NCBI GenBank assembly: GCA_003165595.1
Contig: PLWQ01000008.1
Location: 1,167 to 40,197 of the forward strand
DNA from: Fibrobacterota bacterium
Lineage (GTDB): Bacteria; Fibrobacterota; Chitinivibrionia; Chitinivibrionales; FEN-1185
Direction: 5' to 3'
Length of the DNA: 39,031 nucleotides
Part shown: positions 1 through 39,031 of the stretch, piece by piece
Numbering within the stretch: the stretch's first letter is position 1
Layout: each line of letters begins with the position of its first letter
The notes under the pieces: generated by a model
The model's database searches: none
Told to the model about the DNA's origin: nothing
Seen by the model: the letters and a program-made list of their open reading frames with translations, nothing else
Program-made: the position numbers and the translations under genes

Positions 1-46
1 CACGCCGCCAGCGTTCGTTCTGAGCCAGGATCAAACTCTCCATAGA
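1..46 (-). rRNA. rrs: 16S ribosomal RNA, 5' end only
   Basis: The reverse complement contains the universal 16S 5' segment AGAGTTTGATCCTGGCTCAG followed by the conserved AACGAACGCTGGCGGC. By alignment to that segment, the mature 5' end falls at about base 46, and the gene continues leftward out of the window. The leader and promoter to its right agree with the orientation. The exact mature end is inferred from the usual distance to the conserved block. Confidence 0.97.
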
Positions 47-107
47 TTTATGAAAAGTTCATTATCCCAACGTAATAAAAAAAAAGAATGTAATCAGAGA
101 ACCCGAT

Positions 108-154
108 CACACACATCCAAACTTTCAAAGAGCATCTGCCCTATTTTGGGGCAG
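108..154 (-). promoter_or_regulatory. rrn leader with boxB-like hairpin, boxA and boxC
   Basis: Read leftward, a stem-loop with CTGCCC/GGGCAG arms (136-154) is followed by TGCTCTTTGAAA (123-134), close to the bacterial boxA TGCTCTTTAACA, and then by ATGTGTGTG (108-116), resembling boxC. The order boxB, boxA, boxC matches Escherichia coli rrn leaders, where these elements recruit NusB, S10 and other factors to prevent Rho termination. Function here is inferred from that similarity. Confidence 0.75.
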
Positions 155-161
155 TTTTTTA

Positions 162-212
162 AATATACTAAACAACGGAATCGTTGTCAATATTCAAAAA
201 AAATATTTTTTT
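162..212 (-). promoter_or_regulatory. strong rRNA promoter with UP-like tract
   Basis: On the minus strand a perfect -35 TTGACA (185-190) is separated by exactly 17 nt from the -10 TATATT (162-167). Directly upstream (191-212) is an almost pure A/T tract, as expected of an alpha-subunit-binding UP element. Transcription should start near base 155, just before the boxB-like hairpin. This is the clearest sigma70-type promoter in the window. Confidence 0.85.
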
Positions 213-322
213 GACCCTGGTCTTACCCGTAGCATCGGAAGGAAATCAGGGGGTTTTAAAAGAACTTTGCGTTAGAAGCGTGTTAAATATACGGCGAAAA
301 AAGTGGAATGTCAAATATTATT

Positions 323-470
323 TTATTTTTCTTCATTTCCCCGATGAACGACGATTCTTCTGCAAAGATCCACGAACTGGTCAGGGCCAAGCCCGCTTTG
401 CAGTCGTTGATGAGCCACGACACGATTTCGAATTCCATCGTGCCCGCTTTCAGATCTCTATGGTCCACGT
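323..470 (-). pseudogene. decayed 3' end of a gene, copy A (possibly HNH-like)
   Basis: The minus strand reads VDHRDLKAGTMEFEIVSWL and INDCKAGL, then loses frame by one base and resumes as DQFVDLCRRIVVHRGNEEK before a stop at 323-325. The same peptide pattern and closely similar DNA occur at 1267-1445. No start codon or upstream gene body is recognisable, so this is a 3' remnant. The VDH...ND pattern resembles the C-terminal end of some small HNH-nuclease-like proteins, but that family assignment is tentative. Confidence 0.5.
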
Positions 471-475
471 AAGAA

Positions 476-506
476 GGCGGACAAAAAACTTTAGTTCTTG
501 TCCGCC
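476..506. repeat. inverted repeat with 9-bp arms
   Basis: GGCGGACAA at 476-484 pairs perfectly with TTGTCCGCC at 498-506 across a 13-nt loop. It lies just upstream, in the gene sense, of decayed copy A. No T tract follows on either strand, so it is not an obvious terminator. It could mark an old insertion border. Confidence 0.5.
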
Positions 507-570
507 AACAAAATCGGGCGTCCCCTTCGCGCGCGAAGTGGATAAAGAATCTCACCTTGTTCCGTGAAAT

Positions 571-732
571 TTATGCGGCGGCCCGTGATTTGTTTGCCGG
601 AGAACTCCGATTAACTTTTATTTTCCCGTTGAAAAGCATCACCATTTGCGATGGCGTCATTTTACAAATACGTCTCGACAACGCTTCACGCCGTTTGCGT
701 TGAAACGCCACTGAATCGAATTTTTTATTCAT
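571..732 (-). CDS. small antitoxin-like partner of the PIN protein
   Basis: This 53-residue reading frame begins MNKKFDSVAFQRKRREALSR and ends NKSRAAA. Its ATG lies inside the end of the PIN gene: the two frames overlap by 8 bases, which suggests translational coupling. Small proteins with a KFDsV-type start and an arginine/lysine-rich helix commonly follow PIN toxins of this type and are taken to be their antitoxins. The role here rests on that arrangement and on the N-terminal motif, not on a full domain match. The order is toxin first, antitoxin second. The C-terminal half contains MTPSQMVMLFNG, which may bind the toxin. Confidence 0.65.
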   Translation of the reverse strand: MNKKFDSVAFQRKRREALSRRICKMTPSQMVMLFNGKIKVNRSSPANKSRAAA

Positions 733-1177
733 GAATTATCTCCCTCGGGCTTCGTATTTCAACAACGGGATAGCCCATTTTCAAATTTACCGCGTTATAA
801 ATTCTGATTCTATCAAGATTAACGATATGCTTGAAATTCCAACTGGCAATAAGCTCCACATGATTTACCGTCGCAACGGCGATATGAAGCGTATCAACGC
901 GAAGTTGCGGTGAGAATTTCCCTTCTTTGAGATAGACGTTTGATAATTCGACGACATCCTCGGACAGTGTGATGATTTCCGCCGTCGCCTCCACTTTTTT
1001 GAAAAAAGCCATGACGTTCTGCGGAGCGCCCTGGATTTCTTCCACGGTTACGGAGGAAATGACCGGACGAAACAGGCCCAATTCAAACTCATGGAAAAGC
1101 CGCTTCGTATATCGGGCAAATTCTTCATCGAACATGCCGCCAATCACCGAATTGTCTATGTAGACTCTCTTAATCAT
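725..1177 (-). CDS. PIN-domain ribonuclease, VapC-like toxin
   Basis: A 150-residue protein with the PIN fold throughout. RVYIDNSVIGG at the N-terminus holds the first acidic metal ligand (Asp8). VEEIQ near residue 46 supplies Glu, and LRVDTLHIA holds Asp95. The ASWNFKHI segment near residue 112 is typical of this VapC subgroup, whose members often begin YIDtSVfGGyFDeeF. PIN toxins cut RNA, usually tRNA or rRNA, using Mg ions. The gene overlaps the small downstream gene by 8 bases as in a type II toxin-antitoxin pair. The pair sits between two decayed copies of the same gene tail (323-470 and 1267-1445), so it probably arrived by transfer or local rearrangement. The RNA target cannot be read from sequence. 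Confidence 0.85.
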   Translation of the reverse strand: MIKRVYIDNSVIGGMFDEEFARYTKRLFHEFELGLFRPVISSVTVEEIQGAPQNVMAFFKKVEATAEIITLSEDVVELSNVYLKEGKFSPQLRVDTLHIAVATVNHVELIASWNFKHIVNLDRIRIYNAVNLKMGYPVVEIRSPREIIHE

Positions 1178-1266
1178 TCGACCGCCTCGTCACGTTTTTT
1201 ACCCGGATAATCCTGATCTGATGAATATAAAGACGTCTCAGGACAAAAAGCAAGACAAAACGCTGC

Positions 1267-1445
1267 TCACTGCCCCTTACGGTGCGCCACCATTTTCTTG
1301 CACAGATTCACGAACTGCTCCGGGCTAAGCCCGCTCTTGCAGTCGTTGACGAGCCACGAGACGATTTCGAATTCCAGCGTGACCGAGTTCGGGTCTTTAT
1401 GATCGACCGTGGGCATGAGAAGGAATTTGTCATTGTAATCGTCGC
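1267..1445 (-). pseudogene. decayed 3' end of a gene, copy B (possibly HNH-like)
   Basis: The minus strand reads DDYNDKFLLMPTVDHKDPNS, then LEFEIVSWLVNDCKSGL and PEQFVNLCKKMVAHRKGQ before a stop at 1267. It parallels copy A at 323-470. The frame is closed by a TGA about 50 bases before the conserved part, and the only in-frame ATG (1416) would give 49 residues without a ribosome-binding site. I treat it as a truncated 3' remnant. The family is uncertain: HNH-like endonuclease C-termini have a similar VDH...NDxK pattern. Confidence 0.5.
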
Positions 1446-1539
1446 CGCCGGCTCTTAATCATTTCTTATCTCGCCCACCCGCTGCACCCAAAACGCGGCA
1501 GGGGTTAGCCTAGGATATTTTGCTTTTGAACAACTCCAA

Positions 1540-2511
1540 CTATTTTCCAATAAATTTTCTTCGAACCCATTCTAGTTTTGGCTTTGGTTCGGCATAGTTA
1601 TCTGGATTAGGACCAATGAATATTTCTAGCTTCTGTTGCTTCCAGTCAGGACATATACCACCAAAGAGACCTGCATCGACTAAAGCCGCAGTAATTGTTT
1701 CACTTTGTGAAGTTGGTTTGTCATAAGCTACACCAAATCCTTGTGGGTAAACACCTCCCAATCCCCGGATTATTTGTCCGTTCCGCCATCCAGCAGAATC
1801 CATTGCGCTCTTGATCTCACACGCCAGATTATAAGACTCCATGTCGTTCATCAGCGCCTGTATATCATAATCAATAGGTTCAACCCTTTTTAATTCCTGG
1901 ATTACCAGGTCCCGGTGGCCTTTAATAGTTCTGGCAGTTGGGCGTTCATTGATTATGTTTCTTGTGGTTTGTTCACCAGATTGATTAAGGGAAACAACAT
2001 TCCCACCAGTTAATTGATCTGGCTGTTGTCCATTTGTTGGTAGAGATGTCCCTTTTAATACAATTGAATCAAAAGCCTCACTTAACGAAATCAGTGAGTT
2101 TTCCGCTCTCACACGAGTGGAAGAGTCTGATATAGTTTTCTCTTTTAACCATCTCTCAATATTGCAGATTGTCGCTCGGTAGGCATTTGCTTTCACATAA
2201 AATTCTTGTGATACTTTTACAGTTTTTCCAGACGTATTGCGTGCAATATCTCTTAGACTAGCCACTATAGAAACATCCCCAGACGCATTCTTTATCAACT
2301 TTGCATCTACCTGCGCAGCAAGCGCAAACTTAGTTGCAAGATCAATTACTTCTTGTTTGTCATAGCCTTCGACCGCTTCCATCCATTCAAGGCCTGGCGC
2401 TTTGCAGTCATCGCCTCGTAAGATACTTTTATTTCGAGGATAGAATAGACCGCATCCTTGATAAACAAAGGACAGCATCACAAGAACCACTACCATCCTC
2501 GAATATTTCAT
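1540..2511 (-). CDS. putative lipoprotein of unknown function
   Basis: 323 residues. The first 20 form a signal peptide (KYSRMVVVLVMLSFVYQGC) ending in a lipobox-like YQGC, so Cys20 would be lipidated and the protein exported. I recognise no domain. The middle (about residues 50-140) looks helical, and a Gln/Asn/Gly-rich stretch follows near 160-185. Later cysteines (CEIK, GGICPDW) could form a disulfide in the periplasm. An SD-like AGGGG lies about 6 bases before the ATG. The gene is visibly AT-richer than its surroundings and stands alone, which suggests recent acquisition. Confidence 0.75.
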   Translation of the reverse strand: MKYSRMVVVLVMLSFVYQGCGLFYPRNKSILRGDDCKAPGLEWMEAVEGYDKQEVIDLATKFALAAQVDAKLIKNASGDVSIVASLRDIARNTSGKTVKVSQEFYVKANAYRATICNIERWLKEKTISDSSTRVRAENSLISLSEAFDSIVLKGTSLPTNGQQPDQLTGGNVVSLNQSGEQTTRNIINERPTARTIKGHRDLVIQELKRVEPIDYDIQALMNDMESYNLACEIKSAMDSAGWRNGQIIRGLGGVYPQGFGVAYDKPTSQSETITAALVDAGLFGGICPDWKQQKLEIFIGPNPDNYAEPKPKLEWVRRKFIGK

Positions 2512-2918
2512 AAGTGCCCCTGCAAGGTAAGTCCTGTGGCAGTAATATGGGAAGCAAATAGGCTGCTGTAAAAATTAACTGATAGGGATTATCTCTTTTC
2601 GTGGGCTGCTGGGCGTATAAAGAGAGTTTCTTTACAGGCGCTCATTTTGGCCCCCGTTTCTCCGTTCCCGTCGTCCCAGCTTTAACGGCTTTACCGAAAA
2701 ATATAGGTAGTCCGCGCAACATTGTCAAACCTGAGAATACAGGTTTCGTGGCTTCTCCCCCGAAGGGGACTTCCAAGGGTCGTCTCCCCCGGCCTCGGCC
2801 GGCTTCGCCGCCCTCAGCAGTCGTTTATGGACATAAGGAACTTGCCGAGTGCCTAGTCCAAAATCGTAATCTCACCATGTAAACCCGTGCCCCCCGCACC
2901 CCGATCCTGCGCCGCCTC
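2512..2918. other. intergenic stretch without a recognisable gene
   Basis: About 400 bases separate the lipoprotein gene from the glucanase remnant. The right half is GC-rich with short C- and G-runs and simple hairpins. A 93-codon open frame on the plus strand (2601-2882) has no SD, no recognisable family and a Pro/Arg-rich composition, so I do not call it. The part next to 2511 should hold the lipoprotein promoter, but no convincing -35/-10 pair stands out. Confidence 0.6.
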
Positions 2919-3310
2919 TCAATACCCCACCGCGATAATCAGCCATTGCGCTCCGCCGTGAGAGGCGAACGCAGCCCAGTTTCCGTAATCGTCGTAAGGA
3001 AAGCCGTAGCATTTATTCCTGAGCGAACGCCGGTGCATGTACCGGGAGTAGAAATTGCAGGGGGTCTTCTGGTAGAAAAGGGTTCCGTCCATCCATTTCG
3101 ATTGGTCAAGGTCCGCGACGTGCCTGTTGAGCGCCGAGCCGAGGGCCGGGACGTTGGCGGGTCCTTGAAGTCGGTTTGTCCCACCATGACATAAAGACGG
3201 CCGGCCGGATCGTTCGCCAGATTGATGGTGGATACGGTGCTCAGGCGTTGCGGAGCCTGCCGCGACCATCCGCACGAAAAGGGGATTGCCGGGCGTGGCT
3301 TTTGGTTGTG
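2919..3310 (-). pseudogene. remnant of a GH64-type beta-1,3-glucanase
   Basis: The minus strand encodes the C-terminal end of a glycosidase: INLANDPAGRLYVMVGQTD, then after a one-base frame loss in a C run near 3160, ANVPALGSALNRHVADL, CNFYSRYMHRRSL and CYGFPYDDYGNW, ending LIIAVGY and a stop at 2919. The NFYSrfmHehSi...YGFpYDD pattern is characteristic of the family 64 laminaripentaose-producing glucanase fold. The 5' part is missing: upstream sequence belongs to the oppositely oriented Trm112-like gene. It is therefore truncated and frameshifted. A sequencing error could explain the frameshift but not the missing N-terminus. Confidence 0.55.
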
Positions 3311-3367
3311 CAGGCCACCTGTGCGATATATTTTAACGAAATAACCTCGCAAAAAAGGAGCACCCGC

Positions 3368-3628
3368 ATGGTCGACAAAGAACTTCTCGATATCCTCTGC
3401 TGCCCTGAGACAAAGCAGGATGTCACCCTGGTCGAGGGCGACATCATCAAGAAGATCAACGCAAAAATCAAGGAAGGTACGCTCAAGAACCGGGGCGGTG
3501 AAGTTGTCAAAGAGGCGATAGACGCCGGCCTGTTGCGGGAAGACAAGAAGTTTCTCTATCCCATACGGGAAGACATTCCGATCATGTTGATCGACGAGGC
3601 CATCCCGGCCGAGCAGTTCGGCGCATAG
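3368..3628 (+). CDS. Trm112-like (UPF0434/YcaR) small protein
   Basis: 86 residues beginning VDKELLDILCCPETKQDV and ending with YPIREDIPIML, the two hallmark blocks of the Trm112p-like family. Family members are small zinc-ribbon-like proteins, and the eukaryotic and archaeal ones activate methyltransferases. The usual second Cys pair is absent and about 30 residues are inserted between the blocks, so metal binding is doubtful. ATG 3368 is chosen because AAGGAG lies 8 bases upstream; the open frame extends further 5' without support. It is the first gene of the rightward cluster, and a large hairpin (3641-3680) follows it. Confidence 0.85.
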   Translation: MVDKELLDILCCPETKQDVTLVEGDIIKKINAKIKEGTLKNRGGEVVKEAIDAGLLREDKKFLYPIREDIPIMLIDEAIPAEQFGA

Positions 3629-3640
3629 TGTATTCTTCCC

Positions 3641-3680
3641 GATTTGTTTGAACGTTGCGCGCAATCGCCTCAAACAAATC
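3641..3680. repeat. large stem-loop after the Trm112-like gene
   Basis: GATTTGTTTGA (3641-3651) pairs perfectly with TCAAACAAATC (3670-3680). Inside the loop is a second palindrome, TTGCGCGCAA (3655-3664). No T tract follows, so it is not a classic intrinsic terminator. It may stabilise the upstream mRNA or bind a protein. Confidence 0.65.
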
Positions 3681-3771
3681 AATCGCCGTATGCTGCTTCC
3701 CAAAGTATTTTCTACCAGGCGGGATTTCCGCTAGAGGTTCATGCCGTTATCTAACCTCCATAGAGGGTTTC

Positions 3772-4485
3772 ATGAGTAAACGAGCCGCTATTCCTGCTTT
3801 CGTTTCCATTCTGCTCGCCGGTGCGCTATCGGCCTTCGCCGCAGCGCCTGCTGCAAAGACCGATTCACTCGCGACGAAGCAAATATCCCTCGCGGCCGCC
3901 GACACCGCAAAGCACACACATTTTGGCCGGCTCTCGATTGTCACCACGCCCGCTGGCGCGGAAGTAACCGTCGATAGCGTGCCAAAGGGCCTGTGCCCGG
4001 TCACGGTTGACAGCCTTACTCCCGGACTCCATGTGCTCATTGTCAAGGCAACGGGATATTTCGGCAAGAAGATAAGTGTGGAGATCCCGGGTGACAGCAC
4101 CCTGAGCCTGAACGTAGCCCTGGTGCTGCCTTCCCACCTCGTGGTTGTGAGCGAGCCCGCGGGAGCCGCCGCGTTTCTCGACGATAAAGAGCTTGGCCTT
4201 ACCCCGTGCGACAACCCCCGCCTCAAGCCGGGCGAACATACTGTCAAGATCGATAAGACCGGCTTTGTATCGGCGGAAAAACGCATTACTTTGACTGAAG
4301 GCAAGACCGATTCCCTGTCGGTTGTTCTGCGGCAGGTTCCTTCAAGTGGCACGGAAAAGAAGCCGGCGCCGGTGATGCCGAAGAAAAAGGGGTTCGACAG
4401 AGTCGCCGCACTCGTCGCAGTGGGCGTTTTTGTGGTATTCGGCGTCGTCATCCTTGGCGTGGAAATGCACGAAGCCGCCCAGTAG
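3772..4485 (+). CDS. secreted PEGA-repeat protein with C-terminal membrane anchor
   Basis: 237 residues. A signal peptide (about 1-25, ending AFAAAP) is followed by two PEGA-type repeats. The first is around 47-110 (LSIVTTPAGAEVTVDSVPKG) and the second around 118-185 (LVVVSEPAGAAAFLDDKELG), each with the typical GxHxvxixKxGY/F ending. A Lys/Pro linker and a hydrophobic helix (ALVAVGVFVVFGVVILGV) near the C-terminus follow. PEGA repeats are beta-rich surface modules of diderm bacteria, probably binding cell-wall or surface partners. ATG 3772 gives the signal peptide; the frame is open further upstream. The next gene begins 36 bases later, so they are likely co-transcribed. Confidence 0.85.
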   Translation: MSKRAAIPAFVSILLAGALSAFAAAPAAKTDSLATKQISLAAADTAKHTHFGRLSIVTTPAGAEVTVDSVPKGLCPVTVDSLTPGLHVLIVKATGYFGKKISVEIPGDSTLSLNVALVLPSHLVVVSEPAGAAAFLDDKELGLTPCDNPRLKPGEHTVKIDKTGFVSAEKRITLTEGKTDSLSVVLRQVPSSGTEKKPAPVMPKKKGFDRVAALVAVGVFVVFGVVILGVEMHEAAQ

Positions 4486-4521
4486 GAAACAGACCTGTCC
4501 CGCAATGTCAAGAAAAAACCG

Positions 4522-5277
4522 ATGACCGCTTTGTTTCGCCTCGTACCTGTTATTGCCGCTGTCGCGGCGCCGCTTTGCGCCCAGATGGCACCGGTGCCGG
4601 GCGGCTCCTTTACAATGGGAATCGATGGCGGCGAGCAGAACCAGGCGCCCGCCCACGCGGTTTCGATCTCTCCGTTTCACATTGACAAAACAGAAGTGAC
4701 GTTTTTGCAGTACGACTCATGCGTGCGCTTGGGCGCCTGCACGCCGGCGCACTACGACGACGGCGCATGCGTCATCTGGACGCAACAGGGATTCAGAAAC
4801 GTGAGAGTACCGCCTGCGCTTCGCAACGGCCGCTACCCTGTGGTTTGCGTCACCTGGTATCAGGCGCAGGGCTTTTGCCAGGCGCACGGCAAGCGGCTGC
4901 CAACCGAAGCCCAGTGGGAATATGCGGCTCTGGCCGGACATTCCGCGCAATATTCCTGGGGGAACGAATCTCCTTCGGCCTCGCGCTGCCCGCAGCCTCC
5001 GGCAAATCGTCCGGAAAAGACCGCGTCGTTTACTCCGAATCCGTGGGGATTGTACGATATGACCGGTAACGTGTGGGAATGGACTGCGGATCACTATGAT
5101 CCCGACTACTACACGGTCTCCCCGCAATCCGACCCGCAGGGCGCCGAGGTCGGCCAGTACCGGGTTATCAGGGGCGGCGGCTGGTACTCCACGGCATCGC
5201 AGCTCAAAATCAAGAACCGCCACTGGTTCGAGCCGAATTTCGGGGAAGTGAGTGTGGGGTTCAGATGCGCGCGTTGA
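4522..5277 (+). CDS. exported FGE-fold (sulfatase-modifying factor) protein
   Basis: 251 residues: a signal peptide (1-20, ending PLCAQ), then a single FGE-sulfatase/C-type-lectin-like domain. Landmarks in order are PVPGGSFTMG (23-32), HIDKTEVT, PVVCVTWYQAQGFC, KRLPTEAQWEYAA, LYDMTGNVWEWTAD and RVIRGGGWYS, ending VGFRCAR. True formylglycine-generating enzymes have catalytic/copper-binding cysteines just after the RGGS motif; here that segment is YSTASQLKIKNRHW and lacks them. It is therefore more likely a non-catalytic or divergent extracytoplasmic family member. It overlaps the next gene by 13 bases, indicating coupling. Confidence 0.88.
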   Translation: MTALFRLVPVIAAVAAPLCAQMAPVPGGSFTMGIDGGEQNQAPAHAVSISPFHIDKTEVTFLQYDSCVRLGACTPAHYDDGACVIWTQQGFRNVRVPPALRNGRYPVVCVTWYQAQGFCQAHGKRLPTEAQWEYAALAGHSAQYSWGNESPSASRCPQPPANRPEKTASFTPNPWGLYDMTGNVWEWTADHYDPDYYTVSPQSDPQGAEVGQYRVIRGGGWYSTASQLKIKNRHWFEPNFGEVSVGFRCAR

Positions 5278-5939
5278 CAATGACATTTGTTTTTTCGTGC
5301 GGGGCGCTGCTTTCGCTCTGGGGCCCGGCTCGGGCGGTTCAGGTGCACAGCGTCGACCGCGACGGCCGGGCCATACAACTTGACGGCTTTCTGCTTGAAT
5401 GGAAGAAAAGTGACGCGGCGTATCTGGCCAAAGACTCGTTGTGGCTCTACGATGTGCTTAACACACGAGAGGGCCTTACTGGCTATTTCGCAACCGGCAA
5501 GAAGGCGCCCTGCGGGTTGTGGAAATTCCGGTTCCTGCCGCACCGCTTATCTCCCTATTCCTCCATGGAACTGCAGGCTTCTCTCGATTCGCTGCGCCCC
5601 TTCTACCGGACCGCGCCGCTCCCTGGCGCTGTGCAGGGAGGCATTGCCGCCGAATGGGTGGTTCCCTGGGACAGCATCTGGCACGATTCAACAGGCGCCT
5701 ATCAGGTTGGCCTTTTCGCGTTTGACACCTGCGGAGATACGATTCAACCGACTATTTTTGCCGGACGCGTGTACCATCCCAAGCCCGCGCCATGGGGCGG
5801 CGTGTACCTCAAGCTTCTCCTGCTGGGCGGCATGATGATTGTTCTCTATTATTTGCAGCGGCGGGCGAGAAAAAGAAAGAAACCTACGCGTAGAAGGGCA
5901 CTTTCCGGTACGGATGGGGCGCCCCAAAACGACGATTGA
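5265..5939 (+). CDS. exported protein with C-terminal transmembrane helix, unknown
   Basis: 224 residues. An N-terminal signal peptide (to about residue 24, PARAVQ) is followed by a domain of about 150 residues rich in aromatic residues (EWKKSDAAYL, LWKFRFLP, AAEWVVPWDSIWHD), a hydrophobic segment near 182-198 (LKLLLLGGMMIVLYYL) and a basic tail (RRARKRKKPTRRR). The topology fits a periplasmic domain anchored in the inner membrane. The middle faintly recalls carbohydrate-binding beta-sandwich domains (DGFLLEW start, WDSIWHDSTGAYQVG), but I do not assign a family. ATG 5265 overlaps the FGE gene; ATG 5280 is an alternative. Confidence 0.75.
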   Translation: MRALTMTFVFSCGALLSLWGPARAVQVHSVDRDGRAIQLDGFLLEWKKSDAAYLAKDSLWLYDVLNTREGLTGYFATGKKAPCGLWKFRFLPHRLSPYSSMELQASLDSLRPFYRTAPLPGAVQGGIAAEWVVPWDSIWHDSTGAYQVGLFAFDTCGDTIQPTIFAGRVYHPKPAPWGGVYLKLLLLGGMMIVLYYLQRRARKRKKPTRRRALSGTDGAPQNDD

Positions 5940-5970
5940 CGGTTGCGGCCCTGACATCCGAAGATTCGGC

Positions 5971-6150
5971 ATTCAAGAACCCCCGCAGCACCACGACTGG
6001 GACCGCGAATACAGCCGGATGTACGCCCGCGTGAGCACCCTGCAATTCGCAAACTTTGGGATTGAAAGACCCCGCAGCAAGCTGCGGGGACCTCGATTAC
6101 GACCGGATGTACACCCCGGTGAGCAGCCTGCAATGCGCGCGCTGCGGGAT
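5971..6150 (+). repeat. two imperfect tandem copies of a 90-bp repeat
   Basis: Copy 1 (5971-6060) and copy 2 (6061-6150) share the ordered blocks CCCCGCAGCA, CCGGATGTAC, GTGAGCA and CCTGCAAT; a third copy starts ATTCAAGATAGG and stops. Copy 2 contains a perfect 20-bp palindrome (6070-6089). The unit is not coding in any convincing frame. It lies between the membrane-anchored protein gene and lptD and may be a member of a dispersed repeat family. Confidence 0.7.
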
Positions 6151-6287
6151 TCAAGATAGGGAAAATCCTGCGGCCGCATGCGCCGCAATTCGTGGTTTGC
6201 ATCCGGACAATCTTCCTTTTGTTTCGTCGTAGTCCTTCCGCGCTCTAAAGTATTTTATTGCTCAAAGGAAGTCCCGTTCGAACCATC

Positions 6288-8963
6288 ATGCCTGCTTTCC
6301 ACTATTCCAGATACGCGGCATTTTTCGCGTGTGTTTGCACCGCGTTCTGCGCCGCATCGTTTGCCGCAGCCCCATCGGACACCGCGGTCAAGGCGCCTGC
6401 CGCACTCGCCGACACGGGAGCCGTGCGCGGGTCGCCTGTGCTGCACACCGATACGACTCGGACAGCGGCAGGCCCGCCGATCGCACCGGTAAAGCCCGCC
6501 AAGGGAAAGGCCCCCGGCGACACCTCAAAATCAAAAGGCCCAGCCGTGTACGATACCGTGTACTACGGCGCCGACGGCGGCTATATCGACTACGACGTCG
6601 AGAACAAGCAGCTCAAGCTTATCAATAACGCGGTTGTAAAGTATCAGGACATCACGCTCAACGCCGACTCGATTACCTACTACATGGAAGACGGCCTGCT
6701 TATCGCAAAGGGCAAGCCGCAGCTCGTTGAGAAACACGACACCACGGTCGGGGAATCCATGATTTACAACATAAAGACCAAACGCGGCAGGGTGAAGTAC
6801 GCCAGCGCGCACATGGACGACGCGTATTTTAACGGCAACAAGATTGTCAAAGCGGAAAACAACGACCTGTACATCGAAGAGGGTAACTACACCACCTGCG
6901 CCTTTGTCGACACTCCCGACTACTTTTTCTATGGAAAAACCATCAAGGTGATCCCCAACAGCGAGGTGATAAGCCGTCCCGTTGTGTTTGCGCTCGGCGA
7001 CGCGCCCGTTGCATGGCTCCCCTACTTTGCATTCCCGCTCGAGCGCAACCGCAAGAGCGGGCTTCTCACGCCCATCTGGGGCGGTCACCCGGAATCGGGC
7101 GGCTATCTTGACAACCTGGGATACTATTTTGTTCCCAACGATTACATTGACGCCACGGCCTGGATGCGGATCCAGGAATTCAACAACTTCGTTTTCAACG
7201 GCGCCACGCGATACGCGATGAAATACTGGCTGAGCGGCTCGCTCACGGGACAATACGCCAACGCCGGCACGTTTCTGAGCAGAAGCCAGCAATGGTCTCT
7301 GGATTATACGCACAACCAGAACATTACCCCCGACGGCAACACAACGCTGTCCGGCCGCGGAAGCATGGTTGGCACCAATTCGTTCTACACTACCTACTCC
7401 GAAGATTCAACCCAGATCCTCAACCAGAACCTCAACGCCAACATGTCGCTGTCGCAGAGAATACCGTCAATCAACGGGAGCGCGAATATTACGTGGAACA
7501 GGAATATGAACCTTTCCACCGGAGAAGTGAGCGAAGATCTCCCGAGTGCCAGTTTCAGCCTGCCGTCGCGCCCCCTTATTCCTTTTACACCGAAGGAGAA
7601 CGCCACCGACAAAGACAAGGAAGAAGAGGCCTGGTACAACAAAATCGATTATTCCTATTCGGCAAACGGGCTGCTGCGCAACTATTTCGCGGCGGGAGAC
7701 ACGGGCCAGAACTACCAGAGAAAGGCGCTGCTTCAGTCGTTCTCGCTTTCGTCGCCGCAAAACTTTTTCAAGTACATCACCGTGACTCCGAGTTTCAATG
7801 CGCAGGCATCAACGTTCGACATGTGGATGGACACCTCCGCGGGGACGGCGAAGAATGATACACAGTATATCCCCGACACAATTTATGACACCTTGACTCG
7901 GGCGCAGTGGTATGCGAAGTCTCCACAGCCCCATGTCTCCGATACCGTCTACACGTTCAACAGCCAGACTCAAAAGATCGATACCACGCTCAAGGCGGTC
8001 GACAGCGTGGCAACCATAAAGAGACCGCAATACAAGCAGCACAATGATTGGAGTACCGATTATTCATGGAACGCGGGCGTGAGCGTGGGCACGAACTTAT
8101 ACGGGGTCTTCCCGATTCACATTTTCAATTTTGCGGGACTGCGGCATACTTTCACGCCCTCCCTCAGTTACACCTATACGCCGAAACACGATCTTGATAA
8201 ACAATACACCCCCCTCGTGTCCTATGCTCCGGCCAAGGATAAACCCAGCCAGAGCGTCGGCATCAACATCAACAACGAATTCCAGGGAAAATTGCTTGAC
8301 AAACCGGCCGCACCCGGAGACAAACCGGCGGAGAAGAAAATCCAGCTTCTCACCGCGGCCGTTTCCACAGCCTACGATTTCGAGGCGCCGACGAGGAAAT
8401 TTAGCGATCTCTCCGTTTCGGCAAACACGGGGTACGAGGTCGTGCGCGTGGGGTACAGCTCCACGTTCTGGATGTACGACCAGAACGACCGGCTTTCGCT
8501 GCCGCTCCTGCATCAGTACAGTGTTTCCATTTCGCCGTCAAACTCCCTGTCGCTCCATGGCTCCTTGTGGGAGGGAGACAAGATTGCCGCGGACAGCCTG
8601 CAGCCTAAATTCGACCTTCATTACCTTCGGGCCGGCCCGCAGCAGTGGCAAGCGGGCATAAGCCCGCAGTACACGTTCTCGCAATCGCGCAACTCTCCCA
8701 CCGATCCGTTCATTACTACAAAGCAATACAGTTTGAGCACATCCGCATCCATCAATTTCACGCGCAACTGGTCGATGTCGTGGAGCAGCACTTACAATTT
8801 CGTCACGAACCAGTTCGTTGACCACGACGTACATTTCCACTACGAACAGGAATGCTGGGACATGCGCTTCGACTGGCGGCCGTCGGGGTATAATCCGGGA
8901 TACTACTTCCTGATAAACATCAAGAAGATTCCTGAACTCAAGTGGGAACAGCGGAATGATTGA
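6288..8963 (+). CDS. lptD: LptD-like outer-membrane LPS-assembly protein
   Basis: 891 residues from ATG 6288. A signal peptide ends near residue 28 (CAASFAAA), followed by an Ala/Pro/Thr-rich linker. An OstA/LptA-like beta-jellyroll (about 85-225: IDYDVENKQLKLINNAVV, ITLNADSITYY, AKGKPQL) comes next, then a long transmembrane beta-barrel with alternating aromatic strands to the C-terminus. PVAWLPYFAFPLERNRKSG is typical of LptD between jellyroll and barrel. LptD with LptE inserts lipopolysaccharide into the outer leaflet, so the cell is a diderm. An SD-like AAAGGAAG sits 17 bases before this ATG; an upstream TTG (6258) is possible but would spoil the signal peptide. No LptE candidate is evident nearby. 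Confidence 0.88.
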   Translation: MPAFHYSRYAAFFACVCTAFCAASFAAAPSDTAVKAPAALADTGAVRGSPVLHTDTTRTAAGPPIAPVKPAKGKAPGDTSKSKGPAVYDTVYYGADGGYIDYDVENKQLKLINNAVVKYQDITLNADSITYYMEDGLLIAKGKPQLVEKHDTTVGESMIYNIKTKRGRVKYASAHMDDAYFNGNKIVKAENNDLYIEEGNYTTCAFVDTPDYFFYGKTIKVIPNSEVISRPVVFALGDAPVAWLPYFAFPLERNRKSGLLTPIWGGHPESGGYLDNLGYYFVPNDYIDATAWMRIQEFNNFVFNGATRYAMKYWLSGSLTGQYANAGTFLSRSQQWSLDYTHNQNITPDGNTTLSGRGSMVGTNSFYTTYSEDSTQILNQNLNANMSLSQRIPSINGSANITWNRNMNLSTGEVSEDLPSASFSLPSRPLIPFTPKENATDKDKEEEAWYNKIDYSYSANGLLRNYFAAGDTGQNYQRKALLQSFSLSSPQNFFKYITVTPSFNAQASTFDMWMDTSAGTAKNDTQYIPDTIYDTLTRAQWYAKSPQPHVSDTVYTFNSQTQKIDTTLKAVDSVATIKRPQYKQHNDWSTDYSWNAGVSVGTNLYGVFPIHIFNFAGLRHTFTPSLSYTYTPKHDLDKQYTPLVSYAPAKDKPSQSVGININNEFQGKLLDKPAAPGDKPAEKKIQLLTAAVSTAYDFEAPTRKFSDLSVSANTGYEVVRVGYSSTFWMYDQNDRLSLPLLHQYSVSISPSNSLSLHGSLWEGDKIAADSLQPKFDLHYLRAGPQQWQAGISPQYTFSQSRNSPTDPFITTKQYSLSTSASINFTRNWSMSWSSTYNFVTNQFVDHDVHFHYEQECWDMRFDWRPSGYNPGYYFLINIKKIPELKWEQRND

Positions 8964-8995
8964 CGGTGGGAGCTGCGCGGGGAACGGCCTCACAA

Positions 8996-9979
8996 CTATA
9001 TTCGAAACTTCTCACACACTTCTTCACTCGCCGGCGCAGTCTCAATAACCCTCATGGTATCTCCCTTTGTCAAAACCACGGCGGCAAGGTCTTTTGTCCT
9101 TTCGCGGGTATACTTGACGAATATCGAACATGCGAGCAGCATTTCTTCCTCACTGCCCTCGCCGCGCACGAGTCCCGCCGGACCAAGGGCGTCGCGCAGC
9201 AGGATTTCGGTATCGTCCGGAAGGCGCAACGCACCCAGGGGATCGTTTTCCGTGTCGTCACGCGCCTGCACAAAACGGAGCGCAGAACTTATCCGGAAAT
9301 GCCTGCCGTAGGCGAGCAGCTTGAAATCGTTGAGGGAAAAATCCGGATTGTTGTTTGCCAGATCGGCATACCGCTCGGCTGTGCGCACGTGCGTGAGCAG
9401 GCACCCGCCCGCGGGCATGGGATAGGAAAGGTTGAACTTTGCCGCGTAGGCCATTTGTCCCTTGCGGCCGCGTCCCCAGAAGTCAAGCATATCCTCGCGC
9501 CGTACCCAGCCCCGTTCCTCCGGAATAGTGACCTTGAGAATCTTCGCGCACAGGGGCCGCAGGATCATTCCCTTGAGGCCGGTCTGCTTTTCTATTATGT
9601 CAAAACATTCCCGGCGCTGCGACATGGGACGCTGGCCCACCACCTCGCCGGTGACGATAAACGACGCGCCAACCTCGTCCATCACAACCGCGGCCTTCTT
9701 GATCCTGTGGATCCTGCAGTCGAGACAGGGATTGACGTTCTTGCCGAATCCGAATTGTCTCCCCTTGAACATTTCCAGATATTCTTGGCCCTCCTCTTCG
9801 ATTCGCAAGGGAACGGCAAGCGAAGCTGCGCGGGCCTTGATGACCTCGTGGCTGAGGCCGAGGCCGGAATAGAAGGGCAGTACATAGTGGAGGGCCAGAA
9901 CGTCGAAGCCCAGGCGCTGCATCAGGTGCACCGCAATCGTGGAGTCGAGGCCGCCGGAAAACATGACGAGGCATTTCAT
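8996..9979 (-). CDS. PP-loop ATPase, ThiI/MnmA-like tRNA-thiolation family
   Basis: 327 residues. The PP-loop SGGLDS is at 8-13, followed by NPCLDCRIHRIKKA (Cys85, Cys88) and TGEVVGQRPMSQ near 110-120, as in tRNA-thiouridylases of the MnmA/ThiI superfamily. PAGGCLLT places another Cys at 193. The C-terminal part (about 220-300: LAYGRHFRIS, LGPAGLVRG) resembles the NFACT-type RNA-binding domain found fused to such ATPases. The likely role is ATP-dependent thiolation or a related modification of tRNA in the cytoplasm. It is distinct from standard ThiI (no THUMP domain) and from MnmA in length. It converges with lptD, 32 bases apart. The substrate is not determined. Confidence 0.75.
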   Translation of the reverse strand: MKCLVMFSGGLDSTIAVHLMQRLGFDVLALHYVLPFYSGLGLSHEVIKARAASLAVPLRIEEEGQEYLEMFKGRQFGFGKNVNPCLDCRIHRIKKAAVVMDEVGASFIVTGEVVGQRPMSQRRECFDIIEKQTGLKGMILRPLCAKILKVTIPEERGWVRREDMLDFWGRGRKGQMAYAAKFNLSYPMPAGGCLLTHVRTAERYADLANNNPDFSLNDFKLLAYGRHFRISSALRFVQARDDTENDPLGALRLPDDTEILLRDALGPAGLVRGEGSEEEMLLACSIFVKYTRERTKDLAAVVLTKGDTMRVIETAPASEEVCEKFRI

Positions 9980-10119
9980 ACAGCAGAAAATATCTTACCG
10001 CAATGGCGTGAAGAACAAGTTATGGAGTTGAAAGTTTGCAGTTGACAGCTGACGGTCTACGCCGGCCTTGAGAGCGCGGTAGGAGAGGATCTTCGGCCGG
10101 CCTGCGCAGGAAGCGGGTG

Positions 10120-11622
10120 TTACCGGCCCGGATGCAGAAAATGCCGAGCCGCCAGCATCGGGCCGCGCGCAGGCGGGAACCGCCGGATGCCGCGGTCCAG
10201 CAGCCGATGCTTGTCGACACGCGAGAATCTTGCCGACGTGCGTGCACGCGCTTTTGCCAACCCCCATGCCGAAGCGGGTTGTACCGTGCGGCAGGCGGCT
10301 GTGAGGCTGCTCAATGCCGATTTCTTGTAGTTCTCTATGGTGAAAACATAACTGGTTGCCTGCTCGATATAGATATTGTTGACCGTATCGTTGATATACG
10401 CAAATCCGGTCGAATCGACGGCGGGTGGCAGTACGATATTCCGTTTCTTGTTGACAAGGCTCGCGTAATTTGCAAAGAACGTCGCCGCAGCAGCAGCCGA
10501 TGAATCGCGCCAGTACGTATACCATACCATTCGCAGGGTGTCCGTCTGCAGGTCCCGGAACACGAACGACTCGTCGGCCGTCATCCCGTTCGGGATATCC
10601 CGGAAAGCGGCAAAATCCCATTCCCTGAACATGACGTCCGCCAGCAATTCCCCGAGCTGATCATCGTCCTCGATTAAGTTCGATTGCACGATGACGCTGT
10701 CCAATGCTTGCGTATTGAGAACATACTCGTTGGTGGCGGAATATTCCTGTGGGTGAAGGACTTCCAGCATCCGCAGCGGAAGCACGGGAAAAATGGTATT
10801 GTCGATGATGGACCAGTTCATGCCGGCAATCGCGTTAATGAATCTGGGGCCGTACGAAAAATATTCCCACTGCAAGGGCATATTCGTGAGCATGGGCTCG
10901 CCGTGCTGATGCATGGTATCCAGATCCGCATCCGCACCGATTTGTTCCTGGTTGAGGAAGTTGACTACGGGCGTTGACGTCGTGGGATAGGCGCCGCTAT
11001 TCAGGAAAAAATAATAGTAATCCATCAGAAGCTCAGCTTCGCCCTCGATCACGTAGTCGGTGGCATAATACATGTCGGAAGGCGCATAGGGATTATTGAT
11101 AGTGTCAAGACCGAAATACTGGTCTTGCAGTGCATGGACGAATTCGTGGAACAGCGTGAGGGAATCTTCGAATGCCAACCCGGTTGCCGTATCGGCGAGA
11201 ATCACATAAAGGGAATCCGTACCGGGAACGTAGAAGCCGGCGGTCCCGCTCGCAATGGTTGAGTCGTAACTCGAATAGTAGTCGGCGCCGGGCCGCAGCA
11301 GGCCTTCGAGCCTGAGTATGTTGTTGTAAAGATTCTTGGTGCTTTGCGGAATCGTGTCGAACTGATTGCCCACCTGGGCCGCATATTGTGACTGGGTAAA
11401 GACGCTTACAAAGACCTTCCGTTTGTAATTCTTACCCCTGAAACGCTGGACCGCCAGCCGAATCGAATCAGCGGCAGCCATGACCTTGGCTTTGAGTGTG
11501 GTAGGCTGACCACCCGGTTGCACGGGAATAGTGACTTTTTCCGAGTCGTTTGTGCAGCTGAGAAGAATGAGAATCAATGGGATCAGCAGGATGGCAAACA
11601 CAAACACTTTTCTCTTTTTCAT
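10120..11622 (-). CDS. zinc-metalloprotease-like lipoprotein
   Basis: 500 residues from ATG 11622, preceded by AGGAG at 5-6 bases. The signal peptide ends in LLSC, so Cys23 should be lipidated. HEFVH (159-163) in LTLFHEFVHALQDQYF is a HExxH zinc site, and EGEAELLMDY (193-202) supplies the probable third ligand, giving a gluzincin arrangement. The protein should sit in the periplasm or on the surface. The last 60 residues are unusually Arg/Ala-rich and more GC-biased than the body, so the true C-terminus may have been altered by a frameshift; I cannot confirm this. It stands alone between two unrelated genes. The substrate is unknown. Confidence 0.8.
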   Translation of the reverse strand: MKKRKVFVFAILLIPLILILLSCTNDSEKVTIPVQPGGQPTTLKAKVMAAADSIRLAVQRFRGKNYKRKVFVSVFTQSQYAAQVGNQFDTIPQSTKNLYNNILRLEGLLRPGADYYSSYDSTIASGTAGFYVPGTDSLYVILADTATGLAFEDSLTLFHEFVHALQDQYFGLDTINNPYAPSDMYYATDYVIEGEAELLMDYYYFFLNSGAYPTTSTPVVNFLNQEQIGADADLDTMHQHGEPMLTNMPLQWEYFSYGPRFINAIAGMNWSIIDNTIFPVLPLRMLEVLHPQEYSATNEYVLNTQALDSVIVQSNLIEDDDQLGELLADVMFREWDFAAFRDIPNGMTADESFVFRDLQTDTLRMVWYTYWRDSSAAAAATFFANYASLVNKKRNIVLPPAVDSTGFAYINDTVNNIYIEQATSYVFTIENYKKSALSSLTAACRTVQPASAWGLAKARARTSARFSRVDKHRLLDRGIRRFPPARGPMLAARHFLHPGR

Positions 11623-11888
11623 CGAGGCTCCTCTCGGGTTTGTCGCTACCCAAAAATACACGAAACTGGGGCACGGATGACGGATATTGCCATTTATTGG
11701 ACCCACTACGAGGCACCTTGTTACTAAGAAAAGCTGAAGCAAACCGAATTGGTGTCCGATCAGCAAACAAGGAGAGGACCGCGTTCTGCCAAAGCAGGGG
11801 GGCAGCGAGCCTCGAACCGAGTTTCGTACCAGTCGCAATGCACAACTCGCGGCAGACCCGATCGATCGCCAAAAGGAGGACCTTAGCC

Positions 11889-12611
11889 ATGGCAGTGCAA
11901 AACCAGATTGTCATACTCAAATCCGGATCAAAGAATTGGAACATGTGGAGAGCCCTTAACAATGCCGGCAAGGCAGATTTCGGAAACGCCCTGCTGCAGG
12001 GGGCCGACCTGAAAGGCGCAGACCTGAGGAATGCCGATTTTTCAAAAGCAAATTTGCGGTCAGCTGATCTTTCCGGAGCCAACCTCGGAGAAGCAAACCT
12101 GTGGGGAGCAGACCTTTGCGGGGCTAATTTGGTAGAAGCAAGCCTCTGGGGAGCCGACCTTGCAAGAGCCGATCTCAGTGAAGCAAATTGTTCCGGGGCG
12201 AACCTGTGGGAAGCAGATCTTTCAAAAGCCAATTTGCGAAAAGCTGACCTTTCGAGAACCAGCCTCTGGGAGGCAAATCTTTCCGGAGCCGATCTTCGCG
12301 GCACGAATCTCGAAGGCGCCAACCTTGAGGGAGTCGACCTGAGCGGAGCCGACCTCAGGGGAGCCAACCTTTGCGGGGCCGATCTGTCCAAAGCCCGCAT
12401 CCGGGAAGTTCACTTTTGGAAAGCCGACCTCAAGACCGTCAAATCGTTTTACAAAGCGGAGCTTGATCCGGGAATCCTGTTCCAGATAAAACCCACCTGG
12501 CCCGAAAAGCTGGCGACCATCCGCAGCGCCGAGACGGTTGAATGGTTTCTCGACAGAACGCTCCTTGAGCAGATCAAGAAGCCCGAATGGCGAGGCTGGC
12601 AAACCGAATAG
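11889..12611 (+). CDS. pentapeptide-repeat protein
   Basis: 240 residues from ATG 11889, with a strong AAAAGGAGGA 8 bases upstream; the longer open frame on the 5' side is not supported. After a short N-terminus, residues about 35-170 are near-perfect A(D/N)LxX repeats (for example GADLKGADLRNADFSKANLR), forming a right-handed quadrilateral beta-helix. A C-terminal segment of about 65 residues (PTWPEKLATIRSAETVEWFL) is non-repetitive and probably caps the helix or mediates oligomerisation. Such helices can mimic DNA (Qnr/MfpA type) or act as scaffolds, but this protein has extra Trp and Ser at repeat positions and no diagnostic motif. There is no signal peptide, so it is probably cytoplasmic. 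Confidence 0.9.
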   Translation: MAVQNQIVILKSGSKNWNMWRALNNAGKADFGNALLQGADLKGADLRNADFSKANLRSADLSGANLGEANLWGADLCGANLVEASLWGADLARADLSEANCSGANLWEADLSKANLRKADLSRTSLWEANLSGADLRGTNLEGANLEGVDLSGADLRGANLCGADLSKARIREVHFWKADLKTVKSFYKAELDPGILFQIKPTWPEKLATIRSAETVEWFLDRTLLEQIKKPEWRGWQTE

Positions 12612-12807
12612 CCAGCGCACAGAGGCGAGTGGTTCCAATTTACGTTTCCCTTCATGTTCCCTGCGCATTTGCTGACGGCGTGGTCTGTTTTCGAGAAAGC
12701 GCCACAGGCTTCTCTCTGATGCTTGTTCGCGCTGCACAAAATCAACAGGGAGACGCTTTGTGCGGAAATCGGCAGGAGATTGAGCTGGCTATCCGGTCCG
12801 GTCCCTC

Positions 12808-14196
12808 TTATCCGGGCACCGCATTCGAATGACCCCTGGACACGTCGAAATTCTCGTAGGTCTTCCGGTCGAAGCGGAGCGTGTTGATCCGAAACACCAT
12901 ATTGCTGATAAGGGTGACGAATGGATTTCGAAAATGCCACAGGCTGCTGTTCGTGCGCCTCAGAATATGCGGGTATGCGTAGAAATTCCTGTAGCAACTG
13001 TCCTTTTCGCTGAGCATGTCACTCCAGGTGAGGTGCATGTACTTTGCAACAGGGAACGTGAGCGTGTAATACTTCCAGTCGTTGGGAAAATCGTTCGCGG
13101 TGATCCGGTTTTCCGATAGCATCTTGTTCCACAGGTCGGTGCCCGGCAGCGGGGTGAGAAACATCACGTTGAGCGCGTCGAGACCGTAGCTCCGCGCGGC
13201 GCGCGCGATATCCCTGCCGATGTACTTTTTGTCAATATCAAGCCCTATGATGAACGATCCAACCGCATTAATGCCGTGTTTCTGGATGCGGCGTATGGAG
13301 GCCTTCATGTTCCTGCCGTGCTGGATGTTGAATTTCTTGTGGATTTCCTCGAGGCCTTCCTTCTTGACCGATTCAAACCCGATGAACACGCCGAAACAGC
13401 CGGCTGCCGCGGCAAGCCTGAGAAGTTCGTCATCATCCGCCATGTTGATGGTGACCTGCGCAATCCATTTTTTGTTGAGCTTTGCCGCAATCATCTGCCG
13501 GAACATCTCTTTGGTATGTTCAACCTGATCGGCCCGCGTGCCGATCAGGTTGTCGTCAACGATCAGGATATGTTTTTCCTTCATCAATTTGAATTCTTCA
13601 ATCACGTTTGCAATGGGCCGCCGTCTGAAATGCCCGCCGTTAAAGGCAGTAACGCTGCAGAAGCTGCACGCAAGCGGGCACCCGCGGGAAATCTGGATGG
13701 AGCCGAAGAAATAACCGTGCGGCAGCAGGTCGTGCCGGGCCGCGGGAACGCAGGCCAGGTCCTGGCGTTCTCCTTTGTACACAGGTTTGAGCGAGCCGTT
13801 GCGGACATCGGCAAGCACCTGCGACCAGACGCCTTCCGCTTCCCCGCACACCACGGAGTCCACGTTCTTCCCTGCCTCCTCGGCGCACATGGAGGCGTGG
13901 ATGCCGCCCATGACCACGGGGACTTTGCGTGCGCGAAATTCGGCGGCCACGGCATAGGCCCGCTGCGCCTGCGACGTAAACGCCGAAATGCCCACGAGGT
14001 CGGGCTGCGGGAGTTTCGAGTAATCGGGCTTGCCGAAATTCTCGTCAAATACCGTGATGTCCCATTCCTTGGGAGTAAGGCCCGCGAGCACGAGAAGACC
14101 CAGCGGTTTCCACGCAGTAAACCTGTTCCAATGACTTTCCTTGGATTTGGCCAGACTGACAAGCGGATTACTTGGATTTATGAGGTAGAGTATCAT
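12808..14196 (-). CDS. B12-binding-type radical SAM protein
   Basis: 462 residues. The N-terminal 140 residues form a cobalamin-binding-like Rossmann domain (LVGISAFTSQAQRAYAVAAE, VVMGGIHASM) but lack the DxHxxG cobalamin-ligand motif. The radical SAM cluster CPLACSFC (Cys173, 177, 180) follows, then the SAM-binding barrel (ILIVDDNLIGTR, FIGFESVKKEG, GSFIIGLD) and a C-terminal region of the type seen in hopanoid-, bacteriochlorophyll- or lipid-modifying members. It probably methylates or rearranges a lipid or other small molecule. No biosynthetic neighbours point to a substrate. The start codon has no SD and lies 11 bases after a TATAAT (14207-14212), so translation may be near-leaderless. 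Confidence 0.87.
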   Translation of the reverse strand: MILYLINPSNPLVSLAKSKESHWNRFTAWKPLGLLVLAGLTPKEWDITVFDENFGKPDYSKLPQPDLVGISAFTSQAQRAYAVAAEFRARKVPVVMGGIHASMCAEEAGKNVDSVVCGEAEGVWSQVLADVRNGSLKPVYKGERQDLACVPAARHDLLPHGYFFGSIQISRGCPLACSFCSVTAFNGGHFRRRPIANVIEEFKLMKEKHILIVDDNLIGTRADQVEHTKEMFRQMIAAKLNKKWIAQVTINMADDDELLRLAAAAGCFGVFIGFESVKKEGLEEIHKKFNIQHGRNMKASIRRIQKHGINAVGSFIIGLDIDKKYIGRDIARAARSYGLDALNVMFLTPLPGTDLWNKMLSENRITANDFPNDWKYYTLTFPVAKYMHLTWSDMLSEKDSCYRNFYAYPHILRRTNSSLWHFRNPFVTLISNMVFRINTLRFDRKTYENFDVSRGHSNAVPG

Positions 14197-14206
14197 TATA
14201 GCTGGA

Positions 14207-14212
14207 ATTATA
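14207..14212 (-). promoter_or_regulatory. -10 element just upstream of the radical SAM gene
   Basis: A perfect TATAAT on the minus strand ends 11 bases before the ATG at 14196. No TTGACA-like -35 is found at 16-18 bases. If it is used, the transcript leader would be only about five bases, consistent with the absence of an SD. This is a prediction only. Confidence 0.4.
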
Positions 14213-14397
14213 ATATATGTCCGGCAGAGGGGGTACCGGTAAAAAAATTGGTTTTTCTAAAGGATTTCAATCCACAGCGCAGGGCCTGTCGGCTCCGCGG
14301 GCGGGAAATAGGCCCAGGGCTTCGGCGGGCAATTCGCATTAATCAATAGCGGGCGATACATCAGCCCCGTTGGAAAACTCGGCAGATACCGGACTCG

Positions 14398-14856
14398 TCA
14401 TGGGAAAACGCCGGTCTCTTTAAGGGTAGCAAGTTGCTGGGATTTTGCCAGCTTGAGGGCAAAGTCCTTTGCAGCAGACAATTCCTGTCCGGTGGGATGC
14501 TTCCTGTTGAATATCCACCACGCTTTCCCCGGGCAGGAGAAGCATTCCGGCGCAACCGGGATGCCTTGATCGCCGAGCAATTTCTTCAGGACCGCGTTTG
14601 CCTTGTCCTGCCCGCCGAAAGTACTGAACACGGCCGCTTTCTTGATGCTCGATCCCTTGAGAGATTTGATGAACTCTTTCATTTCTTTGTGAACAGTCCC
14701 GGCGTAAAATCCATCGCCGATGAAAAGCAAATCCGCGGCATCCGCAGGCGGGGAGTTCTCAATAGGCAATGCCACCGTTCCGACAGCCGCAGCAATCGCT
14801 TCGGCGACCTTCCGGGTGTTTCCGGTTGTGGTATGATAGATGACCTTGCAATTCAT
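14398..14856 (-). CDS. flavodoxin-like FMN protein
   Basis: 152 residues from ATG 14856, with TAGGAGGT at good spacing. The N-terminal VIYHTTTGNTRKVAEAIA holds the FMN phosphate-binding loop TxTGNT. LLFIGDGFYAGTVHKEMKEF supplies the 50s-type loop and AVFSTFGGQDKANAVL the third FMN contact. Length matches short-chain flavodoxins. The cysteines in ECFSCPGKAWW near residue 115 are unusual and might be redox-active. Flavodoxins shuttle single electrons; the adjacent radical SAM enzyme needs reduced electron donors, so a partnership is possible but only inferred. The two genes are co-directional, 200 bases apart. Confidence 0.85.
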   Translation of the reverse strand: MNCKVIYHTTTGNTRKVAEAIAAAVGTVALPIENSPPADAADLLFIGDGFYAGTVHKEMKEFIKSLKGSSIKKAAVFSTFGGQDKANAVLKKLLGDQGIPVAPECFSCPGKAWWIFNRKHPTGQELSAAKDFALKLAKSQQLATLKETGVFP

Positions 14857-14896
14857 GTCGCAACCTCCTATTGATAAATGAAATTTAGTCCACGTT

Positions 14897-15229
14897 TCAA
14901 GCCGCAAGTGTCACCTGAATTGTCCGGCCTTTCTTCCTTGCGACGATAAGTGTTTCGTACCCCACCGAATGGAGAATCCGGTTGAACAGGTCAAGCCTTG
15001 GCAGCGTCTTGGATGTTCCCGTTTCTATCCGCGCAATTACCGATTGCGTGACATTCGCTTTTTCCGCAAGCTGCAACTGTGAAATATTCTCCTGTTTCCG
15101 AATATCTTTGAGCATTTTTGCCAGTTTTGTTTTCTCGACATGCTCATCGACGGCTTTCCTGAAAGCCGGGTCCTTTTCCCATTCCTTGATGGTTTCAAAA
15201 ACTGAAGACCCGATATGTTTCTTGTTCAT
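14897..15229 (-). CDS. HigA-like antitoxin, XRE-family helix-turn-helix
   Basis: 110 residues. The helix-turn-helix spans about 35-90: LAKMLKDIRKQENISQLQLA, then VTQSVIARIETGTSKTLPRL. In HigBA pairs of this toxin-first type the antitoxin binds the toxin and represses the shared promoter. ATG 15229 has AAGGAGGT closely upstream, and its ATGA overlaps the stop of the toxin frame by four bases. The antitoxin frame is intact even though the toxin is frameshifted, so it may now act as a stand-alone repressor. A matching inverted repeat lies in the promoter (15567-15582). Confidence 0.88.
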   Translation of the reverse strand: MNKKHIGSSVFETIKEWEKDPAFRKAVDEHVEKTKLAKMLKDIRKQENISQLQLAEKANVTQSVIARIETGTSKTLPRLDLFNRILHSVGYETLIVARKKGRTIQVTLAA

Positions 15230-15551
15230 AGCACCTCCTTCATTCTCTTGTAAGCAAGATCAACGTCTCCGCGTTGCGATCCCTGTTTTTGTTTCTTGCA
15301 AGCATGAAGAAATATCACGCCCTTTCCGCTGACAACACAATAGAATATTCTTTGCTGGTGCCGCGTGCCTGTTTTTATCTCCCATAATTTTCCTGCAATT
15401 TTCGAGTAATTATCGGCACGTCAAATATACCGAACTGCGCAATAAGCCTTATGTCGCCCGCAATTGAAACCCGGTCTTCCACCGGCAGGCCTTCGATATA
15501 TTCCCGCACCGGCTCCCTGCCCGACGATGTTCTGTAGTAACATACGTTCAT
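15226..15551 (-). pseudogene. HigB/RelE-like toxin (Gp49 family) with one-base frameshift
   Basis: From ATG 15551 (AAGGAG 5 bases upstream) the protein reads MNVCYYRTSSGREPVREYIE, then GLPVEDRVSIAGDI and FGIFDVPIITRK, then shifts and stops. Read in the next frame from the A-run at 15399-15402, it continues without further damage: KIAGKLWEIKTGTRHQQRIF, YCVVSGKGVIFLHACKK, then DVDLAYKRMKEVL and a stop overlapping the antitoxin start. Adding one A to the run would restore a 108-residue phage-Gp49/HigB-type toxin, an mRNA interferase family. The lesion is a single missing base in a homopolymer, so phase variation, recent inactivation or sequencing error are all possible. Confidence 0.85.
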
Positions 15552-15563
15552 GCTCACTCCTTT

Positions 15564-15592
15564 AGTATAGCATATTTGCTATTGCTTTTCAA
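15564..15592 (-). promoter_or_regulatory. higBA promoter with operator-like inverted repeat
   Basis: On the minus strand TTGAAA (15587-15592) and TATACT (15564-15569) are 17 bases apart. Between and over them lies the inverted repeat ATAGCA-N4-TGCTAT (15567-15582), placed where a bound repressor would block polymerase. HigA-type antitoxins autoregulate in this way. The -10 is very close to the toxin start, so the leader would be only a few bases. Confidence 0.65.
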
Positions 15593-15780
15593 TGTCTCAA
15601 TTCATTGCCCGCGCAAAAGATTAGCGGAAATTCCTTCGGGAGTTTCCGGCGTGGACCACGGCCTACCAGACTGTGTCATAATTCATTTTTGGGCCGTATT
15701 TAGAAAAGTAAATGGCGAAATTTGCATGAAAAGGGCACCTTGCGTTTACCGATAAGACACATTTGTCAATTACGACACGG

Positions 15781-15890
15781 TCTGTACGGCCGTGGGGCAA
15801 TGCTAAACCTCGCCGCTTGACGCGGCTTTTCTTTATTCCACCCCTTTCAGGGGTGAAACAAAGCCACAGCCTTTGGCCGTGGTTGTTTAC
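15781..15890 (+). mobile_element. hairpin cluster resembling an IS200/IS605 right end
   Basis: Three stem-loops follow each other: GCCGC/GCGGC (15812-15826) with a TTTTCTTT tail, CACCCCT/AGGGGTG (15839-15855), and CCAC-GCC/GGC-GTGG (15864-15882) followed by TTGTTTACT. The last motif resembles the terminal hairpin plus cleavage site of IS200/IS605-family right ends, which also form the 3' part of TnpB guide RNAs. No transposase or TnpB gene is present. I read it as a possible solo end or remnant; the first hairpin alone could serve as a rightward terminator. The rest of 15593-16030 shows no gene. Confidence 0.35.
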
Positions 15891-16030
15891 TCCTTTTTCT
15901 GAAACCGGTCACGGATTGTGCCTGCCGCTCAGGATTAATGCGATACTGCCGCCTAATACATATGTGGGTTAGAAAAGCTGGCGGGGAAGAATGTATTAAC
16001 GTGATAAAACCTGAAAACCCGGCCTCCAAC

Positions 16031-16061
16031 AAAAAAGGCCGGGCATCTCTGCCCGGCCTTT
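16031..16061 (-). terminator. intrinsic terminator after tRNA-His
   Basis: Leftward reading gives a 12-bp perfect GC-rich stem, AAAGGCCGGGCA/TGCCCGGCCTTT, with a 4-base loop, running into T6 at 16036-16031. It lies 35 bases beyond the tRNA 3' end. It is nearly symmetric and could also work rightward, but the long T run favours the minus strand. Confidence 0.88.
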
Positions 16062-16095
16062 CCCCTCGGAATCCGAGGACTATTGAATATTTTAT

Positions 16096-16173
16096 TGGGG
16101 TGGCTGACGGGGCTCGAACCCGCAATCACTGGAACCACAATCCAGAGCTCTAGCCTATTGAACTACAGCCACC
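16096..16173 (-). tRNA. tRNA-His (anticodon GTG), CCA encoded
   Basis: The reverse complement folds as a cloverleaf. The acceptor GTGGCTG/CAGCCAC has the extra G-1 paired with C73, the hallmark of histidine tRNA. The anticodon stem-loop is CTGGA-TTGTGGT-TCCAG with anticodon GTG, and the T arm holds GGTTCGAGCC. The 3' CCA is encoded (16096-16098). It begins 7 bases after the stop of the secreted-protein gene and is followed by an intrinsic terminator, so it may be processed from a longer transcript. Confidence 0.97.
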
Positions 16174-16180
16174 ATAATAC

Positions 16181-17110
16181 TTATTTGTCGAACACCACGC
16201 TGGTCCACGATCCCGGCATCAGCAGGTTGGCCTTGGCCGGCACTTCGGCCTGGACCGCACCCTTATCGTCAAGCGCGTAGGCAGAGAATCCGATGACCCG
16301 GTCGTCCTGGCCAACAAGGCCGATGTCGTACATCGGGATGTTCAGAACCACAAAGTCTTTGGTGGAGAACGTCTTGATTTCGTTTGCCCAGGGCTTTGTC
16401 GGGAAGCTGATGCTGTCGGTGACCGCGATACGGTTGTGAAGAAAGGAATTCACCGAATCCTTTGCCGTAAACAGGTCTGCCACGCGGTCCGAATAGGCGA
16501 TAAAGGCGTTCTTGCCGTTCTTGCCGTCAAAGGCGAACCGAAGCACGCCCGCCGCCTGTGCCTTCTTGCACACGATCGACAGGATCTTGGGGCTCCAGAA
16601 CAGGGCGAAGTCGCTGCCCTTGACCGACGTGAACTTTGCCTTGGCGGCGAGATCGGCAACCGAATTCTGGTCTACCAGCGCTGCGACTTTTAACGCGTGG
16701 AGCGGTTCCACTTTGCCAAGCTTATCGATATTGACGATGCCGACGGGAAAAAGCGACCCTTTGTCCTTGGTACCGGGAATGGACCATTCGACCTTGAGAA
16801 AGTCCTTGCCGCCCAGAAGACTGGTGCCCACGGAACCGAGCGCGAATTCCTGAGAATAGTCGGTTACCTTGAAGGTCTTATTGGCCACCAGCTTTTTCTT
16901 GCCGCCCTCCACCCTGGTAAGAAGCACCGACACTTTCTTCTGCGGAATTTTCGACGTGTCAAGCTGCACCTTGAGGACGATATTGTCGGAGCGTTCCGTT
17001 ACCCACTGCCCGGGGCTGTTGAACGTCACGATGTCGCCAAAGGCCGATCCCGCAAACCACGTTGCGCACACGACACTCACGAATCCTGCACAAATCGCTT
17101 TCATACGCAT
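16181..17110 (-). CDS. secreted protein of unknown function
   Basis: 309 residues. A signal peptide (MRMKAICAGFVSVVCATWF, cleavage near AGSAFGD) is followed by a mature protein predicted to be mainly beta-stranded. An early domain (about 28-130: VTERSDNIVLKVQLDTSK, KKLVANKTFKV) looks like an Ig-like fold. The C-terminal half (about 150-300: DFALFWSPKI, AGVLRFAFDGKNGKN, IPMYDIGLVGQDDRVIGFSA) resembles carbohydrate-binding or CBM9-like sandwiches, but no family is certain. ATG 17110 follows AAGGAAGGA; ATG 17104 is also in frame. tRNA-His lies immediately downstream on the same strand. Confidence 0.8.
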   Translation of the reverse strand: MRMKAICAGFVSVVCATWFAGSAFGDIVTFNSPGQWVTERSDNIVLKVQLDTSKIPQKKVSVLLTRVEGGKKKLVANKTFKVTDYSQEFALGSVGTSLLGGKDFLKVEWSIPGTKDKGSLFPVGIVNIDKLGKVEPLHALKVAALVDQNSVADLAAKAKFTSVKGSDFALFWSPKILSIVCKKAQAAGVLRFAFDGKNGKNAFIAYSDRVADLFTAKDSVNSFLHNRIAVTDSISFPTKPWANEIKTFSTKDFVVLNIPMYDIGLVGQDDRVIGFSAYALDDKGAVQAEVPAKANLLMPGSWTSVVFDK

Positions 17111-17235
17111 TGTCCTTCCTTCTCCTCGGCTGATCTGTCGTTTATATCATGGGGGTGCGGGCAAACCGCGGAGCCCCCTTTTCTCCAAATCTCAACCGAC
17201 AAAATATAATTAATGCGCGGGGTATTTCCTCAACT

Positions 17236-17267
17236 GAAAAAGGCACAACGGACGTCCGTCATGCCTT
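17236..17267 (-). terminator. intrinsic terminator after fba
   Basis: Leftward reading gives AAGGCA...TGCCTT enclosing a second perfect palindrome ACGGACGTCCGT, then a T5 run at 17241-17237. It lies 30 bases beyond the fba stop and should end the 34-gene ribosomal block transcript. Confidence 0.8.
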
Positions 17268-17296
17268 CGTGTAAACCGCTGTTTTATTGCGGATAG

Positions 17297-18385
17297 TTAC
17301 TTTTTCCTTTTTGCAGCCTTCTTGACCGGCTTCGCCGCTTTCTTGGGCGCGGCCTTCTTCTTTGCCGGGAAATAGACCTTGAGCATGTCTTTGGTGGAAA
17401 CCGGCTTGTAGTCGCCTGCATGGCCAGCCGTGCCGAATGCCTTCATTTCTTCGAGCATCCAGGCCTTCACCGCTTCGCGGGCGGGCCCGAGATAGTCGCG
17501 GGGGTCGAATTTCTGCGGCTGTTCCACAAACACCTTGCGGATCGCGCCGGTGATGGCGAGGCGTCCGTCGGTATCGATGTTCACCTTGCGCATGCCCCGC
17601 TTGATGGCGTCCTGGATCATGGCGGTGGGAACGCCCACTGCGTTGGGGACCTTGCCGCCGTATTGATTGACAAGATCAACCATCTGCTTGGGCACCGATG
17701 AGCTGCCGTGCATCACGAGTGCGGTTTTGGGCGACCGGCGATGAACGTCGTCGATGATGTCGAGCGCGAGCTTGATTTCGTGGCCTACCGGGAACTTATA
17801 TGCACCGTGCGATGTGCCGATGGCAAGTGCCAGGGCGTCCACGCCGGTCTGCTTGACAAACTCTTCTGCTTCCACGGGGTCGGTAAGATGTACTGCGCCG
17901 GCAACCGTGTCGTCTTCGATGCCGCCGAGCGTGCCTATTTCACCTTCGACGGTGACGCCGGCAGCGTGGGCGATTTTCACGGCTGCCTTTGTTATTGCTA
18001 CGTTTTCCTCGAAGGAGCGGGCCGGATGCTTGCCTTTCTCGTCTTTTCTGCTGTAGTCAAGCGAACCGTCGATCATCACGGACGTGAATCCGAGCTTTAC
18101 GCATTCGGCAACGGTCTCGAGGTCCGGACCGTGGTCGAGGTGGAGCGACATGGGAATCTGCGGGTATTTCTTTTCGGCCATGTAGGAGACCATGGCTGCG
18201 AGAAGACCCTTGTCTGCATACTTGAGCGCGTTGCGGCTCACCTGGATAATAACCGGCGAGCTGGTTTCGGCAGCTGCGGCGCAGATGGCCTGCAACTGTT
18301 CCATGTTGTTGACGTTGAACGCTCCAACGCCGTAGCCGGCTTTGTTGGCCTCATCGAGAATGAGTTTCATTGGTACGAGAGACAT
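17297..18385 (-). CDS. fba: class II fructose-bisphosphate aldolase with Lys/Ala tail
   Basis: 362 residues, a TIM-barrel zinc aldolase that splits fructose 1,6-bisphosphate into dihydroxyacetone phosphate and glyceraldehyde 3-phosphate in glycolysis and reverses this in gluconeogenesis. Zinc/catalytic residues are seen in LHLDHG (Asp84, His85), GEIG (Glu149), GTSHGAYKF (His193) and VMHGSSS (His226); NIDTDGR (269-275) binds phosphate. Residues 341-362 form an extra tail of Lys, Ala and Pro only, ending KPVKKAAKRKK, like the C-terminus of histone H1-type proteins. ATG 18385 follows AAGGGGTGAT. It starts 29 bases after rplQ with no terminator between, so it is probably co-transcribed with ribosomal genes, which is unusual. 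Confidence 0.95.
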   Translation of the reverse strand: MSLVPMKLILDEANKAGYGVGAFNVNNMEQLQAICAAAAETSSPVIIQVSRNALKYADKGLLAAMVSYMAEKKYPQIPMSLHLDHGPDLETVAECVKLGFTSVMIDGSLDYSRKDEKGKHPARSFEENVAITKAAVKIAHAAGVTVEGEIGTLGGIEDDTVAGAVHLTDPVEAEEFVKQTGVDALALAIGTSHGAYKFPVGHEIKLALDIIDDVHRRSPKTALVMHGSSSVPKQMVDLVNQYGGKVPNAVGVPTAMIQDAIKRGMRKVNIDTDGRLAITGAIRKVFVEQPQKFDPRDYLGPAREAVKAWMLEEMKAFGTAGHAGDYKPVSTKDMLKVYFPAKKKAAPKKAAKPVKKAAKRKK

Positions 18386-18414
18386 GGCATCACCCCTTCT
18401 TGACGTTATGGACC

Positions 18415-19008
18415 TTACTTTGCATCCTTGGCCGAGTCATCGGCCTTTGGTTCGGTTTTCTTTTTCTTTTTTGGCGCCGCCTTGGGCTTCTCGGCTTTCG
18501 GCTCGGCGGCAGGTTTCTCGGACTTCTTTTCCGCGGCTTCCGCTGCCGGTTTTTCCTTGGGAGCAGGCGCTTCCTTGGCCGGTGTTGCCGCCTCGGGTGT
18601 TTTTTCGGCCGCTTTCCGTCTCTTTTTCCTCATGCGCGCGGTTTCCCCGCTGTTCCTTCCCGTCAACTCCAGGATGCAAGTCTGGGCGTCGTCGCCCGCA
18701 CGCCGGCCCAGTTTGAGAATGCGCGTGTAACCGCCCTCGCGCGTCTTGTATGACGGCCCGATATCGGAGAACAGCTTCTTGAGGATGTCTTTGTCCTGTA
18801 CGGTCTTGGCGGCAACCCGTATGGAATTGAGACCGCCCTTTTTTGCAAACGTAATGAGGCGCTCAATGGTGCCCCGCGCCGCCTTCGCCTTTGCGAGAGT
18901 CGTGATTACGCGTTCTTTATCGAGCACCGACATGGCCAGATTCGCGAGCATCGCGCCGCGATGCTCCGCTGTCCGGTTTAACTTGTTTACAGAATTCAAA
19001 TGTCGCAT
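18415..19008 (-). CDS. rplQ: 50S ribosomal protein L17 with long C-terminal extension
   Basis: 197 residues, against about 115-130 in most bacteria. The L17 core (1-126) begins MRHLNSVNKLNRTAEHRGAM and includes RVITTLAKAKAARGTIERLI and a GGYTRILKLGRR block. L17 sits near the peptide-tunnel exit of the large subunit. Residues 127-197 are a Lys/Ala/Pro/Glu low-complexity tail (PKAEKPKAAPKKKKKTEPK). It is last of the alpha-operon set after rpoA, 43 bases downstream. AAAGGAAG precedes the ATG. Confidence 0.97.
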   Translation of the reverse strand: MRHLNSVNKLNRTAEHRGAMLANLAMSVLDKERVITTLAKAKAARGTIERLITFAKKGGLNSIRVAAKTVQDKDILKKLFSDIGPSYKTREGGYTRILKLGRRAGDDAQTCILELTGRNSGETARMRKKRRKAAEKTPEAATPAKEAPAPKEKPAAEAAEKKSEKPAAEPKAEKPKAAPKKKKKTEPKADDSAKDAK

Positions 19009-19051
19009 GATGTACGTCTTCCTTTACAACTGTCGCAATCCCGGTTGTTAA

Positions 19052-20044
19052 TTACTTGTCTTTGGGTTCGGCAACTCCCACCAGTTTCTCAACGTCCATA
19101 CCAAAGGATAATCCGAGGTTGGAAAGGATCTGGTTGAGTTCGATGAGGGACTTCCGGCCGAAATTCTTGTATTTGAGCATGTCTGATTCCTGATTCTTCA
19201 CCAGGTCGGCGAGCGTGTGGATATTTGCGGCCCGCAGGCAGTTCGCCGAGCGAACCGAAAGTTCCAGTTCGTCAACACGCATCTTGAGAAGCTGGCGCAG
19301 CTTGTCGGCCTTCTCGTCTTTCACCACTTCCTCCACCGGCTCCAGCTCACCCTCGAAATTGATGAAGATGGCAAGATGGTCGGACACGAGTTTGGCGGCG
19401 TAGGCCACCGAGTCTTCCACCGAAATGCTGCCGTCGGTCCATACGTCGAGGATCAGCTTGTCGAGATCGGTGCGCTGTCCGACACGCGCATTTTCCACCG
19501 AGTAGTTTACTTTACTGACAGGAGAAAAGATCGCGTCGATGGGAATGGTGCCGATGGGGTCGTCGTCGCGCTTATTCTGTTCGGCGGGCACATAGCCGCG
19601 CCCATCCGACACCCGCATCTCGATCTTGAGCTTGGCGTCGGAATTGATGGTGGCGATGTGAAGGTCCGGGTTGAGAATCTGGACGTCCGGATTCTTTTCG
19701 ATATCGGACGCCTTGACCTCGCCCTCCCCGCTCACTTCGAGGCGGATGGTGGCGTCCTCGTCGGCGTTGAGCTTGACTCGCAGTTTCTTGATATTGAGGA
19801 TAATGTCGGTGACGTCTTCCACCACGCCTTCGACGGTCGAATACTCGTGGAGGACGTTTTCAATCCGCACCGATATCACGGCGGCGCCTTGCAGCGACGA
19901 CAGCAGGATGCGCCGGATCGAATTTCCTATGGTGTGTCCCCAGCCGCGTTCGAGCGGTTCGACGATCACCTTGCCATAATTAGGAACATCGTCGGGATTC
20001 TCGATCTTGATGGCTTTGGGCATCAATAAGCTTTTCCACTTCAT
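19052..20044 (-). CDS. rpoA: RNA polymerase alpha subunit
   Basis: 330 residues. The N-terminal dimerisation domain (about 8-235) carries ERGWGHTIGNSIRRILLSSL, the standard alpha signature. After an acidic linker (EEVVKDEKADK) the C-terminal domain holds ELSVRSANCLRAANIHTLAD, matching the residues that bind UP-element DNA and activators. It scaffolds RNA polymerase assembly. AGGAG lies about 10 bases upstream of ATG 20044; an ATG seven codons on (MPKAIKIEN) is an alternative. It lies between rpsD and rplQ as in canonical alpha operons. Confidence 0.98.
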   Translation of the reverse strand: MKWKSLLMPKAIKIENPDDVPNYGKVIVEPLERGWGHTIGNSIRRILLSSLQGAAVISVRIENVLHEYSTVEGVVEDVTDIILNIKKLRVKLNADEDATIRLEVSGEGEVKASDIEKNPDVQILNPDLHIATINSDAKLKIEMRVSDGRGYVPAEQNKRDDDPIGTIPIDAIFSPVSKVNYSVENARVGQRTDLDKLILDVWTDGSISVEDSVAYAAKLVSDHLAIFINFEGELEPVEEVVKDEKADKLRQLLKMRVDELELSVRSANCLRAANIHTLADLVKNQESDMLKYKNFGRKSLIELNQILSNLGLSFGMDVEKLVGVAEPKDK

Positions 20045-20062
20045 GTATCCTGCTCTCCTCTT

Positions 20063-20686
20063 TTATTTGGAGTATAGTTCTACAACCAATTGTTCCTGGA
20101 CCGTAACCGGGATATCGGCGCGGGCCGGCAGCCGCACGACGGTGCCCGAGAGTTGCACTTTGTCTACAGACAACCACTCGGGAACGTCCTTGGCGTTCTT
20201 GAGCGCGCTGTGGATGGTTTCGAGCGTCTTGCTTTTGTCGCGCACGGTTACCACGTCTCCCTCCGAAACTTGGAAGGACGGCATGTTCACCCTTTTGTTG
20301 TTAACGCGGAAATGGTTGTGCAGGACAAGCAAACGCGCCGCGCTCCGCGACGGAGCAAAACCGAACCGGTACACGATGTTGTCGAGCCGCAGCTCGAGCA
20401 TTTGGAGCAGGAGTTCGCCCGTAACGCCCGTGCTCTGCGCGGCCTTTTTGAAGTAGTTATGAAATTGACGTTCAAGAATTCCGTACATGCGGCGCATCTT
20501 CTGCTTTTCCCGCAGCTGCGTATTGTATTCGGATGTGGAACGGCGCCGCTTGGTCATCCTCATGCCCGGGGGAAACGGCCTGCGTTCCACCGCGCATTTC
20601 TCACTCTTGCAGCGCTCGCCTTTGAGCATTAACTTGACCCCTTCCCTGCGGCATTGCCTGCATCGGGGGCCGTGATAAACTGCCAT
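20063..20686 (-). CDS. rpsD: 30S ribosomal protein S4, zinc-binding form
   Basis: 207 residues from ATG 20686, with AAGGAGA 8 bases upstream; the open frame continues 5' into rpsK but is not coding there. Cys9, 12, 26 and 31 (CRQC...CKSEKC) form the zinc site seen in Thermus and Geobacillus S4. LELRLDNIVYRFGFAPSRSA begins the S4 RNA-binding domain. S4 is a primary 16S binder that nucleates 30S assembly and often represses its own operon. Confidence 0.98.
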   Translation of the reverse strand: MAVYHGPRCRQCRREGVKLMLKGERCKSEKCAVERRPFPPGMRMTKRRRSTSEYNTQLREKQKMRRMYGILERQFHNYFKKAAQSTGVTGELLLQMLELRLDNIVYRFGFAPSRSAARLLVLHNHFRVNNKRVNMPSFQVSEGDVVTVRDKSKTLETIHSALKNAKDVPEWLSVDKVQLSGTVVRLPARADIPVTVQEQLVVELYSK

Positions 20687-20700
20687 GTGCTTTTCTCTCC

Positions 20701-21192
20701 TTACACTCTTCTTCGCTTGGGTGGACGGCAACCGTTGTGCGGAATTGCCGTATAGTCTTTGATTGCCGTTATCTTGAGGCCGGCTGAGGCGAGCGCCCGG
20801 ATCGAACTCTCGCGTCCGTTTCCGGCGCCCTTGATATGAACTTCTATTTTCCTGACGCCGGCGTCGAAGGCAGCCTTGCCGACCGACTCGGCCGCAATCT
20901 GCGCCGCAAAAGGCGTGCTCTTGCGCGAGCCTTTGAACCCGGACTTGCCCGGCGAGCCCCATGCAACCACATTGCCGTGCGTATCCGAAACGTTGATGAG
21001 CGTGTTGTTGAAGGTCGCCCTGATATGCGCTATGCCGTCGGCCGCTGCCTTCTTTCTGATCTTCTTTACTGCAGGCTTTTCCTTGCCTTCGGGCCGTCCT
21101 TCACCTTTGCCTTCACTCTTGCCCTCGCCCTTGCCTTCACCTTTGCCTTCGGGCTTGCTATCGGCTTTGCTGTCTGACTTGCTTTCTGCCAT
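20701..21192 (-). CDS. rpsK: 30S ribosomal protein S11 with repetitive N-terminal extension
   Basis: 163 residues, about 33 longer than usual. The S11 core runs from about residue 42, with [40 protein letters not shown] and a [13 protein letters not shown] end. Residues 1-40 are a Lys/Glu/Gly/Ser repeat built on GEGK and SEGK units (DNA 21085-21185). S11 lines the 30S platform near the Shine-Dalgarno helix, so a flexible charged tail there is notable. AAGGGGT precedes the ATG, which supports the long form. Confidence 0.97.
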
Positions 21193-21218
21193 TGTCGTGA
21201 TACCCCTTATGGTAGTAA

Positions 21219-21602
21219 TTATCCTTTGCTCGGAGCTTTCTTCTTTCCCGCGATGGTCTTGCGTGGTCCTTTACGCGTGCGCGCATTCGTACGAGTCCGC
21301 TGCCCGCGAACCGGCAGCTGTTTGCGGTGCCTTAGCCCGCGATAGCACCCGATGTCCATGAGACGCTTGATATTGAGACGGACGTTCGACCGAAGGTTAC
21401 CCTCTACGGTAAATTCGCTGTCGAGGATTTTTCTTATCCTGTCGAGCTCGTCTTCCGAGAGGTCGCGGATCTTCTTGTTCTTATCGACATTCGCCTTTGC
21501 GCAGATTTTCAACGAAGACGGTCTTCCAACACCGAAGATATAGGTGAGAGCGATCTCGCACCGTTTATTGTTCGGTATTTCGACTCCTGCTACACGTGCC
21601 AA
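21219..21602 (-). CDS. rpsM: 30S ribosomal protein S13
   Basis: 127 residues, standard length. [20 protein letters not shown] opens the helical domain and the C-terminal tail [17 protein letters not shown] reaches the P-site tRNA and the subunit bridge. The start is TTG at 21602, set by AAGGAGT 6 bases upstream and by the conserved N-terminus. Confidence 0.97.
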
Positions 21603-21628
21603 AATAGGACTCCTTTCGTTTTCCCGGC

Positions 21629-21745
21629 TTAGCCCTGGCGCTGCTTGTGTTTGGGATTCTTGGAGCAGATGATGCGAACAACGCCCCGCCGCCTTACAAC
21701 CTTGCAGCCGTTACACAACTTCTTTACCGACGCTCTGACTTTCAA
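21629..21745 (-). CDS. rpmJ: 50S ribosomal protein L36, zinc-binding form
   Basis: 38 residues starting at TTG 21745: (M)[19 protein letters not shown], ending NPKHKQRQG. Cys11, Cys14, Cys27 and His32 form the zinc site, so this is the C+ form. GGGGAG lies 7 bases before the TTG. It sits in its usual place between infA and rpsM, and a heptad-repeat spacer separates it from infA. Confidence 0.95.
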
Positions 21746-21767
21746 AGTAACTCTCCCCGAAAAGAAG

Positions 21768-21850
21768 ATTCCAAAGTCCAGATTGCAGATTCCAAATTAC
21801 GAATTCTGCATCGTCTTGCTTTTAACTTTCAACTTTAAACTTTTCACTTG
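21768..21850. repeat. heptad-phased AT-rich spacer element, copy 1
   Basis: Between rpmJ and infA, 11 consecutive seven-base units stay in one phase from 21768 to 21844: ATTCCAA, AGTCCAG, ATTGCAG, ATTCCAA, ATTACGA, ATTCTGC, two unrelated units, then AACTTTC, AACTTTA and AACTTTT. A second element with the same two-part design is at 25580-25657. It is non-coding. It overlaps the end of infA by a few bases. Confidence 0.65.
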
Positions 21851-22062
21851 TACCTATACACGATTCTTCCCCTTGTCAGGTCGTACGGCGAAAGCTCTAT
21901 GAGCACCTTGTCGCCGGGAAGAATCCGGATATAATTCATTCTCATTTTTCCTGAAATGTGCGCAAGAATCACGTGGTCGTTCTCGAGTTTCACATGAAAA
22001 GACGCGTTGGGCAGGGTTTCAACAACGGTTCCCTCGACCTGTATTGATTCCTGCTTCGACAT
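21844..22062 (-). CDS. infA: translation initiation factor IF-1
   Basis: 72 residues, standard length, a single S1/OB-fold domain: [40 protein letters not shown] and a [13 protein letters not shown] end. IF-1 occupies the A site of the 30S subunit during initiation. It sits between secY and rpmJ; the map and adk genes often found here are absent. Confidence 0.98.
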
Positions 22063-22091
22063 AGACCTTTTCGCACCTCGTCCGGTGAAAA

Positions 22092-23417
22092 TTAATAGGT
22101 TCGTCTGCCGCGCAAGCGGCCCTTCTTAAGAAAACCTTCGTAATTATGCATTTGCAAATGATATTCGAGCTGTTGCAACGTGTCGAGGGCGACGCCGACC
22201 ACGATGAGAACGCTGGTCCCGCCGAAGTAGAACGTGACATTAAAAGCGCCCATGATAAGGAACGGCACCACCGCGACAAAGGCGAGGAAAAAGGATCCCG
22301 GCAAGGTGATTCGCGAGAGCACCGTGTCGAGAAATTCAGCGGTTTTTTTGCCCGGCCGTATTCCCGGCACGAAACCGCCGGATTTCTTAAGATTGTCGGC
22401 AATGTCCATAGGGTTAAAAATGATGGCCGTATAAAAGTACGTGAAGAAAACGATAAGCAGCGCATACAGTACGTCGTGCACGGGACGGCCGGGAAGAAAC
22501 AGGTTGGTGAAATCTTCCATGACCTGCGATTCCGGAAAGAAATTCTTGAGCATGCTGGGCAGGAACATGAGCGACGAGGCGAAGATTATGGGAATCACGC
22601 CCGCCATGTTCACGCGAAGCGGCAGCACCGTATTCTGCCCCGCATACATTTTCGTTCCCACCACTTTCTTGGGAGTCTGGATGGGAATGCGCCTGGTTGC
22701 CTGTGTCACGAGAACGATAAAAGCGGTCATCAGGAAGATTATGCCAAGCACGAGGATCTCGACAAATGCGTTGCGCGTGCCCGCGGCAACCTGCTGAATT
22801 TCGCCGAATACCGCGGTGGGAAGACGGTCGACAATGCCTATGAAGATAATGAAGGAAATCCCGTTGCCGATTCCCTTGTTGGTAATCTGCTCGCCCAGCC
22901 ACATGATGAATATCGTCCCGGTTGTGAGGCTGATGGCCGTGACGAACGTAAATATCGGACCCGAAATGGCAGGAAGAACCGCGTGCTGGCCCGTTGTGGG
23001 CGACACGATGCTCTGGAGGAACACGCTCACGCCCACTGCCTGGACAAATGACAGGAGCACGGTTCCGTACCGGGTATACTGCGTTATTTTCTTCCGGCCC
23101 TCTCCGCCTTCACGCTGCAGCTTGTGGAAATACGGAAACACGGTCGCGAGGAGCTGGATAATAATTGATGCGCTGATGTACGGCATGACGCCCATGGCGA
23201 ACACCGTAGCCTTGCCGAATGCGCCTCCCACGAACATGTCGTAAAGTCCGAACAGATTGTTACGCGACTGCGACCAGAATTCGGCCAGGACGCCGGAGTT
23301 GATGCCCGGCGTTGGAATATGGCCGCCGATCCGGTATATGAAGATGATGAGAAGGGTAAACAAAACCTTCTTCCGGAGGTCCGGTATCCGAAAGACGTTC
23401 TTAAAGGTGTCAAGCAC
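22092..23417 (-). CDS. secY: Sec translocon channel subunit SecY
   Basis: 441 residues from GTG 23417 (8 bases after GAGGT); TTG 23423 is in frame but too close to the SD. Ten transmembrane helices are evident. Landmarks are the plug region [27 protein letters not shown] in helix 2 and [17 protein letters not shown] in the large cytoplasmic loop that contacts SecA and the ribosome. It exports signal-peptide proteins such as LptD and the lipoproteins seen in this window. The start overlaps the end of rplO by 8 bases. Confidence 0.97.
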
Positions 23418-23865
23418 TCGCAACTACCTCAGCTTTCCCTTTTGCTTTTTCGATTTTCTCACGAGCCGATTTTGAAAATGAGTCGGCCTTCACCGTGATG
23501 CTCTTTGCGCAGTCGCCGTTACCCAGGATCTTGACAGGGGCTGTTTTCGAATGAATGAGGCCGTTGTCGAACAGCCATTGGGCCGTGACTTCCTTGTCCT
23601 GCGGTTCCATCTTCACGATGGCCCCAAGATTGACAACTTGGAACCGTTTCTTGAAGACGCTTACAAATCCGCGTTTGGGAATCCTGCGGGTGAGGGGCGT
23701 CTGGCCGCCTTCGAAATACAGCTTTTTCTTTGTGCCGGACCGCGAGCCCGCGCCCTTGTGGCCGCGACCTGCGGTCTTCCCGTTGCCCGATCCTTCGCCG
23801 CGACCGCGGCGCTTGGTATCCCGGGTAGAACCTTCGGCGGGCCGGAGTTCGTTGAGTCTGAACAT
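23410..23865 (-). CDS. rplO: 50S ribosomal protein L15
   Basis: 151 residues. The Gly/Arg-rich N-terminal arm KRRGRGEGSGNGKTAGRGHK threads into 23S rRNA; the globular C-terminal part includes GFVSVFKKRFQVVNLGAI. Length is normal. Two bases separate it from rpmD and its end overlaps secY. Confidence 0.97.
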   Translation of the reverse strand: MFRLNELRPAEGSTRDTKRRGRGEGSGNGKTAGRGHKGAGSRSGTKKKLYFEGGQTPLTRRIPKRGFVSVFKKRFQVVNLGAIVKMEPQDKEVTAQWLFDNGLIHSKTAPVKILGNGDCAKSITVKADSFSKSAREKIEKAKGKAEVVASA

Positions 23866-23867
23866 AG

Positions 23868-24062
23868 TTAGTTGCCTTCCTTGACTTCTTCAACTTTGAC
23901 AAGATGCTTGACGACATTGATCATGCCGCGCAGCGCCGGCGAGTCGTCGTACACCCTTGCATGCCGTATCCGCCGCAGGCCGAGCGCCTTAAGCGTCCGC
24001 TTTTGCGACTTGATGTTCCCGATATCGCTCTTTACCTGCTGAATTCTCAGTTTCTTTGCCAT
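23868..24062 (-). CDS. rpmD: 50S ribosomal protein L30
   Basis: 64 residues: [40 protein letters not shown], then a short helical end. This is the short bacterial L30 with its standard ferredoxin-like fold. AGGAAA closely precedes the ATG. It sits between rpsE and rplO as usual. Confidence 0.96.
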
Positions 24063-24072
24063 GGTTTCCTGC

Positions 24073-24582
24073 CTACGACTGCTGAACCGCCACCTGGCGG
24101 AGTTGGTTGATCTGGTCCCGTGTCTTGAGACGAAGCAAACCGTTCATGGTTGCTTTCACTACATTGTGCGCGTTGGTTGTGCCGATGCACTTTGTAAGGA
24201 TGTTGTGAATGCCCACCAGTTCGAGCACGGCGCGCGCCGGCCCTCCCGCGATCACGCCGGTACCCGGCCCCGCGGGCTTGAGAAGGATCCTGCCGGCGCC
24301 GAATTTACCCACGATTTCGTGGGGAATGGTGCCGTGAACCACGCTCACGGTGCAGAGGTTCTTCTTGGCGTTTTCGACGGCCTTGCGTATCGCATCGGTG
24401 ACGTCGTTTGCTTTTCCCATGCCGATGCCGACTGTGCCGGCCGAATCTCCAACGGCGACAAGCGCGTTGAACCCGAACCTGCGTCCGCCCTTGACCACTT
24501 TTGCGACCCTGGTGACCGCAATGAGCCTGTCAACGAGCTTCGATTCTTCGCCGCCGCCGGTTATTTTTCCTTCGTGATCCAA
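24073..24582 (-). CDS. rpsE: 30S ribosomal protein S5
   Basis: 169 residues starting at TTG 24582, with AAGGGG 8 bases upstream. The double-stranded-RNA-binding-like domain has [19 protein letters not shown] and [20 protein letters not shown]; the C-terminal domain contains [20 protein letters not shown]5 acts in decoding accuracy and mRNA unwinding. No ATG gives a complete N-terminus. Confidence 0.97.
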
Positions 24583-24606
24583 CTGAGGTCCCCTTTCGTC
24601 AATGCT

Positions 24607-24975
24607 CTAAAACTGCAAACCTTTTTTGCGCGCCGCTTCGGCCAGCGCTTTGACGCGGCCGTGGTAGGCATATCCTTTTCTGTCGAAAACGACTTTGTCG
24701 ACGCCCTTTTCCTTTGCCTTTTCGGCCACGAGTTCTCCCACCAGCCTGGCAACATCGGTCTTGGAGGTCTTGGCCTTGTCGGTGATCTTGCCGACGATGT
24801 CCTTGGACGTGCTGCCGGTCTGGACGAGGGTTTTCCCGGTGATGTCGTCGACGATCTGCGCATATATATGGCTAAGGCTTCTTCTCACGCACAGTCTGGG
24901 CCGTTCCGATGTTCCCGCGATCTTCTTGCGAATCCGCTGGGCCCGCTTCTGCCGTTTATCCAATTTCTTGTTCAT
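24607..24975 (-). CDS. rplR: 50S ribosomal protein L18
   Basis: 122 residues. The basic N-terminus ([20 protein letters not shown]) is followed by [20 protein letters not shown] and a [20 protein letters not shown] end, all standard. L18 binds 5S rRNA with L5. AGGAAAG precedes the ATG. Confidence 0.97.
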
Positions 24976-25018
24976 AACGCTTTCCTGGTCTCCACGTAAT
25001 GTGTATCAACAACCCGGT

Positions 25019-25558
25019 TTACTTGCCTGCGGCCTTGCCCACCTTGCGGCGGACGTGTTCGTCGAGATACCTGATTCCCTTGCCCTTGTACGGCTCGGGA
25101 CCCCGGATGAGGCGGATGTCGGCGGTAACCTGTCCGACTGTCTGTTTGTCAATCCCTTCCACGATGATTCTCGTGGCGGTCTCGGTTCTGAAGCTGATGC
25201 CGCTGAGAGGCTGAATGAGGACCGGATGGGAATAGCCGACCGCGATGTTGAGATCCTTGCCCTTCATCTCGGCCTTGTAACCAACGCCCTGGATGTCCAG
25301 CGTCTCCCGGTAGCCGGTGGTCACGCCTTCTACCATGTTGGCAATGAGCATCCTCCACAGGCCCCACACGGACTTGGACAAACGGTCTGCGATATCGCCG
25401 GTGCATTGGACCGCGTCGTTTTCAACAGCGACTTTGATTCCGGGATGGACCGTCTTTGTGAGCGAGCCCTTGGGCCCCTTGACGGATATTTTCTGGCCGT
25501 CTATTTTGACTTCGACTCCCTTGGGAATCGGGACCGGTTTTTTACCTATGCGAGACAA
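25019..25558 (-). CDS. rplF: 50S ribosomal protein L6
   Basis: 179 residues from TTG 25558, with AGGGGAG 8 bases upstream. SRIGKKPVPIPKGVEVKIDG opens the first L6 repeat, LNIAVGYSHPVL lies in the second, and the conserved GPEPYKGKGIRYLDEHVRRK closes the protein. L6 lies near the factor-binding site. A heptad-repeat spacer separates it from rpsH. Confidence 0.97.
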   Translation of the reverse strand: MSRIGKKPVPIPKGVEVKIDGQKISVKGPKGSLTKTVHPGIKVAVENDAVQCTGDIADRLSKSVWGLWRMLIANMVEGVTTGYRETLDIQGVGYKAEMKGKDLNIAVGYSHPVLIQPLSGISFRTETATRIIVEGIDKQTVGQVTADIRLIRGPEPYKGKGIRYLDEHVRRKVGKAAGK

Positions 25559-25579
25559 AGAAAAACTCCCCTATTAAAA

Positions 25580-25657
25580 GTTCCAGATTCCAAATTCCAG
25601 ATTCCAAATTTGCAGCCGCACTCGTCTGTTCTTGGCTTTCAACTTTGAACTTTAAAC
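25580..25657. repeat. heptad-phased AT-rich spacer element, copy 2
   Basis: Between rpsH and rplF, GTTCCAG-ATTCCAA-ATTCCAG-ATTCCAA (25580-25607) is followed by a short GC-richer link and then by CTTTCAA-CTTTGAA-CTTTAAA (25636-25656). The design matches the element at 21768-21850: a block of ATTCCAR heptads, a link, then AACTTTN heptads. It is non-coding. Confidence 0.65.
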
Positions 25658-25667
25658 TTCCTTGTGC

Positions 25668-26060
25668 TCACCAGACAGTGCCGACGACTTCGCCGCCGAT
25701 ATTGAGCTTCTTGCAATCCGCATCGGTCATGAGGCCTTTGGAAGTGGAAACAATTGCGATTCCCATGCCGCTCATGACGCGGGGAACTTTTGCCACCTTG
25801 GCATAATTGCGAAGCCCGGGCGTACTCACCCGGCGCAGCCCCTGTATCGCGTTTTGCATTTTTTCATCGTACTTGAGGAGAATTTTGATGACTCCCTGCC
25901 CGCCGTCGTCGACAAACGCGTATTTGGCAACGAAGTGGTTTTCGAAAAGCAGTCGCGTCACTTCCTTCTTGATGTTCGACGCAGGAATGCTCACCGTTCT
26001 CTTCTTCGCCTGAATGGCGTTCCGTATCCTTGTAAACATGTCAGCAATCTGATCCGTCAT
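25668..26060 (-). CDS. rpsH: 30S ribosomal protein S8
   Basis: 130 residues: TDQIADMFTRIRNAIQAKKR at the N-terminus and STSKGLMTDADCKKLNIGGE near the C-terminus are diagnostic. S8 binds 16S helix 21 and in many bacteria represses the spc operon. The length and the position after rpsN are standard. Confidence 0.98.
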   Translation of the reverse strand: MTDQIADMFTRIRNAIQAKKRTVSIPASNIKKEVTRLLFENHFVAKYAFVDDGGQGVIKILLKYDEKMQNAIQGLRRVSTPGLRNYAKVAKVPRVMSGMGIAIVSTSKGLMTDADCKKLNIGGEVVGTVW

Positions 26061-26108
26061 GCCTTATTCCCCTTCACTACCGCGTTTTCGACGTTGAAGA
26101 ACCGAAAA

Positions 26109-26294
26109 TTACCAGCTCGCCTTAACCACGCCGGGTATCAAACCGCTCAGCGCCATTTGCCTGAAGCAGATCCTGCACAGGCCGAAACGGCGAAGGTATC
26201 CGCGCTGTCGTCCGCACCGCCGGCAACGATTGTATTTTCTGGTCTTGAACTTCGCAGGTTTCCTGCATTTTTCCATCATCGCTTTTCGTGCCAC
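26109..26294 (-). CDS. rpsN: 30S ribosomal protein S14, zinc-binding short form
   Basis: 61 residues starting at GTG 26294 with AGGAGA upstream. The zinc motif CRRC (24-27) and CRIC (40-43) marks the short type Z protein. Its C-terminus ([15 protein letters not shown]) is standard. The C+ form agrees with zinc-type S4 and L36 in the same block. Confidence 0.97.
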
Positions 26295-26321
26295 TATCGA
26301 CTCTCCTGTAGATGAATGACC

Positions 26322-26885
26322 TTACTTCCGAAACGGCATACCCATTTCTTCGAGCAACGCAAGTCCCAACTCGTCCTTGCCGGCCGTGGTGCATATGCAG
26401 ATGTCCATACCGGCAATATTGGTTATCTTGTCGCGGTCGACCTCGGCAAACACGATCTGTTCTTTGATTCCCAGCGTGTAATTGCCGTGCCCGTCGAACG
26501 ATTTCCGGGATATGCCCTTGAAGTCGCGGATACGGGGCATGGTAATCGACACCAGCCGGTCGAAGAATTCGTACATCCGTTCACCGCGCAGGGTCACCTT
26601 TGTGCCGATGGGAAGATTCTTGCGCAGCTTGAAATTGGATATCGCCTTCTTCGCCTTGGTGACGACGGGTTTCTGGCCGCTGATGTTCTGCAGCACCGCT
26701 ACCGCTTCGTCAATGAGCTTGGAATCCTGTACCGCCTTGCCGACGCCCATGTTAAGCACGATCTTTTCCAGCCGGGGCACCTGCATGACGTTTTTCAGGC
26801 CATACTTGGTCATGAGCGCGGGGATCACCTGTTTCTGGTAGAATTCCCGCATGCGTGATAGTGTCTTTTTTTTGTCGGGGCTCAA
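26322..26885 (-). CDS. rplE: 50S ribosomal protein L5
   Basis: 187 residues from TTG 26885, which overlaps the rplX stop in TTGA and has AAGGAG 8-9 bases upstream. ATG 26852 ([20 protein letters not shown]) is the alternative and agrees better with typical L5 N-termini, but lacks an [22 protein letters not shown] and [20 protein letters not shown] are family hallmarks. L5 binds 5S rRNA and contacts P-site tRNA. Confidence 0.96.
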
Positions 26886-27199
26886 TCGATCAACTCCTTA
26901 GCCTTTTTGGAAAATCTTACCCTTTTCCCTGTGTCAAGAATCCGCATTCCAACCCTGGTGGCCTTGCCCGTTTTTGGGCACAAAAGCATAAGGTTGGAAA
27001 GGTGGATGGATGCCTCTTTTTCGATTATCCCGCCCTGCTGCACCTTGCGGCTGGGCTTCGTATGACGCTTCACCATGTTCTTCGCTTCGACCAGGGCACG
27101 ATTCTTCCCGGTGAGCACCTTGATGATACGTCCCGTTTGTCCTTTATTATCTCCCGACACGATCATTACCGTGTCGTTCTTCTTCAAGCGTAACGGCAT
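26882..27199 (-). CDS. rplX: 50S ribosomal protein L24
   Basis: 105 residues with a KOW motif near the start ([20 protein letters not shown]) and [20 protein letters not shown] in the middle. L24 starts 50S assembly on 23S domain I. The stop overlaps the TTG of rplE by four bases, indicating translational coupling. Confidence 0.97.
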
Positions 27200-27217
27200 A
27201 GCCAGTTTTCTCCCTTG

Positions 27218-27586
27218 TTACAGCACTTCCGGTGCAAGCGACACGATGCGCATGAACTGCTTATCGCGCAGCTCCCGCGCAACGGGCCCAAAAATACGCG
27301 TGCCGCGAGGCTCGTTTGTATCGTTAATGAGAACGGCTGCGTTGTCGCTGAACCTGATGAACGTGCCGTCGTTGCGGCCCCATTCTTTGGTGGTGCGAAC
27401 GATCACCGCGCGCGCCACTTCGCCTTTCTTGACCGCGGCGTTCGGAAGCGCGCTCTTGACTGCTACTATAATGACGTCGCCTACGTAGGCGTACCGCCGC
27501 CTCGTTGCCCCAAGGATCCTGATGCACTGCACCTGCTTGGCCCCGGAGTTGTCGGCGACATTGAGTCTGGTTAGAACCTGAATCAT
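27218..27586 (-). CDS. rplN: 50S ribosomal protein L14
   Basis: 122 residues, highly conserved: [40 protein letters not shown] and a [13 protein letters not shown] block. L14 forms an inter-subunit bridge. GAGGAC precedes the ATG. A 118-base spacer with GC-rich hairpins separates it from rpsQ. Confidence 0.98.
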
Positions 27587-27704
27587 TGTGTCCTCATCAT
27601 GCTGATATACAAAACCGCACTCTGTTGCATCTGTTAACTATCGGCGCCCTCTCCGAAGAAGCGCCGTCGCTCCGATTTCTGCGCGCCCCTGCGGGGGCCG
27701 GGGG

Positions 27705-27962
27705 CTACTTCGCTTTTGTAAGTATCTCGCTGACGCGCCACCGCTTGGTTTTGGACATCGGACGCGTCTCCACGATGTTTACGATATCGCCCATGCCGCA
27801 TTCGTCCTTTTCGTCGTGCGCCACATATTTCTTGTTCTTGCGGATGACCTTGCCGTACTGAGTGTGGATATAGCTTCTCTCCACGCTCACGATGACCGTC
27901 TTGTCCATCTTGTCGCTGATGACGACGCCGACTCGAGATTTCCTCATGTTCCGATCTTCCAT
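27705..27962 (-). CDS. rpsQ: 30S ribosomal protein S17
   Basis: 85 residues, an OB-fold protein: [63 protein letters not shown] 27962 is chosen because AGGGGA lies 4-5 bases upstream; ATG 27947 would remove five residues. S17 binds the 5' domain of 16S rRNA. Confidence 0.97.
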
Positions 27963-27970
27963 GTGTTCCC

Positions 27971-28195
27971 CTACTTCGCTGGTTCTTTAGGCGCCGCTGT
28001 TTTTTCGCTGCGTTTTTTTTCGGTGAGCACGGTTTGCGCGCGCGCGATGTCCTTGCGAACGATCCTCAGGCGGAGCGGATTTGAAAGCTGCCCCAATTTT
28101 GCCTGAAACCGCAGATTGAAAATTTCCTCTTCGAGACTCGCCGCCTTTTCCGAAAGCTCTTTGACCGACAATTGCCGTAGCTCGTGTGTCTTCAT
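27971..28195 (-). CDS. rpmC: 50S ribosomal protein L29
   Basis: 74 residues. Two long helices with [20 protein letters not shown] and [20 protein letters not shown] are diagnostic. L29 lies beside the peptide exit tunnel near L23. The last 12 residues ([10 protein letters not shown] end) are a small Lys/Ala/Pro tail like those on L17 and Fba. Confidence 0.97.
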
Positions 28196-28204
28196 GGTAT
28201 GGTC

Positions 28205-28615
28205 CTACTCTTCTATCTCGATAAAACGCGTGAGGATGGGGAGCTTGTGCGACGCGAGACGGATTGCGTCTTTCGCGACATCGGCCTTGACCCCCGCCAT
28301 CTCGAACATCACCGTTCCCGGCCTGACAACCGCAACCCACCCTTCGGGAATGCCTTTGCCTTTTCCCATTCGTGACTCAGCCGGATGTTTGGTATACGGC
28401 TTATCGGGAAACACGCGAATGAATATCTTGCCTCCGCGCTTGAGATAGCGCGCCATGGCGATACGCGCGGCCTCTATTTGCTTGCTGTCGACCCAGCCCG
28501 GCTGAATCGATTGCAGCCCGAATTCGCCGAATGCAAGCGTGTTGCACCTGGTGGCCTGCCCTCTCATGCGGCCTCGCTGCTGCTTTCTCCACTTTACTTT
28601 CTTGGGCGCTAACAT
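28205..28615 (-). CDS. rplP: 50S ribosomal protein L16
   Basis: 136 residues: [61 protein letters not shown]16 organises the A-site tRNA region of the 50S. AGGGAGGAT precedes the ATG. Confidence 0.98.
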
Positions 28616-28627
28616 TGTGTATCCTCC

Positions 28628-29302
28628 CTACGCGGCGCGCGCGGCTTCTTTCTGTTTTGGGGCGTTATTCTCCATGCGGTTGATGACTTCGCCCTTGCAA
28701 ATCCACACCTTGACTCCGATGCACCCGTAGGTGGTCATCGCGGTTGACGAGGCATAATCAATTAATGCGCGCAGAGTGTGAAGGGGAACGCGGCCTTCCT
28801 TGAACATTTCCCTGCGGGCGATTTCCGCACCGTTGAGCCTCCCGCTGACCCCGATTTTTATTCCCTCGGCCCCCATCCTGATGGCCGTTGCAATCGCCTT
28901 CTTGATGGCCTTTTTGTACGACACGCGCTTTTCGAGCTGCCGCGCGATGTTGTCGCCCACGAGCTGGGCGTCCATTTCCGGTTTCTTGACTTCCTTTATG
29001 TTAATCTGAATCTCTTTCTGGGTAAGGTGCTGGAGTTCACCCTTGAGACGTTCGACCTCCTCGCCTTTCTTTCCTATGACGATACCCGGACGCGACGTGT
29101 GGATGGTGACCGTGACGCGCTTCGCGGTTCTCTCTATCTCGATAAACGAGATGCCGCCATGGTCAAGCCGTTTCCTGAGATAGTTCCGGATAAGGAGATC
29201 TTCGTAAATATAGTCGGCAACCTTATCTTTGGTGAACCAGTTAGAAATCCAGGTTCTTGTGATGCCAAGCCTTAGTCCGACCGGATTCGTTTTCTGACCC
29301 AA
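28628..29302 (-). CDS. rpsC: 30S ribosomal protein S3
   Basis: 224 residues from TTG 29302, three bases after rplV, with an SD-like GGGGGT inside the rplV end. [20 protein letters not shown] is the standard start, the KH domain contains [18 protein letters not shown], and the C-terminal domain [20 protein letters not shown] lines the mRNA entry tunnel. Confidence 0.97.
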
Positions 29303-29305
29303 CTG

Positions 29306-29656
29306 TTACCCCCTTACATTCGACACGATAACTTTGATGTGACACATTCGCTTGAGTATCCGGTAGGCCCGGCCCTGCGCGCGCGGCCGGAACCGCTTGA
29401 GCGTCGGCCCGACTCCCACTTGTATTTCCTTGATAAAAAGTTCGTCGACATCGACATGGGCCTCGGCATTCTTATGTTGTAAATTGGCCACCGCCGACTT
29501 GATCACCTTCGAGAAATCCTTGGCAACAGCCTTTCTGATGCCGAATTCGAGGAGGCTCAGCGCCTCGCCCACCATCTTGCCGCGCAGTTCGTCGGCAACG
29601 AGACGTGATTTTCTCGCGGTTTTTCGAAGATATTTACAGGTTGCTACTGCTTCCAC
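29306..29656 (-). CDS. rplV: 50S ribosomal protein L22
   Basis: 116 residues from GTG 29656, with GGGAGGA upstream. RKTARKSRLVADELRGKMVG and the long hairpin VGVGPTLKRFRPRAQGRAYR, which reaches the exit-tunnel constriction and macrolide site, are clear. Confidence 0.97.
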   Translation of the reverse strand: MEAVATCKYLRKTARKSRLVADELRGKMVGEALSLLEFGIRKAVAKDFSKVIKSAVANLQHKNAEAHVDVDELFIKEIQVGVGPTLKRFRPRAQGRAYRILKRMCHIKVIVSNVRG

Positions 29657-29693
29657 AATTGTTCCTCCCAGAACTCAGGACACGTTTTTGGCG

Positions 29694-29996
29694 CTATGCC
29701 GCTGCCGGCGCTACTTCTGCAACTTTATCAGTCTTGATATGGCCGCTGTGTCCCCGAAAGGTCCGGGTCGGAGAAAACTCTCCGAGTTTGTGGCCGACCA
29801 TGTTTTCGGTGACGTACACCGGAATGAACTTATTCCCGTTGTGAACGGCAAAGGTGAGCCCGACGAATTCGGGCAGAATGGTTGACCGCCGGGACCACGT
29901 CTTGATGACTTTCTTTTGTCCGGACGTGTTCATCTCCGTTACTTTCTTTGCGAGATGACCGTCGATAAAAGGACCCTTCTTAATTGAGCGCGCCAT
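29694..29996 (-). CDS. rpsS: 30S ribosomal protein S19
   Basis: 100 residues: [61 protein letters not shown]19 with S13 forms the 30S head near the A site. A 96-base spacer with two hairpins precedes it. Confidence 0.98.
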
Positions 29997-30042
29997 GTGA
30001 TTTCCTTACGATTCCTGTTGTTGCGTTTCCGTACCCATCCGA

Positions 30043-30082
30043 CTCCCTGCGGGAGCGGTTTTTGTGTCCCCTCAGGGGGACA
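30043..30082. repeat. two adjacent hairpins in the rpsS-rplB spacer
   Basis: CTCCC/GGGAG (30043-30055) is followed on the plus strand by GCGGTTTTTG, then TGTCCCC/GGGGACA (30065-30082) follows. On the plus strand, antisense to the operon, the first hairpin with its T run resembles a terminator. In the operon sense neither hairpin has a T tail, so they are unlikely to end the ribosomal transcript. Confidence 0.5.
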
Positions 30083-30092
30083 GGGGGAAAAC

Positions 30093-30920
30093 CTATTTCG
30101 TTCTCCGGCTGATAATGTACTTGCTTGTAAGATTCTTCTTGGTTCTGGTCTTGAGGCCCTTTGCCTTCTGGGCCCACGGCGACATCGGGTGATTGCCGCC
30201 CTTGGATTTTGCCTCGCCGCCGCCCATCGGATGATCGACCGGATTCATGGCGACGCCGCGAACGTGCGGCCGTATGCCGAGCCAGCGTTTGCGTCCCGCG
30301 GAGCCTAACACCACGTTCATGTGCTCGATGTTGCTCACCTGACCGATTGTCGCGACGCAGCGCTCGCGAACATTGCGGATCTCGCCCGAGGGAAGCCGCA
30401 GCTGCACCATGTTGTTTTCGCGCGCCACGATCTGGGCGTATGCCCCGGCGCTCCGGACGATCTGGCCGCCCTTGCCTTCCTTGAGCTCGACGTTGTGCAC
30501 CATGGTCCCAGAGGGAATATTGACAAGAGGCATGCAGTTGCCTTCGGCTATCTCGGTGGTCTCACCGGCCGACACCTTCATGCCGACCTTCATGTTTGTG
30601 GTGGCGAGAATATACCGGCGCTCGCCGTCGATGTACTTGACAAGAGCTATGAAGCACGTCCGGTTGGGATCGTACTCGATTGTTTCGACGACCCCGGCGA
30701 TATCGCGCTTGTTCCGCTTGAAATCGATGATGCGGTAATACTTTTTCGATCCGCCGCCCCGGTGCCGCACGGTCATGTGACCATCGGCGTTGCGGCCGCC
30801 CATTCTTTTCTTGGCGACGCACAGCGGCTTGTACGGCGAGTCCGTTGTCAGCAGCGAATAGTCGATGCTTGTCTTGTACCGAAGGACCGGTGTAAGCGGC
30901 CTGTATGACTTGAGTGGCAT
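30093..30920 (-). CDS. rplB: 50S ribosomal protein L2
   Basis: 275 residues, standard. The N-terminal PLKSYRPLTPVLRYKTSIDY is followed by KKRMGGRNADGHMTVRHRGG and IEYDPNRTCFIALVKYIDGE. RGVAMNPVDHPMGGGEAKSK contains the conserved histidine needed at the peptidyl transferase centre. GGAG precedes the ATG. Confidence 0.98.
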   Translation of the reverse strand: MPLKSYRPLTPVLRYKTSIDYSLLTTDSPYKPLCVAKKRMGGRNADGHMTVRHRGGGSKKYYRIIDFKRNKRDIAGVVETIEYDPNRTCFIALVKYIDGERRYILATTNMKVGMKVSAGETTEIAEGNCMPLVNIPSGTMVHNVELKEGKGGQIVRSAGAYAQIVARENNMVQLRLPSGEIRNVRERCVATIGQVSNIEHMNVVLGSAGRKRWLGIRPHVRGVAMNPVDHPMGGGEAKSKGGNHPMSPWAQKAKGLKTRTKKNLTSKYIISRRTK

Positions 30921-30978
30921 AGTTTCTCCGTACTATCTATCTTCTGTACTTGAATCCTGTTAATCCGGTGAATCCCGG

Positions 30979-31269
30979 TTACACTTCCCCGAACTTGCTG
31001 ATGGTCTGGCCCGCAGCCAACTTGACTATTGCCTTTTTCCAATCCGAACGGTAACCCGCGGATTTGCCCACCCGTTTGAACTTTCCCTGCACCACCATGG
31101 TGTTTACCGAGAGCACCGAAACACTGAACAGTTTTTCCACCGCCGCCTTGATCTGCGGCTTTGTTGCCGTCAGCAGAACCTCAAACACGTATTTGTTCTG
31201 GGAGGTTCTGAGCTGGGTGTTCTTCTCGGTAATGGAAGGATAACGTATTATTGAATGATGGTTAATCAC
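30979..31269 (-). CDS. rplW: 50S ribosomal protein L23
   Basis: 96 residues from GTG 31269; the longer open frame on the 5' side lies inside rplD and is not coding. IIRYPSITEKNTQLRTSQNK, KYVFEVLLTATKPQIKAAVE and VNTMVVQGKFKRVGKSAGYR are typical. L23 is the exit-tunnel docking site for trigger factor and SRP. Its GTGA start overlaps the rplD stop by four bases. Confidence 0.96.
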   Translation of the reverse strand: MINHHSIIRYPSITEKNTQLRTSQNKYVFEVLLTATKPQIKAAVEKLFSVSVLSVNTMVVQGKFKRVGKSAGYRSDWKKAIVKLAAGQTISKFGEV

Positions 31270-31895
31270 AGTGCTACGGCCTCCTCGATCTTCTTGACGA
31301 TCTCTTCGGACCCGAATACTATTGCATCGTTGTTGAGCACATCGTAGGCGTTGATTTCGGAAACCGGTTTCACCGTCAGGTTCTTGATGTTTCTCCCCGA
31401 AAGATACACGTTCTTGCTCGCCAGGTCGATAACGAGAAGGATTCTCTTTCCGCTGAGCGAAAGCGCATCGATCATGGAAGCGACGGTTTTTGTCTTGGGC
31501 GCATCGCAGGTAATGCCCGACACTACGGATATCTTCTCTTCCTTCGCCCGCGCCGACAGGGCGGAGGTGAGCGCGATCCTGCGCATCGTCTTGGGAATCG
31601 AACGATAGTAGTCCCGGGGAGAAGGCCCAAACGCCTTGCCGCCGCGAACCCACAGGGGTGAGGTATTGGAGCCGGCGCGGGCATTGCCCGTGTGCTTCTG
31701 CTTCCACGGCTTGCGGCCGCCGCCGCTCACTTCGGACCTGCCTTTTGTCTTGGCGGTTCCCTGGCGCTGATTCGCGAGGTACGTCTTGACAACAAGGTAC
31801 ATCACCTGCTCGTTGACAGCTGCGTTAAAAACGCTGTCGGCAAGGTCTATGTCGCCTTTTACTTTTCCGTCCTGAGAATAAACTTTGGCTTTCAT
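31266..31895 (-). CDS. rplD: 50S ribosomal protein L4
   Basis: 209 residues. The extended loop contains GTAKTKGRSEVSGGGRKPWK and GNARAGSNTSPLWVRGGKAF, which reaches the exit tunnel. In E. coli L4 represses the S10 operon; whether it does so here is unknown. The stop overlaps the rplW start. Confidence 0.97.
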   Translation of the reverse strand: MKAKVYSQDGKVKGDIDLADSVFNAAVNEQVMYLVVKTYLANQRQGTAKTKGRSEVSGGGRKPWKQKHTGNARAGSNTSPLWVRGGKAFGPSPRDYYRSIPKTMRRIALTSALSARAKEEKISVVSGITCDAPKTKTVASMIDALSLSGKRILLVIDLASKNVYLSGRNIKNLTVKPVSEINAYDVLNNDAIVFGSEEIVKKIEEAVAL

Positions 31896-31919
31896 GTGTA
31901 CTGCGCCTTTACAAACCTG

Positions 31920-32564
31920 CTATTTTGTGATGATCTTGTTGATAAACACGATTCCCTTGTTTGGTCCGGGCACCGCGCCCTTGATAAGAACCAGGCCCGC
32001 TTCCTTGTCCAGAGCCACCACCTCAAGGTTTCTGACGGTCACCTGCTCGTTGCCGTAGTGACCTTCCATGCGGAGGCCTTTCCAGACGTGACCGGGCGTG
32101 GTGTTTGCGCCCGACGATCCGCGAATGCGGTGCGCCTTGCAGCCGTGCGTTTCGCGGCCGCGCTGAAAATTGTGACGTTTGATGCCGCCCGTAAAGCCGC
32201 GGCCCTTGGTAATTCCGACAACATTGACAAACTTGATGTTATCGAGCACCTCCACGCCGATTTTCTGTCCCGGCGTGACTTTCTCCTCTGGTGAATCCAG
32301 GTCGAATTCCTTGACCACCCGCGTGGGCACCGAATTGTGCTTCTTGAAATGTCCGGCGAGAGGCTTGGTAACCTTCTTATCGGACACGACGTCGAAGCCG
32401 AGCTGCACCGCGCTGTAGCCGTCGATCTCAACGGTCTTCACCTGGTGCACCACATTGGCGCCGGCCTGAATCACGGTGATCGGGATATACTTACCCGAGT
32501 CCGCCGCGAACATCTGGGTCATCCCGATTTTCTTGCCAATTATTCCTTGCATTTTGGTACCCAT
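31920..32564 (-). CDS. rplC: 50S ribosomal protein L3
   Basis: 214 residues. MQGIIGKKIGMTQMFAADSG begins the fold, and KGRGFTGGIKRHNFQRGRET with the methylatable Gln region and AHRIRGSSGANTTPGHVWKG follow. ATG 32564 adds four residues; ATG 32552 matches the family start better. Neither has a strong SD. Confidence 0.96.
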   Translation of the reverse strand: MGTKMQGIIGKKIGMTQMFAADSGKYIPITVIQAGANVVHQVKTVEIDGYSAVQLGFDVVSDKKVTKPLAGHFKKHNSVPTRVVKEFDLDSPEEKVTPGQKIGVEVLDNIKFVNVVGITKGRGFTGGIKRHNFQRGRETHGCKAHRIRGSSGANTTPGHVWKGLRMEGHYGNEQVTVRNLEVVALDKEAGLVLIKGAVPGPNKGIVFINKIITK

Positions 32565-32635
32565 TGTATGTTTGTATATATCGTTTGTCTAGTTCCAGAT
32601 TTCTGACCTCACCCCATCACCCTGGCCTTCGGCCA

Positions 32636-32676
32636 CCCCTCCTCCCCTCTCCTTACCAAGGAGAGGGGAGGAGGGG
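32636..32676. repeat. 19-bp perfect inverted repeat between rplC and rpsJ
   Basis: CCCCTCCTCCCCTCTCCTT (32636-32654) and its exact complement (32658-32676) are separated by ACC. The arms are purine/pyrimidine-pure, so the DNA could form a cruciform and the RNA a very stable hairpin. No T tract follows in the operon sense. Similar hairpins are known as dispersed elements in bacterial genomes. Confidence 0.85.
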
Positions 32677-32696
32677 TAGGGATGGAGAGGCGAGGC

Positions 32697-33005
32697 CTAC
32701 ACCTTAATTTCGACGTCCACGCCTGCCGGCAAATCGAGCTTCATGAGCGAGTCCACGGTCTGCGGCGTCGATTCGAGAATATCAATAAGACGTTTGTGAA
32801 TTCTGATTTCGAACTGCTCACGCGACTTCTTATTGACATGAGGCGATCGCAACACCGTATAAATCGATTTCTCGGTGGGCAGCGGGATAGGGCCGGAAAT
32901 TCTCGCCCCCGTTCCTTTGGCCGTCCGCACGATGTCTGACGTCGACTTGTCGAGAATGTTGTGATCGAACGACTTGAGCCTGATTCTGATTCTTTCGCCC
33001 GGCAC
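32697..33005 (-). CDS. rpsJ: 30S ribosomal protein S10
   Basis: 102 residues from GTG 33005 with AAAGGAG upstream. [40 protein letters not shown] and [20 protein letters not shown] are diagnostic. S10 is also NusE, a partner of NusB in rRNA antitermination; boxA sites lie in the rRNA leader at 108-154. Repeat-rich spacers flank it on both sides. Confidence 0.98.
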
Positions 33006-33070
33006 GGTGTCTCCTTTTAATAACCGAATTTTTTTGTCGAGAATTCTGTCTGGATTATTTTCGCCTTCTC

Positions 33071-33119
33071 ACCTCACCTCTTCACCCCCAACCCAAAGGG
33101 CGGGGTGTTGGGGTGAGGT
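33071..33119. repeat. imperfect inverted repeat between rpsJ and fusA
   Basis: CCTCAC near 33072 and a CACCCC-AA block pair with TTGGGGTGAGG ending at 33118, with GC-rich sequence between. It abuts the fusA stop codon. Its CCTCACC start is shared with the spacer at 32607, suggesting both belong to one repeat class. Confidence 0.5.
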
Positions 33120-35203
33120 CACCATATTCTTCCAATGCGTTTGAGAATCTCGGCCTGCACACCCTTGGTGGTCTGTTCGTAATGATCGAATTGCATGGTG
33201 TAAACGGCTCTTCCCTGTGTCAAAGACCGCAGCATGGTTGCATACCCGAACATCTCGGACAGCGGCGCTTCTCCCGCGATGATCTGCACGTCCTTCCGCG
33301 CGCTGATACCGAGAATCTTGCCTCGCCTGGCGTTGAGATCGTTGATGACGGCGCCCATGTAGTCGGGAGGCACCACGACCTCAAGCTTCATGGCCGGTTC
33401 CAGAAGTGTCGGCGTGCACTTGACGCATGCATTCTTGAAAGCCATTGACCCGGCGATCTTGAACGCCATTTCCGTTGATTCGTCTTCGCGGAACGTGAGC
33501 CCCACAAGCGAGGTCTTGACGCCCGTGAGCGGATATCCCGACATCACGCCGCCGCTCGACGTTTCGACGATTCCCTGTCGCGCCGCGTTCAGAAATTCGG
33601 CGGGAACTGACTTCTCGGAGATCTTGATCTCGAATTCGGTCCCTTTCGCGGGATCTATGGGCTCAACGGAAAGCACGAGTTTTGCGTACTGGTTCTTGCC
33701 GCCAATGAGCTGCGACAATTCGAATGTTTCGACCGTTCTCCCCGTAATCGTCTCTCTATAGGAAACCTGCGGTTTTCCGATATGGGCTTCGACGTTGAAC
33801 TCGCGTATCAGTCTGTCGATAAGAATCTCCAGATGAAGCTCACCCATCCCGGAGATGATTGTCTGACCCGTTTCCGGGTCGAGCTTGACCGTACAGGTCG
33901 GATCTTCGTCGGCCAACCGCGCAAGCGCTGCGTTGAGCCGTTCTTCATCACTCGTACTCTTGGGCTCTATGGACCGGGATATTACCGGTTGCGGAAACGT
34001 CATCTGCTCGAGCGATATGGGGTGCTCCGGATCGCAAATGGTGTCTCCCGTTGATGTGTCCTTGAGTCCCGCCAGCCCCATGATATCACCAGCGTGCATG
34101 CTTTGTTCCGGCTTCCGCTTGTTCGAGTGCATCCGGAATATCCGGGTAATGCGCTCTCTGGAATTTGTACGCGGATTAAGGAGCGTGCTCTTGAGATCGA
34201 TAACGCCCGAATAGGCCCGCGCAAACGCCAGCCTGCCAATGTGCGGGTCGGCGACGATCTTGAATACCAGAGCGCAAAACGGTTCGTCGTCTTGAGCGGA
34301 ACGCACCACCTGCTGACTGGCCTTCGGGTCGAACCCGTGCACCGTAGACCTGTCCATGGGACTCGGGAGATAGTCGATTATTGCATCAATCAACTGCTGC
34401 ACTCCCTTGTTCTTGAACGAGGACCCGCACAGGACGGGGTTGATTTTCCCGGCAAGCACCGCAGTCCTGATCGCGCGCTTGACGATCGCCTGATCGGGCT
34501 GTTTGTCCTCCAGAAGCTGATGCATGAGTTCCTCGTCGAAATCGCAGATTCTTTCGAGCATCAGGTGCCTGTAGTGTTCCGCTTCCTTGAGGCAGGCCGC
34601 CGGAATATCGTCTTCGGCAACCGTTGCGCCCATGTCCTCTTCTCCGTATTGGTACCGTTTCATTCTCACGAGGTCGATGACCCCGGCAAACGTATCCTCC
34701 TTGCCCACGGGCAACTGGAGGGGCACGGCCACCGAAGAAAGCTTCTGTTCCATCATTGCGACCACATTGAGGAAATCGGCGCCAACACGATCCATTTTAT
34801 TCACAAACGCGATTCGGGGAACGTTGTACTTATCGGCCTGTCTCCAGACCGTCTCGGACTGAGGTTCCACGCCTCCAACCGAATCGAATATGGCTACTGC
34901 GCCATCCAAAACTCTCAAAGAACGCTCTACTTCAATCGTAAAATCGACGTGCCCGGGAGTATCGATGATGTTGATCCGAACGCCTTTCCACTCGGTGGTG
35001 ATTGCCGCGGACGTGATGGTGATTCCCCGCTCACGCTCCTGCTGCATCCAGTCCATGACGGTATTGCCGTCATCGACTTCACCGATCCGATGGATGATTC
35101 CCGTATAAAACAGGATCCGTTCGGTGGTGGTGGTCTTCCCCGCATCGATGTGGGCCATGATTCCGATGTTTCGCACGTTGCTTAATGGAAATGCCTTGTC
35201 CAT
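33119..35203 (-). CDS. fusA: translation elongation factor G
   Basis: 694 residues from ATG 35203 ([20 protein letters not shown]); the frame is open upstream without support. GTPase motifs are [19 protein letters not shown] and NKMD. Domain II, the domain III segment [18 protein letters not shown] and a standard domain IV/V follow. EF-G drives tRNA-mRNA translocation. A 191-base spacer separates it from rpsG, and the tuf gene that often follows is missing. Confidence 0.97.
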
Positions 35204-35394
35204 GAATAATTCCGCCCCATATCCTTGCTGGCTGAGACCTCTACGCACTTGCAATCAAAATGATTGTTTCGCGCAACCCGTACGGGCTCAAAATTTTGAA
35301 CCCCTGCAACAATTATCTTGAACGCAACTTCGTATTAGTTGACTCCCGGACTGTAAAAGAACCTTTGCGCTCCGCATCCCCCGAAGGGACGCAA

Positions 35395-35865
35395 CTACCA
35401 TCTGAAAATCACAAATGCCTTGTTCGCCTCGGCCATCTTGTGCGTATCGATCTTCTTGCGAACCGCGCCGCCCTCGTTCTTGGATGCCTGGACGAACTCG
35501 TTGGCGAGTTTTTCGGCCATGCTCTTTTCGGTCCGCTCTTTGGCATAGGTGATGAGCCACCGTATGGCCAGCGACGTCCGGCGGTCTTGCGGCACTTCCA
35601 CGGGAACCTGGTAGTTTGCACCGCCGACGCGGCGCGACTTGACCTCAACCGTGGGCTTGACATTGTCGACCGCTTTCTTGAACACGGTCACGCCGTCCTG
35701 GTTCGTACGTTGGCCCGAGAGCTCAATTGCGTTGTACACCACGGTCTCGGCAAGACGTTTCTTTCCCCGGCGAAGAAGGTTGTTGATGAACTGGGTCACC
35801 AGCACGCTCTTGTACTTCGGATCGGGAACAAAATCTTTTCTGTGCGAACTTCTTCTTCTTGACAT
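35395..35865 (-). CDS. rpsG: 30S ribosomal protein S7
   Basis: 156 residues: MSRRRSSHRKDFVPDPKYKS, INNLLRRGKKRLAETVVYNA, VGGANYQVPVEVPQDRRTSL. S7 nucleates the 30S head and contacts E-site tRNA. It lies 12 bases after rpsL. Confidence 0.98.
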   Translation of the reverse strand: MSRRRSSHRKDFVPDPKYKSVLVTQFINNLLRRGKKRLAETVVYNAIELSGQRTNQDGVTVFKKAVDNVKPTVEVKSRRVGGANYQVPVEVPQDRRTSLAIRWLITYAKERTEKSMAEKLANEFVQASKNEGGAVRKKIDTHKMAEANKAFVIFRW

Positions 35866-35877
35866 GGTGTGATGTTC

Positions 35878-36255
35878 CTATTTCTTCTTCGGTTTCTTTG
35901 CGCCGTATTTCGACCGTCCGCGTCTGCGGTCTTCCACGCCCTGCGTATCGAGCGCGCCACGGATGATATGATACCGTACGCCGGGCACGTCTTTGACGCG
36001 GCCGCCGCGCGTGAGAACGATTGAATGCTCCTGCAGATTATGGCCCTCGCCCGGAATATAGGCGTTCACCTCAATGTGATTGGTGAGACGCACGCGCGCA
36101 ACCTTGCGGAGCGCGGAATTGGGCTTCTTGGGCGTGGTGGTGAAAACCCTGATACATACGCCACGCCGCTGCGGACATTTCTGCAGCGCGCCTGCCTTGC
36201 TTCGGGAAGAAAGAATGTTCCTTCCGTTCCGTATTAACTGACTGATTGTGGGCAC
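35878..36255 (-). CDS. rpsL: 30S ribosomal protein S12
   Basis: 125 residues from GTG 36255 with CTGGAGGAT upstream. [20 protein letters not shown] has the wild-type lysine at the streptomycin-sensitive position, and [20 protein letters not shown] holds the conserved Asp that is often methylthiolated. S12 controls decoding fidelity. It lies 65 bases after rpoC. Confidence 0.98.
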
Positions 36256-36320
36256 CTGCTATCCTCCAGAAAAAGACAATTTTTCAAAAATAATATATGC
36301 CACGCCCCAACACAAATCTC

Positions 36321-39031
36321 CTACTGCACCTGGGCACCGAGGTCCAGAAAGTCCTCGTCGGCCTCGGCCTTTTCCGCAACCACCGTTTCGGTGCTTAAGT
36401 CCTTGATCTTGATATCCCTATAGAGCTTGCAACCGGTCCCCGCGGGGATGAGATTACCCATTATCAAGTTTTCCTTGAGGCCCCGCAGATGATCGGCCTT
36501 GCCCTCGACTGCCGCTTTGGAAAGCACCTTGGTGGTTTCCTGAAACGACGCCGCGGAGAGGAACGACTCCGTGGTAAGGGACGCCCGCGTAATGCCCAGC
36601 AATATGGGCTTGAACGTAGCAGGCTCGCCGCCTTCCGAGGAAACGAGTTGGTTTTCCTCGCGGAGGATCCTTTTGTCAACATCGTCGCCTTCAAGGAACC
36701 GCGTGTCGCCCGGATTTTCGAGCTTTACTTTCTTGAGCATCTGGGTGACGATTACTTCGATGTGCTTGTCGTTGATGGTAACGCCCTGCAGACGGTACAC
36801 CGATTGTATTTCGTCAAGCAGGTAGCGCTGCACCGCGTTTTCCCCCATGATCCGCAGGATGTCGTGCGGGTCAATGGCGCCTTCGCTGAGCCGGTCGCCC
36901 GCCTTGACGCGGTCGCCCTCGTGCACCCGGAGGTGTTTACCCATGGGAACAAGATACTCGTGACCGGCGCCCTGGTCGTCGCGCACGACGATCTTCCGGT
37001 TGCCGCGCTCGGTGCCGCCGAACTCCACGATGCCGTCGATTTCCGACACCACCGCGGCGTCCTTGGGACGCCGGGCCTCGAACAACTCGGCCACCCTCGG
37101 CAGACCGCCGGTGATGTCCTTGCTCTTGCCGGTTTCGCGCGGGATCTTGATGAGAATGTCTCCCTCCATCACCGCGGCGCCGTTTCTTATTTGCAAATAG
37201 GAGCCCGTGGGCACGGCGATGTTGGCGAGCCGCTTCGTCTTGTCGTCGAAGATCTGGATGTGCGGATGCAGTTTTTTGTCGCGGTGCTCCACGACAACCA
37301 CGTTGCTTACGCCCGTCCGCTCGTCGTACAGCTCGCGCGTGGTTTCACCTTCCACGAGGTCGACCAGCTCCACTTTCCCGGACTTTGAGGCCAATATCAC
37401 GTTGTTATAGGGGTCCCATTCGAACAGAGCTTGCGTTTTGGTAACCTTCTGATTGTCGGTGACGCGCAGGAACACGCCGTAGGGGACGTTGTAGCGGTAG
37501 CGCTCCCGGTCCTGCTCATCGCACACGATGATTTCACCGGTGCGGTTCATGACGACCGTGCCGTCCTTGTGATTTACGGTCTCTATATTGAAATACTTGA
37601 CAACGCCGTCTATCTTGGTGGTTTCGCGCGACTGCGCGATAAGACGAGAGGCCGTGCCGCCGATGTGGAAGGTCCGGAGGGTAAGCTGCGTGCCGGGCTC
37701 GCCGATGCTCTGCGCGGCCATGATCCCTACCGCTTCCCCCATGTCGACGTCCTTGCCTGTTGCGAGATTGCGGCCGTAGCACTTTGCGCACGTGCCTTCC
37801 CGCGAGTCGCACGTGAGGACCGAGCGTATCTTGATACGCTGTATTCCGGCTTCCTCGATGCGCTTGGCCATTATTTCGTCGATAATGCTGTTGCTGGGGC
37901 AAATAAGCTCTTCGGTGACGGGGTCAAAGATGTCTTCCTGCGCAACGCGGCCCAGGATGCGGCCGGAAAGCGCTTCCATTACCTCGTCGCCCTCGCGCAG
38001 GTCTTCGATTTCGATGCCCTTGATGGTGCCGCAATCTTCCTGGTTGACGACCACGTCCTGCACCACGTCGATAAGGCGGCGCGTAAGGTAGCCGGCGTCG
38101 GCCGTCTTGAGGGCGGTGTCGGCCAATCCCTTGCGGGCACCGTGCGTTGAGATGAAGTATTCGAGCACCGACAGACCGTCCTTGAAATTGGAAATAATCG
38201 GGTTCTCGATGATTTCGCCCACCGCACCGGTGATCTTCTTCTGCGGTTTTTGCATGAGACCGCGCATGCCGGCGAGCTGCTTGATCTGGTCGTTGGATCC
38301 GCGCGCGCCCGAGTCGAGCATAAGGTACACGGGGTTGAACCCGTCCTTGTCTTTTGCGAGCGATTCGCGCAACGCATCGGCCACCATGCCCGTGGTATGC
38401 GTCCACAGGTCGATGATCTTGTTGTACCGCTCGCCCTCGGTGATGATACCGCGGTCGTATTGCTTGCGGATGCGGTTTCCTTCCTCAAGCGACTTCTTGA
38501 CAATAGCAACTTTTGCGTCGGGCACCACGAGGTCGTCGGCGCCGAACGTGATTCCGGCGCGCGTGGCGTATTCGTACCCGAGACTCTTGATGTCGTCGAG
38601 AAACTTGCACGCCACCTCATTACCCTTCTTCTTGATGATGTCGGCCACCAGGCCCTGGATTCTCTTTTTGTTAAGCAGCTCGTTGCAGTAGTCGACGCCC
38701 TGGGGCATGATCTGGTTGAGGATCACGCGGCCTGCCGTGGTTTCGACCCGCTTGCCCGCGACGCGCACCTTGATCTTGGCGTGAATGTCGATCTGCTTGT
38801 TGAACATGGCGTGCAGCACTTCGTCGGCGTCGGAGAATATTCTTCCTTCGCCTTTGCGGGCCGCGCCCATCTTTGTGAGGTAGTATATACCCAGGACGAT
38901 ATCCTGGCTGGGCACCATGATGGGCATGCCCGACGCCGGATTGAGCAGGTTATTGCTGCTGAGCATGAGCAGACGGCACTCGATCTGGGATTCGAATGAC
39001 AGCGGCACGTGCACGGCCATCTGGTCGCCGT
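36321..39031 (-). CDS. rpoC: RNA polymerase beta' subunit, C-terminal two-thirds (partial)
   Basis: About 903 residues are in the window; the N-terminus lies beyond the right edge. The first visible residues, [20 protein letters not shown], are the end of the NADFDGDQMAVH catalytic magnesium-binding motif. The second zinc site is intact: Cys in NQEDCG and [11 protein letters not shown]. The trigger-loop and C-terminal regions ([30 protein letters not shown]) are conserved. The acidic end ([14 protein letters not shown]) precedes rpsL. It is cut only by the window. Confidence 0.98.

Follow-up and report, generated by a model that had tools for sequence, protein, structure and literature searches.

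The gene for class II fructose-bisphosphate aldolase (fba, product FBA) in the stretch of Fibrobacterota DNA analysed here (39,031 nucleotides, hereafter the window) stands directly behind a ribosomal block, and its product ends in a short Lys/Ala/Pro tail resembling that of histone H1. Tails of the same kind were found on a second enzyme of central metabolism, pyruvate phosphate dikinase (PPDK), in most of the phylum members that were read. From these sequence comparisons we consider it about an even bet (probability near 0.5) that fba belongs to the alpha-block transcript and that its tail would act as a polyanion tether for the aldolase together with PPDK.

Results

The aldolase gene and its catalytic core

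An earlier note had called an aldolase at 17297-18385, and this was borne out by a profile search in which the 362-residue product matched PF01116 at 311.5 bits (cut-off 25.5). Among NCBIfam profiles it exceeded the cut-off of TIGR00167, and its top match was TIGR01521 (FruBisAldo_II_B) at 365.8 bits, which lies below the equivalog cut-off of 496.35. No second PF01116 match was found in the genome. As residues D84, H85, H193 and H226, which we take to be the metal-ligand or catalytic positions, were invariant among 24 aligned aldolases, the FBA core should be a working enzyme; its predicted model had a mean pLDDT of 88.3. The features of the locus are collected in Table 1.

Table 1. Positions of the fba locus features in the window
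Feature	Position	Strand	Basis or remark
fba, class II fructose-bisphosphate aldolase	17297..18385	-	362 aa, ATG start
Lys/Ala/Pro tail codons, genus-specific, residues 339-362	17300..17371	-	absent from the three nearest orthologues
rplQ (L17)	18415..19008	-	TIGR00059, 126.7 bits
rpoA, next upstream gene, alpha-operon part of the block	19052..20044	-	TIGR02027, 389.6 bits
rplQ-fba gap, 29 nt	18386..18414	-	coordinates
Terminator-like hairpin 3' of fba	17239..17268	-	fold -19.4 kcal/mol, z -3.8

Gene order at the end of the ribosomal block

The distance of 29 bases between rplQ and fba given in the earlier note was confirmed (rplQ stop at 18415, fba start at 18385), and a pattern scan for the sigma-70 consensus gave no promoter-like match in this gap. 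The accompanying statement that fba precedes the terminator of the block is supported. A stable hairpin does follow 28 nt past the fba stop, with a 13-bp stem and a 4-nt loop, and none of 200 shuffles was equally stable; however, it is weakly typical, its five-U run lying partly within the stem, and the pattern scan found no terminator site 3' of fba.

The order was surveyed with L17 and PF01116 profiles over 167 genomes of the phylum, 40 of them from the order of the window. Among the matches listed, rplQ was followed by fba on the same strand in 25 of the 32 genomes of this order that had both genes, with 177-386 nt between the profile matches. The seven exceptions were G024, in which fba is close to the end of a contig, and six genomes with PF01116 elsewhere, five from family f7 and one from f2. 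Outside the order the arrangement was seen in none of the 90 phylum genomes with both genes among the matches listed, only G144 having the two on one contig (1.3 Mb apart), and assembly fragmentation may hide some cases. The gap measured 1-140 nt in eight genomes. By gene order, fba thus has the marks of an alpha-operon member (co-direction, short gap, hairpin behind it, conserved neighbourhood), and the short gaps and kept order make its co-transcription with rplQ likely. The coupling to the ribosomal block proposed earlier gains support at this level from the same strand, the 29-nt gap, the hairpin and the 25 of 32 genomes. No paper on the rplQ-fba arrangement was found in the open-licence literature.

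Two Pirellulales loci (Rhodopirellula; L077 and L079, two of 80 named loci read with 3-kb flanks) had an rplQ-like gene upstream of fba, separated from it by two ORFs, so proximity of the two genes is not unique to the order of the window. Downstream of fba, the minus strand encodes an uncharacterised 309-aa protein (16181-17110) with a signal-like N-terminus by eye and no Pfam match above cut-off. Proteins related to it (29.8-61% identity) come after fba in G001, G006, G007 and G011, and in G025 and G010 they stand after fba with other ORFs in between. An ORF on the plus strand (11577-12611) has pentapeptide-repeat-like stretches by eye (GADLRGANL and alike).

Two aldolase types beside rplQ

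The position next to rplQ is held by two types of aldolase, 46-50% identical over the matched part (53% in one partial f3 match). The type of the window occurs in G000, G001, G006, G007 and G011; the other stands beside rplQ in G002, which belongs to the same family f1 as the window, in G005 (f4) and in f3 genomes. Both types can be seen at rplQ-fba in the window (17297-18385) and in loci L033, L034, L035, L038, L039, L041 and L042. A quick tree was built from 54 aldolases and is limited by the choice of its named rows for likeness to the window's aldolase. In it, the second type grouped with the phylum member G040 (100*) and the window's type fell among other phyla, nearest to Omnitrophota L044 on a long branch (support 92). 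The secY tree placed G002 with G000 and G001 (93/92), and the rpoA tree did not resolve G002. Displacement of a gene in situ is a known phenomenon, and the simplest reading of these sequences would be replacement of a native aldolase in place by a foreign one, in either direction.

Each of the five genomes whose aldolase is of the window's type had matches to both polyphosphate kinases, PPK1 and PPK2; the four genomes searched that have the other type (G002, G010, G022, G025) gave neither, a split which may reflect phylogeny or incompleteness.

Composition and conservation of the FBA tail

The C-terminal 22 residues of FBA are AKKKAAPKKAAKPVKKAAKRKK. The earlier note had described them as Lys, Ala, Pro and Arg only, which is right for 21 of the 22, the remaining one being Val. 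The tail has a charge of about +11.7 at pH 7 against -3.6 for the core, and shifts the pI from an acidic 6.2 for the core to a basic 9.1 with the tail. There are 10 lysines per 20 tail residues in the window and 9 in G001, the longest Lys run being three with none of four, and the 22-24 residues are without a KPAA unit. The structure prediction suggests that the tail is disordered, with no helix or strand, at a pLDDT of 62-70 that is not low enough to mark disorder clearly.

Both genomes of the window's genus reached by the search (G000 and G001) have a tailed FBA, and none of the three closest orthologues outside the genus does (G006, G007 and G011; 82-86% identical, ending ...YAG). Among 80 aldolase loci of named genomes, the best of 587 candidates, none of the 79 with a closed end was tailed, the highest K/A/P/R fraction over the last 22 residues being 0.50. 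The suspicion in the earlier note that the tail is clade-specific, for which it proposed to look at Fba of relatives, therefore agrees with the congeners and nearest orthologues, and its remark that the tail is unlike normal Fba holds for the aldolases read.

Between G000 and G001 the tails differ at 15 synonymous and 7 non-synonymous positions over 24 codons, plus indels. Synonymous sites are near saturation, with 21 of 22 K/A/P/R residues kept in each genome. The resulting pN/pS of 0.14 is biased low because the codon alignment of so simple a sequence tends to pair identical residues; for the same congeners it was 0.08 in the FBA core and 0.66, far looser, in the rplQ tail. Neutral decay of the window tail over the synonymous distance of the core, a simulation which depends on the alignment of the core only and is independent of that of the tail, left at least 20 of 22 K/A/P/R residues in none of 20,000 runs. 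At half that distance the share was again 0, and at a quarter 0.27%. In these two genomes of the genus, the tail looks kept by selection rather than junk. Judged from the sequences compared, it is a genus-level gain of the same kind as the PPDK tails of the phylum.

Tails on PPDK

PPDK of G000 (TIGR01828, 1007.6 bits; L182:4906-7107, G000:C9) carries an H1-like tail; as the 5' part of the gene has some N, only its 3' part was used. The enzyme was found in 67 of the 167 phylum genomes, 38 of them in the order of the window, and its C-terminal ends were fetched for 34 of these 38 (one unreadable). Ends were also obtained from 16 of the remaining 29 and from 30 named genomes of other phyla (three unreadable); the order and phylum loci are L206-L235 and L266-L285. 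A tail was scored when at least 14 residues past the conserved end held at least 5 Lys and at least 55% K/A/P/R. By this rule PPDK was tailed in 26 of 33 readable cases in the order and in 13 of the 16 from the rest of the phylum. Among other phyla it was tailed in 4 of 27, which is no survey, the named genomes having been picked for a window-like aldolase (48 of 80 loci tried, 30 matched). These four belong to three Planctomycetota and one BRC1, and their aldolases are untailed.

PPDK was clearly untailed in G025 and all four f7 genomes read within the order, and in G057, G153 and G166 outside it; the enzyme can therefore do without the tail. Three further ends are untailed by the rule yet Lys-rich, namely those of G026 (134 aa, 45 Lys), G003 (13 aa, 7 Lys) and the named locus L245 (12 aa, 6 Lys). 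Sequence and length of the PPDK tails vary widely and their composition is kept; five f11 genomes (g37) have tails of about 78-98 residues ending in EMAMA. No paper on a tailed PPDK was found in the open-licence literature. That the PPDK tail is far wider spread than that of FBA shifts the weight of the explanation away from ribosome coupling and onto a tail type that two enzymes have in common.

Origin of the FBA tail from the PPDK tail by copying was considered as a possibility. The pair within G000 scored above all shuffles (0/1000; 0/500) and that of G001 was reached by 12 of 500, but some distant PPDK tails score alike against either FBA tail (2-7/500); a shared repeat pattern would explain the likeness as well as copying. 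A copy of the rplQ tail was rejected, the DNA similarity being weak and reached by 27 of 1000 codon shuffles.

Basic tails on other proteins

The genome was sampled over 1.19 Mb (about 22%; 61 pieces including the window, 1027 ORF calls), in which the last 22 residues reached a K/A/P/R fraction of at least 0.9 in two calls only, FBA and PPDK, and of at least 0.68 in four (mean 0.29, sd 0.11). A tail-profile search matched FBA and PPDK of G000 and missed the known tails of G001, and was not used as a count. Smaller samples were taken from G001 (0.40 Mb), G010 (0.31 Mb) and G157 (0.37 Mb); the PPDK region was deliberately included for G010 and G157, and ribosomal genes were present for G001 and G157. 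Tails were seen there on FBA (G001), PPDK (G010, G157), ribosomal-looking proteins and a few non-coding-like or unknown ORFs, which were left uncounted (L128, L172, L195, L032:10625-11095 and a 63-aa ORF in L321). The other basic low-complexity tails were thus mostly on ribosomal-looking proteins (L17 by profile; L4 and L29 by eye), a share that is partly sample bias, ribosomal blocks lying within the samples. Within the window, L17 (18415-19008, minus strand) has an 81-residue Lys/Ala/Glu/Pro tail and S11 (20701-21192, minus strand) an N-terminal extension rich in Lys, Gly, Glu and Ser.

Discussion

In the mechanism that we propose, fba would close the ribosomal alpha block and most likely be read as part of its transcript, so that aldolase output would follow ribosome output. 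The tail, by making an acidic FBA basic, would most likely provide a non-specific electrostatic tether, holding the aldolase together with PPDK on a polyanion, most likely RNA or ribosomes or the nucleoid; catalysis by the core would not be expected to change. The suggestion of the earlier note that the tail could bind RNA, DNA or ribosomes is plausible. Composition is kept and order and length drift, which points to charge rather than shape as the working property. Since a sequence of this kind binds DNA in AlgP and the remaining tailed proteins of the samples look ribosomal, in part through sample bias, RNA or ribosomes and the nucleoid come first among the polyanions to be considered. The untailed state of the closest FBA orthologues counts against a tether.

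The closest parallels are AlgP and PhaF of Pseudomonas, which likewise end in a Lys/Pro/Ala tail, a composition shared by FBA (21 of 22 residues K/A/P/R). According to PMC9239181, DNA is bound by a fragment of the KPAA domain of AlgP, granules are positioned by the domain, and that of PhaF is thought to act likewise. AlgP is a non-enzyme with a KPAA repeat region of 154 residues, however, and the FBA tail sits on a glycolytic enzyme, with 22-24 residues and no KPAA in place of tandem repeats over about 150 residues. Basic Lys-rich C-terminal tails are also described for HupB of mycobacteria and TopA of Streptomyces, but these proteins act on DNA, a role not known for FBA or PPDK. Aldolase itself has been linked to nucleic acid. 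In Francisella, FBA is a transcription regulator that binds to the promoters of rpoA and katG (PMC5636795); the part of that paper at hand mentions no such tail, and here rpoA and fba lie in one gene block. In yeast, RNA is bound by Fba1 and further enzymes of glycolysis, which condense with it into glycolytic (G) bodies (PMC7162659), though in a eukaryote and, in the accessible portion of the paper, with no mention of an H1-like tail on Fba1.

The tail could instead bind polyphosphate non-covalently, in the manner termed lysine polyphosphate modification, and so place FBA and PPDK on granules or regulate them. Its lysine density (10 per 20 residues, 9 in G001) is close to the nine per 20 of the positive proteins EngA and SrmB in PMC12077175, both tailed-FBA genomes have PPK1 and PPK2 matches, the H1-like tail of AlgP acts at polyphosphate granules (PMC9239181), and polyphosphate binds Lys-rich regions of ribosome-linked proteins of E. 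coli (PMC12345225). Both positive proteins had a four-Lys run, though, which the FBA tail is without, and FBA and PPDK are proteins of carbon metabolism; moreover, tailed PPDK occurs in G002, G010 and G022 (completeness 79, 100 and 98), in which neither PPK1 nor PPK2 was found, and we regard polyphosphate as the ligand with considerable doubt. A protein partner, whether some acidic protein or a further enzyme of the same pathway, would give assembly without nucleic acid, and it would suit both the acidic FBA core and a tail type common to two enzymes of one pathway. A polyanion fits better than a specific interface to a tail that varies in sequence and length and keeps its composition, and no candidate partner for the tail was identified, which makes this account unlikely.

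It is very unlikely that low-complexity drift produced the tail as a functionless extension which the protein tolerates. Low-complexity regions are common on bacterial proteins (PMC6821194), and the PPDK tail is missing in some genomes and changes freely in length; against this stand the tail pN/pS of 0.14 with synonymous sites near-saturated, the 0 of 20,000 neutral runs that keep the composition, and the recurrence of the tail on PPDK across several families of the phylum. The gene order might be only a byproduct of chromosomal inheritance, with fba under its own promoter, and the scan did cover sigma-70 consensus promoters only. Gaps of 1-140 nt in eight genomes, and an order found in 25 of 32 genomes (among the matches listed) despite two deeply different aldolases at this place, leave this account little probability.

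The tether with PPDK may belong to a wider scheme, which we put forward as a tentative and rather doubtful possibility. Glycolytic or gluconeogenic enzymes would assemble through such tails on RNA or the nucleoid, PPDK being tail-recruited in most phylum members read and FBA, as a product of the ribosomal alpha block, having joined in this genus by gaining a tail of this kind, as a bacterial counterpart of the yeast glycolytic bodies. H1-like tails have so far been known on nucleoid and granule proteins. What is new is a constrained tail of this type on two enzymes of central metabolism, with tailless close orthologues as natural controls, and tethering of bacterial glycolytic enzymes to nucleic acid or polyphosphate becomes testable by the removal of about 22 residues.
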